Assembly (NCBI GenBank): GCA_017744515.1
Contig: JAGIBF010000024.1
Coordinates: 1-64,000 of the forward strand
Direction: 5' to 3'
Source: Niastella sp.
GTDB lineage: Bacteria; Bacteroidota; Bacteroidia; Chitinophagales; Chitinophagaceae
Length of the DNA stretch: 64,000 bases
Position 1 is the stretch's first letter, and each line of letters begins with the position of its first letter. This document shows positions 1-64,000 of the stretch, in pieces. Position numbers and translations under genes: made by a program. The notes under the pieces are model-generated. The model saw nothing but the letters and a program-made list of their open reading frames with translations, was not told where the DNA came from and ran no database searches.

Positions 1-2755
1 GACCAGCCGTTTTCCAATAATCGAATGAACGAGCATCCATATTATAACCACGGTTTTGGAAGATGTTCAGACGATCTCTTTCCTGGTAGTTGTAGATATA
101 ATTGCCTCCGGAATAGTAGAAGTCGGTAGTCAGTGAGAAGTTCTTGTAAGATACGTCGAGGCCGAAGCTGCCATAATAGCGGGGATCCGGCGCTTTTTTA
201 TCCAAGAACACCGCATTGTCACCACTGTAAGTGGTAGTGATCTTACCGTCTTTATCGAGGTATTGAGGAGCTCCTGTCTGAGGATCGACACCGCCCCAAC
301 GAACGAGGTAATAGTTGTAGAATGGCTTTCCTACAGACAGACGTGCAGTAGTAACGGGGATATCTGTATTGTTGTACAGTTCCGTTATCCTGTTTCGGTT
401 AAAGGTGGCGCTTGCCCTTACTGTAAGGGTGAAGTTCTTATTGCTCACCACATCGTAAGCTGCTATGGCTTCAATACCCTTGTTTTCCATTTCGCCAATG
501 TTCTCCAGCCTTGTACCGAAGCCATTGGTTTGAGAATAAGGTACGTTCAGCAGCAGGCTCTTTGTTTTTTTGTTGTAGTAATCAACTGAACCTCTCAGGC
601 GTCCTTTGAATGCTTCGAATTCGAGGCCAATATTAAAAGACTCGCCTTTTTCCCAGGTAAGGCTGTCATTGGCCACCTGATTGGGGAATGTACCCAACAG
701 GTCTGCATAGGAAGACACTCCATATAATTCCTGGAAGCGATAGTCACCGATATTGAAGTTACCGGCAGTACCAATAGAAGCTCTTAATTTCAGCACATTG
801 ATAAAATCAACTTTAGAGAAGAAGTTTTCCTGTGCAATGTTCCAGCCAATACCCGCGCTCCAGAAGGTACCATATTTATTGTCATCACTGAATCTGGAGG
901 AACCGTCGCGCCTGATCGATGCATTCACGAAGTACCTGCCGCTGAAATCATAATCGGCTGTTGCAAACAGCGATGCCAATGTCCAATCTGTACGGGCTGT
1001 ACCGTAAGAGGTGTTGGAAGCGCCTGAGTTTTGCGTAGAGGTGTTGGGTGATGCAAACCCTTTTGAGCCAAGGGTATAACTCTTGAATTTATCGCTGGTA
1101 TACTCAGTACCTATCAGTACACGCACATTATGGTCATCAGCAAATGTATTCTGATAAGTGGCTGTGTTAGACCATACGTAGTTAAAAGCCCTGCTGCCAT
1201 TGTCGATCTTGGAGCCAGGTGCTGTAGGGTCACCTACTACCTGGTCGAGGTAAGAACCAGGCCTGATGAATGACTCTCTTTCAAAAACGTTGTAAGTCAA
1301 ACCGAGGTTGGTTTTCAGGGTAACGTTCTTAATGAGTGAGAGTTCAGCAAACATATTGGCAACGCCCAATACTGTCCAGGTATCTTCCGGGTTGCTGTTG
1401 ATGGCTTCGAGGATAGGGAAACCCGCGAAGAAACCAGTCAGGTTATAATTGGAAGTGCCAGCCAGGTAAGGAGGTTCATATGGGTTGTAAGCATACATGG
1501 CGTAGAAGGGGCTTTGCGCGTTGTAGCGGTCGCGCAGGAGAGAGTTTTGCGTATAAGCTACTGTCAGGTTCTGACCCACTTTGATCCAGGGTGTAGCCTG
1601 GTATTCGAGGTTGATACGGCCTTGTGTTCTGTTGAATTTAGAACGCAGACCGATACCATCCTCATCATAACGTTGCAGAGACATATAGTAGCGCAATTTT
1701 TCCGCACCGCCACTGAGGCTGATCTCATGGGTCTTTACGGGTGCATCACGCAGCAGGATGTCCTGCCAGTTGTTGTCGCCATTCGTTTTGATCATATCGT
1801 CGATCACCAGATCGAGCTGTTGCTGCGTGAGATTGTACAAATTAATGGAACCTGCGGGCAATGATCCGGCAGTCACCAACCTTGCCATGGCAGCCTGTGC
1901 ATAGGGGTTACCTCTGTTGCTGGCGCCGGTAAATGCACCGGCATCTTTACCGATATTATACTCCCACTGTGTCTTCTGGCGGGTATTCATCATGTCGTAG
2001 TTGTCGGCTGTCTTAGACTTCACGGCATAGTTGAAACGATAGGTAAGCTGTGGCTTACCAGCTTTACCTCTTTTGGTAGTGATGAGGATAACGCCGTTGC
2101 TGGCACGGGAACCGTAGATGGCAGAAGCGGAGGCATCTTTCAATACAGAGATGTTTTCAATATCGTTGGGGTTGATGGCATTGAGAATGTCGGCAGTAGT
2201 AGGCACACCATCAATTACATATAGGGGATCGGAGCTGGCGTTGATAGAACCGGTACCACGGATACGCACGTAGGCGTTGGCGCCGGGGCGTCCGTTCTGG
2301 GCAGTGATCTGAACACCGGGGGCTTTACCCTGCAGTATCTGATCGATACTGGCGATGGGAATGCCGGTTACTTCTTTTCCGCCTACGGTGGCCACTGAGC
2401 CTACCAGGCTTGATTTTTTTACAGAGCCATAACCTACCACTACTACTTCCTGCAGGTTACTTTCTGCAGCTTTCAGTTGTACAGTTATGGTTGATTCTGA
2501 ACCTATCGACACTTCCTGGGTTGCTTGTCCGATAGCGGAGATCACTAAAGTTCTTGCGGAAGCCGGTACGTTGAGGGAGAAGTCCCCGTCGGTATTGGTG
2601 GTGGTTCCTGTTGAGGTACCCTTGATGGTTACTGATGCATTTTGGACCGGCACGCCTTTGTCGTCCGTCACCTTACCGGTGATGGTACGGCTTTGGGCTA
2701 ATACCTGTACAGTCAGCATGAGTATGCTCATGGCGAGCAATAGGATTTTTCTCAT
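1..2755 (-). CDS. SusC/RagA-family TonB-linked outer-membrane protein, 3' end beyond window
   Basis: This is the N-terminal 918 codons of a SusC-type outer-membrane transporter; the frame is still open at base 1. It starts MRKILLLAMSILMLTV, a signal peptide ending near VLAQS. A carboxypeptidase-regulatory-like domain follows (about residues 22-100, SRTITGKVTDDKG), then the plug domain with LQEVVVVGYGSVKKSSLVGS and the SusC signature region VLKDASASAIYGSRASNGV. The rest is beta-barrel. By family knowledge such proteins pair with a SusD lipoprotein and take up oligosaccharides or peptides with TonB energy. The partner SusD should lie to the left of the window. Family members are usually about 1000-1100 residues, so roughly 100-150 codons are missing. 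The substrate cannot be told from the sequence. Confidence 0.95.
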   Translation of the reverse strand, partial: MRKILLLAMSILMLTVQVLAQSRTITGKVTDDKGVPVQNASVTIKGTSTGTTTNTDGDFSLNVPASARTLVISAIGQATQEVSIGSESTITVQLKAAESNLQEVVVVGYGSVKKSSLVGSVATVGGKEVTGIPIASIDQILQGKAPGVQITAQNGRPGANAYVRIRGTGSINASSDPLYVIDGVPTTADILNAINPNDIENISVLKDASASAIYGSRASNGVILITTKRGKAGKPQLTYRFNYAVKSKTADNYDMMNTRQKTQWEYNIGKDAGAFTGASNRGNPYAQAAMARLVTAGSLPAGSINLYNLTQQQLDLVIDDMIKTNGDNNWQDILLRDAPVKTHEISLSGGAEKLRYYMSLQRYDEDGIGLRSKFNRTQGRINLEYQATPWIKVGQNLTVAYTQNSLLRDRYNAQSPFYAMYAYNPYEPPYLAGTSNYNLTGFFAGFPILEAINSNPEDTWTVLGVANMFAELSLIKNVTLKTNLGLTYNVFERESFIRPGSYLDQVVGDPTAPGSKIDNGSRAFNYVWSNTATYQNTFADDHNVRVLIGTEYTSDKFKSYTLGSKGFASPNTSTQNSGASNTSYGTARTDWTLASLFATADYDFSGRYFVNASIRRDGSSRFSDDNKYGTFWSAGIGWNIAQENFFSKVDFINVLKLRASIGTAGNFNIGDYRFQELYGVSSYADLLGTFPNQVANDSLTWEKGESFNIGLEFEAFKGRLRGSVDYYNKKTKSLLLNVPYSQTNGFGTRLENIGEMENKGIEAIAAYDVVSNKNFTLTVRASATFNRNRITELYNNTDIPVTTARLSVGKPFYNYYLVRWGGVDPQTGAPQYLDKDGKITTTYSGDNAVFLDKKAPDPRYYGSFGLDVSYKNFSLTTDFYYSGGNYIYNYQERDRLNIFQNRGYNMDARSFDYWKTAG

Positions 2756-3124
2756 GTACAATTAATTTTTGTTTGTTTAGTGTTAATGGAAAAGACTCTA
2801 CCTCAGGTAATATGAAACTACCTGTGCAGTACGTTTATAATGATTATTGACAGCCTCTTTTGCCACCAACGGATCAGCTAATAACAAGCACATAAATGGT
2901 TATGCGCTTGCATGCCTGCTCAGTCAGCAACAAGGGAAGGGGTCAATAAGATTGGTTGAGATCTCTGCCTTTCGTATAAAAGCAGCAATGGGCATACGTT
3001 TCGCTTGTGGTCAAGCCATGCCTGTTTACCGGAAGAAACCTTGGGCAATAGTTTTTTTCTCATACTTGTGACTAATCGTTCAAACGAAACCGGCCATTAG
3101 CTGGTTTACATTTTTATTGGACAA

Positions 3125-3151
3125 CAAACATATAGTGTACGCTGCTTACAA
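3125..3151 (-). promoter_or_regulatory. Candidate SusC promoter (TATGTTTG, minus strand)
   Basis: Read on the minus strand, bases 3132-3125 are TATGTTTG, an exact match to the Bacteroidota -7 element TAnnTTTG. A TTG at 3151-3149 lies 16 bases upstream, slightly closer than the usual 17-23. It would drive the SusC gene starting at 2755. No other match on this strand was seen in the gap. Confidence 0.45.
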
Positions 3152-3255
3152 TTTTTAGTTTTAATGTCATAAAAGACAGAAGCTGTTTTTTAACAGACGA
3201 ACAGCTATGCCTACCCGCCTTTTCGTATTTTTGCTAAAACATTCTGGATCAAATG

Positions 3256-3285
3256 AAAATGCTCCTGGTAAAGGAGCATTTTTAT
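3256..3285. terminator. Perfect 11-bp hairpin with T-run
   Basis: AAAATGCTCCT (3256-3266) pairs perfectly with AGGAGCATTTT (3272-3282) around a 5-base loop, followed by T residues on the plus strand. No plus-strand gene precedes it. It lies 23 bp downstream of a plus-strand TATTTTTG element, so it could end a very short transcript, or act in the other direction inside the lipoprotein/SusC gap. Confidence 0.6.
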
Positions 3286-3401
3286 TACATTCTTATCTTG
3301 TTATTTTTAATCATTTATTTTCTCTCCCGCTCTTTTACGATTGATTATAGCTCATTTGCCTCAATCTCTATTATGTAAGCCTTAACCGTATGGGCATAAA
3401 A

Positions 3402-3432
3402 AAGCATTGCGGGAATAAATCCCGCAATGCTT
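3402..3432 (-). terminator. Intrinsic terminator of the SusC-SusD-lipoprotein operon
   Basis: A perfect 13-bp stem (AAGCATTGCGGGA with its complement at 3420-3432) and a 5-base loop, followed on the minus strand by a run of Ts. It lies 34 bp downstream of the lipoprotein stop codon. Confidence 0.85.
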
Positions 3433-3465
3433 CCTATCGTAGTGATTAAACTACTTGTAAGTATG

Positions 3466-4323
3466 TTATTTGCCTACAATGATATCAAACTCTTGTTCGT
3501 AGAAGGCTGCACTTCCCGGCGCAGGATAATTGTTTACAATGATATCCACGTACAGGGTCAGCTTATTATTACATACAGAGAACTTGCTCACCTTGGTAGG
3601 TGAAGTACGGATCAGGAAAGGCTGGCCAGCTGCGAATTCCTTATTGGTTTGCTGCAAAGGAATGTTCACGATCGTGTTGGTAGGAGTGGTCCAGTCGAAC
3701 TCGATGTTAACTGCACCGAAATAATCCCACAGGTTAGCGATCGTACCGGTAGCCTTCTTAGGGGCACCTACTGCCGGGTTAGTAAGGCCTGCAACGGTTA
3801 CGCTGTAAGGGCCATACGTGCCGCCCGCTTCCAAAGTGCCGGGATAAGAGCCGTTCATTACTGTAATATTATCTACATCGCCATCGAAGCAAGGTCCGCG
3901 CATGAACAATTTAAAGGTATTGTTGCTCAGCAACGGATCAACGCCGGACTGCAGGGTGAAAATAAGAGAGTCTTTTCTACCAGCATTATATAGAGCGAAG
4001 TTACCCTTCACTTCTACAATTCCTACGGCTTGTCCGGCAGGGATGGTAACGGTATGGCCTGTGAGGGTATACTGTGTACCTTCAACAGCTCCTGTAGGAG
4101 ACGCAACGGTAAAGTTGATCACACGATCAACATTTTCCGTGGTCGTAGTTCCTATCTTCAATTGATAAGCGGGCGTGGTAGTGGCCAACACTGAATAGGA
4201 AGCGCCGGTTATATAATTAAAGTGTGCCTTGGAAACGGGTATGGTTGTTTCCTCTTTTTTACAACCAGCCATAAATAAACCCAGGCCGGCTATGAGCAGT
4301 AAACAACTTAATTTCTGTAACAT
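3466..4323 (-). CDS. Surface lipoprotein, third gene of a Sus-type operon
   Basis: A 285-residue protein with a lipoprotein signal peptide (MLQKLSCLLLIAGLGLFMAGC; lipobox Cys21 followed by KKEE). The mature part is beta-rich. Residues about 30-135 resemble Calx-beta/DUF1735-like modules found in Bacteroidota surface lipoproteins (NFTVASPTGAVEGTQYTL, then VTIPAGQAVGIVEVKG). The remainder I do not recognise. It lies 40 bp downstream of the interrupted SusD gene, on the same strand, and is followed by a strong terminator, so it is the last gene of the SusC-SusD operon. By position it may be a glycan- or peptide-binding accessory lipoprotein of the SusE/F kind; that is inference from context, not sequence identity. 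Confidence 0.75.
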   Translation of the reverse strand: MLQKLSCLLLIAGLGLFMAGCKKEETTIPVSKAHFNYITGASYSVLATTTPAYQLKIGTTTTENVDRVINFTVASPTGAVEGTQYTLTGHTVTIPAGQAVGIVEVKGNFALYNAGRKDSLIFTLQSGVDPLLSNNTFKLFMRGPCFDGDVDNITVMNGSYPGTLEAGGTYGPYSVTVAGLTNPAVGAPKKATGTIANLWDYFGAVNIEFDWTTPTNTIVNIPLQQTNKEFAAGQPFLIRTSPTKVSKFSVCNNKLTLYVDIIVNNYPAPGSAAFYEQEFDIIVGK

Positions 4324-4363
4324 AAAAATATGTTTTGTCTTTAAATAGTATTGATGATCTCAC

Positions 4364-5758
4364 TTATTGCCTGTAGGTCGGATTCTGGATCATGTTCTCA
4401 TTAGCCAGAATTTCGCCACCCGGAATAGGATAATAATATTCCTTATCGGTTGGGGCAAGTGTTGTTTTGTTGGGAGCATTTGCTACATCCTGTCCAGTCC
4501 TTACTACAGGTAATAATTTCCTACGCAGGTCATGCATCCTTTGTCCTTCAAAAGCCAGTTCTTTGAAACGCTCTTGTAGAACAGCGTTTACGAGGGCGTC
4601 CTTGGTAGTGAAGGTTTCATCTACATACCCGGTGATCCTTTGTCTGCGTAATGTATTCAGGTCGGCTCCACCTTGTGTAAACTGTGTTTTTTCAGCATAT
4701 GCTTCTGCCCTGATCAGGTACATTTCGGCTACACGGAATACTTTCACGTCAGCACGGCCAGCTTCGTTGGCTGTACCGCCAATCCATTTTGCTACCGCCC
4801 AGCGGCCACCACCGAGGTCGGTTGCAGTGCTGGCAAACGGGATATCAGTTGCCGGGGTGAATAAACTCATCAATTTAAATGAAGGTGCATACATGATCTT
4901 GCTGGAGGTACGGTCGAAGTAAGAATCACCCAACCTTGCCTGTCCGGCATCTCTTTTGTGCTCCCAGACTATTTCAATATTGTTTGCATCTGTCCAGATA
5001 CCGGGATACTGAGCACGCGTGGCCAGCGGAACGGCATTGATAACAGCTGTAGCAGCTGTGATGGCCGCATCCCAGTTTTTCTGGTAAAGTGCTACTCTTG
5101 CTTGTAATGCACGTATGCCTAAAAGCGTCATGCGTGAAACATCCGTAAAGGTAGCGGGCATGAGGCCAGCTGCAGTAGTAAGGTCTTCGTTAACTTTTGT
5201 GAAAACTTCTCCTACAGTAAGGCGCTTGGGCTTTTGAATTTCGGATTTGGTAGAATAAGGTACGCCCAGTGAACCTGATTCGAGGTTTTCGGCATAGTTG
5301 ATCAATACCTGGAACTCACAAAATGCTCTTATGGCAATTGCTTCAGCTTTGATCCTATCCCGGGTAGCCGCATCAGCAGCTGAGAGACCGGTGAGTTTAT
5401 CGGCTGCAGCAATGACACGATTGGCACGATCAACACCAAATGCATACCTCGTCCAGGGTGCTGTTACATCACCAACACCGGGATCAGTTTGCCAACGGTG
5501 GGCGATTACGCCACGACCTGTATTGTTCTCCGTAGGCAGGTTGGCCTAATCTGAGTACAGGCTGGTAGCATAAATTTCTGCATCGTAAGAGCCGTTAATA
5601 TTTATATACACACCTATCATACCCTTTTCCAGAAAAGGAACGGTGGTCATGGCTGTTTCCTCCGGGATCTGATCGGGCGGCAGTATTTCCAGTTGTTTTT
5701 TGCAGGAAACGCCTATTACGGCCAGACCTGCAATCCATAATAATTTCTTTATCGACAT
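4364..5758 (-). pseudogene. SusD/RagB-family lipoprotein gene interrupted by an in-frame amber stop
   Basis: The frame is 465 codons including the final stop, a normal SusD length, but codon 71 is TAG (5548-5546). Codons 1-70 give a lipoprotein signal (MSIKKLLWIAGLAVIGVSC) and a typical SusD start (KKQLEILPPDQIPEE). Immediately after the stop the same frame continues without any other interruption: ANLPTENNTGRGVIAHRW, then TPR-like SusD helices, then the usual end KEYYYPIPGGEILANENM. By family comparison a Glu is expected at the stop position, so a single GAG-to-TAG change explains it. The gene starts 11 bp after the SusC stop. It is either a very recent nonsense mutation, a base-call error or a suppressed stop. 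If translation stops there, only a 70-residue stub is made; reinitiation at a downstream TTG (5305) is possible but would lack the lipobox. Confidence 0.9.
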
Positions 5759-5769
5759 ATACTGATTTT

Positions 5770-8700
5770 TTAGAAAGTTAAGTTGATACCAAACGTGTAT
5801 GTACGGGCATTGGGATACTCGAACGTGCTGATGTTGTTGTTATCTTCCGGATCAAAGCCTCTCCAATTGGTCCATGTATAGAGGTTTTGCGCCTGTGCGA
5901 ATATGGTAGCAGCAGAGAAAACACCTATTTGTTGTAAGTATTTCCTTGGGATATTGTAACCCACGTTCAGGTTCCTGAAACGTACATAAGAAGCATCCTG
6001 GATGTCTTTGGAAGAGAAGCTTCTTGCAGAACCAAAGCGTTGTACTTTGGCCACATCTCCTGGTTTTCTCCAACGTTTGAACCATTCTGTTGACTGGTTA
6101 CTGGTTGCAAAAGTATAGTTCTCGTTAAAGAAGTCTTCGTTGTTGAAGCGTTTGTTACCGGCAGCAAATGAGAAGAAGGCTTCTACATAAACACCTTTGT
6201 AGTTAAGGCTACCGTTGAAACCGCCTGTTACCTTGGGCAACCAGCTTCCGAACTCAGCTACCGCCTGTGCAGATTGGTTATAGCTGTTTGTGAGAGAACC
6301 ATCCCTGTTGTAATAGAGCGGGTTACCAGTAGCAGCATCTACACCACCCCATTTAGGAATGAAGTGTGTACCGAAAGGCAGACCTACACGGATGATAGAA
6401 GTACCGAGCGGGAATTCACTCACCTGACCCAGGCTCGTAATTTCATTCTTATTGTATGCGGCATTACCACCGATTGTCAGGCGGAAGTCGTTCTTAACGA
6501 TCACATCACCAGCCAGCGAAACTTCCACACCACGGTTGCGCATTTCACCCGCGTTAACGTTCAGCGATCCGACGCCTGACCATGAAGAAAGCTGCTGGGA
6601 AATGAACAGGTTCTTGGTTTGTTTATTGTAGTATTCAACTGTACCGCGGATGCGGGCATTCAGCAGAGTGAAGTCTACACCAACGTTGAAAGTATTATTA
6701 TACTCCCAATCGTAATTTTGGTTACCCAACTGGCTTACCACATATCCAGACTGGCCGGCGTAAGGCGTAGTTGAGTTTCCATACAGTGACAGATAGCCAA
6801 ATGAATTAAGGAAAGGACTGGCTGAAGTACCATAGCTGGCACGCAGTTGCAGGTCGGACACAAAATCGAGTGTAGACATGAAATTTTCTTTCATGACATT
6901 CCAGCTACCACCTACTGCATAGTAAGAGATATTCCGGTTATTCTCCGGTACAGCAGAAGAAGCGTCTAAACGATAGCTTCCGTTGAAAGAGTATTTTCCA
7001 TCAAACGTATAACGCAGGATACCGATCAGCGATTGCGTTGCCTGGTGATCCCTGCCACCACCTGTTGTTGGGATGAAACCTCCAGTAGCAGTGCCTGGGG
7101 TAATTGCAGCAGGCGTATTCAGCAATAATGGGTTGATGCCAAAACCTACATAAGAGAAGGCGCGGCTGGTCCATTTGATGTTCTCTACGAGCGCAGAGGC
7201 ATCAACCTGGTGTTTTTCAGCAATGGTTTTGTTATAATTCAACCCTGCGTTACCTATCAGTTGCAGGAAGCGGTTAGCACCTTCAGAGAAAGAACCCTGT
7301 CCACCTAAGCTTTGACGCCCGGTAGCCGTTCTTGGGTCTACGAGACGCTCTGTCATCAATTCGCGGAAATCGAGACCAAAAGTACCAACGGCAGAAAGGC
7401 CATCGAATATTTTGTATTTGATGTTGCCACCTAATACTGCTTTTATCTCGTTTCGCTTGTTGGTAGTAGCCAACATACGCTCCAGGGCAGCTGAACCTTC
7501 GCGCTGGTCATATACCAGGTTGCTGCCTGCAGTAGCAGGCAGTAATGGATCATAATCAGCCGGGTTAGAAGGATTAAGCCTTGGGCCAGAAGTATTGTTA
7601 CCATGCAGTAATACGCCATTTCTATACGGCAACTCGTAAGGCAGTGCGTAATAGATAGAGGAGAATGGGTTTACAATAGAAGTACCATTCTCACCTTCGA
7701 TGAAATAGCTGGTAGCATAGTTCAGGGTCATATTAAGACCAATCGTCAACCTGTCTGACTTAAAATCCAGGTTGTTCCTGAAAGAGAAGCGCTCCAGTGC
7801 TGAGCGAACGGCAATACCTTCTTGCTTGAAATAGTTGAGTGAAGAATAGAAAGCAGTACGCTCACTACCGCCACTTGCATTCACTTCAAACTCCTGTGTT
7901 TTACCACGACGGAGGAATACATCTTCCCAGGGAGAGCTGGTATTGCGCAAGCTATCGAGTATCTGGTCATATCTTACGAGCCTGGATTCGGCTACACCTG
8001 CGTTCCTGGGGTTTTTCCTTGACAAGTACCAGCCTGGTCCGATGTTAGCTCCATTCTCAAGACCTACTTCTTCTTCGAATTGCAGGTGCTCGGCAGAGGT
8101 CATCATATCGAACTTGGGCCTTGTGCGGTTGGAAAAACCATATTGTGATTTTACACCGAAAGTAAGTTTATTGTTCATTTTCCCTCTTTTGGTAGTGATC
8201 ACGATCACACCGTTAGAACCACGGGAACCGTATACTGCTGTTGCTGCCGCATCTTTCAATACGTCTACAGAAGCTATATCAGAAGGGCTGATAGCAGCAA
8301 AAGCAGCTGCCTGGATGGGAATACCATCCATAATGTACAATGGCGCACTGGTACCGTTGATGGTACCTACACCACGGATGATCACGTTGGCGGCGGCACC
8401 GGGCTGACCGGAACCAGCAGTAGCATATAGACCGGGAGCACGACCCTGGAGGATCTGATCGAGGCTGGCATTGGGCACCTGGTTGATGGCTTTCGCCTCT
8501 ACCTTAGATACAGCACCTACATAAGTAGAGCGCTTTTGGGTACCGTAACCGGTTACCACCACCTCATCGAGACCCTTGCCTTCGACAGTCATTGAAACAG
8601 CAATTACAGTCTTGCTGCCAATGCTAAGGTCTTGCTCGGCATAACCTACTGCAGAAATTGTAAGTGTTTTTGCGGAAGCGGGAACCCTGAATGAGAATGA

Positions 8701-8877
8701 CCCATCGGCCCCTGTAGTAGTACCTAATGAAGATCCTTTAACTGTAACAGAAGCGCCTAATACCGGTGCACCGGCGGCATCTGTCACCTTTCCTGAAATC
8801 GTCCTTTCCTGTGCCTGTGCCACCATCTGACTTAACATCAGCAGGGCGCATAGCAACGTACATAGAATTTTCCTCAT
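5770..8877 (-). CDS. SusC/RagA-family TonB-linked outer-membrane protein
   Basis: A complete SusC homologue of 1035 residues. It has a signal peptide (MRKILCTLLCALLMLSQMVAQAQ), a carboxypeptidase-like domain (ERTISGKVTDAAGAPVLGAS), a TonB-box/plug region (GLDEVVVTGYGTQKRSTYVG, then SLDQILQGRAPG and VLKDAAATAVYGSRGSNGV) and a 22-strand-type barrel ending in the outer-membrane signature NARTYTFGINLTF. It is the first gene of the operon with the interrupted SusD and the lipoprotein. It should import a ligand delivered by SusD across the outer membrane using TonB-ExbBD. With the partner SusD broken, uptake through this channel may be impaired. The substrate is unknown; no glycoside hydrolase or peptidase lies next to it in the window. 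Confidence 0.96.
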   Translation of the reverse strand: MRKILCTLLCALLMLSQMVAQAQERTISGKVTDAAGAPVLGASVTVKGSSLGTTTGADGSFSFRVPASAKTLTISAVGYAEQDLSIGSKTVIAVSMTVEGKGLDEVVVTGYGTQKRSTYVGAVSKVEAKAINQVPNASLDQILQGRAPGLYATAGSGQPGAAANVIIRGVGTINGTSAPLYIMDGIPIQAAAFAAISPSDIASVDVLKDAAATAVYGSRGSNGVIVITTKRGKMNNKLTFGVKSQYGFSNRTRPKFDMMTSAEHLQFEEEVGLENGANIGPGWYLSRKNPRNAGVAESRLVRYDQILDSLRNTSSPWEDVFLRRGKTQEFEVNASGGSERTAFYSSLNYFKQEGIAVRSALERFSFRNNLDFKSDRLTIGLNMTLNYATSYFIEGENGTSIVNPFSSIYYALPYELPYRNGVLLHGNNTSGPRLNPSNPADYDPLLPATAGSNLVYDQREGSAALERMLATTNKRNEIKAVLGGNIKYKIFDGLSAVGTFGLDFRELMTERLVDPRTATGRQSLGGQGSFSEGANRFLQLIGNAGLNYNKTIAEKHQVDASALVENIKWTSRAFSYVGFGINPLLLNTPAAITPGTATGGFIPTTGGGRDHQATQSLIGILRYTFDGKYSFNGSYRLDASSAVPENNRNISYYAVGGSWNVMKENFMSTLDFVSDLQLRASYGTSASPFLNSFGYLSLYGNSTTPYAGQSGYVVSQLGNQNYDWEYNNTFNVGVDFTLLNARIRGTVEYYNKQTKNLFISQQLSSWSGVGSLNVNAGEMRNRGVEVSLAGDVIVKNDFRLTIGGNAAYNKNEITSLGQVSEFPLGTSIIRVGLPFGTHFIPKWGGVDAATGNPLYYNRDGSLTNSYNQSAQAVAEFGSWLPKVTGGFNGSLNYKGVYVEAFFSFAAGNKRFNNEDFFNENYTFATSNQSTEWFKRWRKPGDVAKVQRFGSARSFSSKDIQDASYVRFRNLNVGYNIPRKYLQQIGVFSAATIFAQAQNLYTWTNWRGFDPEDNNNISTFEYPNARTYTFGINLTF

Positions 8878-9392
8878 GAACGTTGATTTTGATTTTATGA
8901 TAAAAAGAGATTATTAAAATTGTCTTAAAACAGGGACACCTACCGATCGTTCTTTGCTGCTTTTGAACCTAATTATTCTCTGTTTTAGCTGATCTTATCA
9001 TGAATACCTGAACATATCGGTAAATCCTGTAATTCAATGGATTGCCGTGTTGCTACTACACAGAGACCCTGGTACCTGCAGCTTTTACCTGCCTATACAA
9101 TTTGTATTATAAATAACCGATAAGAAAAATAAGTCCGTGAGGGTGGTTTTACGGACAGTAGTGGAGGTAAAGCTTTTCTCATATAAATAATGGGTTTAAG
9201 CACTGGGGCAATTGGTCATAAACAGTTGTTAAAGTTGTAAAGATATTATCAACACCTCTAAAAAATAGTATTTTCCGAAATTAAAATAGGTAACCTAAGC
9301 ATAATACCCACTTTTGGGGATATGCTTGCTAAAACACATTAGCATTGATTTCGCTATGATGGCGCCTCAAGATAAGAACAGGCTAAGAAGCC
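8878..9392. other. Gene-free 515-bp region between the MMPL exporter and the SusC operon
   Basis: AT-rich upstream region of the SusC gene. I found no open frame that resembles a gene and no minus-strand match to TAnnTTTG. No FecI/FecR-type regulator lies nearby. A weak hairpin (AGGCT/AGCCT) overlaps the stop of the MMPL gene and is not convincing as a terminator. Confidence 0.5.
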
Positions 9393-11747
9393 TTATTTCT
9401 TGCGCTCTTTCCTGACAAAACTCATGAGCAAGGTGGGCAGGAATATCAGGTTGGTGAGGGTAGCCAATACCAGGGTCAATGAAGTAAGCCATCCTAATGC
9501 CTGCGTGCCGCCAAAGCCGCTGAAGCAGAAGATCACAAACCCCGCTATCAACACCAGTGATGTATAAATGATACTGATACCTGTTTTGTGGATGGTACTG
9601 ATCACAATCTCCTGCGCCGATTTGTCACTGTTTTGTAATTCCTGTTTATAGTTGACCAGGAACCGGATGGTAATGTCGATGGCAATACCCAGCGCCACGG
9701 AAAACACCAACACAGTAGAGGGTTTGATGGCAACGCCCGTCCATCCCATTACGCCCGCCGTGATCACCAGCGGAATAACGTTGGGCACCAACGAGCACAG
9801 AAGTATTTTGAAAGACCTGAACAGGTACAGCATGCAGAGGGCGATCAGGAGGAAAGCCCATGCTATACTTTCTTTAAGGCCGTTGATGATAAATGCACTG
9901 CCTTCGAGGAAGGTAACCGTGGTACCGGTAAATTCAACGTTGTATTTAGTGGTGTCGAACAGCTGATCGCTTTTTGCTTCTATATTGCTGATGAGCTCCG
10001 GTAACCGCTTGCTGCCTACATCGGCCATGTTAACGCTGATGCGGGTACGCTGCCGGGTGGTATCCATAAAGCTGCTGACTATCCGGGTAAGGTTATTCGC
10101 TTTACCCGTGCTGTCTCCTGATTTGGTAGTCAGGTACTGGGCCAGGAAGCCAATATCGAAGCTGGTGGGCAATCCATACTGCAGGCTATCGCCTTCATAA
10201 TAGGCCTGACGGGCAAACTTCAATCCTTCTACAATCGAAAGCGGGCGGGCCATTTCGGGTTGTGCCGCTATATAGGCCGACAGGGAATCCATTTTACCGA
10301 ATGTTTGCAGCATATTGGCTCGAAGGCCATTCTTCCTTTTCGTATCTACCACTATTTCAAGGGGCATTACTCCTTTGAAATGCTTTTCAAAGAATTTGAG
10401 GTCTGTATATATTTTATCGGTCTTGGGCAGGTCATCCACCATAAATCCTTCGGAGCGCAAGCGGAGAATACCTATCACCGCCACCACCAGCAGCACGCTG
10501 GTAAACGCATAGATGTTTTTGCGATGGCTCACCGACCATATTTCCAATCGGTCCAATACAGAAAGCATCCATTTGTTATCGAGGTAACGGGTATGCCGGG
10601 GTTTGGGCGGCGGCAGGAAGCTCAGTATTACCGGAATGAAGATGATGGAGATAAAGAAAAGGGCCATGATGTTGATACCGGCCACAAAGCCAAACTCTTT
10701 CAACACCGCGCTTTTGGTAAGTGCGAAAACGCCGAAACCAATGGCGGCCGCAATGTTACAAAACAACGTAACTATGCCCATACGGCTAATCATTTCTGTG
10801 AGGGCCGTATATTTTCGTTGTGCCGGATCGGCTATGCCTGCCGTATCATTCCAGGCTGTATGGAATTTGTTCAGGAAGTAAATACAGTTGGGTATACCGA
10901 TCACCACCACCAACGGTGGTATGAGGGCATTCAGGATCGTGATCTTGTAGCCCATCAGCACCATGGTGCCGAGGCTCCACAGCACACCAATGATCACCAC
11001 TGCCAGCGACATACCCATCGCGCTAAAGCTGCGGAAAGAGATGAGCAGCAGTATGGCGGAAAGTACAATGGAGCCGAGGAGAAACCACTGCATCTCGCGG
11101 GCAACCTTGGTGGCAATATTGGTACGTATGAGGGGCAGACCACTGTAATGCATTTCCAGCGAATGGCTTTTACCAAAGGCATCGCCCACTTCCACAATCT
11201 TTGCCACTACATCGTTTCTTTTTTTCGAGTTGAGCACATCCTTATTGATGCGGATGGCCATCATGTAGGTGTTCGTCTCCGGATTGTAGAGCAGGCCCTG
11301 GTAAAACTTCAGGCTGCGAAATATGGCAGCGCTGCTATCGATGGTAGCCTGCGTGAGACGGCCAGGCGGAAATATCAGGGAAGCGTTGAGCTTTTCGGCG
11401 GCTGAATCCCTGAGCAGGTTGCTGGCAGCCGGCACACTCAGCACATCTTCCACGGCTTCTACCTTTTTCATATCGGCCGCGAGGGCTGTATAGTCGTTGA
11501 ATATTTTTTCCGTGAAGAGTTGATCAGTCTGAACACCTATTACCAGCAGGTTGCCATCTTCACCAAATTGCTGGCGGAATGCCTGGTAGGTGAGGTACTT
11601 GGGATTGTCGGTAGGTATGGCTCTTGTAAATTCATAGCTCAATTGCACTTTGGAGGCGTAGTAGCCGAGGTAGGCGGTAACTGCTAATAATATACCCAGT
11701 AACAACCAGCGAAATCGCAGAATGAATCGTGCAAGGGTTCCCCACAT
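9393..11747 (-). CDS. MMPL/RND-superfamily exporter (HAE3-like)
   Basis: A 784-residue inner-membrane protein with the two-fold RND layout: one membrane segment near the N-terminus (residues 8-30), a large extracytoplasmic loop (about 35-205), a block of about five membrane segments (about 215-385), then the pattern repeats (segment near 415, loop to about 615, block to the C-terminus). Motifs include the DDLPKTDKIYTDLKFFEKHF region of the second loop and GIAIDITIRFLVNYKQEL in the second membrane block, with acidic residues as expected for proton coupling. The family includes hydrophobe/lipid exporters and hopanoid transporters. It stands alone between the SusC operon and porZ, so the cargo cannot be assigned. 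Confidence 0.9.
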   Translation of the reverse strand: MWGTLARFILRFRWLLLGILLAVTAYLGYYASKVQLSYEFTRAIPTDNPKYLTYQAFRQQFGEDGNLLVIGVQTDQLFTEKIFNDYTALAADMKKVEAVEDVLSVPAASNLLRDSAAEKLNASLIFPPGRLTQATIDSSAAIFRSLKFYQGLLYNPETNTYMMAIRINKDVLNSKKRNDVVAKIVEVGDAFGKSHSLEMHYSGLPLIRTNIATKVAREMQWFLLGSIVLSAILLLISFRSFSAMGMSLAVVIIGVLWSLGTMVLMGYKITILNALIPPLVVVIGIPNCIYFLNKFHTAWNDTAGIADPAQRKYTALTEMISRMGIVTLFCNIAAAIGFGVFALTKSAVLKEFGFVAGINIMALFFISIIFIPVILSFLPPPKPRHTRYLDNKWMLSVLDRLEIWSVSHRKNIYAFTSVLLVVAVIGILRLRSEGFMVDDLPKTDKIYTDLKFFEKHFKGVMPLEIVVDTKRKNGLRANMLQTFGKMDSLSAYIAAQPEMARPLSIVEGLKFARQAYYEGDSLQYGLPTSFDIGFLAQYLTTKSGDSTGKANNLTRIVSSFMDTTRQRTRISVNMADVGSKRLPELISNIEAKSDQLFDTTKYNVEFTGTTVTFLEGSAFIINGLKESIAWAFLLIALCMLYLFRSFKILLCSLVPNVIPLVITAGVMGWTGVAIKPSTVLVFSVALGIAIDITIRFLVNYKQELQNSDKSAQEIVISTIHKTGISIIYTSLVLIAGFVIFCFSGFGGTQALGWLTSLTLVLATLTNLIFLPTLLMSFVRKERKK

Positions 11748-11813
11748 GAGTGATCAACAATTTAATGAAGAATAATAACGGTCAAAACTCACTTAAGCGT
11801 ATGTTTTGGAAGC

Positions 11814-11848
11814 AAGCTGCGAGCCATGAGCTGCGAGCTTCGAGCTAA
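11814..11848. repeat. Heptamer array, GAGCTGC/GAGCTTC family
   Basis: Five consecutive 7-bp units in strict register from 11814, of the form AAGCTGC or GAGCNNN (for example GAGCTGC and GAGCTTC). It lies between the divergent starts of the MMPL gene and porZ. The following bases (11849-11890) contain a GC-rich inverted segment, GAGCCCTTTGAGGGC, with no T-run. Confidence 0.75.
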
Positions 11849-11974
11849 GTCCAGGGTGAGCCCTTTGAGGGCGACCTACCCTTAGCAATAAGCCCGGTGG
11901 CGGGCGCAGCAAAGAAACTTAATTTGAAGGGATTAATGAAGTTTTCCCGGTTTTAATTCGTGCTGGCATTCAAT

Positions 11975-11982
11975 TAACTTTG
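11975..11982 (+). promoter_or_regulatory. porZ promoter -7 element TAACTTTG
   Basis: An exact TAnnTTTG match ending 6 bases before the ATG at 11989. With the usual spacing, transcription would start at or next to the start codon, so the porZ-recO mRNA may be leaderless. No clear -33 TTTG is present. Confidence 0.6.
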
Positions 11983-11988
11983 AATATT

Positions 11989-14289
11989 ATGCCGATCCGC
12001 ATTTTCGTTTTCTATTGCCTGGTATTGCTGCTTCCCGCTCATGTATGGTGCCAGGCGCCGCCGGTGGGGCAGTGGCGGGATCACCTACCTTATCACCAAT
12101 CCATACAAGTGGCAGCCAGCGCCGATAAAATATGGTGCGCTACGCCCTGGAGCCTTTTCTCCATCGACGTTTCCGACAATTCCATCGAACGGTTCAGCAA
12201 AATAAACGGACTCAGCGAAACGGGTATCACCGCCATCGGCCTGCAACCAGCCGGTAATAAACTGGCCGTGGCTTATTATAACAGCCGCGTAGATGTATTG
12301 GAGGGTAATGACATCTATACGATCGATGCCATCCGCACCTCACCGGTGACCGGCGATAAATCTATTCATCATATTTTAATGCGCGGGCAGGAAGCCTTCC
12401 TGAGTACCGGCATCGGCATTATCGTTATCAACCTCGACAAGTACGAAGTAAAGGACACGTATATTATCGGCGGCACAGGTAATAAGGTTCCGGTACAGGC
12501 TGTAGCAGCAGATGGTCAGTTTTTTTATGCGGCCACCACCGAAGGTTTAAAGAGAGCTCCTGTTAGCGGGAGTAACCTGGCCGATTTCCGCAGTTGGCAA
12601 AACCTATCGGGCAGCAATGGATTGACTACCGGCGAAGTGAGCTCCATCGCTGTTTGGGATAATAAGCTGGCAGTACTGAAAAACGACTCTGTATTTGTAT
12701 CCAACAATAGCACCTGGCAATTTTTATATGCCAATGAATGGCGCATTCAGCACCTCGATGTTTCGGGCAACAAGTTATTGTTGAGCGAAGAGCTCAACAC
12801 CGCCGGAAGGGTGACGGTGCTTACTACACAGGGCACCGTCGACGAGCGTATTGAACACATCTCTTTTACACGACGCCCCCGGCAGGCTATTTTCGCCGCC
12901 GATCATTACTGGATTGCCGATACGCTTTCGGGCTTGTCGCAATATGCTTCCGGACGTTTTGAACCTTTTGTGCCCAATTCGCCCTACTCTATCGCGACAG
13001 GACCGTTGCAAGTATTCAACCATACGCTCTGGGCTGCCGCCGGCGGGGTTACCGCCAACTGGCAACCCACCAATAACAAGGATGGTTTGTATGCTTTCAG
13101 CAACGATAGCTGGACCAATTTCAATGCTAACTCTCTTGCAGCGTTGGACAGTTTCCCGGATGTGGCATCATTGGCCGTGGACCCATTGGATGAAAGTGTG
13201 TGGGCTGGCTCTTTTGGTGGCGGCCTGTTGCATATCAAAACCGATCGCACCCTGGAGCTTTTCAAACAAAACTCTCCGCTACAGCAAGCCTATTTTTCTC
13301 CCGGCAGCTATCGTGTGAGTGGGCTGGCTTTTGATGCGGAGAATAATTTATGGATCGCTAATTATGGTGGTCTGCAAAATATAGCGGTGCGCAAGAAAGA
13401 TGGCAATTGGCGTTCTTTCTTTGTTCCCTATTCTGTTCCGGAAAATGGTGTTGGTACTATTATTATCGATGATGTGAATCAAAAATGGATCATAGGCCCC
13501 AATGGTAATGGCCTGTTTTGTTTCAACCACGGTCAATCGATCGATAATCCGGGTGATGACTTGTGGAAGTGGTACCGCGCAGGCAAAGGCAATGGCAACC
13601 TGCCCGATAATAATGTATTGAGTATTGCAAAAGATAAAAGTGGTTTCATCTGGGTGGGCACCCGCCAGGGCATCGGTATTGTACAATGCCCGCAGGAAGC
13701 TTTTTCTTCCAGCGGATGTGAAGCTATTTTACCTGTAGTACAGCAGGATAATTTTGCCGGCTACCTGTTTAGCGATGAGCAGGTGCAATGTATTGCAGTA
13801 GACGGCGCCGACCGTAAATGGATCGGCACTAAAAATGGTGTGTGGCTGATCAGTGCCGATGGCGCTAAGACTCTCTATCGTTTTACGGCTGCCAATAGTC
13901 CGCTGGTGAGTGATGATGTGCAGCAGATCGCTATCGATGGCAATAGTGGTGAAGTCTTTTTTGCTACCAGCAAAGGCATGTGTTCTTTCCGCAGCACGGC
14001 CACGGAAGCCACTTCATCGAATAGCAATGTATTGGTATTTCCCAATCCTGTGCCACCCGGTTATACCGGCACTATTGCGATACGCGGTGTCGCTAACAAT
14101 TCGATCGTAAAGATCGCTGAGATGGATGGCCGGCTTGTTTTTCAAACCAGGGCGCTGGGCGGGCAGGCCGTTTGGAACGGAAAAGACTACAAAGGACGCA
14201 CCATTTCTACTGGGATATACCTGGTTTTGGTGAGCGATGATAATAAACAGGAGAAAACGGTTGGTAAAATTGTATTTATAAAAAAATGA
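11989..14289 (+). CDS. porZ: T9SS protein PorZ (beta-propeller, type A sorting domain)
   Basis: A 766-residue exported protein. The signal peptide is MPIRIFVFYCLVLLLPAHVWC. Two consecutive beta-propeller regions follow (about residues 25-640), rich in W/G repeats such as VWAGSFGGGLLHI, FIWVGTRQGIG and RKWIGTKNGVWLI. An Ig-like C-terminal T9SS sorting domain ends the protein (VLVFPNPVPPGYTGTIAI ... TISTGIYLVLV). By family knowledge PorZ is part of the attachment complex that links T9SS cargo to A-LPS. It overlaps recO by 4 bp (ATGA), a gene order common in Bacteroidota. A TTG start 9 bp upstream is possible, but ATG at 11989 gives a better signal peptide. Confidence 0.88.
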   Translation: MPIRIFVFYCLVLLLPAHVWCQAPPVGQWRDHLPYHQSIQVAASADKIWCATPWSLFSIDVSDNSIERFSKINGLSETGITAIGLQPAGNKLAVAYYNSRVDVLEGNDIYTIDAIRTSPVTGDKSIHHILMRGQEAFLSTGIGIIVINLDKYEVKDTYIIGGTGNKVPVQAVAADGQFFYAATTEGLKRAPVSGSNLADFRSWQNLSGSNGLTTGEVSSIAVWDNKLAVLKNDSVFVSNNSTWQFLYANEWRIQHLDVSGNKLLLSEELNTAGRVTVLTTQGTVDERIEHISFTRRPRQAIFAADHYWIADTLSGLSQYASGRFEPFVPNSPYSIATGPLQVFNHTLWAAAGGVTANWQPTNNKDGLYAFSNDSWTNFNANSLAALDSFPDVASLAVDPLDESVWAGSFGGGLLHIKTDRTLELFKQNSPLQQAYFSPGSYRVSGLAFDAENNLWIANYGGLQNIAVRKKDGNWRSFFVPYSVPENGVGTIIIDDVNQKWIIGPNGNGLFCFNHGQSIDNPGDDLWKWYRAGKGNGNLPDNNVLSIAKDKSGFIWVGTRQGIGIVQCPQEAFSSSGCEAILPVVQQDNFAGYLFSDEQVQCIAVDGADRKWIGTKNGVWLISADGAKTLYRFTAANSPLVSDDVQQIAIDGNSGEVFFATSKGMCSFRSTATEATSSNSNVLVFPNPVPPGYTGTIAIRGVANNSIVKIAEMDGRLVFQTRALGGQAVWNGKDYKGRTISTGIYLVLVSDDNKQEKTVGKIVFIKK

Positions 14290-15023
14290 TCCATTCCACC
14301 AAAGGTATTGTATTGAGAACCGTGAAGTATGGTGACACGAGCATGATCGTGACCATCTATACCGAGCTGTTCGGTATTCAATCGTACATGGTGAATGGGG
14401 TACGCGCTTCTACAAAGAAAGGGCCTGGCAAGGCTAATTTGTTCCAACCCGCCGCCATCCTCGACCTTGTGGTGTATCACAACGAACTGAAGAACCTGCA
14501 ACGCATCAAGGAATTCAAGTGGGGCTATATTTATCAGCACCTGTTCTTTAATGTAGTAAAGAATTCAGTAGCGCTGTTCATGGTAGAATTGTTACAGAAA
14601 ACCTTGAAGCAGCCGGAGCCCAACACCGATCTTTTCCATTTTATTGAAGATGCTTTCATTCACCTCGATGAGGCTGATGAACAGGTTACTGCTAACTTTT
14701 CGCTGTTCTTCGCCTTACACCTCACCAGCTTTTATGGTTTCCGGTTCAGTGATGAATATTCTGAGGAGCATGCTTTCCTCGATCTGCAGGAAGGTGAGTT
14801 TGTGCGGGAGCATCCTATTCATCCTTATTTCCTTCAAGGGCAATATAGTTTTATCACTTCACAACTGCTGAAAGTAATGCAACCATATGAATTGAAAGAG
14901 GTGCGGCTGAACCAGGAAACGAGAAGGATCCTGCTGCAAGCTTATCAAACTTTTTATGCGCTGCATGTTCCTGACTTTGGCGCTATGAAAACGCTGCCGG
15001 TGTTGCAGGAGGTGCTGGGGTGA
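14286..15023 (+). CDS. recO: DNA repair protein RecO
   Basis: A 245-residue RecO. The N-terminal OB fold begins MIHSTKGIVLRTVKYGDTS, the standard RecO opening, and continues IVTIYTELFGIQSYMVNGVR. The C-terminal part is helical. RecO binds ssDNA and SSB and loads RecA in the RecFOR pathway. Translation is coupled to porZ through the ATGA overlap. The stop is followed 20 bp later by the stop of the convergent amidohydrolase gene, with a short heptamer array between them. Confidence 0.93.
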   Translation: MIHSTKGIVLRTVKYGDTSMIVTIYTELFGIQSYMVNGVRASTKKGPGKANLFQPAAILDLVVYHNELKNLQRIKEFKWGYIYQHLFFNVVKNSVALFMVELLQKTLKQPEPNTDLFHFIEDAFIHLDEADEQVTANFSLFFALHLTSFYGFRFSDEYSEEHAFLDLQEGEFVREHPIHPYFLQGQYSFITSQLLKVMQPYELKEVRLNQETRRILLQAYQTFYALHVPDFGAMKTLPVLQEVLG

Positions 15024-15026
15024 AAA

Positions 15027-15047
15027 CAGCTTCGAGCTATGCGTTAA
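15027..15047. repeat. Short heptamer array between convergent genes
   Basis: Three 7-bp units in register (CAGCTTC, GAGCTAT, then GCGTTAA), related to the GAGCTTC family seen at 11814 and 22266. It fills the 20-bp gap between the recO and amidohydrolase stop codons and overlaps the latter. Confidence 0.5.
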
Positions 15048-16240
15048 ATCAACCGTTTTACTTCTGAAAGATCATTCTTCAATAGCAGCACACCAGGTGT
15101 TTTTCCTTTTTCAAAACTGCCGAACTGTTCCTCGATATTAAGGGCTTTTGCGCCGTTGAGGGTAGCCCATTGTAATAATTCCGCAAGAGGTAGCGCCGGG
15201 TAATGTTGCCGCAAGGTATTGATCTCTGCCAGGATGCTCAACTGGTGGTTGGAAGCAAGGCTATCCGTGCCCAATGCAATAGTGGCGCCATGACGGCGTA
15301 ATAATTCAACATCGGGCAATCCATTGCCGATATACAGGTTGGCATTGGGGCACAAGCACCAATAGCAATCCGGTAATGCCTGCCGGGCTTGTTGAACAAA
15401 CTGCAAATCCTCCTCGCTGGTCATCACATCATGCACCAACAGCAGGGATTGCCCGGCACGGAAACGGGGCAGACAGGTTTGCAGGCTGCTTTTGCCAATT
15501 TGAGCGTCTGAAGGCCCGAAAGTCCGGAAGTCTGGAAGTGATGAAATATTTATCCCGAGGGCTTCAAATAAGCGGTTAAAGTCACCTTGCCTGGTTCTGA
15601 AAAATTCGTCCTCGGCTACACTTTCCTGGTTGTGCATCGTGAGCAGATGATTGCCGGGAAATCCCGTAATCAATTCAAAAAGAGCGGCAGAAACGGAATA
15701 GGGGGCATGGGGAACAATGGAATTACGACCAGTAATGGCCTCCCCGGCCGCCTGAAATTGTTCCCAGGTAGCCACGGCAGCATCAAAGCGGGCCTGGGCG
15801 GTGGCTGCTACAAAGCCGGTAGCTTCTATAAAGTTGTGGTAATATAGCCGTTGCCGTTGTTTTTGAGGGATGGTATGGGGCGTGTTGCAAATATCTCCTA
15901 CCGCTACAATGCCATTCTGGAGCATGGCCGTTTCGGCGGCATCAATGGCCGGTAATACCTGCTCTTCGGCCACAAACCTACGGCCCATGACGCCCAACAG
16001 GAAATCGATCATGCCGGTACCGGGCGCTATCACGTCTTTCAGGTGGCTGAGTTCCAGGTGACAGTGGGCATTGATGAACCCGGGCGTGATGATACCCGAC
16101 AAGGGTTGTACCTCATCCCCTGCCTCCGCAGCCGGAATAATGGCTTCTGTCCTACCTTTCTCATCAGTTATCAATACCTGGCCGTCCAGCAGCTGGCTAC
16201 CCGTAAATAAATGGTCGGCAATGAATTTTCTATACCTCAT
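15044..16240 (-). CDS. Amidohydrolase (cytosine deaminase/chlorohydrolase-like) with a repeat-encoded insert
   Basis: A 398-residue metal-dependent hydrolase of the amidohydrolase superfamily. Expected metal and catalytic residues are visible: H59/H61 (GFINAHCHLELSH), H178 (VPHAPYS), H203 with ESVAEDEFF, H270 and D326 (ALGTDSLASN). The C-terminal GSFEKGKTPGVLLL is typical of the composite beta domain. The class deaminates or hydrolyses cyclic or heterocyclic substrates; relatives include aminofutalosine and S-adenosylhomocysteine deaminases. The substrate here is not determinable. Residues about 232-245 (SSLPDFRTFGPSDA) are encoded by five octamer units of the GTCCGGAA repeat family, an insertion at a loop between conserved blocks. 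It diverges from prfA. Confidence 0.85.
   Translation of the reverse strand: MRYRKFIADHLFTGSQLLDGQVLITDEKGRTEAIIPAAEAGDEVQPLSGIITPGFINAHCHLELSHLKDVIAPGTGMIDFLLGVMGRRFVAEEQVLPAIDAAETAMLQNGIVAVGDICNTPHTIPQKQRQRLYYHNFIEATGFVAATAQARFDAAVATWEQFQAAGEAITGRNSIVPHAPYSVSAALFELITGFPGNHLLTMHNQESVAEDEFFRTRQGDFNRLFEALGINISSLPDFRTFGPSDAQIGKSSLQTCLPRFRAGQSLLLVHDVMTSEEDLQFVQQARQALPDCYWCLCPNANLYIGNGLPDVELLRRHGATIALGTDSLASNHQLSILAEINTLRQHYPALPLAELLQWATLNGAKALNIEEQFGSFEKGKTPGVLLLKNDLSEVKRLI
15506..15545. repeat. Octamer array (GTCCGGAA family) inside the amidohydrolase gene
   Basis: Five 8-bp units in strict register, all of the form GNCNGAAN or close to it (GTCTGAAG, GCCCGAAA, and so on). The same family occurs in intergenic form at 16277, 21080 and 37323. 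Here it keeps the reading frame open and encodes about 14 residues. Confidence 0.8.
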
Positions 16241-16257
16241 GTAAGCGTTGAAACGAT

Positions 16258-16265
16258 TAACTTTG
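16258..16265 (+). promoter_or_regulatory. prfA promoter -7 element TAACTTTG
   Basis: An exact TAnnTTTG match 130 bp upstream of the prfA ATG. The octamer hairpin at 16277-16371 starts 11 bp downstream, so it would lie in the 5' untranslated region. Confidence 0.6.
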
Positions 16266-16276
16266 CACTCTTTTTA

Positions 16277-16371
16277 GAAGTCCGGAAGACCGAAAGCCGG
16301 GAAGTCCGGAAGATTTTTTGCATCTTCAGCGATGTTCTTCCGGACTTCCGGTCTTTACCGACTTTTGGACT
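16277..16371. repeat. Inverted pair of octamer arrays in the prfA 5' untranslated region
   Basis: The left arm (16277-16316) has five 8-bp units such as GAAGTCCG and GAAGACCG. The right arm (16336-16371) carries complementary units such as TCTTCCGG and ACTTCCGG. The arms form an imperfect stem of about 34 bp around a 20-odd-base loop. The element lies between the promoter and the start codon. Confidence 0.85.
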
Positions 16372-16395
16372 GTTAAATATAAAAATACAGCAAAC

Positions 16396-17460
16396 ATGTT
16401 AGACAAACTGGAAGCGATCAAGGCTCGTTTTGAGGACCTGGGTGTAGCGTTGACCAACCCTGCTATTGTAAGCGATAACAAGAAGTTTACAGAGTTGAGC
16501 AAGGAATACCGCAGCCTGGAAAAGATCGTTACAGCCCATAATCAATATAAAGAGTTGTTGAATGACCTGGAAAGTTACCGGGCTGCTATCAAGGGTGATG
16601 ATGATGAGCTGCGCGAGTTGGCCAAGGAAGAACTGCCTTCGCTGGAAGAAAAGAAGGATAAGCTGGAGGCCGATATCCGCCAGCTGCTGATACCGAAAGA
16701 CCCGCAGGACCAGAAGAATGTGATCCTGGAGATCCGTGGTGGAACGGGTGGTGATGAGGCCAGTTTATTTGCCGGTAACCTGCTGCGTATGTACCTTCGT
16801 TATTGCGAACGGAAGGGCTGGAAAACAGCTATCCTCAGTGAGACGGAAGGAACCGTAGGTGGCTATAAAGAGGTGCAGCTGGAAGTGGTGGGTGATGATG
16901 TGTATGGCACCCTGAAATTTGAAAGTGGCGTTCACCGGGTACAGCGGGTTCCCGATACAGAAGCTTCGGGTCGTGTGCATACCTCAGCTGCTACAGTGGC
17001 TGTGATGCCGGAAGCGGAGGAAGTGGATTTTGAATTGAATCCAAACGATGTAAAAATGGAAACTGCCCGAAGCGGTGGCGCCGGTGGACAGAACGTAAAC
17101 AAGGTAGAAACAAAAGTATTACTGACGCATATTCCGACGGGTACTGTAGTAGTTTGTCAAACGGAACGCTCCCAGTTGGGCAACCGTGAGAAGGCGATGC
17201 AGATGCTCCGTACCAAGTTGTACGAAGAGCAGGTACGCAAACAGGAAGATGAAATAGCCCGGCACCGGAAGAGCCTTGTAAGTACAGGCGACCGCAGTGC
17301 CAAGATCCGCACCTACAACTACCCGCAGGGCCGGGTAACTGATCACCGTATTGGCCTGACCGTTTATAACCTGGACGACGTTATGAATGGCAATATCCAG
17401 GAGTTTCTCGACGCACTGCAGTTTGCAGAGAATGCAGAGAAAATCGCCAAGCAGAACTAA
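16396..17460 (+). CDS. prfA: Peptide chain release factor 1
   Basis: A 354-residue RF1, which ends translation at UAA and UAG. It has the RF1 stop-recognition tripeptide PDT (PxT; residues 186-188, within [16 protein letters not shown]) and the peptidyl-hydrolase GGQ motif at 230-232 ([17 protein letters not shown]). The start at 16396 gives the standard N-terminus [16 protein letters not shown]. An in-frame extension back to 16318 exists, but it is made of the repeat element and was rejected. The gene is monocistronic and lacks the hemK/prmC neighbour seen in some bacteria. Confidence 0.96.
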
Positions 17461-17510
17461 CGGTCAGCGTATCAACATTAAGTAATTACCGCCTCGATTC
17501 CTATAGCAAT

Positions 17511-17606
17511 GTCAGGCTGAGTCCCGCAGAGCGGGATAAACTCTGTCGAAGCCTTTTAGGGAGCATTGTCTTCTTTGAAACCCTTCGACAAGCTCAGGGT
17601 GACAAG
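17511..17606. repeat. CTTCGACAAGCTCAG-type inverted intergenic element
   Basis: Left part GTCAGGCTGAGTCCC and right part CCCTTCGACAAGCTCAGGGT are imperfect inverted copies separated by about 50 bp. Related elements occur at 35391-35439 and 51766-51819. The CTTCGACAAGCTCAGG core is a dispersed repeat in many bacterial genomes. It lies between prfA and the EF-hand protein gene. Confidence 0.7.
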
Positions 17607-17704
17607 TTTTTCTTATGTTGGCCATGCCATAGTATTCCCTGTATATTCCCCCATGTATACAGGTAAGGGTGTATTTCATTTCATCATTTTAAATATTAAC
17701 GCTT

Positions 17705-18271
17705 ATGTTGGACAATCTTATCAACCTGGTACGTGAGCAGGCAGGGGATGCCGTTATCAACAATCCAACGGTTCCCAATGACCGTAATGAGGAAGTAATT
17801 GCTGCCACCGGCGAGTCGATGGCAGGCGGCCTGCAAAATATCCTTGCTTCGGGCGGTTTAAAGGATGTACTGAATTTGTTTGGGGGCCAGGACCAGGCTA
17901 CAGCCGGTAATCCTGTGGTGCAGAACCTTTCAGGGAATGTTATTCAGCAACTGATGAACAAGTTTGGCTTCGACCAGCAATCGGCGAATGGCATTGCAGG
18001 CAACCTGGTGCCGGATGTTTTACAGAAGCTGGTGAGCAAAACGAATGATCCCAACGACAGCAGCTTCGACATTCAGGGTATTTTCAACCAGCTATCAGGC
18101 GGCAAGTCTCAAAGCATTAATATTCAGAGCTTGCTGGGTAAAGTAACGCAAGGTGGGCTGGACAGGGATGGTGATGGCGATACTGATCTGCAGGATGTAA
18201 TGGCGATGTTCTCGGGTGGTGGACAGGGTGGCAACCTGTTGGATTCGGTGAAAGGTTTGTTCTCTCGTTAA
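17705..18271 (+). CDS. Uncharacterised protein with an EF-hand/dockerin-like loop
   Basis: A 188-residue soluble protein with no signal peptide. The N-terminal part (MLDNLINLVREQAGDAVI) and the Gly/Leu-rich middle resemble DUF937/YidB-like proteins in style; I cannot assign the family firmly. Near residue 155 it has a perfect 12-residue EF-hand loop, DRDGDGDTDLQD, as in dockerin and calmodulin-like calcium sites. A Gly-rich tail ends LLDSVKGLFSR. It stands alone between an intergenic repeat and a gene-free stretch. Function unknown; calcium binding is inferred only from the loop. Confidence 0.7.
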   Translation: MLDNLINLVREQAGDAVINNPTVPNDRNEEVIAATGESMAGGLQNILASGGLKDVLNLFGGQDQATAGNPVVQNLSGNVIQQLMNKFGFDQQSANGIAGNLVPDVLQKLVSKTNDPNDSSFDIQGIFNQLSGGKSQSINIQSLLGKVTQGGLDRDGDGDTDLQDVMAMFSGGGQGGNLLDSVKGLFSR

Positions 18272-18561
18272 CGGTGGGTTAATATAGCTATCAGGTTTAA
18301 TATTCTTTTAATAGAATGGGCTATAAAAACCAGGCAAAATAGCCTATTACTTGCCGTTTTTACTACTGCTGAATGTTAACATTTTGAAAAAATCGATGCG
18401 AGGGAGTGGAATATATGCGTAGGGGTCGTTCCTTTGTGATGTGAAATAAATGAGCTCTTTCTCCTGATTAATTCGCAAATAACTGGTCCCGGTTTTAAAC
18501 CTTTCTTAACGGTGGGGATCATACTCGTGGCACCGGTTTTGCGTAACTATATTTGAAGTTC

Positions 18562-18650
18562 TTTTATAAAGACTTTTATAAAGCAGTCAATTTTCTCATA
18601 AGCAGTTAGTTTTGGTTACGGCCCCTGTTTCCACAGGGGCCATTTTTTTT
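18562..18650 (+). ncRNA. Candidate small RNA (about 90 nt)
   Basis: A match to the Bacteroidota -7 element (TATATTTG at 18548-18555) is followed about 90 bases later by a strong intrinsic terminator. There is no open frame between. The 5' end position is inferred from normal promoter spacing. No clear -33 element supports it. The terminator could instead end a long 3' untranslated region of the EF-hand gene, whose stop is at 18271. Confidence 0.35.
18620..18650 (+). terminator. Strong intrinsic terminator
   Basis: GGCCCCTGT pairs perfectly with ACAGGGGCC (9 bp, mostly G-C) around TTCC, followed by eight Ts after a single A. It is oriented on the plus strand. Confidence 0.88.
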
Positions 18651-18665
18651 GCAATAAACTGTATA

Positions 18666-19076
18666 TCAATTCTTAGCTAACCTCCGGGGAACCCACCCGA
18701 ACAGGAAAACCAAGGCAATTATGGCACCTGCGGTGTCTGCCACTATATCACCTCTGTCAAAACTGCGTAGAGGAATGAAGTAAAACTGTACATATTCAAG
18801 GACAATTCCCAATGCAATGCTCAAAACGGTCCATAGCAGGGTCAGCTTACGCCAGTTGGCAGGCTGTACCGGCCTGAAGGCATAATAGCCTCCCCAAAAC
18901 AATACGATACCGCCAAAAAGGCCCACATGCACTACTTTATCGAAGTGGGGAATATTGAAGAAACTACCGTTGCCGGGCAGGGCAGAGCCGGGTATACATA
19001 ACAGGCCAATAGTTATAATGGTCCAAATCACCGGGAACAGTTTCCGGGAACAGAGTTTTTGGATTAGTGATAGCAT
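18666..19076 (-). CDS. VanZ-like family membrane protein
   Basis: A 136-residue integral membrane protein with four predicted membrane segments. It carries the VanZ-like pattern: FPVIWTIITIGLLCIPG, then PHFDKVVHVGLFGGIVLFW with the conserved DK..H, then SIALGIVLEYVQFYF and the DRGDIVADTAGAIIAL segment. VanZ-like proteins of Bacteroidota have no settled role; teicoplanin resistance is known only for the enterococcal founder. The gene lies downstream of the sigma/anti-sigma pair but is separated from it by a strong terminator and a heptamer array. Confidence 0.82.
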   Translation of the reverse strand: MLSLIQKLCSRKLFPVIWTIITIGLLCIPGSALPGNGSFFNIPHFDKVVHVGLFGGIVLFWGGYYAFRPVQPANWRKLTLLWTVLSIALGIVLEYVQFYFIPLRSFDRGDIVADTAGAIIALVFLFGWVPRRLAKN

Positions 19077-19103
19077 ACTACCCGAAAGATAACCATGATT
19101 TTT

Positions 19104-19138
19104 GAGCTGCGAGCATCGGGCTATGCGCTTCGGGTGAA
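19104..19138. repeat. Heptamer array, GAGCTGC family
   Basis: Five 7-bp units in register from 19104 (GAGCTGC, GAGCATC, then degenerate GGGCTAT, GCGCTTC and GGGTGAA). It lies just upstream of the VanZ-like gene start and just before the terminator at 19165. Confidence 0.65.
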
Positions 19139-19164
19139 AAACTTCCCGGCAGCTTACTTAAAAT

Positions 19165-19200
19165 AAAGCCGGGCTGCCTTTTCAGGGGCAGCCCGGCTTT
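19165..19200 (-). terminator. Intrinsic terminator of the sigma/anti-sigma operon
   Basis: AAAGCCGGGCTGCC (19165-19178) pairs with GGCAGCCCGGCTTT (19187-19200), a perfect 14-bp stem with an 8-base loop. A-rich and T-rich flanks make it usable on either strand. It lies 25 bp past the anti-sigma stop. Confidence 0.88.
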
Positions 19201-19224
19201 TATTATGTTTTGTAAGGGAGCCTT

Positions 19225-20028
19225 TTATAAAGGTGCCTTGGTTCGCCCTGAAGACTGCATTTTTTCCAGGGTGGGAGATTTGGTACCACCTTTCTGTTCG
19301 ATGGTGATGGCAAAGGCGTCGGCCTTCTTAGTGTTCTCCATTTTCAGGATCACGTTGTTCTGGAGCGAATCAAATACTCCAAGGCTTTTGGGCTGGCCGT
19401 CGATGAGTGCCCACAACTGATATTGCTCACTGGAGGGCAGGCGGGGCATGTTCTTAACCATGATGTAAACAGCTGAGGAGGCTGAATCCCAGAATACATT
19501 GGCTGAAGATTCCGGTGTGGCTTTGGAGCCCACCATGTTGACCACTGTTACATTTTTGTCTTTGATGAGGTTTTGTTCATCAATGATCTTGTTGAGCGTA
19601 CCCTCAGATGAGTCGAGTCTTGTTTGCAGATCTTTGTTGGCTGCCCGCAGTTCATTGGACTGGTCGTAAAAGCGGTAGGCAAACCAACCACAGGCAATGA
19701 GTAATACCACAGATGCGGCGGCCATAAAACGCAGACCACTGTTTTTCCGAACAGGTGTGTTTGAGTGTTGTTCCATTGTGATGACTTTAGATTGATTTAT
19801 AGAAGGGTTCTGAATTGCTTCTAAAAATCCGTCCTTAACCTGTCGCGGTGGTACAACCGCATGTTGCAAAGCAAATTTTTCGAGTGCATCTTCGAATGCT
19901 TTGCGTTCGGCAATAAGCTCGGGGTATTGGGCGCAGAGCCTTTCAAACTCGGCGCGCTCGGCCGGGTCTGCCTGGTCCAATACATAGCTTTGTACTATGC
20001 CACTTGATATGTAATCTTTTATATTCAC
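19225..20028 (-). CDS. Membrane-anchored anti-sigma factor (RskA-like)
   Basis: A 267-residue protein with a cytoplasmic N-terminal anti-sigma domain (MNIKDYISSGIVQSYVLDQ, residues 1-75), one membrane segment (about 103-120, LRFMAAASVVLLIACGWFAY), a short coiled coil (RAANKDLQTRLDSSEGTL) and a C-terminal RskA domain (SSEQYQLWALIDGQPKSLGV). It should hold the ECF sigma factor encoded just upstream inactive until an envelope signal arrives. The start is GTG and overlaps the sigma stop by 4 bp (GTGA), implying coupled translation. Confidence 0.9.
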   Translation of the reverse strand: MNIKDYISSGIVQSYVLDQADPAERAEFERLCAQYPELIAERKAFEDALEKFALQHAVVPPRQVKDGFLEAIQNPSINQSKVITMEQHSNTPVRKNSGLRFMAAASVVLLIACGWFAYRFYDQSNELRAANKDLQTRLDSSEGTLNKIIDEQNLIKDKNVTVVNMVGSKATPESSANVFWDSASSAVYIMVKNMPRLPSSEQYQLWALIDGQPKSLGVFDSLQNNVILKMENTKKADAFAITIEQKGGTKSPTLEKMQSSGRTKAPL

Positions 20029-20570
20029 TTTAAAAATCCCCTTAGTTGCGTCAGTGCGGCCCTGATCCTTGTTTTAACAGTGCCTAATGGAAGGTTTTCC
20101 ATGTCGGCAATTTCCTCATGTGTGTATCCTTTAAAATATGCCAGGTCGATCAACTGCCGCTGGTCCTCTTTCAGTTCTTTCAATACTTTCCTGAAGCCGA
20201 TATTGTCGACATTCACTTGTGTAACAAGTGCTACCAGGACGTCTTCTCCCTGGTTGTCCATAGGCTGATTTTTCCGGTCGTTCTGATAGGTCTTGGAACG
20301 CAGCGTGTCGATTGAAGCATTACGGGCAATGTTCAGCATCCACGTAAACAATCGTCCTTTTGTGGAGTCGTAACTTTCGATCTTTCGCCAGATATTGATA
20401 AATACGTCCTGCAACACATCGTTGGCAAGTTCCGAATCGTTCAAAATCTGCAATATAATACTGTATAAAGCGCCTGAATAATGATCGTAGAGATAACCAA
20501 AAGCCTTATTATCCCTGTTTTTAAGCAGGGAGACCAGTTCCTGTTCCGTGTATGTAGGAATGGCGCTCAA
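20025..20570 (-). CDS. ECF-type RNA polymerase sigma factor (SigK-like)
   Basis: A 181-residue sigma-70 family protein of group 4. Region 2 spans about residues 25-95 (NDSELANDVLQDVFINIWRK, GRLFTWMLNIARNASIDTLR). Region 4 spans about 125-178, with a helix-turn-helix (QRQLIDLAYFKGYTHEEIA, LPLGTVKTRIRAALTQLRGF). It pairs with the RskA-like anti-sigma factor that overlaps it, a SigK/RskA arrangement. The first codon appears to be TTG (20570); no in-frame ATG fits better. A near-match promoter (TCTCTTTG) lies upstream. Its regulon cannot be read from the window. Confidence 0.92.
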   Translation of the reverse strand: MSAIPTYTEQELVSLLKNRDNKAFGYLYDHYSGALYSIILQILNDSELANDVLQDVFINIWRKIESYDSTKGRLFTWMLNIARNASIDTLRSKTYQNDRKNQPMDNQGEDVLVALVTQVNVDNIGFRKVLKELKEDQRQLIDLAYFKGYTHEEIADMENLPLGTVKTRIRAALTQLRGFLK

Positions 20571-20664
20571 AATGTGTGTTTACCCAAAGAGAAGCTCTAT
20601 AATAACGAAAAAAGAGTGGAATTAACCACTCCTTTATAAACGAAATTAGATTCTCCTTGGATTT

Positions 20665-21045
20665 CTAAGCGCCAACTATTTTTCCGTAAGCGGCTGCATC
20701 CAGCAATCCGTCTACATCTGCGGGGTTGCTAACGGTCAGCTTTACCATCCATCCTTCGCCATAAGGGTCACTGTTTACCAGCTCGGGAGACCCTTCCAAT
20801 GCGGGATTTACGGTCGTAATTGTACCAGCCACAGGCAGGAAGAGGTCGGATACGGTCTTAACCGCCTCTACAGTCCCAAACACTTCTTCTGCGCCCAATG
20901 CCTTACCCACGGTATTAATGTCCACATATACAATATCGCCCAATTCGCCCTGTGCAAAATCTGTAATGCCTATCGTTGCTGTATTGCCTTCCAACAAAAC
21001 CCATTCGTGGTCTTTTGTATAGCGGAGATTAGCTGGGATGTTCAT
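20665..21045 (-). CDS. gcvH: Glycine cleavage system H protein
   Basis: A 126-residue lipoyl carrier of the glycine cleavage complex. The lipoylation site is K63 in [16 protein letters not shown], with the usual E/A/V context, and the N-terminus [19 protein letters not shown] is canonical. It shuttles the aminomethyl group between the P, T and L proteins. None of the other gcv genes is nearby. A near-match -7 element (TAATATTG, minus strand, 21072-21065) sits 20 bp upstream of the start, followed further upstream by the octamer element at 21080. Confidence 0.96.
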
Positions 21046-21079
21046 GCTGTTGATTTTTGTGCTGCAATATTACGGAAAA

Positions 21080-21178
21080 GTCGGAAAGTCAATAGACCGA
21101 AAGTCCGAAAGTAAAAAGTTCTTGCAGGACTGGCTTTACGCCTCCGGACTTACCGGCTTCCTGGAACTCCGACTCTTT
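21080..21178. repeat. Inverted octamer arrays (GTCCGGAA family) between cyclophilin and gcvH
   Basis: Left units (21080-21118) include GTCGGAAA and GACCGAAA. Right units (21141-21178) include CCTCCGGA and CTTACCGG, in the opposite orientation. One left unit is 7 bp long, so the register slips once. The right arm reaches into the stop codon of the cyclophilin gene. Confidence 0.75.
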
Positions 21179-21878
21179 ATTTTCTCTTTACCAGCCTTGC
21201 TTTAATGATCCGCACGTCCTGCAAAGGCCGGTCGCCACCCTGGCGGCCGCTGGTGGGTGTAGCAGCTATGCTGTCGACCACCGGAAGCCCTTTTATCACC
21301 TCTCCAAAAATGGTGTAGTTCTGATCGAGGTGAGGGGCGCCGCCGAGCGTTTTATATACTTCGCGATGGGCGACGGGCAGTTTCCGGCCTTTCAGCCTGA
21401 ATTTTTCTACCGAATCGAGCCCCACATCCGTAAAGACCTTTCCCTGAACAATGTAGAACTGAGCACCACTGCTGGCCCGCTGCGGGTTCACATCGTCGCC
21501 CGTGCGGGCCGCTGCCAGCATGCCTTTTTTATGGAACATACTCGTCCTGAACTCAGCCGGGATGGTATATTCCGGACCGCCGTCGCCATAGGTCTCCCCC
21601 TTCACTGGCTTTTTACTATTGGGATCACCAGCCTGTACCATGAAGTTCTTGATAACCCGGTGAAACAGGATACTATCGTAAAATCCCTGCCGTACCAGTT
21701 TGAGGAAATTATCGCGGTGAAGCGGCGTACTGTCTGACAAGCGGAGGATCATGGTTCCTTTATCGGTAACCATCTCTACGTCTTTACGGACATCTTTTTT
21801 ACGTAAACCGTTTCCCAACCAGGGATTGCAGGAAGCTACCATAGCAGTCAGTCCTGCGAGCATAAGTAATTTGTACAT
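21177..21878 (-). CDS. Cyclophilin-type peptidyl-prolyl isomerase, lipoprotein
   Basis: A 233-residue PPIase. From the ATG at 21878 it has a lipoprotein signal (MYKLLMLAGLTAMVASC), then a cyclophilin domain (about residues 30-225) with FLKLVRQGFYDSILFHRVIKNFMVQAGDP, a form of the FHRVI.-F-Q-GD core, SSGAQFYIVQG and NYTIFGEVIKGLPVVD. It should fold or turn over periplasmic or outer-membrane proteins. A longer start (21911) would overlap the upstream gene by 14 bp and push the lipobox inward, so it was not used. Confidence 0.92.
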   Translation of the reverse strand: MYKLLMLAGLTAMVASCNPWLGNGLRKKDVRKDVEMVTDKGTMILRLSDSTPLHRDNFLKLVRQGFYDSILFHRVIKNFMVQAGDPNSKKPVKGETYGDGGPEYTIPAEFRTSMFHKKGMLAAARTGDDVNPQRASSGAQFYIVQGKVFTDVGLDSVEKFRLKGRKLPVAHREVYKTLGGAPHLDQNYTIFGEVIKGLPVVDSIAATPTSGRQGGDRPLQDVRIIKARLVKRK

Positions 21879-21897
21879 GAAAAATAAAGAGGGCCGA

Positions 21898-22245
21898 TTA
21901 CTGGAACCCATGCTCCTGAAAGTATAATAAAATATGGTCTTTCAGAAAATTTTCCTGTTCTATCATGTTGAATTCCGGCAGGTTCTTCAATTGTTTGAAA
22001 TGTGGCCAGCCATCTTCATCCACTGCCTCCAGCTCATAATAGCCGCTTTGCGACAGCAGGGAGCATACCGCCACATGCATGAGGTCCTGTTTTTGTTCTT
22101 TGGTAAACTTGGGCCTTATATCTCCAAACTCCTGTATCCCGATCAGGAATAAGATCGTTTCCATATCGGGCTTTTTCCCGAACCGCTCTACCAGGCTGGC
22201 TTCCAGTGTCCACCAGCGCGACTGCAGATCATCCTGTATTTGCAT
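21898..22245 (-). CDS. Conserved hypothetical protein, probably with a leaderless mRNA
   Basis: A 115-residue soluble protein starting MQIQDDLQSRWWTLEASL. It is acidic, mostly helical, and contains ETILFLIGIQEFG and LLSQSGYYELEAVDEDGWPH. I recognise it only as the kind of small protein conserved in Bacteroidota; no function can be given. The -7 element TATCTTTG lies 4 bases before the ATG, so the start codon is probably at the 5' end of the transcript. A longer in-frame version (to 22299) is built from the heptamer repeat and was rejected. It lies 19 bp upstream of the cyclophilin gene, likely one operon. Confidence 0.75.
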   Translation of the reverse strand: MQIQDDLQSRWWTLEASLVERFGKKPDMETILFLIGIQEFGDIRPKFTKEQKQDLMHVAVCSLLSQSGYYELEAVDEDGWPHFKQLKNLPEFNMIEQENFLKDHILLYFQEHGFQ

Positions 22246-22249
22246 GGTG

Positions 22250-22257
22250 CAAAGATA
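22250..22257 (-). promoter_or_regulatory. Minus-strand -7 element TATCTTTG
   Basis: An exact TAnnTTTG match 4 bp upstream of the ATG of the 115-residue gene at 22245. Confidence 0.6.
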
Positions 22258-22265
22258 GGAAATAC

Positions 22266-22361
22266 AAGCTGTGAGCCGCGAGCTACGAGCTTCGAGCACC
22301 CTATAGATATTTTCTCCGCTGTATTGGCTCGCAGCCCAAAGCTCGCAGCTCGTAGCTTTCC
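22266..22361. repeat. Inverted heptamer arrays between divergent promoters
   Basis: The left arm (22266-22300) has five 7-bp units of the form GAGCNNN (GAGCTAC, GAGCTTC and others). The right arm (22327-22361) has five units of the complementary form GCTCGCA. The arms can form a long imperfect hairpin. The element fills the space between the minus-strand TATCTTTG at 22250 and the plus-strand TATTTTTG at 22368, where -33 elements would be expected. Confidence 0.85.
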
Positions 22362-22367
22362 TCCACT

Positions 22368-22375
22368 TATTTTTG
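22368..22375 (+). promoter_or_regulatory. GNAT gene promoter -7 element TATTTTTG
   Basis: An exact TAnnTTTG match 18 bp before the ATG at 22394. Confidence 0.6.
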
Positions 22376-22393
22376 TAGAAATTTCACAAAGCC

Positions 22394-22831
22394 ATGATTA
22401 TTACAAAAGACGGGTATTCTATTTCCACGAACAAAGACACATTAAACATTCCCTACATCCATTCATTTCTCAGCACTACTTATTGGGCCGAAAACATTCC
22501 GGTAGCCATCGTAGAACGATGCATAGCAGGTTCGCTGTGTTTTGGGGTTTACAAAGGCGAACAACAGGTAGGTTTTGCCCGCGTGATCACGGATAGCGCC
22601 ACTTATGCTTACCTGGCCGATGTGTTTATCGATGAAGCAGAGCGGGGCAAGGGGTTGTCCAAATGGCTGGTAGAGGTTATCATGAAACATCCGGAACTGC
22701 AGGGCCTCCGCCGGTTCGAGCTACGTACCCGTGATGCACATGGGTTGTATGCCCAGTATGGGTTCAAACCTATCGACAATCCGGATAACTATATGTCTAT
22801 CGCCTTTCCCAACATATATAAACAGTCTTAG
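22394..22831 (+). CDS. GNAT-family N-acetyltransferase
   Basis: A 145-residue acetyltransferase with the GNAT fold. The acetyl-CoA loop is visible as VFIDEAERGKGLSKWLVEVI (Q/RxxGxG/A type, E-R-G-K-G-L), preceded by VGFARVITDSATYAYLADV. The C-terminal LYAQYGFKPIDNPDNYM is typical of the last strands. The acceptor is unknown. It is followed by serS 31 bp later, but serS has its own -7 element, so the two may be transcribed separately. Confidence 0.9.
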   Translation: MIITKDGYSISTNKDTLNIPYIHSFLSTTYWAENIPVAIVERCIAGSLCFGVYKGEQQVGFARVITDSATYAYLADVFIDEAERGKGLSKWLVEVIMKHPELQGLRRFELRTRDAHGLYAQYGFKPIDNPDNYMSIAFPNIYKQS

Positions 22832-22834
22832 AGT

Positions 22835-22842
22835 TATCTTTG
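22835..22842 (+). promoter_or_regulatory. serS promoter -7 element TATCTTTG
   Basis: An exact TAnnTTTG match 20 bp before the serS ATG, immediately after the GNAT stop codon. Confidence 0.6.
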
Positions 22843-22862
22843 CCCACAAATTTTGTATTGCG

Positions 22863-24134
22863 ATGTTACAGGTAGCATTTATTCGCCAGCAAACTGAGCT
22901 GGTAAAAGAAAGATTGGCCGTTAAGAATTTCAAAGAGTTGCAACTGGTGGATGAGATCATTTCGCTGGATGATGAACGTAAAAAGCTACAGCTGGAATGG
23001 GAAAACACGCAATCGAAATTAAATGCCTCCGCCAAAGAGATCGGCGCCCTGAAGGCCAAAGGTCAAAATGACGAAGCGGAAACTAAAAAGCAAGAGGTAG
23101 CTACGTTGAAGTCATCCCTGCAGCCCATTGCCGACCGGCTGGCAGCTGTAGAGCAGCAATTGAACGACACCATCGTAAGACTGCCCAACCTGCCTTCGGC
23201 AAAAGTGCCCAAGGGTAAAACACCGGAAGACAATGTGACGGTGCGGGAAGGTGGCAAAAAGCCTTCATTGCATAATGGTGCCGTTCCACACTGGGACCTG
23301 GCTAAAAAATATAACCTCATCGATTTTGAGCTGGGCAACAAGATCACCGGTAGTGGCTTTCCTGTATACATTGGAAAAGGCGCCAAGCTACAGCGGGCAT
23401 TGATCCAGTACTTCCTGGATTATAATACGGCAGCCGGCTATCTTGAAGTGATGCCTCCACATATGGTGAATGAAGCATCTGCTTTCGGTACCGGTCAACT
23501 GCCCGACAAGGAAGGTCAGATGTATTTTGTAACCGAAGATAAGTTTTACATGATACCCACTGCGGAAGTACCGGTCACGAATATTTACCGCGATGAGTTA
23601 ATAAAAGAAACTGATCTCCCTGTTAAGATGACTGCCTATACACCTTGCTTCCGTCGCGAAGCAGGCAGCTATGGCAAAGATGTGCGCGGCCTCAACCGTC
23701 TGCACCAGTTTGACAAAGTGGAGATCGTACAACTGGTACATCCCGATAAAAGCTATGAGGTATTGGAAGAAATGGTGAACCACGTGGAAAAGCTGTTGCA
23801 ATCGCTGAACCTGCCCTACCGCATCCTCAACCTGTGTGGTGGAGATATGGGCTTTGCTTCGGCTCAAACGTATGACTTCGAAGTATTCAGCGCTGCCCAG
23901 GAAAAATGGCTGGAAGTAAGCTCCGTTTCCAACTTCGAGGCTTATCAAACCAACCGCCTGAAAGCACGTTTCAAAGACAGCAATGGCAAGAATCAAATGC
24001 TGCATTCTTTGAACGGCAGCTCGCTGGCTCTTCCCCGTATCCTGGCCTGCCTGCTGGAAAACAACCAGGCCGAAACAGGCATACAATTACCAGCTGTACT
24101 GCACAGTTATGTTGGGTATACCTCCATTAGTTAA
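22863..24134 (+). CDS. serS: Seryl-tRNA synthetase
   Basis: A 423-residue class II synthetase that charges tRNA-Ser and tRNA-Sec precursors. An N-terminal antiparallel coiled coil for the tRNA long arm spans about residues 25-105 (LVDEIISLDDERKKLQLEWE). The catalytic core includes motif 2, FRREAGSYGKDVRGLNRLHQF, and motif 3, NGSSLALPRILACLLENNQ. The start at 22863 matches the usual N-terminus MLQVAFIRQQTELVKERL; a 44-codon in-frame extension upstream overlaps the GNAT gene and was rejected. A terminator follows at 24175. Confidence 0.96.
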   Translation: MLQVAFIRQQTELVKERLAVKNFKELQLVDEIISLDDERKKLQLEWENTQSKLNASAKEIGALKAKGQNDEAETKKQEVATLKSSLQPIADRLAAVEQQLNDTIVRLPNLPSAKVPKGKTPEDNVTVREGGKKPSLHNGAVPHWDLAKKYNLIDFELGNKITGSGFPVYIGKGAKLQRALIQYFLDYNTAAGYLEVMPPHMVNEASAFGTGQLPDKEGQMYFVTEDKFYMIPTAEVPVTNIYRDELIKETDLPVKMTAYTPCFRREAGSYGKDVRGLNRLHQFDKVEIVQLVHPDKSYEVLEEMVNHVEKLLQSLNLPYRILNLCGGDMGFASAQTYDFEVFSAAQEKWLEVSSVSNFEAYQTNRLKARFKDSNGKNQMLHSLNGSSLALPRILACLLENNQAETGIQLPAVLHSYVGYTSIS

Positions 24135-24174
24135 GTGCTTTAACATTCGATTTTAGTTAACATAAATCTGTGTG

Positions 24175-24208
24175 AAAGGAAGTAAGGTCTATACTTTACT
24201 TCCTTTTT
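24175..24208 (+). terminator. Intrinsic terminator of serS
   Basis: AAAGGAAGTAA pairs perfectly with TTACTTCCTTT (11 bp) around a 10-base loop, followed by Ts. It begins 40 bp after the serS stop. Confidence 0.85.
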
Positions 24209-24245
24209 GCTTTTCATATTTGCATCAAACTAAAACAAAACACAT

Positions 24246-24848
24246 ATGAAAAGAAAAGTTCTACCCTTCCTTACACTTGCCATTATTTCCACCTCTTCCC
24301 TTACTGCCCAAGTTCAAAAAGGAGACATTTTATTAGGCGCCACCCTCGGTTTTAATTATGGTAGTAATAATGATAATTACTCAACCTCCAATAGTAACAT
24401 CGCTCCCCGTGTAGCTATAGGCATCGGCAGCAACTCGGCATTGGGGCTCAAGACCGGCTTTACCTATCAAAAATATAAACCGGGCGGCAACTCCGACGAA
24501 ACGACAACTACCACAGGCATAAGCGCCGGCTTGTTTTGGAGGAAGTATATGCCAATAAAAAATAAAATCGGCTGGTACCTCGAACCCAATGGAGGAGTAA
24601 GCTTTAACCGGGATGTGAGAAAATCTTCAACTAATAAAATCAAAGGTTCATCGACTCAATACAACGCCAAAGTACTTCCGGGTATATATTACCAGCCAAT
24701 CCCGAAGTTATTGATCAACGCCGACTTTGGGGGACTGGGGTATAATTATTCCAGAAGCAAATCCGACGGCAATCCGACCAACAGATATTCAAACGTATAT
24801 CTCAATTTGTTCAGCACATTCACGTTCGGGTTCGACTTCATTTTGTAA
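24246..24848 (+). CDS. Small outer-membrane beta-barrel protein
   Basis: A 200-residue protein with a signal peptide (MKRKVLPFLTLAIISTSSLTAQ) and alternating hydrophobic strands that end in the aromatic strand LFSTFTFGFDFIL. It fits the OmpW/OprF-like 8-stranded 'outer membrane beta-barrel' group common in Bacteroidota. Strands are visible at GDILLGATLGFNYG, SALGLKTGFTYQKY and GWYLEPNGGVSFN. No ligand or enzyme motif is seen. It is monocistronic. A compound hairpin with arms AAGGCGCTT (24856-24864) and AAGCGCCTT (24913-24921) follows, but without a T-run. Confidence 0.85.
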   Translation: MKRKVLPFLTLAIISTSSLTAQVQKGDILLGATLGFNYGSNNDNYSTSNSNIAPRVAIGIGSNSALGLKTGFTYQKYKPGGNSDETTTTTGISAGLFWRKYMPIKNKIGWYLEPNGGVSFNRDVRKSSTNKIKGSSTQYNAKVLPGIYYQPIPKLLINADFGGLGYNYSRSKSDGNPTNRYSNVYLNLFSTFTFGFDFIL

Positions 24849-24950
24849 AATATATAAGGCGCTTTGGCAGACGCATTTTAAACTTCTTACAAGTTCTGTA
24901 GTCCGACTGTCGAAGCGCCTTTCTACTTATGTGCTTACCTCTGTAATCAT

Positions 24951-26897
24951 TTACCTTATCAGCATAAAGGTGCCTTTTTTCTCGTGCACCTGTCCGGCAA
25001 AGTCTTTTCCTTTAACCATCCACACATAAGTACCCGTGGGTTGGGGCTGGCCATTGAGGGTACCGTCCCATCCATCTTTTGCACTCGTGCTATTATATAC
25101 CAATTGACCGTAGCGGTTGAAGATGCGGAAGAAGTAGATTTCGGTAATACCCGGGGCTGTTACGCGGAAGCGGTCATTGCGCCTGTCGCCATTGGGCGAA
25201 AACGCATTGGGTACGTAGATAGCCGGACCTTTAAACACCTTGATGTTGATGGTATCCATGCTGGCGCAGCCCATCGGCGTCGAAACCGTGAGTACATAGG
25301 AAGTGCTTTTTTTGATCAGCGCCACCGGGTTGGCGATGTTGGGATCGCTTAGTCCATCCGGCGGCGACCAACTATAGAATATGCCGCCCGATCCGTTCAA
25401 AGGCAATGGCTGGTTATCGGTAACCAGGGTATCATTACCCGCAAAGGCGTGGGTTTCATAAATATTGATCGTTTCATTGATCGTATCGGAATAACAGCCG
25501 TTATCGGCCACCGCATATAGCTTCACATAAAAGGGGCCACCTTTTGCATAGGAATGGTAAATGCTGGACGAGCTATCCCTGGTGCCATCGCCCGGTGACC
25601 AATACCATTGCCGTACAGGAATGGCAGGAGAAAGGTTGATCCCCGTAAACAGCACCGGCACGCGGAAACAGGTATCGGAGAAAGTCATATCCACCTGCGG
25701 TGAAGCTGACATCTGCAATGGCTGGCTTACAGGATCAGATACACACCCCTCTTTCGATCTCACCTGCAACTGAATCGTATGCTGCCCCAACGTAAAAGGT
25801 TGTTGATAACCCGGACTGGTATTGGTTACTACTGTTTGACCATTATCGATGTTCCAGTTCCAGCTATTGATGCTGCCATAGTCTACTTTGGATGCATCCT
25901 TCAATGCTATTATTTGCTCATTACAGTATGGCGGCGGAGGCAATTCAAATTCAGCCACCGGCTTTGAGCCTACTATGATCTTCTGTTTAAACGTATCGGA
26001 CACACAGCCGTTATTGCCAAGGATATTCAGCTTCACTTCATAATTGCCCGGCGCAGGGTATACGTGAGGAGGAGGTGTTTGTACATCAGCCGTAGTGCCA
26101 TCACCAAAATCCCAAAACCATTTTACAATGGTGCCAAAGGATGCAGAGTTATCGCTGAACTGTATAGGCGTAGGAAAGCAGGTGAGCTGATTGGCGCCGA
26201 GCGCAAACCCCGGGTTGAGTGATGTACAGAAACGCTGGCGGTTATAAGAACCACCTGTACCAGCCGTGAACCCCCAGAATACAAGCGGATTATTGCTGAA
26301 TACGTTTGGTACCAGGTCGATGATGGCCTGCACCCTATCGACGCCATCTATCTGCGCCGACAATGTTTTGGTGGTGGCGTTCCATATTACCCGGAAAGTA
26401 TGCCATTGCCCATCTTCTATATTATCTCTGCCGGAGATAGCAGAAACAGGGCCGGCCAGGTTATTGGCCGAGGTATGGTTCATATCTCCATCGCGGTTGA
26501 TAGAAATATGATCATAGGCAGGATCATTGTGGTTACCATTTTGCCAGGTATCGATGGGAATACCAATGGAAGGCGTAACACCGCCAAAGCCCATCCCCTC
26601 TCCGGTGGTACCTACGCTGATATCGATGTTTTGCAGCACGAATACCATCCCGTCGGCCCCATCCGCATCGCGGGAGCCGAGGTTGATGTTGAACTTATAA
26701 TCGAAGGATTGAGTGAGGTCTATTTTATTCTTGTTCCAGACGGAGCCGGATTGCGTAGTCTGTTCGTTGGTAAGTGTATAACAGTTGCAGTTTTCGCTAA
26801 ACGCAGACCCATTGGTATGATAAGGATTGACAGGTTGCGCCATCAGCACATTACTGAAGCATAGCAATAGCAACGCATATAGCAGTCGAGACCTCAT
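24951..26897 (-). CDS. T9SS cargo: L-type lectin, PKD repeats and gliding-motility C-terminal domain
   Basis: A 648-residue secreted protein. The signal peptide is MRSRLLYALLLLCFSNVLMAQ. Residues about 22-232 form an L-type (legume-like) lectin domain (DADGADGMVFVLQNID, then GMGFGGVTPSIGIPIDTW and the ligand-loop region AYDHISINRDGDMNHT). At least two PKD-like domains follow (VKWFWDFGDGTTADVQ; VRQWYWSPGDGTRDSS). The C-terminus is a type B T9SS sorting domain (IYVPNAFSPNGDRRNDRFRV ... GTYVWMVKGKDF). It should be exported by T9SS and attached or released at the surface, probably binding glycans. The lectin assignment is from sequence style. Confidence 0.88.
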   Translation of the reverse strand: MRSRLLYALLLLCFSNVLMAQPVNPYHTNGSAFSENCNCYTLTNEQTTQSGSVWNKNKIDLTQSFDYKFNINLGSRDADGADGMVFVLQNIDISVGTTGEGMGFGGVTPSIGIPIDTWQNGNHNDPAYDHISINRDGDMNHTSANNLAGPVSAISGRDNIEDGQWHTFRVIWNATTKTLSAQIDGVDRVQAIIDLVPNVFSNNPLVFWGFTAGTGGSYNRQRFCTSLNPGFALGANQLTCFPTPIQFSDNSASFGTIVKWFWDFGDGTTADVQTPPPHVYPAPGNYEVKLNILGNNGCVSDTFKQKIIVGSKPVAEFELPPPPYCNEQIIALKDASKVDYGSINSWNWNIDNGQTVVTNTSPGYQQPFTLGQHTIQLQVRSKEGCVSDPVSQPLQMSASPQVDMTFSDTCFRVPVLFTGINLSPAIPVRQWYWSPGDGTRDSSSSIYHSYAKGGPFYVKLYAVADNGCYSDTINETINIYETHAFAGNDTLVTDNQPLPLNGSGGIFYSWSPPDGLSDPNIANPVALIKKSTSYVLTVSTPMGCASMDTINIKVFKGPAIYVPNAFSPNGDRRNDRFRVTAPGITEIYFFRIFNRYGQLVYNSTSAKDGWDGTLNGQPQPTGTYVWMVKGKDFAGQVHEKKGTFMLIR

Positions 26898-26959
26898 ATA
26901 GCAGTTATTCCCCCGAACAGATTAGTGTTAAATTACATTCATGTGCCCTGACATAAAGA

Positions 26960-26995
26960 AAACACGGCCTGTCCAGTAACGATCAGACCGTGTTT
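26960..26995. terminator. Bidirectional-looking intrinsic terminator
   Basis: AAACACGGCCTG pairs with CAGACCGTGTTT (12 bp with one G-U or A-C position depending on strand), and both flanks are A/T rich. It separates the 68-residue gene (27100-27306) from the lectin gene on the minus strand. Confidence 0.75.
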
Positions 26996-27099
26996 CTTTT
27001 TCGATCATTCACCGCTTTTACACGGTATCATGATCTTAGTAAGCCAAAAACTTATATACTACATACAGCTACCCGCCCAATGGCGGCATAACCGGTTAG

Positions 27100-27306
27100 T
27101 TATTCCCAACCTTGTTTTGCTACACCAGCTTTAATGGCAGCCAGTGCTTTTTCCTCACCCAGCAGGGTAGTCAGCTTGTTACCTTTACCATCGTGTCCTT
27201 GTGCCATATAAGCCCCTTTCGCGGTTTTGGTGATCACTGCATCCTGAATAGGAACTCCTTTCTCTTTGGTCTTAACATTGTATGCGGTCAATTGTACATC
27301 TGCCAT
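27100..27306 (-). CDS. Small conserved hypothetical protein (68 residues)
   Basis: A short soluble protein beginning MADVQLTAYNVKTKEKGVPI, with no signal peptide and no cysteine. Its sequence is typical of small conserved Bacteroidota proteins of unknown role. Coding is supported by an ATG start, balanced composition and an independent terminator downstream. It is monocistronic. No function is proposed. Confidence 0.7.
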   Translation of the reverse strand: MADVQLTAYNVKTKEKGVPIQDAVITKTAKGAYMAQGHDGKGNKLTTLLGEEKALAAIKAGVAKQGWE

Positions 27307-27514
27307 AATAAAAACATTTATCGGTTAGTAAAATAAACTTATCTCTTCAAAAATGTGACCGGTTTGGGCTTAAAAGATCGATAAATATACAGCTTTTTAT
27401 AATAAAGGCTTATATGTGTTGATTATCAATCATTTGAAATAAACATCCGCTTTCTGCTGTTTTTCCTGTGAAAGGTTTATTTTGATGCATCATAAGTCAA
27501 AACAACCCACCGAC

Positions 27515-29209
27515 ATGAAAAACGTTATCCTGCAACTGTTGGCTGTGGCAGCTCCCTTCCTCCTTTTTGCCCAGCCCCAAAAGTCCCTGAACGCTTTCAG
27601 CAAGATAAGCCTGGCCGAAAAACCATTTACTGTTACAGGTACTTTTGTGGGATATAACCCTTCAGTTGATTCGTTCCAGTTCTGCAAGGTCGTTTATAAT
27701 CACCTGTACAAAGATGACCAGCAAAACCATGTGGGTGAAGTTGATAAAAATGGCAAGTTCAGCATTACTTTTCCCCTCAACCGTCCGCAGGAGATCATGT
27801 TCCTCTTTGGCGAAGAGCTGGTCATGTTCTACGCAGTACCCGGCAGCTCACTGGATATTCAGCTTGACCTTGCCGGGTTTAAAACACTTGCCAAACTGCC
27901 TTACGTTGAACAACTCAAGCAGCGTGAACCTATGGCCTTTGCCGGCCAGTATGCACAACTCAATAAGGACTATAATGCTTTCAGACCAATCCTCAATTCA
28001 ATCCTGAGTTATAAAGTCCATTATGATCTTATAGACTCACTGGATCAAATGGCCTATAAACAATACCGCCTCGACGTCATGGATCGTATGTTGCAGGCGC
28101 TTGCCAGCTTCAACGGGAAGAACAATACCAGTTCAGAGTTCCGGCAGTTGATGACGCAGTATATCCGCTACTATGCCGCCGAAGACCTGCTTCGTTACCG
28201 CTGGATGCACGGCATGGTAAAAACACGGCGGCCAGTGGAGAAGCTGACACCGGAGTACCTTAGCTTTTTAGAAACGATGCCAGTAGACAATGAAGAAGCG
28301 GTGATCACGGAGACCTATAGTAACTTTTTAAGGGAATATGCCAGCTTATACAAAGCACAAATGCTCACCGCCATGACGACTGTAGACAACCATTATTTCA
28401 TTGTTTACCTGAGGCAGTATGATACTCCGGTCTCCACAGAAGAACAGCAGGCAGCAGAGATGCCGCCTGCCAACAGAAATGCGGCCCAGCAACAGCTGGT
28501 CGATTCATTTAATAAAAGACATAGTGCAGCCAGAAGCGAACTGATCGGTAGGCTGAACTTTAAACATTCGATGGACTCTTTAGCATTGTTTGTACGACGT
28601 GGAGTATCCAAAGACCTTTTGTCGGCAAGGATTACAGCGAGCTATTTAAACAGCTACCGCACTCCACTTACCGAAAATGAAATGAATAAAATATCCGGTG
28701 AGCTGACCAATGCGGATGTACAGGCCCAAATTGCACGGGACAATCAACGCTTACGCGATGTGCTGGCAGGCAAAATGAGCAATGCCACTCACGTACGCAC
28801 TGCCCTGCAGGTAAGCAGCGATAAGTTCTTTGATGAACTGATGAAACCCTACAAAGGAAAAGTAGTCTATATCGATTTCTGGGCGCCCTGGTGCGGCCCC
28901 TGCATGGGCGAAATGCCTGATTCGAAGGAATTACAAAAAGAACTCGCAGGCAAGGATGTGGTATTTCTTTACATCGGCATCAGCTGTACCAAACAATCGT
29001 GGGAAAATACCATCAAGGACAAGGGCATAGAAGGAGAACATTACTTTGCCAATGACAGAGATGGCAAACTGCTATCCGAGAAGTTCAACATCTCAGGCAT
29101 TCCACATTATGTGCTGGTAGATAAAACGGGTAAAGTGGCCGATGATCGCGCCATGCGACCCAGTGATAAAACAAAGCTGCTGAGAAAGATCAATGGATTG
29201 TTGAAGTAA
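27515..29209 (+). CDS. TlpA-like thioredoxin-domain protein
   Basis: A 564-residue exported protein. From the ATG at 27515 it has a signal peptide (MKNVILQLLAVAAPFLLFAQ). Residues about 25-430 form a helical/mixed region of the kind found ahead of TlpA domains in Bacteroidota. A C-terminal thioredoxin fold follows, with FWAPWCGPCMGEMPDSKELQ; the redox pair is C460/C463, and the cis-Pro region is SGIPHYVLVDKTGKV. It should act as a periplasmic disulfide reductase or thiol exchanger. The longer start at 27482 places 11 charged residues before the signal peptide and is less likely. Confidence 0.9.
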   Translation: MKNVILQLLAVAAPFLLFAQPQKSLNAFSKISLAEKPFTVTGTFVGYNPSVDSFQFCKVVYNHLYKDDQQNHVGEVDKNGKFSITFPLNRPQEIMFLFGEELVMFYAVPGSSLDIQLDLAGFKTLAKLPYVEQLKQREPMAFAGQYAQLNKDYNAFRPILNSILSYKVHYDLIDSLDQMAYKQYRLDVMDRMLQALASFNGKNNTSSEFRQLMTQYIRYYAAEDLLRYRWMHGMVKTRRPVEKLTPEYLSFLETMPVDNEEAVITETYSNFLREYASLYKAQMLTAMTTVDNHYFIVYLRQYDTPVSTEEQQAAEMPPANRNAAQQQLVDSFNKRHSAARSELIGRLNFKHSMDSLALFVRRGVSKDLLSARITASYLNSYRTPLTENEMNKISGELTNADVQAQIARDNQRLRDVLAGKMSNATHVRTALQVSSDKFFDELMKPYKGKVVYIDFWAPWCGPCMGEMPDSKELQKELAGKDVVFLYIGISCTKQSWENTIKDKGIEGEHYFANDRDGKLLSEKFNISGIPHYVLVDKTGKVADDRAMRPSDKTKLLRKINGLLK

Positions 29210-29334
29210 ATTGGAGAATTTGGCAATTTGAAGATTTGAAAATGCCGCTATTCGACATCTATGACGAATAGCGGCATTCTTTTATACTGTTTTTAATTAT
29301 CAAATTTTCAAATCATCACATCACCAAATTAGCG
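29208..29334. repeat. Octamer arrays (CAATTTGA family) flanking a terminator
   Basis: The left array (29208-29239) has four 8-bp units such as CAATTTGA and AGATTTGA. The right array (29295-29334) has five units such as AATTTTCA and AATCATCA, in the opposite orientation. The intrinsic terminator at 29241-29278 sits between them. The element spans the full gap between two convergent genes and contributes to both stop codons. Confidence 0.8.
29241..29283. terminator. Intrinsic terminator between convergent genes
   Basis: AATGCCGCTATTCG pairs perfectly with CGAATAGCGGCATT (14 bp) around a 10-base loop, with T-rich sequence on the plus strand and T-rich sequence on the minus strand. It serves the TlpA-like gene and probably the M28 peptidase gene. 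Confidence 0.88.
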
Positions 29335-30609
29335 CAAAGTGCTGGCATCTACGCGTGATGGCGTATCCTTGCCAGCCACAATGGAAGTCGAGCTGATGGC
29401 AATCGCCTTGATGATCTCTGTCATATTCTTCATATCCAGTGTCTCGAATTCATCATCGAGGGTATGATAGAATTTTTCACTATCCATTTTAGAAGTAGAG
29501 ATCGTGTGTGCCGGAACTCCAAGACGTGCCAGCGTTGCATTGTCCGACCGGTAGAACAATTGCTGCTGAGGATAAGGGTCAGGATAGAACTTAAAGTTGG
29601 AGCCTTCGAGGTTCTTCTCCAGGATCTTTCCCATGTCACTCTTTTCGTATCCGGTGATGAATGCAGAATTGTTACCCCATTTGCTATCGGTACCAATCAT
29701 TTCGATGTTGAACATCGCCATTACTTTGGCGGGATCATATTGCTCTGAAAAGTATTTCGAACCAAAACCGCCGGACTCTTCCGCAGTAAAGGCGGCAAAT
29801 ATGATGGTGCGCTCATTATTCTTTTGCCGGGCAAAGTAATGCGCCAGCATGATCACCGCTGTGGTTCCGGCAGCATCGTCGTTGGCTCCATTATAAATAG
29901 AGTCTTGTGCCGCATTGGGTTTTCCGATACCAAGGTGATCATAGTGACCGGAGAAGATCACGTATTCCTTCTTCTTGCTTTTGCCGGGCAGTATGCCTAC
30001 CACATTTTTTAGCGGCATATTGGTCACTTCCTGATTGAACTCGATAGCATAAGTGGCAGGCTCTTCTACAGTAAGCACACCTATGATACTGGCCGTGGGC
30101 GGAAAAGAAGCAGAACGGCGCTTCAGGTTATTGAACATGCTCCTGGCGGCGGTGTCCACTACCAATAAGTAATTACCGGATGTTTTTGTCAAGCGGCTAT
30201 ACACAACATACAAGCTGTCTTTGCTTGCCTTGACTATTTTATACTTTGACTTCTGGGTGATTGTCAGCTTTGGCTTTGCGGTTACACCAATGATATCTTT
30301 TTCTTCTAACGGTTTACCATTGAGGGTACCGGACGCCGACAGGAATTTTGTGCGCAGCATGCCAAACTCCTGCAGGTACGACCCACGCTTTACAGGCTTC
30401 AGGCCCGCCTTCTTGAATTCGGAAGCAATGAAATCTGCCGCTTTGTCGATGCCAGGCGTAAATGGTTTACGGCCTCCCATATCGTCGGCAGACAATATGC
30501 GCTCCACGCGTGCTACTTCCGTTTCATTGATGATCTGATCGATGGATTGCGAATAACCAAGATGACCCATAGCAATAAGGGCCGCAGGTAATAGTAGTTT
30601 CTTAATCAT
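29329..30609 (-). CDS. M28-family zinc metallopeptidase
   Basis: A 426-residue exported aminopeptidase-like enzyme. The signal peptide is MIKKLLLPAALIAMGHLGYSQ. A PA-like insert spans about residues 100-200. The M28 catalytic domain carries the zinc and catalytic residues H222 (FSGHYDHLG), D244 (GANDDAAGTTA), E277/E278 (AFTAEESGGFG) and D308 (EMIGTD), with a late His in GVPAHTIS. It should act in the periplasm or outside the cell, removing N-terminal amino acids from peptides. It lies 37 bp downstream of the LytTR regulator gene on the same strand and may be cotranscribed. Confidence 0.93.
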   Translation of the reverse strand: MIKKLLLPAALIAMGHLGYSQSIDQIINETEVARVERILSADDMGGRKPFTPGIDKAADFIASEFKKAGLKPVKRGSYLQEFGMLRTKFLSASGTLNGKPLEEKDIIGVTAKPKLTITQKSKYKIVKASKDSLYVVYSRLTKTSGNYLLVVDTAARSMFNNLKRRSASFPPTASIIGVLTVEEPATYAIEFNQEVTNMPLKNVVGILPGKSKKKEYVIFSGHYDHLGIGKPNAAQDSIYNGANDDAAGTTAVIMLAHYFARQKNNERTIIFAAFTAEESGGFGSKYFSEQYDPAKVMAMFNIEMIGTDSKWGNNSAFITGYEKSDMGKILEKNLEGSNFKFYPDPYPQQQLFYRSDNATLARLGVPAHTISTSKMDSEKFYHTLDDEFETLDMKNMTEIIKAIAISSTSIVAGKDTPSRVDASTLR

Positions 30610-30646
30610 GCAGTAAATATAGGCGTTAAGGTGTATGCAGCAGGGA

Positions 30647-31381
30647 TTACAGGCTCATCATTTCTTTGAACTTCACAGTCTGCCTGCGACTTACCTCGAT
30701 CTTTTCACCGCCCTTCAATTCCAACAGCAGGCCGCCATTGAAATAAGGTTCAATTTTATCGATGAGGCGAAGGTTGACAATATGTTTGCGGTTGGCCCGG
30801 AAGAAGGTTTTTTCATCCAGCCTTTCCTCGAGCGCATTGAGCGATTTCAAAATGAGTGGCTTGTTGGGGCCAAAATATACTTTAGCATAGTTGCCCACAC
30901 TTTCAAACAGGCGGATATCCGACAGCTTCACAAACCAGCAGCGCTCTCCATCTTTCACAAACACCTGGTCGCTTTCACTCAAGATAGAGCGGTTCACATT
31001 CAAGGGGATGGGACTGGCGTCTCCGCGCTCGTCCTGCATGTGCAGTTTCTGAATAGCATCGGCCAGCCGCTTGGGCTCCACAGGCTTCAGCAGATAATCC
31101 AGTGCATTCACCTCGAAAGCTTTCAGTGCATATTCATCGTAAGCGGTAGTAAAGATCACATTGGGCGTTCTGTCCAGCTCAGACAGCATATCGAAACCTG
31201 TTTTGCCAGGCATTTGAATATCCAGGAATACGAGGTCCGGATTAATATGTTCGATCTTCTCGATACCCTCTCCCGCATTAGCTGCCTCTGCCACGACTTC
31301 GATCTCGGGAAACTCCATCAACAGCTTTTTCAGTTCATTCCTTGCCAGTCGTTCGTCGTCGATAATAATCGCTTTGATCAT
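30647..31381 (-). CDS. LytTR-family response regulator
   Basis: A 244-residue regulator. The receiver domain (residues 1-120) has the acidic pair DD (8-9), the phosphorylation site D54 (LVFLDIQMPGK) and K in YLLKPVEP. A LytTR DNA-binding domain follows (about 145-242), with DQVFVKDGERCWFVKLSDIR and FFRANRKHIVNLRLIDKIEP. It lies 8 bp after the sensor kinase gene and is its cognate partner. Target promoters are unknown; LytTR regulators in Bacteroidota often control envelope or regulatory genes. Confidence 0.94.
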   Translation of the reverse strand: MIKAIIIDDERLARNELKKLLMEFPEIEVVAEAANAGEGIEKIEHINPDLVFLDIQMPGKTGFDMLSELDRTPNVIFTTAYDEYALKAFEVNALDYLLKPVEPKRLADAIQKLHMQDERGDASPIPLNVNRSILSESDQVFVKDGERCWFVKLSDIRLFESVGNYAKVYFGPNKPLILKSLNALEERLDEKTFFRANRKHIVNLRLIDKIEPYFNGGLLLELKGGEKIEVSRRQTVKFKEMMSL

Positions 31382-31389
31382 ACGTCCAT

Positions 31390-32430
31390 TTATTTTATTT
31401 CAACAGGAATTAGCACCCTCGCCTCTACCAATCCATCAACCTGCTTGATCTCAAAGTTAGCTTTTTCACCAAATAATAACTGCAGCCTGTTTTTGGTGCT
31501 GGACAGGCCAAAACCATCGCCGTTCATATGCCCGTTGAGGGAGCCGGAGTTCAGTACAATAAGTTCGTGGAAATCATTCCTGAAGTCGGAAACCACTTTT
31601 ACAATACCACCGCTGATCTGTTTGCCGATGCCATGCTTGATGGCATTCTCCACCAGCGTTTGCAGCATCATGGGCGGCACAGGCTGGTCGAGCGTATCTT
31701 CATCGATCTGGTATTCTATGCGCAGGCGGTCTTCAAAACGGATGTATTCCAGTGCGAGGTAATCCCTTACGATGTTCAGCTCTTTCTCGAAAGGAACTGT
31801 TTCCAGCTTTTCGGCCTGCATGCTGCTGCGCAGGATATTGCTCAATTCGGTGATGGCATTCCTTGCCCGGTTGGGATTCTCGTCGATCAGGGCACGTATG
31901 CTATTGAGGGCATTGAAGATGAAATGCGGATTTATGTGCGACTTGATGGTCTTCAGCTCCAGTGTTTTCACCAGCGCCTCCAACTTTAAAGTATCCACCT
32001 GTTGACGACGGCTTTTCTCGATATAATGATAGAAATAATAAAGCAGCGTCCAGGGGATCATGAAGATACCGATGTTCAATACATTGGCGAAAAGCCGGGT
32101 GGAGAAGTCGAGCTTGTTCTTGTTCTCGAACTTGAAGATCTCGTAGGCGCCCAGCACCAGCAAACCGTACAGGATACTGGTAATGATCACAGCCGCCCCC
32201 AGCCGGGTAGCCATCTTTTCGATGGGCAACAACAGCCAGTTGGTGCGTTTAAGAAACTCCCGCAGTATGTGGGTACTGGCAATACCCGACACTACATAGA
32301 TGAGTATCCGGTACAGGTACGCATTGGATATTTCTTCTTTGAACGTAAAAGCATAAAACAACATGGAAAGACCTACCAGGCCCCAGCCACCTATCTGGCA
32401 AAGCCAGTAATATGAATTTCTTTTCGCCAT
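31390..32430 (-). CDS. LytS-type sensor histidine kinase
   Basis: A 346-residue membrane kinase with four predicted membrane segments in the first 135 residues (GWGLVGLSMLFYAFTF, ILIYVVSGIASTHIL, AAVIITSILYGLLVLGAY, NIGIFMIPWTLLYYFYHY). It has no large periplasmic domain. The phospho-accepting His is H169 in SHINPHFIFNALNSIRAL. An ATP-binding domain follows (MLQTLVENAIKHGIG, GDGFGLSSTKNRLQLLFG). It pairs with the LytTR regulator downstream. The signal is unknown; the membrane helices themselves probably sense it. Confidence 0.93.
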   Translation of the reverse strand: MAKRNSYYWLCQIGGWGLVGLSMLFYAFTFKEEISNAYLYRILIYVVSGIASTHILREFLKRTNWLLLPIEKMATRLGAAVIITSILYGLLVLGAYEIFKFENKNKLDFSTRLFANVLNIGIFMIPWTLLYYFYHYIEKSRRQQVDTLKLEALVKTLELKTIKSHINPHFIFNALNSIRALIDENPNRARNAITELSNILRSSMQAEKLETVPFEKELNIVRDYLALEYIRFEDRLRIEYQIDEDTLDQPVPPMMLQTLVENAIKHGIGKQISGGIVKVVSDFRNDFHELIVLNSGSLNGHMNGDGFGLSSTKNRLQLLFGEKANFEIKQVDGLVEARVLIPVEIK

Positions 32431-32449
32431 CTCAGAATTTGGGTCTTAG

Positions 32450-32457
32450 CAAAACTA
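32450..32457 (-). promoter_or_regulatory. Kinase promoter -7 element TAGTTTTG
   Basis: An exact minus-strand TAnnTTTG match 19 bp upstream of the kinase ATG at 32430. It should drive the kinase-regulator pair and possibly the M28 gene. Confidence 0.6.
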
Positions 32458-32688
32458 TACATTTGGTTAGCCCTCCTATGGTATTTTGGATATATGGCTT
32501 AAAAGCCGGGCTATCGGCAGGCCCATTATACCCACTTTCCTGTACAAAAGCCGCCATTCAATTAATAATCAACAGAATACATAAATACCCGGGGAATAAA
32601 GTAGCCTTTGCCTGTGATGGCGCCAGCCCACGGAGGCAGGTTACCCGCCACAAAAGCCGGAAACCCTGAATTTCAAGCCATAAAGTAG

Positions 32689-32696
32689 TACTTTTG
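32689..32696 (+). promoter_or_regulatory. dxs promoter -7 element TACTTTTG
   Basis: An exact TAnnTTTG match 19 bp before the dxs ATG at 32716. Confidence 0.6.
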
Positions 32697-32715
32697 ATCC
32701 ATAAATTTTCTCCCG

Positions 32716-34650
32716 ATGGAAATTGCTCCCGGCCCCTTGCTCAAAATGATCCAATCACCGGCAGATGTAAAACAACTCAGCAGAGAACAGCTACATCAGT
32801 TGTGTGATGAACTACGTCAATACATCATTGATGTGGTGAGCGTTCACGGGGGGCACTTTGGCGCCAGCCTTGGCGTAGTAGAACTATCCGTAGCGCTCCA
32901 CTATATTTACAATACACCTTACGATCAGCTGGTATGGGACGTAGGCCATCAGGCTTATGGTCATAAGATCCTTACCGGCCGCAAGGATAACTTCAGCACC
33001 AACAGGAAGTACAATGGCCTCAGCGGGTTTCCTAAACGCAGCGAGAGCGAATACGACACGTTTGGTGTAGGCCACTCATCCACTTCTATCTCTGCCGCAC
33101 TGGGCATGGCCATGGCCGCCAAATACAAAGGCGAGAACCGCAAGTCGGTGGCAGTGATAGGCGATGGCGCTATGACCGCTGGCCTGGCGTTCGAAGGGAT
33201 GAACCATGCAGGCGTAACCGATGCAGACATGCTGATCATCCTGAATGATAACAACATGAGCATCGACCCCAACGTGGGTGCGCTGAAAGAATACCTGACC
33301 GACATCTCTACTTCACATACCTATAACCGCCTGAAGGATGATATCTGGAAGGCACTGGGCAAACTACCGGTAGGAAAGAACTTCTCCCGTGACATGGCCA
33401 GCAAGCTGGAGCACAGCATCAAAGGATTTGTGAACAAGAGCAGCAACCTGTTTGAAGCACTGAAGCTCCGCTACTTTGGTCCTATCGACGGACACAACAT
33501 TACCAAGCTGGTTGATACTTTACAAGACCTGAAAAAAATACCCGGCCCCAAACTGTTGCACATCGTAACCGTAAAGGGCAAAGGATATTCACTGGCCGAA
33601 AAAGACCAGACCAAGTGGCACGCGCCCGGTTTGTTCGATAAGATCACCGGTGAGATATACAAGAAGACTTTCGAAACCAAGCAGCCGCCCAAGTACCAGG
33701 ACGTTTTTGGACATACTATCATCGAGTTGGCCGAAATGAATAAAAACGTATTTGGTATCACACCGGCCATGCCTTCCGGCTCCTCCCTCAAATTCATGAT
33801 GGAGCAAATGCCCGACCGCGCCATCGACGTAGGTATCTGCGAACAACACGCTGTGACCCTCAGCGCCGGTATGGCCACACAAGGGCTGAAGGTATTCTGC
33901 AACATCTATTCTTCCTTCATGCAGCGCGCCTACGATCAGGTGGTGCATGATGTAGCCATACAAAAACTACCCGTTATCTTCTGTCTCGACCGCGCAGGAC
34001 TGGTGGGAGAAGACGGACCTACGCACCACGGCGCGTACGACATTCCATTCTTCCGTTGTATACCACATATGGTGATCAGTGCGCCGATGAATGAAAGCGA
34101 GCTGCGCAACCTGATGTATACAGCCCAGCTGGAGAGCAACGAAACCCATCCTTTCGTTATCCGCTACCCACGTGGAGAAGGTGTGATGCCGGAGTGGAGA
34201 ACACCTTTTGAAGAAATAACGATCGGCAAGGGCAGGAAGCTGAAAGACGGAGACGACATCGCCATCCTTTCACTGGGACATCCCGGCAACTTTGTAACCA
34301 CTGCCATCCGCGAGCTGAAGACAGAAGGATTGAACCCGGCGCATTATGATATGCGCTTTGCCAAGCCACTGGACGAAGACATGCTGCACGAAGTATTCAG
34401 CAAATTCGATAAGGTAGTGACTGTTGAAGACGGGACTATCGTTGGAGGATTTGGCAGCGCTATACTGGAATTCATGGCACAACATAACTACCGCGCCACG
34501 GTGAAGATGCTGGGCATCCCCGACCGCCTGGTAGAACACGGTACGCTCAAAGAACTGCACCGCGAATGCGGCTACGATGCTGCAGGTATCGCGAAAACGG
34601 TTCGTGAAATGATGAAAGACAAAGTAACAGTAGGGTCGCTGCTGCAGTAA
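32716..34650 (+). CDS. dxs: 1-Deoxy-D-xylulose-5-phosphate synthase
   Basis: A 644-residue thiamine-diphosphate enzyme that joins pyruvate and glyceraldehyde-3-phosphate, the first step of the MEP isoprenoid pathway. The TPP-binding region is GDGAMTAGLAFEGMNHAG...NDNNMSIDPNVG (about residues 150-190). Conserved HGGHFGASLGVVEL is near the N-terminus. The Pyr domain carries DVGICEQHAVTLSAGMA, with the catalytic Glu, and GLVGEDGPTHHGAYDI. The C-terminal transketolase domain has KVVTVEDGTIVGGFGS. The length is normal. It is monocistronic and followed 92 bp later by the L,D-transpeptidase gene. Confidence 0.96.
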   Translation: MEIAPGPLLKMIQSPADVKQLSREQLHQLCDELRQYIIDVVSVHGGHFGASLGVVELSVALHYIYNTPYDQLVWDVGHQAYGHKILTGRKDNFSTNRKYNGLSGFPKRSESEYDTFGVGHSSTSISAALGMAMAAKYKGENRKSVAVIGDGAMTAGLAFEGMNHAGVTDADMLIILNDNNMSIDPNVGALKEYLTDISTSHTYNRLKDDIWKALGKLPVGKNFSRDMASKLEHSIKGFVNKSSNLFEALKLRYFGPIDGHNITKLVDTLQDLKKIPGPKLLHIVTVKGKGYSLAEKDQTKWHAPGLFDKITGEIYKKTFETKQPPKYQDVFGHTIIELAEMNKNVFGITPAMPSGSSLKFMMEQMPDRAIDVGICEQHAVTLSAGMATQGLKVFCNIYSSFMQRAYDQVVHDVAIQKLPVIFCLDRAGLVGEDGPTHHGAYDIPFFRCIPHMVISAPMNESELRNLMYTAQLESNETHPFVIRYPRGEGVMPEWRTPFEEITIGKGRKLKDGDDIAILSLGHPGNFVTTAIRELKTEGLNPAHYDMRFAKPLDEDMLHEVFSKFDKVVTVEDGTIVGGFGSAILEFMAQHNYRATVKMLGIPDRLVEHGTLKELHRECGYDAAGIAKTVREMMKDKVTVGSLLQ

Positions 34651-34742
34651 CATTCAGAAATCTTTAACAGCACTTTACACCCGCTCATTTATGGAGGCGC
34701 GTTATAATGGCATCTGATGAGGTGTCATAACCCCCTTCCTGC

Positions 34743-35384
34743 ATGAAACGTTTATTGCTCCTTACACTTGGCGTAGTGCTGCTGTTCCTGGCGGTCAGCG
34801 CTACCTGGTATTATACCAAAATGAAGCCTGTTTACAGAACAGTCAACCGTGATATCAGCGCCACGCTCCGCAGGAAATTGCTGCTCAAACTGGAATCACG
34901 CGCAGCCAAAGCAAGGGAATACGCCACCCTGCATAAATACAATACAGACGTTTGCTTTTTAATTGACATGAGCATAGAGTCGGGCAAGAACCGGTTGTTT
35001 ATATACAACCTCAAGAAAGATTCTGTTACTGATGCCGGGTTGGTAACCCATGGCCGCTGCAATGAGAACTGGCTCAACGGCCGCCGCTACGGCAATGAGG
35101 TAGGCTGTGGTTGCACCTCGCTGGGTAAGTATAAGATCGGCGCCGCCTACAAAGGGAAGTTTGGCCTGGCCTATAAGCTGCACGGACAGGATTCTACCAA
35201 CAACAATGCATTCAAAAGATTCGTGGTGCTGCACTCGCACGGATGCGTACCCTACGGAGAGGTAGACCCATATCCCATTTGCCAGAGTGATGGATGCCCC
35301 ACGGTAGCACCGGCTTTCTTAAAGAAAATGGCCGCAACGATAGATGCATCGCCACGGCCAATACTGTTATGGATATTTGAGTGA
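34743..35384 (+). CDS. Murein L,D-transpeptidase catalytic-domain protein (YkuD_2 type)
   Basis: A 213-residue envelope protein anchored by an N-terminal segment (MKRLLLLTLGVVLLFLAVSA). The catalytic region has VLHSHGCVPYG and ICQSDGCPTVAP, the two Cys-containing motifs of the YkuD_2 family; the second, SDGCP, should carry the nucleophilic Cys. YkuD-type enzymes make 3-3 cross-links or attach proteins to peptidoglycan; for the YkuD_2 branch this is inferred from the fold. It is convergent with the pirin gene, and the gap is filled by a hairpin repeat. Confidence 0.85.
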   Translation: MKRLLLLTLGVVLLFLAVSATWYYTKMKPVYRTVNRDISATLRRKLLLKLESRAAKAREYATLHKYNTDVCFLIDMSIESGKNRLFIYNLKKDSVTDAGLVTHGRCNENWLNGRRYGNEVGCGCTSLGKYKIGAAYKGKFGLAYKLHGQDSTNNNAFKRFVVLHSHGCVPYGEVDPYPICQSDGCPTVAPAFLKKMAATIDASPRPILLWIFE

Positions 35385-35390
35385 TCTACC

Positions 35391-35439
35391 TTGTCACCCT
35401 GAGCTTGTCGAAGGGCTTCGACGGGCTCAGCCTGACATT
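35391..35439. repeat. CTTCGACAAGCTCAG-type hairpin between convergent genes
   Basis: TGTCACCCTGAGCTTGTCGA and its imperfect reverse complement (ending GGGCTCAGCCTGACA) form a compact stem with about 18 of 22 pairs. It has no T-run. It spans the gap between the transpeptidase stop (35384) and the pirin stop (35438). Confidence 0.75.
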
Positions 35440-36289
35440 AATAATCAAGTACTCCCATTTTCCCAATCTCATACTTCCTGATCGCTTCCTGAATCTCTTC
35501 AAAACTATTCATCACAAACGGTCCATAACTAACAACCTTCTCTTTCAAAGGCTCTCCGCCAAACACAATGAAGTCAACATCACTGGTGGCAGAAAAAACG
35601 AGCTGATCACCATCGACGTGAAAGTCGACCAATTGGCCGGCACCCACATCCTGTCCTAACAGTTTAATTTTTCCATCCAATATGTATAAAGCCGAAGAGT
35701 ACGAATTATCAACGGGCAAGGTAAACAAGGCGCCGGCCTTCAATTTCACCTGGTGCAGGAACATAGGCGTATGCGTAGCAATGGGAGATGATTGCCCATT
35801 ATAACTACCGATCAACGTCTTTACCCATACACCCTCGCCGGATTGCTCGGGCAACGTTGCAGAAGCATAATGCCGGAAAGAAGCATCCAGTGTTTTCTTA
35901 TCGGCCGGTAAGTTGATCCAGATCTGCAACAACTGTACAGTACCACCCTGCTTCAAAAAAGCGGCAGTAGGGCCTTCCGAGTGAACAACACCGTTACCGG
36001 AAGTCATCCAGTTGATATCGCCACCAGTCGCTACCTGGTCGTGCCCCTTGCTATCGCGGTGAAAAAACTCACCATCCAGCAAATAAGTCACGACTTCAAA
36101 GCCGGCATGTGGGTGAGGCGCCAACCTTACCTCCGAACCAGCTTTCAGTACATTAGGTTTCATGTGGTGTATCAACAGGAAGGGGTCTACCTGTCTCAAA
36201 GTACGGGTAGGTAAAACGTTCTTGATCTTGAACGGACCTACCATCTCATTGGTCGCATCAATGATTTGCGACACAGTTCTGGTAGTCAT
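35438..36289 (-). CDS. Pirin-family bicupin protein
   Basis: A 283-residue double cupin. The N-terminal pirin motif is complete: DPFLLIHHMKPN, then LAPHPHAGFEVVTYLLDGEF and SGNGVVHSEGP, providing the His/Glu iron ligands. The C-terminal cupin (about residues 165-270) includes QVKLKAGALFTLPV. Family members include quercetin dioxygenase-like enzymes and transcription cofactors; which applies here is unclear. It is monocistronic, with the upstream scpA gene 101 bp away on the same strand. Confidence 0.9.
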   Translation of the reverse strand: MTTRTVSQIIDATNEMVGPFKIKNVLPTRTLRQVDPFLLIHHMKPNVLKAGSEVRLAPHPHAGFEVVTYLLDGEFFHRDSKGHDQVATGGDINWMTSGNGVVHSEGPTAAFLKQGGTVQLLQIWINLPADKKTLDASFRHYASATLPEQSGEGVWVKTLIGSYNGQSSPIATHTPMFLHQVKLKAGALFTLPVDNSYSSALYILDGKIKLLGQDVGAGQLVDFHVDGDQLVFSATSDVDFIVFGGEPLKEKVVSYGPFVMNSFEEIQEAIRKYEIGKMGVLDY

Positions 36290-36390
36290 AAAAACTCCTT
36301 TTTTTGGTTAATTAAAGCAATAACAATAGACTCAGCGTTTAAACACCAACTATTGTACCCGTTCGGTTCTGGCAGTATTAAGGGAGTATT

Positions 36391-37305
36391 TTAGGCCGTT
36401 TCGTCAGTAGGTGGCTCTTCGTCAGACGGTTCGTCAGCAGGGGGGTATGTATCGCCAAACAAACCGCCAATAGGCGTTTCCCCGGTAGAAGTATCTTCAA
36501 CGGCAGAAGGAGGTTCAAGACCCAGCGTTTTTGCATCCCAAACGGGATCTTCTTCGCGGTTCTCGTTGAATTCAAGAATAAAATTATTACGGCCTTCACC
36601 TACCATAAGGGTCATGTACTTCATTTGTACCAACTCCAGGATGGAGAGGAAAAGAAAAATAGCATGGATGCGGTCCTCGCAGACCTCAAATACTTTTTCA
36701 AAAGACACCACCTTTTCCTTCTTCACACTGCTCAGCATAAACTCGCGGCTGCCTTCCATGGTATAGTTATACCTTACCACGGTGTGCACAGGCTTCACGG
36801 CATTGCGCTGCTCCATCTTCTTCATCACCCGCTCAAAGGTCTTCATGAGCTTGAACAGCGTGATCGTTTGGATCTCAGTGCCCTCACCGGTTTCTTCACC
36901 AATGTGCGACAGCTCTTTCTGCAGGTTACCACGCCTTACCATCAGCATGCGGATAGCCTCCATTTCGGCCATCTTTACAGAAGCTTCTTTAAAGCGCTTG
37001 TATTCAAGGATCTTGTCGATCAGCTCCTGGCGGGGATCGATCTCATTACCCTGCGCATCCAGCTCCTTGCGTGGCAACAGCATCTTGGCCTTGATACGCA
37101 TCAGGGTGGATACAAACAGGATGAACTCGCTCGATAATTCAATATTCAACTCACCCGATCCATGGATATAATCCAGGAAATCCTTGATGATCTTGGTAAT
37201 AGGTATATTATAAATATCCAGCTCATCCCTTTCAATAAAGAATAACAGGAGGTCGAAAGGGCCTTCAAACTGCGGCAACTTGATCTGGTAGCTGGATTGA
37301 TTCAC
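36391..37305 (-). CDS. scpA: Segregation and condensation protein A
   Basis: A 304-residue ScpA, the kleisin of the SMC-ScpAB chromosome condensation complex. The N-terminal domain has FEGPFDLLLFFIERDELDIY and IPITKIIKDFLDYI. The C-terminal winged-helix part has AIFLFLSILELVQMKYMTLM. After about residue 265 there is an acidic Pro/Thr-rich tail (SAVEDTSTGETPIG ... DEPSDEEPPTDETA) absent from short ScpA proteins. The start appears to be GTG. An octamer hairpin separates the promoter from the start codon. scpB is not nearby. Confidence 0.93.
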   Translation of the reverse strand: MNQSSYQIKLPQFEGPFDLLLFFIERDELDIYNIPITKIIKDFLDYIHGSGELNIELSSEFILFVSTLMRIKAKMLLPRKELDAQGNEIDPRQELIDKILEYKRFKEASVKMAEMEAIRMLMVRRGNLQKELSHIGEETGEGTEIQTITLFKLMKTFERVMKKMEQRNAVKPVHTVVRYNYTMEGSREFMLSSVKKEKVVSFEKVFEVCEDRIHAIFLFLSILELVQMKYMTLMVGEGRNNFILEFNENREEDPVWDAKTLGLEPPSAVEDTSTGETPIGGLFGDTYPPADEPSDEEPPTDETA

Positions 37306-37322
37306 TGAGTATAGTTTTAATA

Positions 37323-37410
37323 GTCGGAAAGACCGGAAGTCCGGAAGACCGAAAGAAATACAGTAACTACTTACCGACTTCCGGACTTTTCTGACTTTCG
37401 GTCTTTCAAC
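37323..37410. repeat. Inverted octamer arrays (GTCCGGAA family) in the scpA 5' untranslated region
   Basis: The left array (37323-37354) has four units, GTCGGAAA, GACCGGAA and close variants. The right array (37370-37410) has five units in the opposite orientation, such as CTTCCGGA and CTTTCGGT, with one 9-bp unit. The arms form an imperfect stem. The element lies between the minus-strand TACATTTG (37435-37428) and the scpA start. Confidence 0.85.
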
Positions 37411-37427
37411 CCCGCTTCCGCGGCCGA

Positions 37428-37435
37428 CAAATGTA
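37428..37435 (-). promoter_or_regulatory. scpA promoter -7 element TACATTTG
   Basis: An exact minus-strand TAnnTTTG match 13 bp past the DUF3078 stop codon and 122 bp upstream of the scpA start. Confidence 0.55.
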
Positions 37436-37448
37436 AGGAAATCCCTGA

Positions 37449-38492
37449 TTAGAATTTGGCAGAAAAACCCACAGCCAGCAGCGACCTTATCTGGGTGCCG
37501 GCAGACGTTTTATTGGGGCCAAATTGCCGCACATCGTCGTCATATATAAGATCAAGACTATAAGTAACATTCAGAAATTTATTCACTTTCATCACGATGG
37601 CATTGGTCCAGAACACATCCACGTTCTGTGGTTTGGCGCTGATCTTATCCACCTGCAACTGATCGGGGCCTGTGGGGGTAAAACGGTAAGTTGACAGGTA
37701 GTTGGAGTACAGGTCGAGACGGCTTTTGTACGACACATTCTTCAGGATCTCCTTGTTGAAGTTCACGGAAGCGTAAGCACCTGCTTCGGCTTTTACTTCC
37801 CGGGCCGGGTCCACGCCATAAAAGGTGGACAGCGGCGCTTCGAAACCGCCGCCATCGGCGCCCGGATCACCGGCCGGGTAATAATAACTCTTCGGCTCGT
37901 TGGTTACGATCACCAGACGGGTAGAGATAGGAGAAACGAAAATGCTGAAATAGTCTACAGGATGCCAGTCGAAACCCGGCGCTATCACCAGGTAAGCAGG
38001 AGCAAAGAAACCCGATATCCTGCGTTTATATCCTTTGCCACGGTAGTTATAATCGAAACCGTCATAAAACTGTGTCCTGAAGTTGACGACACCCGCCACA
38101 CTTATTTTGTCGGTCAGTTCATAACCGGCTTTGCTGTACAAGTCTATCTTATCATCGGTCTTACGATTACCTAAAGAGGTGGTATTCACCATGGCGTATC
38201 CGAGGTCAAGCGTGTTATCCCAAAAGAACTTCCCCGACTTCAGGTTGGCAAAGACACTCAGGTAAGCCGCTGTGGAAAAGGAAAACTTTTCTGCACCGGC
38301 AGCCCAGTTCCTGCTACCACCCTGACCTACGTTGAGGGAGAAAACCCCGCCCTTCTTCCAACCCGATTTGTGGGCTGTATCGGAGGCCAGCTTTTTCTCG
38401 GATTGAGCTTTCATATCCTTGACACCTGCATCCTGGGCCCAGGTGGCCAAAAAGGACACACTGAATACCGTTAGTAAGAACGATTTTCTCAT
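37449..38492 (-). CDS. DUF3078 outer-membrane protein
   Basis: A 347-residue protein with a signal peptide (MRKSFLLTVFSVSFLATWAQ) and a beta-barrel pattern. The DUF3078 signature is visible: GWKKGGVFSLNVGQGGSRNW, AAGAEKFSFSTAAYLSVFAN and FFWDNTLDLGYAMVNTTSLG with KTDDKIDLYSKAGY. It ends in an aromatic strand (IRSLLAVGFSAKF) suited to BAM recognition. The family is widespread in Bacteroidota and has no established biochemical role. It lies 72 bp downstream of mscL on the same strand. Confidence 0.9.
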   Translation of the reverse strand: MRKSFLLTVFSVSFLATWAQDAGVKDMKAQSEKKLASDTAHKSGWKKGGVFSLNVGQGGSRNWAAGAEKFSFSTAAYLSVFANLKSGKFFWDNTLDLGYAMVNTTSLGNRKTDDKIDLYSKAGYELTDKISVAGVVNFRTQFYDGFDYNYRGKGYKRRISGFFAPAYLVIAPGFDWHPVDYFSIFVSPISTRLVIVTNEPKSYYYPAGDPGADGGGFEAPLSTFYGVDPAREVKAEAGAYASVNFNKEILKNVSYKSRLDLYSNYLSTYRFTPTGPDQLQVDKISAKPQNVDVFWTNAIVMKVNKFLNVTYSLDLIYDDDVRQFGPNKTSAGTQIRSLLAVGFSAKF

Positions 38493-38564
38493 AGTTTAAG
38501 TAGTTTGGTTAATTAGAATAAGGCCATTCTGAAGATACTCAAAATGCAGGAGAAACGATAACCC

Positions 38565-38951
38565 TTAGCCTTTTTTCTTCAACTCGTCGCGTATCTCCAT
38601 CAACAGCTTTTCGCTTGTGCTTGGTGCTGGAGGTGCGGCTGGTGCAGCTTCTTCCTTTTTCTTCATCCTGTTGATGCCTTTGATCAGCAAGAACAACACG
38701 AAGGCTATGATAATAAAGTTCAATACAGCTGATATAAACAAGCCGATCTTTACCGTACCAAGCACTGTAAAATCTTCCAGCCTGGTTAAGTTAGCGGCCT
38801 CCAATGCAGGCTTCAGGATCAACGGCGTTATCACATCATCAACGAGAGAGCTGACTATCTTTCCAAAAGCAGCGCCTATGATAACACCTACGGCAAGGTC
38901 AACTACATTGCCTTTCATTGCAAAATCTTTGAATTCTTTCATCATGCCCAT
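38565..38951 (-). CDS. mscL: Large-conductance mechanosensitive channel
   Basis: A 128-residue MscL. The N-terminal helix and first membrane segment read KEFKDFAMKGNVVDLAVGV and IIGAAFGKIVSSLVDDVITP. The second segment is FISAVLNFIIIAFVLFLLIK, followed by the C-terminal charged helix. It opens under membrane tension during osmotic downshock. Two starts are possible (ATG at 38951 or 38945); the difference is two residues. Confidence 0.95.
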   Translation of the reverse strand: MGMMKEFKDFAMKGNVVDLAVGVIIGAAFGKIVSSLVDDVITPLILKPALEAANLTRLEDFTVLGTVKIGLFISAVLNFIIIAFVLFLLIKGINRMKKKEEAAPAAPPAPSTSEKLLMEIRDELKKKG

Positions 38952-39032
38952 AATCAGTTGTTTTTAACGGTGAGGAGAATAAAAACTATTGCAAATTAAC
39001 TATTATACGTAAGAGCGATCAACGATACCCAT

Positions 39033-39785
39033 TTACCCCTCTTTCTTCAACCCGGGATACTGCATATTCAATTTTTGCAGCGTATCCAGTAATGTTGAAG
39101 CAATCACATATTCCTTATACCAGTTCTGATCGGCCGGCACAATAGTCCAGGGAATATCGCCACAGTATTCAAAGCAATCCTCGTAAGCCTTCCGGTAATC
39201 ATCCCACAACTTCGCTTCCGCAAAATCATTTTCATTGTACTTCCATTGCTTCTTCGGATCGTGAATACGTTCCTGCAACCGCTCCTGCTGTTCTTCAGGA
39301 GATACATGCAGGTAGAATTTCAATATCTGTGTATTATTGTGTTCGTGCAACAGCCTTTCAAAATCATTGATGGCATTCATCCGCTTTTTTGCCGTCTCAT
39401 TATCGATCCATTTATGTACACGGGTGATCAATATATCCTCGTATTGTGAACGGTTAAAGACCTGTATCATGCCCCTGGCAGGTGCGGCCTCATGTACACG
39501 CCATAAAAAATCGTGGCTCAATTCCTGGGTAGTAGGGGTTTTGAAGGACTTAACAGTAATGCCCTGCGGATTCATAGAGGTAAATACATTGCGGATAACA
39601 CCATCCTTCCCACTGGCATCGAGCCCCTGGATGATCACCAATATGGCGTGCTTGGATTCTGCATACAACAGGTTCTGCAATTCGTCCAGCTTCGACAGAA
39701 TTTGCTTTGTTTTCTCTTTGGTGGTTTCTTTCTCTAAGTCTTTAGGTGCTCTTGTGGAAATATCGTCAAGCCTGATCCTGCCCAT
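39033..39785 (-). CDS. Polyphosphate kinase 2 family protein
   Basis: A 250-residue PPK2-type enzyme with a P-loop kinase fold. Walker A is at residues 54-62 (IQGLDASGKDGVIRNVFTSM). Conserved FKTPTTQELSHDFLWRVHEAAPARG and FNRSQYEDILITRVH follow, then the lid region. The family uses polyphosphate to phosphorylate nucleoside mono- or diphosphates. The size and single domain fit the short one-domain class; the nucleotide preference cannot be read directly. It is monocistronic. Confidence 0.93.
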   Translation of the reverse strand: MGRIRLDDISTRAPKDLEKETTKEKTKQILSKLDELQNLLYAESKHAILVIIQGLDASGKDGVIRNVFTSMNPQGITVKSFKTPTTQELSHDFLWRVHEAAPARGMIQVFNRSQYEDILITRVHKWIDNETAKKRMNAINDFERLLHEHNNTQILKFYLHVSPEEQQERLQERIHDPKKQWKYNENDFAEAKLWDDYRKAYEDCFEYCGDIPWTIVPADQNWYKEYVIASTLLDTLQKLNMQYPGLKKEG

Positions 39786-39855
39786 AGGTTACTGTTTGGT
39801 ACAATTAAGGTATTATATTTTACTCTTATAAAAAAAGACTTGTATACACAAAAAA

Positions 39856-39876
39856 GCCACTTCATAGAGAAGTGGC
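39856..39876 (-). terminator. Intrinsic terminator of frr
   Basis: GCCACTTC pairs with GAAGTGGC (8 bp, 5-base loop), followed by six Ts on the minus strand. It lies 28 bp past the frr stop. Confidence 0.75.
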
Positions 39877-39904
39877 CGGTATAATTCAGTAGATAGAATA
39901 ATAA

Positions 39905-40468
39905 CTATACAGTCATGATCTCTTTTTCCTTAGCAGCAAGGTGCTTATCCACTAAGGTAATATACTTGTCGGTGCTGTCTTGTATACCCTTTTCAGCATC
40001 CTTGGCGATATCCTCACTCAGTCCATTCTTTTGAAGCTTCTTGATTTGCTCCATGGCATCACGGCGAATGTTGCGGATAGCTACCTTGGAATGCTCACCC
40101 TCAGCCTGCGCCCGTTTTACAAGTTCCCTGCGACGCTCTTCCGTTAAAGGCGGCATGAACAGGCGGATGATATTACCATCATTTTGTGGAGTAATACCAA
40201 TATTGGCATTGATGATGGCCCGCTCGATGGGTTGCAGCATGTTCTTTTCCCAGGGCTGAATGTTCAGCGTACGCGCATCGGCCACGGTAATATTACCTAC
40301 CTGGTTGATGGGCGTAGGCGTTCCATAATAATCCACTACGAGACCGTCTACAAGATTAGGGTTGGCTTTACCTGCCCGTACCTTGATCAGTTCAGTTTCC
40401 AGGTGATTAATGGCCTTGTCCATGCCTTCCTGGGCCTGTTCTTCAATAATATTTAACTCGTCTGACAT
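39905..40468 (-). CDS. frr: Ribosome recycling factor
   Basis: A 187-residue RRF that, with EF-G, splits post-termination ribosomes. Conserved segments are HLETELIKVRAGKANPNLVDG, VDYYGTPTPINQVGNITVAD, LNIQPWEKNMLQPIERAI, GNIIRLFMPPLTEERRRELV and AIRNIRRDAMEQIKKL. The length is normal. It lacks the common pyrH neighbour; the next gene upstream encodes a lipid-linked sugar transferase. Confidence 0.96.
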   Translation of the reverse strand: MSDELNIIEEQAQEGMDKAINHLETELIKVRAGKANPNLVDGLVVDYYGTPTPINQVGNITVADARTLNIQPWEKNMLQPIERAIINANIGITPQNDGNIIRLFMPPLTEERRRELVKRAQAEGEHSKVAIRNIRRDAMEQIKKLQKNGLSEDIAKDAEKGIQDSTDKYITLVDKHLAAKEKEIMTV

Positions 40469-40493
40469 AATGTATGAATAATTGATTGCGCTG

Positions 40494-40501
40494 CAAATGT
40501 A
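40494..40501 (-). promoter_or_regulatory. frr promoter -7 element TACATTTG
   Basis: An exact minus-strand TAnnTTTG match 25 bp upstream of the frr ATG. Confidence 0.6.
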
Positions 40502-40539
40502 GGAAGAATAAAGAATTCAGGAGCCAGAACAAAAAGACA

Positions 40540-40595
40540 TTAGCTGTTGGCTATTAGGAGTTAGCAACTCACCACTGACCATTCACAACTCACTA
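40540..40595. repeat. Heptamer array of two blended families (TTAGCAA and CTCACCA)
   Basis: Eight 7-bp units in unbroken register from 40540: four TTAGCAA-like units followed by four CTCACCA-like units. It overlaps the last bases of the WecA/MraY-type gene (stop at 40593) and lies upstream of frr. Confidence 0.75.
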
Positions 40596-41717
40596 ATTCT
40601 TCTGCTCTAAGATTGTATCCTTGGTAAGCGGTACGATCCGGGAGTTCTTGTTTTCGGGGTCCACATTACGGGCCACAAACAGGCGGGGCTTCGGACGGGT
40701 ATAATACAAGGCAGCAATACCGGTAAAAAAGGTGAGTACAATAGCCAGGATGATCCAGGTACAGCCTGAATCCCGGAAGGCATAAGCCATTACAATGGCA
40801 AGCATGTTGATCAATACCAGCGTTAAAGTAATAGCACGATGCGAAAGACCTTTATCCAGTAATAAGTGATGAACGTGGTTGCGGTCGGGGCTGAAAGGAG
40901 AGCGGCGGTGTACAATACGGATAGCAAATACCCGTAATGTATCCAGCAGCGGGATCATCAGGATGGCGAACCCGATAGCAGGTGAAGGCACGATAGGATA
41001 GGGCACATTCACTGCATTGGCCACTTCGATAAACTTCACCACCAATATAGAATTGATCAACCCTATCAATAGCGACCCCGTGTCGCCCATAAAGATTTTG
41101 GCAGGGTGGAAATTAAAGATGAGGAAAGCAGCCAGGCTACCAGCCAGTCCGAAAGCAAGGATGGAATAAGCCGGCATATTTACCTGCAGGAAGTAAAAGC
41201 CAAAAACCACTGTAGCCATTAAACCAAGGCTACCAGCCAACCCGTCGATACCATCGATCAGGTTGAAAGAGTTGATGATTACAATAATCGTAAAGTAAGT
41301 CAGCAGCAGGCTAAAAGATTCCGGCAACTCATGGATGCCCATGAAACCGTGCATACTTCTGATCTGTACATTGCCCTTATAGATGATCAGGAAAGCGGCC
41401 AACACCTGGCCAATGAATTTCTTTATAGGAGAGATGACGAGTATATCATCCTTTAAACCGAGGAAAAAGATCACGAAGCTGGCAGCGAGGAAATATTGAA
41501 ACTCCGGAGAGCCGTGAAACTGAATGGCAATGAGACACGCCATCACAAAGCCGGCAAAGATGCCGAGGCCTCCCAGTGAAGGAATTGGATTCTGATGGAT
41601 CTTCCGCTCATTGGGGAGATCGAAAAGCTTTTTTCTTTCCGCTACGGTAATAATTACCGGAATGGCTAAAAATGTGATCGTGAAAGAAATAGCTATTGAT
41701 AGTAATACATCGAACAT
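40593..41717 (-). CDS. Undecaprenyl-phosphate sugar-1-phosphate transferase (WecA/MraY family)
   Basis: A 374-residue polytopic membrane enzyme with about eleven membrane segments. Family motifs are present: DLPNERKIHQNPIPSLGG near the N-terminus, FLGLKDDILVI (the Asp pair), NSFNLIDGIDGLAGSLG, FHPAKIFMGDTGSLLIG (the catalytic Asp loop) and RRSPFSPDRNHVHHLLLDKG (the HxHH motif). The last favours WecA/TagO-type enzymes over MraY. It should transfer GlcNAc-1-P or a similar sugar phosphate to undecaprenyl phosphate to start surface polysaccharide synthesis. It is not in a polysaccharide cluster here. Confidence 0.9.
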   Translation of the reverse strand: MFDVLLSIAISFTITFLAIPVIITVAERKKLFDLPNERKIHQNPIPSLGGLGIFAGFVMACLIAIQFHGSPEFQYFLAASFVIFFLGLKDDILVISPIKKFIGQVLAAFLIIYKGNVQIRSMHGFMGIHELPESFSLLLTYFTIIVIINSFNLIDGIDGLAGSLGLMATVVFGFYFLQVNMPAYSILAFGLAGSLAAFLIFNFHPAKIFMGDTGSLLIGLINSILVVKFIEVANAVNVPYPIVPSPAIGFAILMIPLLDTLRVFAIRIVHRRSPFSPDRNHVHHLLLDKGLSHRAITLTLVLINMLAIVMAYAFRDSGCTWIILAIVLTFFTGIAALYYTRPKPRLFVARNVDPENKNSRIVPLTKDTILEQKN

Positions 41718-41736
41718 TTAGCCTGGTTTTGGTGAC

Positions 41737-41744
41737 CAAATTTA
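41737..41744 (-). promoter_or_regulatory. WecA-like gene promoter -7 element TAAATTTG
   Basis: An exact minus-strand TAnnTTTG match 19 bp upstream of the ATG at 41717. Confidence 0.55.
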
Positions 41745-41919
41745 TCTACGTGCTGCTAATCCGGGCCGTTGGGGGCAAATTTGGTGCCGGCAGCAAAACT
41801 ACGGCCTATTTCTGAAATAACAACTTATGTTATAGCTACTTTATTGTAAATAAGAAAGTTTGAGATATAAAAAACAATAAAAAAATCAGTCCCATCAATG
41901 GGCCAAAAGCAAATTCATG

Positions 41920-41927
41920 TAGTTTTG
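41920..41927 (+). promoter_or_regulatory. Transketolase gene promoter -7 element TAGTTTTG
   Basis: An exact TAnnTTTG match 23 bp before the ATG at 41951. Confidence 0.6.
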
Positions 41928-41950
41928 CTTCCACATTTAAAGACCAGCTT

Positions 41951-42787
41951 ATGCCCGCATTAAAAGACATTGCATCACAGATCAGGCGCGATATAGTTCG
42001 AATGGTTCATGGTGCTGCCAGTGGCCACCCCGGAGGTTCCCTCGGTTGTACAGATTACTTTACAGCTCTCTTCTTTAAAGTAATGCAGCACAACCCGCAG
42101 TTCAATATGGACGCCACCAACGAAGACGTTTTCGTATTGTCCAATGGCCACATCTCCCCCGTATATTACTCTACATTAGCCCGCGCTGGCTACTTTGATA
42201 TCAAAGAACTGGCAACCTTCCGTAAACTGGATTCAAGGTTACAAGGCCACCCTGCTACCCATGAGCACCTGCCCGGCATTCGCATGGCCAGCGGTTCCCT
42301 GGGTCAAGGCATGAGCGTAGCCCTCGGCGCCGCTCTCACCAAAAAACTGAACGGAGAGAAAAACCTTGTGTACTCTTTACACGGTGATGGAGAACTGGAT
42401 GAAGGCCAGAACTGGGAAGCCATCATGTTTGCAGCCCACCATAAAGTAGACAACCTCATTTCTACAGTTGATTGGAACGGCCAGCAGATCGACGGACCAA
42501 CCAAGAAAGTAATGAACCTGCTCGACCTGGGCGCTAAGTTCGACGCATTCGGATGGGAAGTCATCAGGCTCGAAAAAGGCAACGATCCGGAAGAAGTAGC
42601 AGCTACACTGGAAAAAGCCAAAACATTCGTAGGTAAAGGCAAGCCGATCGTTATCCTCATGACCACAGCGATGGGTGCCGGCGTAGACTTCATGCAAGGC
42701 TCTCACGAATGGCATGGTATCGCTCCCAACGACGAGCAACTGGCCAAAGCACTGGCCCAGCTTCCTGAAACACTGGGAGATTATTAA
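41951..42787 (+). CDS. Transketolase, N-terminal subunit
   Basis: A 278-residue protein equal to the thiamine-diphosphate PP domain of transketolase. It has GAASGHPGGSLGCTDYFTALF, VLSNGHISPVYYSTLARAGY, GHPATHEHLPGIRMASGSLGQG and the TPP motif LHGDGELDEGQNWEA. It ends naturally (LPETLGDY) and is closed by a strong terminator, so it is one half of a split transketolase, not a truncation. The C-terminal (Pyr plus C-terminal domain) subunit normally follows directly in genomes with split enzymes; here the next gene is an unrelated permease on the other strand. Confidence 0.92.
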   Translation: MPALKDIASQIRRDIVRMVHGAASGHPGGSLGCTDYFTALFFKVMQHNPQFNMDATNEDVFVLSNGHISPVYYSTLARAGYFDIKELATFRKLDSRLQGHPATHEHLPGIRMASGSLGQGMSVALGAALTKKLNGEKNLVYSLHGDGELDEGQNWEAIMFAAHHKVDNLISTVDWNGQQIDGPTKKVMNLLDLGAKFDAFGWEVIRLEKGNDPEEVAATLEKAKTFVGKGKPIVILMTTAMGAGVDFMQGSHEWHGIAPNDEQLAKALAQLPETLGDY

Positions 42788-42814
42788 ACCAATAACCACT
42801 AAGGTTGACATAAT

Positions 42815-42850
42815 AAAAGCGGGATTCGACATGTTTCGAATCCCGCTTTT
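42815..42850. terminator. Intrinsic terminator of the transketolase half-gene
   Basis: AAAAGCGGGATTCGA pairs perfectly with TCGAATCCCGCTTTT (15 bp) around a 6-base loop. It is flanked by A and T runs and is usable by the convergent permease gene too. Confidence 0.9.
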
Positions 42851-42898
42851 CTATTAGTTCGATCTGCTAACTATTTGGGATCACTGACTGCGACAGCA

Positions 42899-42933
42899 CT
42901 CACGACTCATTACTCTCGACTCACGACTCAAGA
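42899..42933. repeat. Heptamer array, CTCACGA family
   Basis: Five 7-bp units in strict register (CTCACGA twice, plus CTCATTA, CTCTCGA and CTCAAGA). It overlaps the stop codon and last codon of the permease gene (stop at 42928). Confidence 0.85.
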
Positions 42934-44154
42934 TTTCAACTCTATCGGCTGCAAAGCCGCCTTACGCGAAGGGAACCAGGAAGCCGTCAAAGCAATGATA
43001 AATACGGTGGCAATGATCAGCACGAAGTCACGCGGCACCAACTCTACAGGATAATAATTGATCAGGAAAGTGCCCCCTTCAAGTTTGATCAGCTCAAACT
43101 TCACCTGCAGCCAGCAAAAGATCACAGCCAGGATAATGCCGGTAACGGCGCCTATGCCCGCCAGCAACAACCCTTCGCTCAGGAATATCTTTTGGATCAT
43201 CCGGTTATTGGCACCCATAGCCTTCAATACCTGGATATCCTTTTGCTTTTCCAGCACCAGCATGGTCAAACCACCGATCATGGTAAAAGCCGCAACGATC
43301 AGCATCAACGTCATAAGGCCATAAATGGCCCATTTCTCCAGGGTCATCACACTGTACAGGCTTTTATTCTGCTCATACCGCGTTTCCACCACATAATTAT
43401 TACCAAAGATCTGCCGGATATTTTTTGCGGCAGCATCCCCTTTGCTTTCATCACTAAGCGCAATCTCGATACGGCTCACCTCATTATCCTTCAACGCGAG
43501 CATCTGCCGCATAAAATCGATATTGGTAACAGCATACTTATTATCGATATCGGCCTGAATAAAGAAAGTGCCGCCGGTAATGATATTGGCCGCAGCTACA
43601 GAACCATACAAGTCGGCCAAATTGACCGATTCGCCCCCTTTAAATATATAAGCAGTGATGGGATAGAGATTCTTATCCGACTCAATCTCCAGAGCGCCTT
43701 CCACACCATTACCCAACACGATCACGGGCCTGTCGGCAGTGCCGGTAGCATATTTACCACGGATGATCTTCTGCGCGACACCCGTTACCTGTGCATAGCC
43801 ATCATCCACGCCCTTGAGTAAAACAGGCACCTGGATATCGCCATTCTGCAGCAAGGTCTTTTCTTCTATAATACGCGAATAGTGCGTCACATCCTTTACA
43901 CCCGACAATTGCTTCAATTGCTCAGGAGAAACAAAAATAGTTTTGCTGCCAGGTTTAGGAGAAATAAGTACGTGCGGGTAGAAAGAAGAATACAATGATT
44001 TGACCAGCCCTTCAAAGCCATTGAACACACTGAGCACCACAATAAAAGCAAACGTGATGCTCATAATAGCCACCATGCTGATCCATGCAATAACATTGAT
44101 CGCATTGGTCGACTTCTTTGCTTTAAAATAACGCCAGGCGAAAAGAAAGTTCAT
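42928..44154 (-). CDS. LolC/E-type ABC transporter permease (FtsX/MacB-like)
   Basis: A 408-residue inner-membrane permease with four membrane segments: one near the N-terminus (NAINVIAWISMVAIMSITFAF), a large periplasmic domain (about residues 50-270), and three near the C-terminus (IYGLMTLMLIVAAFTMIGGL, LLLAGIGAVTGIILAVIFCW, FVLIIATVFIIALTASWFP). It begins NFLFAWRYFKAKKSTNAINV, typical of lipoprotein-releasing permeases. It probably works with a LolD-like ATPase encoded elsewhere to release lipoproteins from the inner membrane. It lies 86 bp downstream of rbfA on the same strand. Confidence 0.9.
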   Translation of the reverse strand: MNFLFAWRYFKAKKSTNAINVIAWISMVAIMSITFAFIVVLSVFNGFEGLVKSLYSSFYPHVLISPKPGSKTIFVSPEQLKQLSGVKDVTHYSRIIEEKTLLQNGDIQVPVLLKGVDDGYAQVTGVAQKIIRGKYATGTADRPVIVLGNGVEGALEIESDKNLYPITAYIFKGGESVNLADLYGSVAAANIITGGTFFIQADIDNKYAVTNIDFMRQMLALKDNEVSRIEIALSDESKGDAAAKNIRQIFGNNYVVETRYEQNKSLYSVMTLEKWAIYGLMTLMLIVAAFTMIGGLTMLVLEKQKDIQVLKAMGANNRMIQKIFLSEGLLLAGIGAVTGIILAVIFCWLQVKFELIKLEGGTFLINYYPVELVPRDFVLIIATVFIIALTASWFPSRKAALQPIELKS

Positions 44155-44213
44155 TGTCGGATGCAGGATTTAGAATTTCGGATAATGCCGCGATCTACAG
44201 TTCATGTTTTCCA

Positions 44214-44274
44214 TTCATGATCGACGATTCACGTATCCACTCAAGACTCTCGACTCTCAACTCCCGACTCCCCC
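44214..44274. repeat. Heptamer arrays (TTCACGT and CTCACGA families) at the rbfA 3' end
   Basis: Three units (44214-44234: TTCATGA, TCGACGA and TTCACGT), a 5-bp break, then five CTCNNNA-type units (44240-44274). The second block forms the stop codon and the last ten codons of rbfA. Confidence 0.82.
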
Positions 44275-44633
44275 TCCTTCTTCTCTTCATTGATCTTCTT
44301 AAACACATCTTCCATCCTGAACACGTGATCAAGCGTATCGTCGAGATAAAACCTCAATTCGGGCATACGACGCAGCTGTTTGCCGACTCTTGCCGCCAGC
44401 TCCTTTTTAATCTCCCAGGCCCTTTCCTCTATTTTCTTCAGGGTAGCCTTTGCATCACCTACCTGGAACAAACTCAGGTAGATACGGGCTTCCAGCAGGT
44501 CGGGCGTGATCTTCACCGAAACGATCGACACCATACCCCCATTGATCATGGTAAGGCCCAGCCGCTGAAATATAGCGTTCAATTCTTCGTTTAACAGGCC
44601 GGCAATCTGCTTTTGTCGCTTCCCTTCTTGCAT
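44241..44633 (-). CDS. rbfA: Ribosome-binding factor A with a repeat-encoded C-terminus
   Basis: A 130-residue RbfA, a KH-type factor that matures the 30S subunit and the 16S rRNA 5' end. Conserved segments are RQKQIAGLLNEELNAIFQRL, VSIVSVKITPDLLEARIYLS and LRRMPELRFYLDDTLDHV. The true family end is near residue 112. The last ten residues (GESGVESRES) are encoded by the CTCACGA heptamer array, so the tail is probably non-functional extension. It is transcribed ahead of the Lol-type permease gene. Confidence 0.92.
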   Translation of the reverse strand: MQEGKRQKQIAGLLNEELNAIFQRLGLTMINGGMVSIVSVKITPDLLEARIYLSLFQVGDAKATLKKIEERAWEIKKELAARVGKQLRRMPELRFYLDDTLDHVFRMEDVFKKINEEKKEGESGVESRES

Positions 44634-44775
44634 ATCATTAACGATTTAATCGTTGTAAAATTAGTTACTTTGCGCTGTTTATGGCCATTCCGGGTACAGA
44701 ATAGCACCAATAACCGATGAAAAAGAGGTGAAAGACAGGCCAATGACGATATTATCTGATCTATTTTAACATTTC

Positions 44776-46599
44776 ATGAAGCGATTTTCGACGATTCTCT
44801 ACTACCTCCGTGACCAGAAAGGACAAATGGCCTTATACCTGTTCTACAACCTCCTATCCATTGTTTTTTCCCTTGTCTCACTCACCATGCTGGCGCCATT
44901 TCTGAATATCCTCTTTGGATTGGATAAAGACGCCCCAAAAAAGCCAGATACAGTTACTATAGCATCTTTCAACTTATTGGACTACCTGAAGTATGAACTA
45001 ACAAAGCTGATCGATACCATAGGACATTCAAAAGCGTTGGCAGTTGTATGTATTACTGTAGTATTTGCCATTCTGTTCAAGAATTTTTTCCTGTACATGT
45101 CCTACCGGGTCATTATCCCCCTTCGCAACCGGGTTATGACACGCTTCCGGGCCGACCTGTACGATAAGATACTTCGTCTGCCCATTGGTTTTTTTACCGA
45201 GCAGCGCAAAGGCGATATCATGTCCCGGATGAGTAATGATATGAACGAGATCGAATGGAGCGTGATAGGCACTATGGAAGGATTGATCCGTGAGCCGCTC
45301 ACCATTATGATCTACCTGAGCGTTTTGTTTTATTTAAGTCCTCTGCTATCCCTCTTCTTATTGGTATTATTACCCCTTACAGGTTTTATCATAGGTCGCA
45401 TCAGCCGCAGTCTTAAAAAACAATCTAACGTATCACAGGAACAACAAGGGCACCTGTTGTCAATACTCGATGAAACCCTCGGTGGGCTTAGAGTGATCAA
45501 GGCATTCAATGCTGAAAAGCTATTGCGCAACCGTTTCTTTGATACCAATAGTTTTCTTAACCAGGTGCGGGTGAAGATGGCATTCCGTCGTGATCTGGCT
45601 TCCCCCATGTCTGAATTTATGGGTGTGCTGGTATTAAGCTGTATATTATGGGTAGGCGGTCAATTGGTACTGGAAGGCAGGGGAGGGTTAACAGCAGAAG
45701 GATTCATCGTTTATATAGTGTTCTTTGTCCAACTGATCAATCCGGCAAAGGCATTATCGACGGCTTTCTATAATGCACAGCGGGGAACTGCTGCTATACA
45801 ACGTATAGAAGAAATAATAAAAGCACCATTGGCCGTAGAAGAAGCTGTCAATCCCAAACAACTTACCACCTTCCGGAACAATATCGAGTTCCGCAATGTG
45901 ACCTTCAAATACGAAGACGTTACCATCCTCGATAACATCAACCTTACCATCGAGAAAGGCAAGACCATCGCGCTCGTAGGTTCATCCGGCGCCGGCAAGT
46001 CAACCCTGGCCGACCTGGTGCCCCGCTTTCACGATGTGACCAGTGGAGAACTGCTGATCGATGGGGTAAATATCAAAGAATACTCCCTCCTTTCCCTGCG
46101 CGACCAGATGGGCATCGTAACACAAGAACCCATCCTGTTCAACGATACCATTGCCAATAATATTTCCCTGGGCAATCCGGTGGCTTCGATCGATGAGATA
46201 GAAGAGGCGGCCCGCATAGCCAACGCCCATGATTTCATCATGAACAAAGAAGAGAATTACCAAACCAATATTGGTGACCGTGGCAGCAAACTGAGTGGAG
46301 GAGAACGCCAGCGCGTCACCATCGCCCGCGCAGTGTTGAAGAACCCGCCCATCCTGATATTGGACGAAGCTACCTCTTCACTCGATACAGAAAGTGAGCG
46401 CCTGGTACAAGATGCCATCAACAAAATGATGGCCAACCGTACCAGCATTGTTATCGCCCACCGCCTCAGCACCATCCGCCATGCCGATGAGATCATCGTA
46501 CTGCAAAAAGGCAAGATCGTAGAGCGCGGCACCCACGATCAATTAATCGATCAGGACGGCTTTTACAAAAGACTGGTAGATATGCAGGAAGTCAAGTAG
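44776..46599 (+). CDS. MsbA-like ABC exporter (fused permease and ATPase)
   Basis: A 607-residue half-transporter with six membrane segments (residues about 15-330) and a C-terminal ATPase. Walker A is at about 402-409 (GSSGAGKST), the Q loop in DQMGIVTQEPILFND, the signature LSGGERQRVTIARAVL near 506, and Walker B ILILDEATSSLDTESERLV. It works as a homodimer or heterodimer. It resembles MsbA/lipid-A flippases and multidrug exporters; the single copy with housekeeping neighbours favours a lipid flippase, but this is inference. It is monocistronic. Confidence 0.92.
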   Translation: MKRFSTILYYLRDQKGQMALYLFYNLLSIVFSLVSLTMLAPFLNILFGLDKDAPKKPDTVTIASFNLLDYLKYELTKLIDTIGHSKALAVVCITVVFAILFKNFFLYMSYRVIIPLRNRVMTRFRADLYDKILRLPIGFFTEQRKGDIMSRMSNDMNEIEWSVIGTMEGLIREPLTIMIYLSVLFYLSPLLSLFLLVLLPLTGFIIGRISRSLKKQSNVSQEQQGHLLSILDETLGGLRVIKAFNAEKLLRNRFFDTNSFLNQVRVKMAFRRDLASPMSEFMGVLVLSCILWVGGQLVLEGRGGLTAEGFIVYIVFFVQLINPAKALSTAFYNAQRGTAAIQRIEEIIKAPLAVEEAVNPKQLTTFRNNIEFRNVTFKYEDVTILDNINLTIEKGKTIALVGSSGAGKSTLADLVPRFHDVTSGELLIDGVNIKEYSLLSLRDQMGIVTQEPILFNDTIANNISLGNPVASIDEIEEAARIANAHDFIMNKEENYQTNIGDRGSKLSGGERQRVTIARAVLKNPPILILDEATSSLDTESERLVQDAINKMMANRTSIVIAHRLSTIRHADEIIVLQKGKIVERGTHDQLIDQDGFYKRLVDMQEVK

Positions 46600-46601
46600 G
46601 G

Positions 46602-46758
46602 TAGAGAGTCGCCAGTCGTGAGTTCAGAGTCTATTTATAGAAACAAGACATAGCAATACTAAAAAAGCAACACCGAAAGTGTTGCTTTTTTTATTTAATG
46701 ATATCGTTGTTGAAGTAAATGGGCTCTGAACTCTCTACTCTGAACTCACAACTTACTT
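46602..46758. repeat. Inverted heptamer arrays flanking a terminator
   Basis: The left array (46602-46629) has four units, TAGAGAG, TCGCCAG, TCGTGAG and TTCAGAG. The right array (46724-46758) has five units of the complementary CTCTGAA type. The intrinsic terminator at 46661-46691 lies between them. The right array overlaps the stop of the FkbM gene. Confidence 0.85.
46661..46691. terminator. Intrinsic terminator between convergent genes
   Basis: AAAAAAGCAACAC pairs with GTGTTGCTTTTTT (13 bp) around CGAAA. T-runs on both strands let it serve the ABC exporter and the FkbM gene. Confidence 0.9.
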
Positions 46759-47580
46759 CTTCGGAAGAGCGTACAAATTGAAATGCGTCCAGTTTGTCAT
46801 ATCCGCACGCTGAATAGGCTTGGTTTCAGCCTTGCTGTCGAAATCCGCAAAGTAGAAAAGATCATACCCCTTATCAGCAATCACATCATACAGCTCGTTA
46901 CGCTCTTCTTTGGTAAGCTGTGTAAACACTTCTGAAATGATCACCGGCTTGTATTTTACAATAAGACCAGCGATGGATTTAACGATCTCCTTATCATATC
47001 CCTCTGTATCGATCTTGATGAAAGACAGCTTGTCGAGCCAGCTTCCATAATTCTTTTCAAGGTACTGTTGCAGGTTTACGCCCTTTACCTTTTGAGACAA
47101 GGTAAAGTTGCCATGCTTTTTATCAGCCTCAGCACTGATGCCACCATTACTGTAAGAAGCTTCAGAAGAGCCATAATAAAACTCTCCGTCCTCATCAGAA
47201 ATAGCATAAGGCAGCGCTACAATATTGGTCTTATCCTTATTTAAACCGGCGTTGTTCTCAAGCACTTTAAACACGTGCGGATTAGGATCGAAGCCCAAAA
47301 CCAGCCCCTCCTTACCAGCAGCTAAGCCCATAGGCACAGTGGTATCTCCTGTGTTGCCGCCTATATCGATGGCCAGACTACCCTTGGGAATAAAACGCTT
47401 AAAAAAATCTACTTCGCTCTGGGTGATCACCTTTTCACCAGTCAACGGATTCATCCAGTTGCCAAACTGTATCGTGCCCTCATCTGCCAACTGGTAATTC
47501 GATACCTTAATGGGGTATTCACTAAACACCCGGCGCGCCTTTTTACGGGCAAAAGATTCTTTCAAATATTTGAATATCAT
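46753..47580 (-). CDS. FkbM-family methyltransferase
   Basis: A 275-residue SAM-dependent methyltransferase starting MIFKYLKESFARKKARRVF. The SAM-binding motif is LAIDIGGNTGDTTVPMGLA, followed by VLGFDPNPHVFKVLENNAGL. The FkbM signature FIKIDTEGYDKEIVKSIAGL is present. Family members O-methylate sugars or polyketides; the substrate is unknown. A longer in-frame start (47721) overlaps the divergent peptidase gene and was rejected. A minus-strand promoter element lies 26 bp upstream. Confidence 0.9.
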   Translation of the reverse strand: MIFKYLKESFARKKARRVFSEYPIKVSNYQLADEGTIQFGNWMNPLTGEKVITQSEVDFFKRFIPKGSLAIDIGGNTGDTTVPMGLAAGKEGLVLGFDPNPHVFKVLENNAGLNKDKTNIVALPYAISDEDGEFYYGSSEASYSNGGISAEADKKHGNFTLSQKVKGVNLQQYLEKNYGSWLDKLSFIKIDTEGYDKEIVKSIAGLIVKYKPVIISEVFTQLTKEERNELYDVIADKGYDLFYFADFDSKAETKPIQRADMTNWTHFNLYALPKK

Positions 47581-47606
47581 AATGGTTCGTCTTGTTTGGG
47601 TAGCGG

Positions 47607-47614
47607 CAAAATTA
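47607..47614 (-). promoter_or_regulatory. FkbM gene promoter -7 element TAATTTTG
   Basis: An exact minus-strand TAnnTTTG match 26 bp upstream of the ATG at 47580, in the 77-bp gap to the divergent peptidase gene. Confidence 0.55.
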
Positions 47615-47657
47615 GGGCAAATTTTCCGTACATTCACCCCTTCAATATTTCCATTAC

Positions 47658-49799
47658 ATGAGAAAGCAAATTCTATCAGGCACAGCTTGCCTGCTACTAT
47701 TGACAGCAGCACTTTCATCAACAGCTCAAAAGAATTTCACGTACGAACAGGTATTCAAAAACGCGTCACCCAATATGACCAAACCACTCCCCTCGATCCG
47801 GGGATGGGTAGACGACGACCACTACATCGAATTACAAAAAGACACAGCAGGAAAAACGATCTTCCTCGCAGTAGAGGCGAAAACAGGCAAATCAAAAACA
47901 TACGAAGGACAGGTTCCTTCTGAACCACGCCAACAGGCAATGCCCGCTATCGGTATTTCAGATGCCCGCAACATTACCATTTCACCCGACGGAAAATGGG
48001 TGGCCTACACAAGAAAAGACAATAACCTCTATGCTATGGAACTGGCCACCAAACAAGCGGTGCAGTTCACCAAAGATGGTTCGGAAACGATCCTCAACGG
48101 ATATGCATCCTGGGTATATTATGAAGAGATACTCGGTCGCGCCAGCCGCTACAAGGCATTCTGGTGGAGCCCCGATAGCAAACGCATCTGCTACATGCGC
48201 TTCGATGATGCCAAAGTACCAGTGTTTCCTATCTATGTACTCGACGGCCAGGATGGCTATCTCGAAAACGAACGTTACCCCAAGGCAGGAGAGAAAAATC
48301 CGGATGTAAAAGTGGGTATTGCCAACATTGAAACAGGAGCTACCACATGGGCCGACTTCAATCCAAAAGATGACCAATACTTCGGCGCCCCCTTCTGGAC
48401 ACCCGAAGGCCAGCTGTGGGTACAATGGATGAACCGTGGACAGGACAACCTCGTTATTTACAACATCGACTTTGCCAGCGGCGCAAAAAAAGAAGTATAC
48501 AACGAACAACAAAAAACCTGGATCGACCTCGACGAAGGCAGCCGCATTGAGTTTCTGTCTGCCGGTAAAGGCTTCATCCTGAAAAGCGATAAAGACGGCT
48601 GGGAAAACCTCTACCACCACGATGCTACCGGCAAACTGATCAACCAGATCACCACCGGCAACCTCTGGGGCACTTCCATTATCAAAGTAGATGAAAAAGC
48701 AAAAGTGCTCTACTTCAGGGCACGCAAAGAAAACTCTGCCCGCTTCGACTTCTACAAAGTAGGGCTCGATGGCAAAGGACTAACCCGCCTGAGCTTTGGA
48801 GAATACTCCCATGACCAGATCAACCTTTCCCCCAACGGCAAATATTTCATCACTACCTACTCCAACCTGTCTACCCCTACTACGATGGCGTTGGTAGATG
48901 GCAAAGGAAAACTGATCCGTACACTGGGCGATACCAAAGGACCCGATTTTGATGCTTACACAGTGCCCAAAACAGAACTGGTACGCGTAAAATCAGGCGA
49001 TGGAGTGTTCGACCTGCCCGTAGCGATCACCTATCCTGTCAACTTCGATCCCAACAGAAAATACCCGGTAATCATCAGCATTTATGGCGGCCCTAATGCA
49101 GGCACCGTTTACGACCGTTGGAGACCTGCCGGTGGCGCAGCACAATGGTGGGCACAGGAAGGCGTTATCCAGGTAGCATTCGACAACCGCAGCAGCGGTC
49201 ACTTTGGAAAAGCAGGATTGAACTATATCCACCGCCAGCTCGGTAAATGGGAAATAGAAGATTACATGACCTGCGGCAAATGGCTGCGCAAACAAACATG
49301 GGTAGATACTACGAAAGTAGCCATGACGGGTGGCAGCTTTGGCGGTTACATGACCTGCATGGCCCTCACCTATGGCGCCGATGTATTTACACATGGCATT
49401 GCCAATGCATCCGTTACCGACTGGCAATTCTATGATACCCATTACACAGAACGTTTCATGGACACCCCCAAAGAAAACCCTGAAGGCTATAAGAATACTG
49501 CTGCCATGACCTATGCCGACAAGTACAAAGGATTGTTGCGCATCGTACACGGCACTTCCGACGACAACGTGCACATGCAAAACAGCCTTACCCTGATCGA
49601 TAAATTACAGAACCTCGGTAAACACTTTGAATTCATGGTATACCCCGGCGAAAGACACGGCATTGGTGGCAACAACATGAAGAAAGGCCAGCACAACCGC
49701 AACGAAGCATACGCCTTCTGGTATCAATACCTGTTGAATAAACCGTTGCCTGCTGCTTTCACTGGCACTACTACCGCTTCAGGCCAGAGAGGATTTTAA
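47658..49799 (+). CDS. S9-family peptidase (dipeptidyl peptidase IV type)
   Basis: A 713-residue exported serine peptidase. The signal peptide is MRKQILSGTACLLLLTAALSSTA. An eight-bladed DPP-IV beta-propeller spans about residues 60-440 (GYASWVYYEEILGRASRYKAF is the typical Glu motif region). The alpha/beta-hydrolase domain has the nucleophile S560 (TGGSFGGYMTCM), D636 (GTSDDNVHMQ) and H667 (YPGERHGIGG). It should release X-Pro or similar dipeptides in the periplasm. It is monocistronic and divergent from the FkbM gene. Confidence 0.94.
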   Translation: MRKQILSGTACLLLLTAALSSTAQKNFTYEQVFKNASPNMTKPLPSIRGWVDDDHYIELQKDTAGKTIFLAVEAKTGKSKTYEGQVPSEPRQQAMPAIGISDARNITISPDGKWVAYTRKDNNLYAMELATKQAVQFTKDGSETILNGYASWVYYEEILGRASRYKAFWWSPDSKRICYMRFDDAKVPVFPIYVLDGQDGYLENERYPKAGEKNPDVKVGIANIETGATTWADFNPKDDQYFGAPFWTPEGQLWVQWMNRGQDNLVIYNIDFASGAKKEVYNEQQKTWIDLDEGSRIEFLSAGKGFILKSDKDGWENLYHHDATGKLINQITTGNLWGTSIIKVDEKAKVLYFRARKENSARFDFYKVGLDGKGLTRLSFGEYSHDQINLSPNGKYFITTYSNLSTPTTMALVDGKGKLIRTLGDTKGPDFDAYTVPKTELVRVKSGDGVFDLPVAITYPVNFDPNRKYPVIISIYGGPNAGTVYDRWRPAGGAAQWWAQEGVIQVAFDNRSSGHFGKAGLNYIHRQLGKWEIEDYMTCGKWLRKQTWVDTTKVAMTGGSFGGYMTCMALTYGADVFTHGIANASVTDWQFYDTHYTERFMDTPKENPEGYKNTAAMTYADKYKGLLRIVHGTSDDNVHMQNSLTLIDKLQNLGKHFEFMVYPGERHGIGGNNMKKGQHNRNEAYAFWYQYLLNKPLPAAFTGTTTASGQRGF

Positions 49800-49870
49800 A
49801 CAAGCAATCAATATAATTTGCTCAGTCTACCCAAAGGACCGCCTCACGGCGGTCTTTTTTATTTTCCAGC

Positions 49871-49905
49871 CTCTCGATTCACGATTGCCGATTGCCGATT
49901 CACGG
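49871..49905. repeat. Heptamer array, TTCACGA/TTGCCGA family
   Basis: Five 7-bp units in register: CTCTCGA, TTCACGA, TTGCCGA twice, and TTCACGG. It lies between the DPP-IV gene and the SDR gene, on the upstream side of the latter. Confidence 0.8.
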
Positions 49906-49969
49906 CCTTAATCCGACAACTCGATGGAAAAACCTTCGCCCGCCCGCCGTCCTGCCGCAATTTGCAGCC

Positions 49970-50770
49970 ATGTCACAGCCAACCTATACCATTATCACAG
50001 GAGCCAGCTCTGGCCTTGGCAAAGCATTGGCCATCCAATGCGCCAAAGCAGGCATGAACCTTATCCTCATCGCACTGCCCGGGGGCCACACGCATTCGAT
50101 AGCGGAAACGCTCGCCATCAGCTACGGCGTCTATGTACATGCATTTGAGTTCGACCTTACCGACAGTACCATCCTGCGGCAACAACTCGACTATATCAAG
50201 GGCCGCTTCAGTATCAACTTCCTCATCAACAATGCAGGCATCGGCGGCACAGCATCCATCCGCGAAACATCGGCAGAGAAGATCGACCAGATCATCCAGT
50301 TGAACGTACGCAGCACTGTTCAGGTCACCCACCTGCTGCTGCCTAACCTGCTGGAACACCCACGCAGTTATATCATGAACATTTCCAGTATGGCAGCCTT
50401 TACGCCCATCGCCTACAAAACAGTGTATCCGGCTACCAAAGCATTTATATCCTCTTTCTTCCACGGCCTGCGTGAAGAACTGTCGGGCACAGGGCTATCT
50501 GTTAGTGTAGTATATCCTGGTCCCATCATGACCAACTCCAACACCAGCCGGCGCGTTATCAGCCAGGGCATCAAAGGCAGGATGGGATTATTGCCCACAT
50601 CAGTGATTGCCCGGATAGCCCTTCGTAAAACAATGGCAAACCAACCCATCATCATACCCGGTATTATGAACAGGTTCAACCTCATGCTGATGAGGTTGCT
50701 GCCATTGGGATTAAAACTAAAGATCGTATCGAGAGAAGTGAGAAAAGAAATACAATACTCCCCCGCATAA
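49970..50770 (+). CDS. Short-chain dehydrogenase/reductase
   Basis: A 266-residue SDR. From the ATG at 49970 the nucleotide-binding motif is immediate: TIITGASSGLGKALA (TGxxxGxG). NNAGIGG and the catalytic YPATK (YxxxK) in IAYKTVYPATKAFISSF follow, with Ser in NISSMAAF. A C-terminal hydrophobic stretch (NRFNLMLMRLLPLGLKL) suggests membrane association, as in lipid-active SDRs. The substrate is unknown. The next gene, an epimerase, starts 5 bp after the stop, so the two form an operon. A longer non-ATG start upstream was rejected. Confidence 0.9.
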   Translation: MSQPTYTIITGASSGLGKALAIQCAKAGMNLILIALPGGHTHSIAETLAISYGVYVHAFEFDLTDSTILRQQLDYIKGRFSINFLINNAGIGGTASIRETSAEKIDQIIQLNVRSTVQVTHLLLPNLLEHPRSYIMNISSMAAFTPIAYKTVYPATKAFISSFFHGLREELSGTGLSVSVVYPGPIMTNSNTSRRVISQGIKGRMGLLPTSVIARIALRKTMANQPIIIPGIMNRFNLMLMRLLPLGLKLKIVSREVRKEIQYSPA

Positions 50771-50775
50771 ACCCA

Positions 50776-51762
50776 ATGAAAAAGATACTGATCACAGGAG
50801 CCAACGGCTTCCTTGGTTCCAACCTGACCCGTGAACTCTTCAGGCACGGCTACGAAATAAAATTACTGGTGCGCCCAGGCGCCAACCTCAAAGGTCTCGA
50901 CGATATCCCTGCCGACATTTATTTCGGCCACATCGACAACGCAGCACAGGTGAGCGAGGCAGTAGCAGGATGCTCCATCGTGATCCATGCAGCATCCATT
51001 ACCGACCAATGGGGCATTGGCTTTGCCGAATATGAAAGAATAAATTTCACCGCCACCCAATACATGGTAGAAGCCTCCCTCCAACACCACATTGAGAAGT
51101 TCATCTACGTTAGCACTGCCAATACCATCGAGCCCGGCAGCAAAGAAAACCCAGGTACAGAGCTCAATGGCTTTTCTCTCTTCAAAGCCAACTCAGGCTA
51201 TATCAACACCAAATACCTGGCACAACAATACGTGCTGGAGCAAGTGCAGGCCCGGCAGTTGCCAGCCATTGTAGTAAATCCTACCTTTATCATCGGGCCC
51301 AACGACAGTAAGCCCAGCTCAGGCAAACTCTTATTATACGGATTAAACAAGAGGCTTTTGTTCTATCCACCCGGTGGAAAAAACTTCGTGTACATCCACG
51401 ATGTATGCCATGGAATAGTGAGCACATTGACAAAAGGACAAACAGGCAGCTGCTACCTGCTGGCAGGACATAACCTTACTTACCGGGAATTCTTTAGCTT
51501 GCTGAACAAAATAGCACGGCAAAAAAAGATCATGATCAGGATACCGGCACCCGTACTGAAACTGGCAGGAATGATCGGCACACTAAAAGCAGCTATCACC
51601 CGCAGGCCCGGCAAACTTACCTGGTCGGCAGCCTGGCTGCTGAGCCTGGACAATTACTACTCAGGCCAAAAAGCAGCAAGAGAATTAGAGATACACTATA
51701 CCCCCATAGAAACAGCCATCAGCAAGGCATTGAATTGGTTCAAGGAAAACCATTATTATTAA
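50776..51762 (+). CDS. NAD-dependent epimerase/dehydratase family protein
   Basis: A 328-residue extended SDR. The Rossmann motif is ITGANGFLGSNLTREL (GxxGxxG) and the catalytic motif is SGYINTKYLAQQYVLE (Y-I-N-T-K). LVRPGANLKGLDD and IVHAASITDQWGIGFAEYE support the family assignment; the closest style is dihydroflavonol reductase/3-beta-HSD-like. It is coupled to the SDR gene upstream. Substrate unknown; the pair may act on a lipid or sugar-nucleotide intermediate. Confidence 0.9.
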   Translation: MKKILITGANGFLGSNLTRELFRHGYEIKLLVRPGANLKGLDDIPADIYFGHIDNAAQVSEAVAGCSIVIHAASITDQWGIGFAEYERINFTATQYMVEASLQHHIEKFIYVSTANTIEPGSKENPGTELNGFSLFKANSGYINTKYLAQQYVLEQVQARQLPAIVVNPTFIIGPNDSKPSSGKLLLYGLNKRLLFYPPGGKNFVYIHDVCHGIVSTLTKGQTGSCYLLAGHNLTYREFFSLLNKIARQKKIMIRIPAPVLKLAGMIGTLKAAITRRPGKLTWSAAWLLSLDNYYSGQKAARELEIHYTPIETAISKALNWFKENHYY

Positions 51763-51765
51763 TCT

Positions 51766-51819
51766 TGTCAGAGTTTACCCCGCTCTGCGGGACTGAGCTT
51801 GTCGAAGCCTTCTTTGTAT
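51766..51819. repeat. CTTCGACAAGCTCAG-type element upstream of the second kinase
   Basis: Contains GTCAGAGTTTACCCCGCTCT and GGGACTGAGCTTGTCGAAGC. It is related to the elements at 17511 and 35391. It lies 20 bp before the kinase ATG, inside the 77-bp gap after the epimerase stop. Confidence 0.7.
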
Positions 51820-51839
51820 TTTTAAACCAGGTAACCAAC

Positions 51840-52916
51840 ATGGATTTCAGCCGAAGCGAAAAAATATTCAACAGCCGCACCTTCCGCTACCTGTCGCGGG
51901 CACTGGTACTGTACCTGTTCAGCGCCATCTTCAAATCATTCGACCTCACCTTTATCCAGGATATAGGCACCTTCAACCTGCGTTCACAGGTATTTAGTCT
52001 CTTTTATATTTTGCTGGGATTACTGGTATGGGAAGGCGCCATACTCCTATCCAAATACATGGAAAAGCGCAGGCATAACGTCCATCCCATCGGCCGGCTG
52101 GCTATCGTATGCGGCAGCCTCATTCTGTATGGTCTGCTGGCATCCTTCGCATTTGGATTCGTATACGGCATCACCGATATCATCTTCTTCAATCGCTATG
52201 AGGCATGGCAAAGCTTTACCTCCTTTAGCTACAACATGCTCGCAGGCACCCTCCTCTTTTACATGATGATCCTTTCCTTCAATGGAATTGTATTCTACTA
52301 CAAAGGCTGGAAAGAATACCAGGTGCAAACAGAACGCCTTATGCGCGAAAACATACAAGCCAAGTACGATGCCCTGCGCAACCAGATCGACCCGCACTTC
52401 TTTTTCAACTCCCTCAGCGTACTCACCAACCTGGTGTATAAAAGCGCCGACCTGTCGGCTGATTACATTACCCAGCTCGCCAAGATCTACCGGTACATCC
52501 TCGATAAAAAATTTGAGAACCTCGTAACCATACAAACCGAGCTCGACTTCCTCGAATCATACCTATTCCTCATCGGCATCCGCCATCAGAACAGCATCCG
52601 GTTCAGTGCCACAGTCGATGAACGGGCCCGCACCAAAGGCATGATACCACCAGCTACCCTGCAAATGCTTATAGAAAATGCTATTAAACACAACCGTTTC
52701 TCCATCAATGAACCCCTGGAGATCACGGTAGCAAGCGAAGGCGGGTTTCTGCTGATCAGTAATATTGTACGAAAAAAATTCAACCCCGAGCCATCCTCCG
52801 GGATCGGACTTGAGAACATCAGGAAGCGCTATGAGCTGTCCAGCGGACAAGGAATCACCGTTACCCAGCACAATGACACGTTCACCGTAAAAGTGCCTAT
52901 AATATTACAACCATGA
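51840..52916 (+). CDS. LytS-type sensor histidine kinase
   Basis: A 358-residue kinase with four membrane segments in the first 155 residues (YLFSAIFKSFDLTF, FSLFYILLGLLVWEGAILL, LAIVCGSLILYGLLASFAFG, LAGTLLFYMMILSFNGIVFY). The phospho-accepting site is H186 in LRNQIDPHFFFNSLSVLTNL, and the ATP-binding region has MLQMLIENAIKHNRF and GIGLENIRKRYEL. The start at 51840 gives MDFSRSEKIFNSRTFRY; an in-frame extension to 51735 runs through the intergenic repeat and overlaps the epimerase gene. It overlaps the regulator gene by 4 bp (ATGA). Confidence 0.92.
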   Translation: MDFSRSEKIFNSRTFRYLSRALVLYLFSAIFKSFDLTFIQDIGTFNLRSQVFSLFYILLGLLVWEGAILLSKYMEKRRHNVHPIGRLAIVCGSLILYGLLASFAFGFVYGITDIIFFNRYEAWQSFTSFSYNMLAGTLLFYMMILSFNGIVFYYKGWKEYQVQTERLMRENIQAKYDALRNQIDPHFFFNSLSVLTNLVYKSADLSADYITQLAKIYRYILDKKFENLVTIQTELDFLESYLFLIGIRHQNSIRFSATVDERARTKGMIPPATLQMLIENAIKHNRFSINEPLEITVASEGGFLLISNIVRKKFNPEPSSGIGLENIRKRYELSSGQGITVTQHNDTFTVKVPIILQP

Positions 52917-53674
52917 GAGTAGCCATATTTGAAGACGAAGTACACAACTCGGAGCGACTGGTGCAGCTCCTCAAAAAGTGTGACCCTGCCATAGAAGTCA
53001 TTGCCGTGATCGACTCGGTGGCAGCAGGCATTGAATGGATGGAGCAGCACAACACCGCGGATCTGATGATGATGGATATTCAACTCTCGGATGGCAACTG
53101 CTTTGAAATATTCAAACAAACAGACGTTAAAACACCCATCATATTCACGACAGCCTACGACAACTTCGCCTTGCAGGCATTCAAGGTCAACAGCATCGAC
53201 TACCTGATGAAGCCGATAGATGGTAAGGAACTGAAAAAAGCATTGGACAAGTATCAGCAGTTTAAACCTGTAGAGCGGCCTGTGATCGATATAGCCTCCA
53301 TAGCAGAAGAGTTTATGAAGAGAGACAGTACACGGTTTATTGGCAGGCTCAACAACCAGCTCATCTATGTGAAGGCAAAAGACATCGCCTACCTGCAATT
53401 CATAAAAGGCGTTACCTATGCAACGACCAATAACAACCAGAAACTGCCGTTGGATTATTCATTGGACCAGATAGAGAAGTTGCTCGACAAACACCTGTTC
53501 TTCCGCATCAATCGCCAGTTCATCATACACATAGATTCCATCAGGAAGATACTCACCTACTACAACAGCAGGCTGATCCTGCAGCTCCAGCCCGATGCAG
53601 GCACAGACGTGATCATCAGTCGCGAACGCGTAGCCGATTTCAGAAGCTGGCTCGAAGGAAGACCTTCCGCGTGA
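52913..53674 (+). CDS. LytTR-family response regulator
   Basis: A 253-residue regulator with a receiver domain (phosphorylation site D55 in LMMMDIQLSDGNCFE; K in YLMKPIDGKEL) and a C-terminal LytTR DNA-binding domain (RFIGRLNNQLIYVKAKDIAY, FRINRQFIIHIDSIRKIL). It is translationally coupled to the kinase. This is the second such pair in the window; the two regulators share layout but are clearly diverged. Targets unknown. Confidence 0.94.
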   Translation: MRVAIFEDEVHNSERLVQLLKKCDPAIEVIAVIDSVAAGIEWMEQHNTADLMMMDIQLSDGNCFEIFKQTDVKTPIIFTTAYDNFALQAFKVNSIDYLMKPIDGKELKKALDKYQQFKPVERPVIDIASIAEEFMKRDSTRFIGRLNNQLIYVKAKDIAYLQFIKGVTYATTNNNQKLPLDYSLDQIEKLLDKHLFFRINRQFIIHIDSIRKILTYYNSRLILQLQPDAGTDVIISRERVADFRSWLEGRPSA

Positions 53675-53749
53675 GAAGTGAAAAGCGAGACGTGAAAACA
53701 GGGACGTTTTCCTCTCTCACGTTTCACGTTTGACGTCTCACGCCTCCCA
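53669..53749. repeat. Inverted heptamer arrays (TTCACGT family) after the LytTR gene
   Basis: The left array (53669-53703) has five units such as GCGTGAG and ACGTGAA. The right array (53715-53749) has five units such as TCTCACG and TTTCACG, in the opposite orientation. The loop is only 11 bases, so the arms can form a long imperfect hairpin. The left arm includes the regulator's stop codon (53672-53674). Confidence 0.85.
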
Positions 53750-53784
53750 TTCGCATCATTACTCCCCTTCTATAAAACGAAAAA

Positions 53785-53804
53785 AGGTCGCTTTTCAGCA
53801 ACCT
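53785..53804 (-). terminator. Intrinsic terminator of the ileS/DksA-like operon
   Basis: On the minus strand AGGTTGC pairs with GCGACCT (7 bp, one G-U) around TGAAAA, followed by a run of Ts. It lies 30 bp past the DksA-like stop. Confidence 0.7.
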
Positions 53805-53834
53805 GTTTTATAGGCTAATAATGTTACTAAAACA

Positions 53835-54713
53835 TTATTTGTTCATCATCTGCTTGGCTTCGATGCTCAGCGTCGCATGCGGCACAGCCCTCAACCGGGC
53901 CTTGTCAATCAGCTTTCCGGTTACACGGCAAATACCGTAAGTCTTATTCTCGATACGCATCATCGCCTTCTCCAGGTGATCAATATAATTGATCTGGCGG
54001 CTGGCCATCTGGGCAAGCTGTTCCCGCTCCATGCTCATGCTGCCATCTTCCATGGTCATGTAACGGTTTTCAGTTTCATCTCCACCCATTTCATCCTTGC
54101 GGGTGATCAAACCCTGCAGATAAGAAAGCTCTTTCTTAGCCTGTTCCAGTTTCTTTAAGATCAGTTCTCTGAACTCTCCTAATTCGGCATCGCTGTAACG
54201 CATGGTTGGTCCTGTTTGAGTGTTTTCTGGTTGATCCAATACGGATTTCGTGAACTCCGGCTCATATTTACGAACCGTTTTAGTTTTAATCTCGGGTATT
54301 ACAACCTTCACTGGTTTAGCGGGCACGGCCGGTTTTTTGGGCGGCGGCGGGGGCGGAACCGGATCAGGCTTCTTTACTTCTTCCTTCGGTACTTCGGGTT
54401 TCTTTTCAACTTTCACGGGTTCTGGAACAATTTTCTTCACTAAAGGTTTCGGCTCAGGCTTGGCCGCCACTTTCGGGGCAGGCGCAGACTTGGAAACAAC
54501 CACAGGTTTGGCAACCGGCTTCGCTACAGGAGCAGCTTTACCGCCATTCGATTTAGCAGGCTTAGGCGTCGGCTTCGCAGTCTTGACAGCTGCTTTAGGC
54601 GCGGGCTTACTAACTTTACCAGCAGGTTTGGCAGCAGGCTTCTTAGCCGGCGCTGCCTTCTTAGGTGCAATCGTTTTTTTAGCTGGCTTAGCTGCTTTCT
54701 TCTTGGTTGCCAT
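53835..54713 (-). CDS. DksA/TraR-like protein with a long Lys/Ala/Pro-rich N-terminal tail
   Basis: A 292-residue two-part protein. Residues 1-150 are a low-complexity basic tail (MATKKKAAKPAKKTIAPKK, repeated KPA/AKP motifs, a PPPPPP stretch), like histone H1/Hc1-type DNA-binding tails. Residues about 165-292 form a DksA/TraR-type helical hairpin and finger: ELILKKLEQAKKELSYLQ, then RIENKTYGICRVTGKLIDK and LRAVPHATLSIEAKQ. Only one Cys of the four-Cys zinc finger remains, a usual state in the Bacteroidota branch. It may bind DNA by its tail and RNA polymerase by its hairpin; both are inferences. ileS ends 4 bp upstream, so the two genes form an operon. Confidence 0.88.
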   Translation of the reverse strand: MATKKKAAKPAKKTIAPKKAAPAKKPAAKPAGKVSKPAPKAAVKTAKPTPKPAKSNGGKAAPVAKPVAKPVVVSKSAPAPKVAAKPEPKPLVKKIVPEPVKVEKKPEVPKEEVKKPDPVPPPPPPKKPAVPAKPVKVVIPEIKTKTVRKYEPEFTKSVLDQPENTQTGPTMRYSDAELGEFRELILKKLEQAKKELSYLQGLITRKDEMGGDETENRYMTMEDGSMSMEREQLAQMASRQINYIDHLEKAMMRIENKTYGICRVTGKLIDKARLRAVPHATLSIEAKQMMNK

Positions 54714-54717
54714 ACTC

Positions 54718-57700
54718 TTAGGCTTTTTTTGTAACGTACACTTTTAGTGAAATATCGTTGACCTCAATTTCAGTGCCATTGGGCAATTCAGGTACCAATT
54801 CCAATGTATCTGCCAAAATTTCGGCGCAAATATAGTTATTAAATTGGGCTATAGACTGCTGTAGATCCTGGTTTTCGGTTACCTGTACTGCAATCCTGTC
54901 AGTCAGCTCATAGCCGTTGTCTTTACGGATTTTTTGGATACGATTAACCAGTTCGCGGGCATTGCCTTCGTTGATCAACTCGGGGGTTACGGTTACGTCG
55001 AGTGCTACGGTCAGAGAGTCCTTATTAGCGACCAACCAGCCGGGAATTTCCTCACTGGCGATCTCCGTTTCATTAACCTGTAATATTAAGGGTTCGTTAT
55101 CAATAAACAATGAGATAGCGCCTTCTTTTTCTAACAAAGAGATCTGATCCTGTGTAAAACTTGCCAAAGCGGCAGCTACAGCCTTCATTTTCCCACCCAG
55201 CTTTTTGCCCAGCGCCGTATAATTTGGCTTGATCTTCTTTTTAATGAATCCGGTATCCTCCGTGAGATACTGAATCTCTTTCACATTTACTTCGCTCTTG
55301 ATCAGGTCTTCAACCCGGGCTATCTGCTCTTTTATAGCCGGATTGAATACGGGGATCAGCACCTTTTGAAGCGGCTGCCTCACTTTAAACTTCGAAGTCT
55401 TCCGAAGCGACAAAACGAGTGACGAAATGTCCTGCGCCAGCTGCATCCGCTCCTCCAGAGAGCTGTCGATAGCCGCCTCATTCACCCTGGGATACAAGGC
55501 ATGGTGGATCGATTGTTCCCCATTCCGGCCGGTCACCGCATTCAGGTTCCTGAACAACATATCACTGAAGAAAGGCGAGATCGGCGCCATCAGCTTGGAG
55601 ATGGTTTCCAGACACTCATACAGCGTTTGATAAGCACAAACCTTGTCGAGCTCATATTCCCCTTTCCAGAAACGGCGGCGGCAAAGACGCACATACCAGT
55701 TGCTAAGATGTTCATCTACAAACTCTTCTATCACCCGGCCAGCCTGCGTTGGCTCATAATCGTCCATATATTCACCAGCCTTCCTGATCACGGTGTTAAG
55801 CGAAGAAAGGATCCAGCGGTCAATTTCAGGACGCTGCTCCAGCGGAACATAAGCCTCCCTGAAGGCAAAACCGTCCACATTGGCATATAGAGCAAAAAAC
55901 TGATACGTATTATATAAAGTACCGAAGAACTTACGCTGCACCTCCTTGATACCCTCCATATCAAACTTCAGGTTATCCCAGGGAGAAGCATTCGTGATAA
56001 GGTACCAGCGCGTAGCATCGGCGCCAAACTGCTCGATAGTCTTGAACGGATCTACCACATTACCCAGGCGCTTACTCATCTTGTTGCCGTTCTTGTCGAG
56101 CACCAACCCATTGGAAACGCAGGTTTTATAAGCCACACCACCATACAGCAGAGAAGAAATGGTATGAAGCGTATAGAACCAGCCACGCGTTTGGTCAACC
56201 CCTTCCGCGATGAAGTCGGCAGGGTAGTTATGGTCAAAAGGCGCCTTGAACGGGCGCGGATCGCCAGCCGCCAGCTTATCATAATCCAGGCCCCATTGAG
56301 CATAAGGCATAGCGCCACTATCAAACCATACGTCGATGAGGTCGGGCACCCGCTTCATGGGCTTACCCGATGGGCTCACCAGCACGATCTCATCCACATA
56401 AGGCTTATGCAGGTCCAGGATACCCTCGTGCAGGTAGTGCTTGTTTACATCACCACCCAGCACCTCGTTGGCCTTCTTGATCTCGGCATTCAGCTCACCG
56501 ATAGAACCGATACAAACCTCTTCCTGCTCATCCTCAGTCCTCCACACCGGCAGCGGCGTACCCCAGAAACGGCTGCGGCTCAGGTTCCAGTCCACCATAT
56601 TCTCCAGCCAGTTGCCAAAACGACCCTCGCCGGTAGATTTAGGCTTCCAGTTGATAGTCTTATTCAATTCCACCATCTTATCCTTCAACGCAGTCGTTTT
56701 GATAAACCAGGCATCCAGCGGATAGTACAATACAGGCTTATCCGTACGCCAGCAGTGAGGATAGTTGTGTTCGTATTTCTCTATCTTGAAAGCACGGTTC
56801 TCTTTCTTCAGCTTCACGCAGATGTCAACATTCACATCCACGTAATTCGGATCATCTTTGTAATTCTTTACATAACGGTTGCTGAACTCACCCAAACCAT
56901 TCACAAACTTGCCCTGCTTATCTACCAGCACCAGTTTCTCGCGCTTGCCGTATTCATCGATATAAGTGAAATATCCAATGCCATACTTTGTACCCACACG
57001 ATAGTCATCGGCGCCAAAGTCAGGAGCTGTGTGCACGATTCCCGTACCATCTTCAGTAGTCACGAAATCACCCACCAGTACCTGGAAAGGCTGGGGATCA
57101 GGCAAGCTATAACTGATCGACTCCGGTGAATTCGCTTCGTAGGGCAACAACTGCTCATAGCGCGCGCCTTCGATCTGCTTGCCCTTGAACTCAGTCAATA
57201 TCTTCCAGGGCAACAGTTTGTCGCCTTCCTTATAAGCACTGAAATCAGCTGTTTCCCCTTCAGGCTTGAAATATTTGCCCAGCAGGTCTTTGGCCAGCAC
57301 AATGTTTACCGGCAGGTGCGTATAAGGATTGAAAGTTTTTACCAGCACATAATTGATGTTGCCACCCACCGTCAGGCCCAGGTTGGAAGGCAGCGTCCAG
57401 GGAGTGGTCGTCCACGCCATGAAAAACACCTCAGGCTGTTCACTCGCAGTTTGCGGCTCGCGGCCCGTAGCTTCAAAGAGAAACGCTGTCTTCTCATTCC
57501 TCACCGCCTTAAACATCGCTACTGCCGAAGTATCCTTTACCATTTTATAGGTACCCGGCTGGTTCAGCTCATGCGAGCTTAAACCCGTACCCGCAGCAGG
57601 CGAATAAGGCTGGATGCTTACACTTTCATACAGCAGACCCTTTTTATAAAGCGTGCTCAATATCCACCACAGCGTTTCAACATACTTATTATCGAAGGTG

Positions 57701-58152
57701 ATATAAGGATCATTCAGGTCTACCCAATAACCCATTTTGCGGGTAATGTCGTCCCACTTGTCCTTGTAGCGCAATACCGCTTCACGGCATTTCTGGTTGT
57801 ATTCCTCCACCGAGATCTTCTTACCGATATCCTCTTTGGTAATGCCCAATTCCTTCTCTACTCCCAATTCGATCGGCAATCCGTGGGTATCCCAACCACC
57901 CTTCCGCTTTACCTGGAAGCCCTGCATGGTCTTGTACCGGCATACAAGGTCCTTCAGCGTACGACTGATAACGTGGTGAATACCAGGCATACCATTCGCA
58001 CTGGGCGGTCCCTCATAAAACACGAAGGGGGTAGCACCATCCCGTACGGACATACTCTTTTCAAAGGCCTGTTGCTCATTCCACAAAGCCAGTATCTCCT
58101 GCTCCATGGCAGGCAGATTCAGATGCGAAAACTCTCTGTATTTGGACGACAT
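54718..58152 (-). CDS. ileS: Isoleucyl-tRNA synthetase with a repeat-encoded insert
   Basis: A 1144-residue class I synthetase of the long type common in Bacteroidota. The HIGH-like motif is in PPSANGMPGIHHVISRTLKD, the editing domain has WTTTPWTLPSNLGLTVGG, and KMSKS appears as NKMSKRLGNVVDPF. Anticodon-binding and C-terminal domains follow. Residues about 226-237 (FEATGREPQTAS), just before the editing-domain motif, are encoded by five heptamers of the GAGCTTC family. A TAACTTTG promoter lies 45 bp upstream. The DksA-like gene follows 4 bp after the stop. Confidence 0.95.
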   Translation of the reverse strand: MSSKYREFSHLNLPAMEQEILALWNEQQAFEKSMSVRDGATPFVFYEGPPSANGMPGIHHVISRTLKDLVCRYKTMQGFQVKRKGGWDTHGLPIELGVEKELGITKEDIGKKISVEEYNQKCREAVLRYKDKWDDITRKMGYWVDLNDPYITFDNKYVETLWWILSTLYKKGLLYESVSIQPYSPAAGTGLSSHELNQPGTYKMVKDTSAVAMFKAVRNEKTAFLFEATGREPQTASEQPEVFFMAWTTTPWTLPSNLGLTVGGNINYVLVKTFNPYTHLPVNIVLAKDLLGKYFKPEGETADFSAYKEGDKLLPWKILTEFKGKQIEGARYEQLLPYEANSPESISYSLPDPQPFQVLVGDFVTTEDGTGIVHTAPDFGADDYRVGTKYGIGYFTYIDEYGKREKLVLVDKQGKFVNGLGEFSNRYVKNYKDDPNYVDVNVDICVKLKKENRAFKIEKYEHNYPHCWRTDKPVLYYPLDAWFIKTTALKDKMVELNKTINWKPKSTGEGRFGNWLENMVDWNLSRSRFWGTPLPVWRTEDEQEEVCIGSIGELNAEIKKANEVLGGDVNKHYLHEGILDLHKPYVDEIVLVSPSGKPMKRVPDLIDVWFDSGAMPYAQWGLDYDKLAAGDPRPFKAPFDHNYPADFIAEGVDQTRGWFYTLHTISSLLYGGVAYKTCVSNGLVLDKNGNKMSKRLGNVVDPFKTIEQFGADATRWYLITNASPWDNLKFDMEGIKEVQRKFFGTLYNTYQFFALYANVDGFAFREAYVPLEQRPEIDRWILSSLNTVIRKAGEYMDDYEPTQAGRVIEEFVDEHLSNWYVRLCRRRFWKGEYELDKVCAYQTLYECLETISKLMAPISPFFSDMLFRNLNAVTGRNGEQSIHHALYPRVNEAAIDSSLEERMQLAQDISSLVLSLRKTSKFKVRQPLQKVLIPVFNPAIKEQIARVEDLIKSEVNVKEIQYLTEDTGFIKKKIKPNYTALGKKLGGKMKAVAAALASFTQDQISLLEKEGAISLFIDNEPLILQVNETEIASEEIPGWLVANKDSLTVALDVTVTPELINEGNARELVNRIQKIRKDNGYELTDRIAVQVTENQDLQQSIAQFNNYICAEILADTLELVPELPNGTEIEVNDISLKVYVTKKA
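57442..57476. repeat. Heptamer array (GCTCGCA family) inside ileS
   Basis: Five 7-bp units in register (ACTCGCA, GTTTGCG, GCTCGCG, GCCCGTA and GCTTCAA). It matches the right arm of the intergenic element at 22327-22361. It keeps the ileS frame open. Confidence 0.75.
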
Positions 58153-58197
58153 AATAAACTTGGCGTAAAACCGGGTAAAATGTAATTAAAAAGTGTG

Positions 58198-58205
58198 CAA
58201 AGTTA
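58198..58205 (-). promoter_or_regulatory. ileS promoter -7 element TAACTTTG
   Basis: An exact minus-strand TAnnTTTG match 45 bp upstream of the ileS ATG at 58152. Confidence 0.6.
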
Positions 58206-58252
58206 CAGAAATATACCTATATAGGCGCCTCTGTTCGATCCTTGTGTCAGGT

Positions 58253-58323
58253 ATGCTTCAACCATGCTTCAAATGGGGGTGTTTACCAATGGCAGAAGCA
58301 TGTTTGAAGCATACCTGAAGCAT
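58253..58323. repeat. Five GAAGCAT heptamers phased at 11 bp, in inverted orientation
   Basis: ATGCTTC occurs at 58253 and 58264, and its reverse complement GAAGCAT at 58295, 58306 and 58317. Within each group the spacing is exactly 11 bp, about one helical turn. The outer 15 bp (TCAGGTATGCTTCAA at 58248-58262, with the complement at 58304-58318) are perfectly inverted. It lies between the ileS promoter and the adhesin-like gene and could be an operator or a mobile repeat. Confidence 0.85.
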
Positions 58324-58443
58324 GGTTGGATCAGACTTTCCAAAAAGTTCATTTTTTAGAAAATATATTTTAAAGTGGAGGTAGAGTAGGTTCTAACGCA
58401 GGTTCAGCCAGTTTTTCAGTAATTTTAAGGTAACCAGCGCTGC

Positions 58444-61400
58444 ATGAGAAAGCTACGCCTGGCTACCCTTGTGGTAGTCATAACCTTATCCTGTTATTCA
58501 TCCGCATGGGCCGATACCTTTATGGTAACCAGTGCTCTTGCGAGCGGCGCTGGCAGCCTCCGGGAAGCTATTGAAAAAGCCAATGCCAACGGCACGGCTG
58601 TTACCGATTATATCCTGTTCGACCTCCCCACCCGCCGCGGTCCCGTCACTATCTTATTGAATCCCAACATGCCACTGCCCGGACTTACGTCCAACATCAT
58701 CATCGACGCCAGTTCACAGCCGGGTGATCCTTTAGGCGTTACCAATGCCAAAGTAGCGGTAGCTATACAAGGTTTCTTTTCCAATGACAACACCGACTAT
58801 TACATCTTCCAGGCCAGCAATGCCACCAATGTCCAGATCTACGGCTTCTTTCTTTGGGCCCAGGTGGGCGACCGGAATACAGGCACGCCGCCAACAAACC
58901 TGTATGCCATCCACCTGCGCAATTGCAGTGAAGTGACCATCGGCGCCCCGGGCAAAGGCAACCTGATCAGCGGCTGGAAGCGAGGCGTATATACCGAATA
59001 CTTCCGTGGGCAGGCAAGCCACCACATTACCGTCCAATCCAACACGATGGGCGTAAATACCGACGGCATTTCGACAGTACTCGTTGCCGGCACCCGTCCC
59101 GGCGATCCCGGCACACCCGCCACCAACCAGTATGGAATCTACTTCGACCGCGCTACCGACATCTTCATAGGAGGAGAAGCGCCCGGACAAGGCAACTCTA
59201 TCAACGCACAAAATGACATCTTCTGCACCGGGCACCCCGATCCGGCCATCAACGATAGCTTACTCATCATCAACAACAAGCTGGGCATCGATATCAATGA
59301 CGATATGGTGGCCGCCAACTCACTGACAGGCATTACGGTGCAGGATTACCAAAAGCTCAACTCCACCAACAGGGCAAGCGCCGGCCTCATTATCCGCAAA
59401 AATTACATTGCCGGCCGATCACGCTTCAACGCCATCTCACTGGCCAACATACAAAGCTATTTTGCTATCGAACAAAACCTGCTGGGTGGCGAAAAGCGCA
59501 ACGCCCCCATCCGGAACACCACACTGGAATCCGGCATCATGATCGTAAACTGTCCCGCAGGTATCATCGGCGGCACCGCACCCGGCAATGAAAACTATAT
59601 CCGCTATTGCAGCCGTACGGCCCTGATGCTCACCAGCACTTCCAACATCACATTTCGTTACAATAGCACCTACTGCAACAACCAACAGCCCATCACCATC
59701 AGCAACTGGGCTGCCGCCAACGGAGCAAGGCCGCAACCATTCATTACGATCAACGGCCTCAACCAGGCCACAGGCACCATACGCGGCACAGCTCTGCCCG
59801 GCTCTACCATCGATCTTTATGCAGATGATAATTGCCCGGGCTGCGAAGGCAAAACACATCTCGGTCTGGTAACCACTGCCGATGCCAGCGGCCAATGGAC
59901 CTATACCGATCCTGCCCTCACCGGCAAAAGCATCATCGCTACGGCCACAGACCCCCAGGGAGCCACTTCAAAATATTCAGCACCCTTGATAGAAGATGCC
60001 AACGTACGCATCACCGGCGTCAGCTGCACGGCGTTGGGAGCTATATGCGGCGTCAGGATCATCAGCGGAGCAGAGTGGGAATGGAGAGATGAAGCAGGAA
60101 CAGTAGTAAGCCGCGACACCTGCCTCAGCAATGTGCCTGCAGGCACCTATACTTTGTGGCTGCCTGTTGGCACAGGCTCCTGCGAGTCTACCTACACGTT
60201 CATCGTTCCGGACAACTCACTCAACATCGACTCCAGCGCCGGCATCATGATCACCAATGCACGATGCAATAAAAACAATGGTTCCATCTGTGGCATCAAC
60301 CCCGTAGGGGCCACAAACTGGGGATGGGAAGATGCCGCCGGCAATTTCATCACCACGGCTGCCTGCCTCAGGAATGTATTGCCGGGCAGCTATCGCTTCA
60401 GAGTAACCGATGGAGCCTGCGACAAATACACCCGCTATTATACAATCACCAATACTTCGCCCGACATAGATGCAGCCAATCTGCAAACAACAGCCACAAC
60501 CTGTAGCCAGCCCAACGCATCTATCAGCGGCATTACCCTATCAGGCATGAACTTCTCGTCCCTGCAATGGATAAATGAAAACAGAAATGTAGTAGGCACT
60601 ACAGCTGATCTTTCGAACATACCTGCAGGCCGTTATAAACTCATTGCATTGGATAATACAGCAGGTTGCGGCGACTCTACTAATTGGATTACCATAACAG
60701 CTACACCGGCACTTGCACTAAACACTACAACAGCACAGATCAGCGACGCTACCTGTGGACAAACCAATGGCAGTATCCGCAACATCACGTTCACCAATCC
60801 AGATGGAATGGTAGCAACAATTTGGGTAGATGAACAAGGAACAGTAGTAGGCAACAACCTCGACCTGCAACCAATAAAAGCAGGAAAGTACCGGTTGAAA
60901 ATAAAAGATAGAAGCACTTGCGACACATTGATATCACCGGTCTTTGAAGTATCAGGCTATGCACCTGCACCATTGTTGGTAATACAGGCAACAGAAAAAG
61001 ATGCTACCTGCAACCAATCCAACGGCAGCATCCAGGTCAACCAGCTCAACAATAACGCAGCGCTATACACTTTCCGTTGGTTACTGGACAGTACTACCCA
61101 GATCGGGTCAGCGCTTTCAATTTCCAACCTGAATCCGGCCACCTATCATCTCATAGCTACCGACGCCAACGGTTGCGGGCAAGCGATCTACAAAAAAACA
61201 ATTCGTATGCAGCCCCTTCCGGCCATGAATGAAGACAGGGCACTTGTGCAACCCGACAGATGTGGATTTGGCACCGGTAGCATTACCGGCATTATTGCTA
61301 CCAGTGCTGCCGGAGCCCTGCAATATCAATGGTTTAACAGTAATAACCAGATAGCAGGACAGCAACCAACCATCAGCAATTTGCACGAAGGAAACTACCA

Positions 61401-61998
61401 CCTGCTTATAACGGACATAAATGGCTGTCAGCTACGTAGTGCCGGCTATGCTATTACACAGGATATCAGCACATTACCGGTGCCTCAATATGACAACATC
61501 ACCATAGCCCGGCATACAGATGGCATCCTGAAGGTGAAAAATCCGCAAGCTGGCGCAACATATATATTATATAATGCAGCAACCAATACAGCACTTGAAG
61601 AAAATCAAACAGGCATCTTCACAGTAAGAAGAGTACCGGAAGACACACATTATTATATAGAGTACAAAGCGGGCCCTTGCAACAGTGATCGCGGGCAGGT
61701 AAGCATCAAGGTCATAGATATGACCAAATTAGATATCCCTAATACCTTTACTCCCAACAACGATGGCATCAATGATGAGTTCCGCATCCGTATTACAGGG
61801 TACTTCAAACTAAATGGATTGAAGATTTTCAACCGTTGGGGACAGTTAGTATTTGAGACGAAAGACCCCAACTTTGTGTGGAATGGGAAAAAAAATGGAC
61901 ACAATATCCCGGTAGCTACTTACTACTGGGTCATTGAAGGAATTGATCTAAACGGTAAATTCTTGCGCCAGGCAGGCTCTGTTACATTGATTCGTTAA
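58444..61998 (+). CDS. Large T9SS-exported adhesin-like protein with SprB-type repeats
   Basis: A 1184-residue secreted protein. The signal peptide is MRKLRLATLVVVITLSCYSSAWA. Residues about 25-510 look like a parallel beta-helix (GAGSLREAIEKANAN, a motif of pectate-lyase-like/adhesin helices, and many NxxT/G turns). From about 520 to 1010 there are six units of about 80 residues, each with a pattern like A-T-C-x-x-x-N-G-S-I near its start and AGxYxL...D..GC near its end, resembling SprB/adhesin repeats. The C-terminus (about 1095-1184) is a type B T9SS domain (LDIPNTFTPNNDGINDEFRI ... VATYYWVIEGID). It is probably a surface adhesin. Confidence 0.87.
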   Translation: MRKLRLATLVVVITLSCYSSAWADTFMVTSALASGAGSLREAIEKANANGTAVTDYILFDLPTRRGPVTILLNPNMPLPGLTSNIIIDASSQPGDPLGVTNAKVAVAIQGFFSNDNTDYYIFQASNATNVQIYGFFLWAQVGDRNTGTPPTNLYAIHLRNCSEVTIGAPGKGNLISGWKRGVYTEYFRGQASHHITVQSNTMGVNTDGISTVLVAGTRPGDPGTPATNQYGIYFDRATDIFIGGEAPGQGNSINAQNDIFCTGHPDPAINDSLLIINNKLGIDINDDMVAANSLTGITVQDYQKLNSTNRASAGLIIRKNYIAGRSRFNAISLANIQSYFAIEQNLLGGEKRNAPIRNTTLESGIMIVNCPAGIIGGTAPGNENYIRYCSRTALMLTSTSNITFRYNSTYCNNQQPITISNWAAANGARPQPFITINGLNQATGTIRGTALPGSTIDLYADDNCPGCEGKTHLGLVTTADASGQWTYTDPALTGKSIIATATDPQGATSKYSAPLIEDANVRITGVSCTALGAICGVRIISGAEWEWRDEAGTVVSRDTCLSNVPAGTYTLWLPVGTGSCESTYTFIVPDNSLNIDSSAGIMITNARCNKNNGSICGINPVGATNWGWEDAAGNFITTAACLRNVLPGSYRFRVTDGACDKYTRYYTITNTSPDIDAANLQTTATTCSQPNASISGITLSGMNFSSLQWINENRNVVGTTADLSNIPAGRYKLIALDNTAGCGDSTNWITITATPALALNTTTAQISDATCGQTNGSIRNITFTNPDGMVATIWVDEQGTVVGNNLDLQPIKAGKYRLKIKDRSTCDTLISPVFEVSGYAPAPLLVIQATEKDATCNQSNGSIQVNQLNNNAALYTFRWLLDSTTQIGSALSISNLNPATYHLIATDANGCGQAIYKKTIRMQPLPAMNEDRALVQPDRCGFGTGSITGIIATSAAGALQYQWFNSNNQIAGQQPTISNLHEGNYHLLITDINGCQLRSAGYAITQDISTLPVPQYDNITIARHTDGILKVKNPQAGATYILYNAATNTALEENQTGIFTVRRVPEDTHYYIEYKAGPCNSDRGQVSIKVIDMTKLDIPNTFTPNNDGINDEFRIRITGYFKLNGLKIFNRWGQLVFETKDPNFVWNGKKNGHNIPVATYYWVIEGIDLNGKFLRQAGSVTLIR

Positions 61999-62262
61999 AA
62001 AGACATTAAAACCCTTAACAAATCGTATAGTTGAAAAAATGTTTTTCATCAAACATCACATTTGGCATAATTTATGGAAATATATTTCACGTTACAATGA
62101 TACAGTAACTGCAATTTGTGAAAGAGTAGAGAAGGTGGTTTTTACGAAAAAAAATTGCAGCAAATTCTAAGAAGATTTACTGTTGTTATTTAAGATATTT
62201 GATTTATTTTTATAATGCATTACATGAAAAACCTTTTCTACGGTTTAGGGTTTAGGGGTTAA

Positions 62263-62291
62263 AAAGGGGAGTATTCCTGCTCCCCTTTCCT
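62263..62291 (+). terminator. Intrinsic-terminator-like hairpin
   Basis: AAAGGGGAG pairs with CTCCCCTTT (9 bp) around an 8-base loop. The downstream sequence is T/C-rich and not a clean T-run. It lies 265 bp after the adhesin-like gene. Confidence 0.6.
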
Positions 62292-62443
62292 TTCAAAACT
62301 CTACAGGCGTCGGAAAGGTTTTTCTCTTTTATATTCTTCCCGTTTTTCTTGATCCCATTATCTTATTGTTTTTCAGTTGATTACCTGCAAATGCCAGGCA
62401 TTTCGTGCTTTGGTACGGTAGCAGTATTCAACGAATTGCACTT

Positions 62444-62483
62444 AAAAAGTGAAGGCCGCCCAAAAGCGGCCTTCACTTTTTAT
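62444..62483. terminator. Very strong intrinsic terminator
   Basis: AAAAAGTGAAGGCCGC pairs perfectly with GCGGCCTTCACTTTTT (16 bp) around a 6-base loop. The A/T tails let it work on both strands. Confidence 0.85.
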
Positions 62484-62569
62484 ATCCTAAGAAGCCTAAC
62501 ACCTTGACGACTTCGGGCTGGTAAATCATTGATGATCAGCCAAGAGTCAAGATTACAGCGCTAAACCCA

Positions 62570-62653
62570 CGACTTAGAATTCTCGATTCTACTGCCCCGA
62601 TACCTCAAAGGGTTTTGACTCAGCACTCTCGACTCACGACTCTGAACTCACTT
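62570..62653. repeat. Heptamer arrays (CTCACGA and related) at the hemJ 3' end
   Basis: Five units at 62570-62604 (CGACTTA, GAATTCT, CGATTCT and two more degenerate) and five at 62619-62653 (CTCAGCA, CTCTCGA, CTCACGA, CTCTGAA and CTCACTT), each in register. The second block contains the hemJ stop codon. Confidence 0.8.
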
Positions 62654-63175
62654 CTTCTCCCGCAAATACTTGTAAATTTTGATCGCACTCATCAGCACGA
62701 TCACAAAGAGGATCAAACCCGTAATGCCCCACACAAAGCTGAGACTTTGCTTCACTACCACCAGCATTACGATCGCTACCAAAAAGATAGTAGCTACTTC
62801 ATTCCAGATACGCAGCTGCTGCGAAGTGAATTTAAAAACACCACATTGCTGTTGCCTGAAGATGGCATGCAATGAAAAATGATAAGCATATAACCCAACA
62901 ACAAATACTAATTTAATAATGAGCCACGACGGCGTCACACCCAGTAAGTACCATGTAGTAGTACCCAGTATTAAAGTCAATACAGCAGATGGCCAGGTGA
63001 TACCATACCACAGACGTTTCATCATGATGCCAAACTGCTCCCTCAATGCATCCCTTACCGGCTCAGGCTTTGCACCCGCTTCAGCATTATAGATGAACAA
63101 CCGCGGCATGTAAAACATACCCGCAAACCAGGTTACAATAAAAATAATATGGAGTGCCTTGATGTATAAATACAT
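62648..63175 (-). CDS. hemJ: Protoporphyrinogen IX oxidase HemJ (CopD-family membrane protein)
   Basis: A 175-residue membrane protein with four membrane segments: MYLYIKALHIIFIVTWFAGM, ITWPSAVLTLILGTTTWYLL, LIIKLVFVVGLYAYHFSLHA and the C-terminal pair ending IGL..LFVIVLMSAIKIYK. The N-terminal KALHIIFIVTWFAGMFYMPR matches HemJ. HemJ oxidises protoporphyrinogen to protoporphyrin, the step before ferrochelatase. That it follows hemH by 16 bp on the same strand supports the assignment. The ATG at 63175 was chosen over a TTG at 63190. Confidence 0.88.
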   Translation of the reverse strand: MYLYIKALHIIFIVTWFAGMFYMPRLFIYNAEAGAKPEPVRDALREQFGIMMKRLWYGITWPSAVLTLILGTTTWYLLGVTPSWLIIKLVFVVGLYAYHFSLHAIFRQQQCGVFKFTSQQLRIWNEVATIFLVAIVMLVVVKQSLSFVWGITGLILFVIVLMSAIKIYKYLREKK

Positions 63176-63191
63176 AATGCTATTGATCAAA

Positions 63192-64000
63192 TTAAACAGC
63201 TTGATCCAACAAGCCCTTCAACGCTTTCACCCAGGCAGGATGCACATTCAAACAAGGGATCAACGTAAACTCCTCACCACCTGCATGCAAAAATATTTCC
63301 CTTCCTTCCTCACCCATTTCTTCCAAAGTCTCCAGACAATCACTCACAAAGGCAGGACAAAGTATCACCAGTTTCTTAATACCCTCCTTAGGCATTTCAG
63401 CCAATCGCACAGCAGTATAAGGCTTCAGCCATTCATCACGGCCCAGTCGCGACTGGAAGGAGAAACTAAACTTGGAAGTAGGAATTTGCAAAGCCTGCGC
63501 CACACGGTTGGTAGTAACAATACACTGATGCCGATAACAAGTCTTATGCGCTTCAGAATCTACTGCACAACAGTCTGCAGACTTCAGACAATGATTTCCG
63601 GTAACATCACTTTTATGAACATGCCGTTCAGGAATGCCATGATAACTGAATACAATATGATCATACTCCTTTTGCAAATAAGGCTTGATACTATCTACCA
63701 AAGAGTCGAGGTAAGCAGCGTCGTCATAAAAAGGAGGAACTACAGTCAACTTAAAAGAATACTTCCCCTTGCGGTGCATTTTCTTTGCATACTCTACCGC
63801 TGTTTCATAACTCGACATAGCATAGTGCGGATACAGTGGCACCAGTACAACTTCTTCCAGGTCGGGTTGCTTTTGCAACAGCTCGTCATACGCCGTCCAG
63901 GGAGCAGGGCTGCCATAACGCATGGCCAGTGCCACAGGTTCATCTACCTGTTCCTGCAATGCCTGCTGCAGTTGTTTGCTGATCACAATAAGCGGAGAAC
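63192..64000 (-). CDS. hemH: Ferrochelatase, 5' end beyond window
   Basis: The C-terminal 268 codons of ferrochelatase, which inserts Fe2+ into protoporphyrin IX; the frame is open at the right edge (PLIVISKQLQQALQEQ). Key segments are VLVPLYPHYAMSSYETAVEY, FSYHGIPERHVHKSD, with the metal-site His, and FSFQSRLGRDEWLKPYT, with PAFVSDCLETLEEMG carrying the catalytic-site Glu. Between them lies a Cys-rich stretch, HCLKSADCCAVDSEAHKTCY, then RHQC; whether it binds a metal cluster is unknown. It is the first gene of a hemH-hemJ operon. An internal GTG (63986) is not the true start. Confidence 0.93.
   Translation of the reverse strand, partial: SPLIVISKQLQQALQEQVDEPVALAMRYGSPAPWTAYDELLQKQPDLEEVVLVPLYPHYAMSSYETAVEYAKKMHRKGKYSFKLTVVPPFYDDAAYLDSLVDSIKPYLQKEYDHIVFSYHGIPERHVHKSDVTGNHCLKSADCCAVDSEAHKTCYRHQCIVTTNRVAQALQIPTSKFSFSFQSRLGRDEWLKPYTAVRLAEMPKEGIKKLVILCPAFVSDCLETLEEMGEEGREIFLHAGGEEFTLIPCLNVHPAWVKALKGLLDQAV

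Follow-up and report, generated by a model that had tools for sequence, protein, structure and literature searches.

An in-frame amber codon in a SusD-family gene of Niastella sp., probably a recent nonsense mutation

The window, that is, the whole 64,000-nucleotide stretch of Niastella sp. DNA that was analysed, carries on its reverse strand a group of three genes, namely a SusC/RagA TonB-linked outer-membrane transporter (positions 5770–8877, 1035 aa), a SusD/RagB-family gene lying downstream of it (4364–5758), and an open lipoprotein-like gene (3466–4323, 285 aa), whose lipobox was recognised by eye, downstream of SusD. The transporter matches the model TIGR04056 with 720 bits over positions 1–981 of 981, and both neighbours of SusD are intact, as had been stated from the first inspection of the sequence. 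At E ≤ 0.001 neither Pfam nor NCBIfam offers a match for the lipoprotein-like gene; it has counterparts beside SusD in three genomes of the same genus, with identities of 38% (G002), 31% (G003) and 34% (G001). A second SusC gene is located on the same strand at 8–2689 and, covering 880 of the 981 model positions, seems to be cut by the contig end; its partner SusD could lie beyond that end.

The SusD frame extends from an ATG at 5758 to a terminal TAA at 4366–4364 and comprises 465 codons including the terminal stop, 464 of them preceding it. With codon 71 read as X, the translated frame matches the Pfam families SusD_RagB (92.8 bits; cut-off 23.1) and SusD-like_3 (35.5 bits; cut-off 27), and the two domains are found in the order expected along a SusD protein. 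The earlier note had described the frame as being of normal length and otherwise intact, and both its ends and its Pfam scores agree with that description. Because the frame is collinear end to end with an intact orthologue, it cannot reasonably be ascribed to chance. Codon 71 (5546–5548) is an in-frame TAG, located exactly where it had been reported. Past it the frame is open, as claimed; the 394 codons counted there, however, include the terminal stop, the number of sense codons being 393. Furthermore, the stop does not lie just after the lipobox, as had been supposed, since the candidate lipobox cysteine, assigned by eye, is residue 19 and the TAG is found 52 residues further on. The first in-frame start past the TAG is a TTG at codon 152. 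Searching positions 3400–9400 against a plasmid collection by megablast gave one 84-base match to SusC and nothing else useful, a sequence search among solved structures returned 13 SusD-type chains with nothing bearing on the stop, and a literature survey by title and beginning of abstract found nothing on this SusD locus.

Comparison with four other genomes of the genus (G001 to G004) demonstrated that collinearity between G002 and the window extends, apart from some gaps, from 4.2 to 64 kb. Orthologues of SusD without an internal stop are present in three of the four, at 80% (G002), 66% (G003) and 64% (G001) identity; in G004 there was no SusD match at E ≤ 1e-100, all 146 candidates having been scored. 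The TAG is separated from the corresponding codon of G002 by a single-base transversion. When the residue at the stopped position was compared among homologues, as the earlier note had proposed, glutamate was found in 12 of the 13 distinct sequences (found at E ≤ 1e-60, with duplicate loci removed) and a stop in none; the thirteenth has an alignment gap next to an identical Ser-Asp-Glu string. The nearest paralogue within the genome, with a protein identity of 47%, also has glutamate at this position. Among distant paralogues, 16 alignments reach the stopped position (a number that includes the nearest paralogue and in which two rows represent one gene), and these exhibit glutamate in three cases, another residue in 12 and a gap in one. 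As judged from these alignments, the glutamate at codon 71 is conserved inside the close SusD group, not across the whole family.

The part of the gene past the stop shows no obvious decay. The Nei-Gojobori dN/dS ratio of SusD against G002 is 0.070 before the stop and 0.094 after it, both values being rough since the dS of about 1.5 is nearly saturated. Successive pieces of 80 codons past the stop gave ratios from 0.04 to 0.22, with dS not computable for one of them, and the corresponding values were 0.079 for SusC and 0.038 to 0.165 for nine other genes hand-picked from the window. With G003 and G001 as outgroups, 19 amino-acid changes in SusD were assigned to the window lineage and 19 to the G002 lineage, the respective numbers being 1 vs 4 before the stop and 18 vs 15 after it. 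Relaxed selection, which would be expected only of an old pseudogene, is thus not indicated by any clear excess of change past the stop, and therefore the stop is either recent compared with the divergence from G002 or an artefact. In these sequence comparisons the absence of decay is equally compatible with an error and with a mutation of very recent date, and both possibilities, already raised in the earlier note, fit a single substitution at a residue that is kept in close homologues. A separate observation from the same counts is that SusC (5770–8877) has 59 amino-acid changes in the window lineage and 35 in the G002 lineage (p = 0.017, uncorrected).

The most probable reading, with an estimated probability of about 0.6, is that a recent nonsense mutation has inactivated, in this strain, the SusD lid protein belonging to one SusC-SusD-lipoprotein gene group. 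Translation would begin normally and release factor 1 would end synthesis at codon 71, leaving a 70-residue stub that would consist of the signal peptide, the lipobox and about 50 more residues. A restart at codon 152 would yield a product devoid of the export signal, as both signal peptide and lipobox would be missing, so that the loss of full SusD anticipated in the earlier note is a sound deduction. Deprived of its lid, SusC would form an uptake system that is impaired or dead, and expression of the downstream gene at 3466–4323 may drop through polarity. It is inferred jointly that the TAG is genuine, the stub inactive and the loss tolerated. Such a loss would be tolerable because SusC and SusD genes number in the dozens in this genome; a close relative of this SusD is absent from one other genome of the genus.

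Comparable lesions have been described in other Bacteroidota. In Elizabethkingia anophelis, a susD nonsense mutation was common to the 26 isolates of one sub-cluster, the same gene carried five or six parallel protein mutations during the outbreak, from which selection was inferred by the authors, and mutY was interrupted in the strain (PMC5458099). That case resembles the window in that a SusD-family gene is hit by a nonsense mutation in a natural member of the Bacteroidota; it differs in that 26 isolates and inferred selection are reported there, whereas here there is a single sequence and a mutY match without a stop (model positions 2–271 of 277), so that no mutator background is indicated for base changes of this kind. 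In a coevolved Flavobacterium johnsoniae, one base inserted at coding position 793 shifted the frame of a RagB/SusD gene, and moving this frameshift into the ancestor left the susceptibility to the antibiotic or antibiotics of the partner unchanged (PMC10197871). As in the window, one small mutation cuts a RagB/SusD protein short, the lesion there being an insertion in a laboratory line and the one here a substitution. A parallel for the functional consequence is offered by the SusCD levan transporter Bt1763-Bt1762 of Bacteroides thetaiotaomicron, which, like the pair in the window, combines a TonB-dependent SusC with a SusD lid, albeit in a different species and for a different substrate. Without the levan SusD, growth on levan was reported to lag by about 8 h, and levan-system mutants with longer lags were taken as non-functional by the authors (PMC7782687). 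By analogy with the levan system, the uptake system of the window would presumably be impaired. A SusD nonsense allele most likely belongs to an ordinary, already known kind and represents no new mechanism. If real, it would add one more case of a simple mutation removing a single SusC-SusD system among many and leaving its SusC orphaned. The stop has no bearing on an open question, and its practical lesson is one of caution, as a single base call may suffice, in a draft genome, to drop a lid protein from the annotation.

A serious rival, regarded as possible rather than probable, is that the real gene is intact and that the TAG either arose as an error of sequencing or assembly or reflects a minority variant that became fixed in the draft consensus, the draft possibly being metagenome-derived. 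Such an origin is suggested by the isolation of the substitution, since over codons 56–111 the window differs from G002 at only four of 56 residues, the stop being one of the four, and the lack of clear relaxation past the stop points in the same direction. The transversion, moreover, is of the guanine-oxidation class, a known class of artefact (PMC12390751). The assembly is a draft of 7.63 Mb in 172 contigs, 93.02% complete, the window forming the first 64 kb of its 82.8-kb contig C89, and two other SusD genes in it are interrupted by gaps of 10 N. Against an artefact, the window itself contains no N (0 bases), and no comparable stop was met in the gene sets described below. Single nonsense alleles, furthermore, are common in real bacterial genomes.

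Within the window, 39 genes with a counterpart in G002 (14,752 codons) were compared, and a stop within the aligned span was found in two, namely SusD and a gene whose own end falls three codons short of the end of the alignment. These 39 were retained from 48 matches at ≥ 45% identity, which involved 47 distinct G002 frames out of 102 searched. The nine matches left out comprised one paralogous SusC, two of one repetitive protein and six that were short or incomplete or lay close to the edge of the window; stops were seen only in that at 26945–27208, the other eight having none. At least 56 SusC matches are present in the genome, and in all 56 (56 of 202 candidates scored) the matched stretch has no stop. 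SusD_RagB matches number 78, of which 73 are in open frames of at least 437 aa, this being a length of the frame that does not guarantee a whole N-terminus. The remaining five are the SusD discussed here, two at contig edges (C5 and C81) and two with gaps of 10 N (C20 and C144). Since no stop comparable to that in SusD was met in the 39 window genes, in the 56 SusC matches or in the SusD matches, errors are not abundant in the regions covered. The sole other stop marked among the SusD matches is a terminal one: a single TAA at C84:30587–30916, considered as a sign of a broken SusD, proved to be the codon that closes an open frame of 482 aa. Stops suspected in several further SusD genes (one each in L002, L005 and L006) were likewise discarded, as the alignments display none that is internal and those marked were taken as terminal. 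A short hit at L025 (query positions 337–464) has one stop; the Pfam match on that contig stretch (C11:100064–100828) lies in an open frame of 526 aa and has no stop. The short SusD frames on C20 and C144 were rejected as broken genes, the 10-N gaps accounting for both. Runs of exactly 10 N inside two SusD genes apart from the present one, at L101 1178–1187 and L102 1806–1815, resemble scaffold gap fillers.

Returning to a real stop, the TAG might be read through or suppressed, with some full-length SusD made and its amount held low. The conserved, open frame past the TAG would accord with this, as would the RNA around the stop, a 150-nt segment of which folds better than its shuffles (z = −2.69, with 2 of 200 shuffles as good, in a single unplanned test). 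The same site in the three orthologues gave z values of −1.01, −0.15 and 0.01, and readthrough programmed by RNA structure was therefore rejected, the fold not being common to them. Moreover, none of the 12 homologues with a residue at the position has a stop there. The gene prfA, encoding release factor 1, the factor responsible for termination at UAG, is present in the window on the forward strand (model-match span 16393–17451), with no stop inside a match of 498.6 bits (cut-off 423.25) over model positions 5–357 of 361. TAG also serves as a regular terminator, the 39 window genes ending with TAA in 26 cases, TGA in nine and TAG in four, and no other in-frame TAG was detected in the remaining 38 window genes or inside the matched SusC and SusD stretches. 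In the genome, 41 tRNAs were found by Rfam (150 of 256 candidates scored). No UAG-reading anticodon occurs among the 40 of them that were named by ARAGORN, in a list that is incomplete, as a tRNA-Tyr (gta) identified by ARAGORN in L064 is absent from the 41; the forty-first (C113:5590–5662) has the loop CCUGGAA, read by eye as a UGG proline anticodon. Pyrrolysyl-tRNA synthetase (pylS) was not found at E ≤ 0.001 in the incomplete assembly. Recoding, suppression and pyrrolysine insertion are thus all unsupported by the searches made, and the option of a read-through stop, offered in the earlier note, is left without support on the same grounds. Readthrough is accordingly given very little credence, and slightly less still is given to its more specific form, in which the amber codon would be a genuine site of inefficient readthrough which, aided by the local fold, keeps the dose of SusD low relative to SusC. 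DNA inversion is known to occur at SusC/SusD loci of Bacteroides, and a switchable, phase-variable SusD, its frame restored by another copy or by inversion, is nevertheless the least credible of the explanations, as no inverted repeat of ≥ 16 nt (seed 11) was found in 3000–9400, the lesion is one substitution rather than a slip in a repeat tract, and ready recombination is unlikely because the nearest SusD copy in the genome, at 47% protein identity, is too distant. Even when taken together, readthrough and switching are highly improbable.

Several other features of the window and the genome were recorded. The stretch at 26945–27208 (forward strand), matched at 58% identity by a 104-aa frame of G002, contains two in-frame stops in the window and may be either intergenic DNA that has been conserved or a small gene that has been broken. 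Close by, a frame of 575 aa (27482–29209, forward strand) is matched by its G002 counterpart over approximately the last 130 residues only. The interval 27553–28837 lies between two nucleotide matches to G002 (matches of at least 150 bases being listed) and represents about 1.3 kb of extra or strongly diverged DNA. Elsewhere in the genome, at C113:4700–5800 (L089), eight tRNA genes are packed into about 830 bases; the anticodons of seven of these occur again at other places in the genome, and the array gives the impression of a phage-borne tRNA cluster. Finally, a protein of 1184 aa with a C-terminal CHU_C type IX secretion domain is encoded at 58444–61998 (forward strand); its counterpart in G002 has 1266 aa, and the two overlapping matches between them suggest that the numbers of an internal repeat differ.
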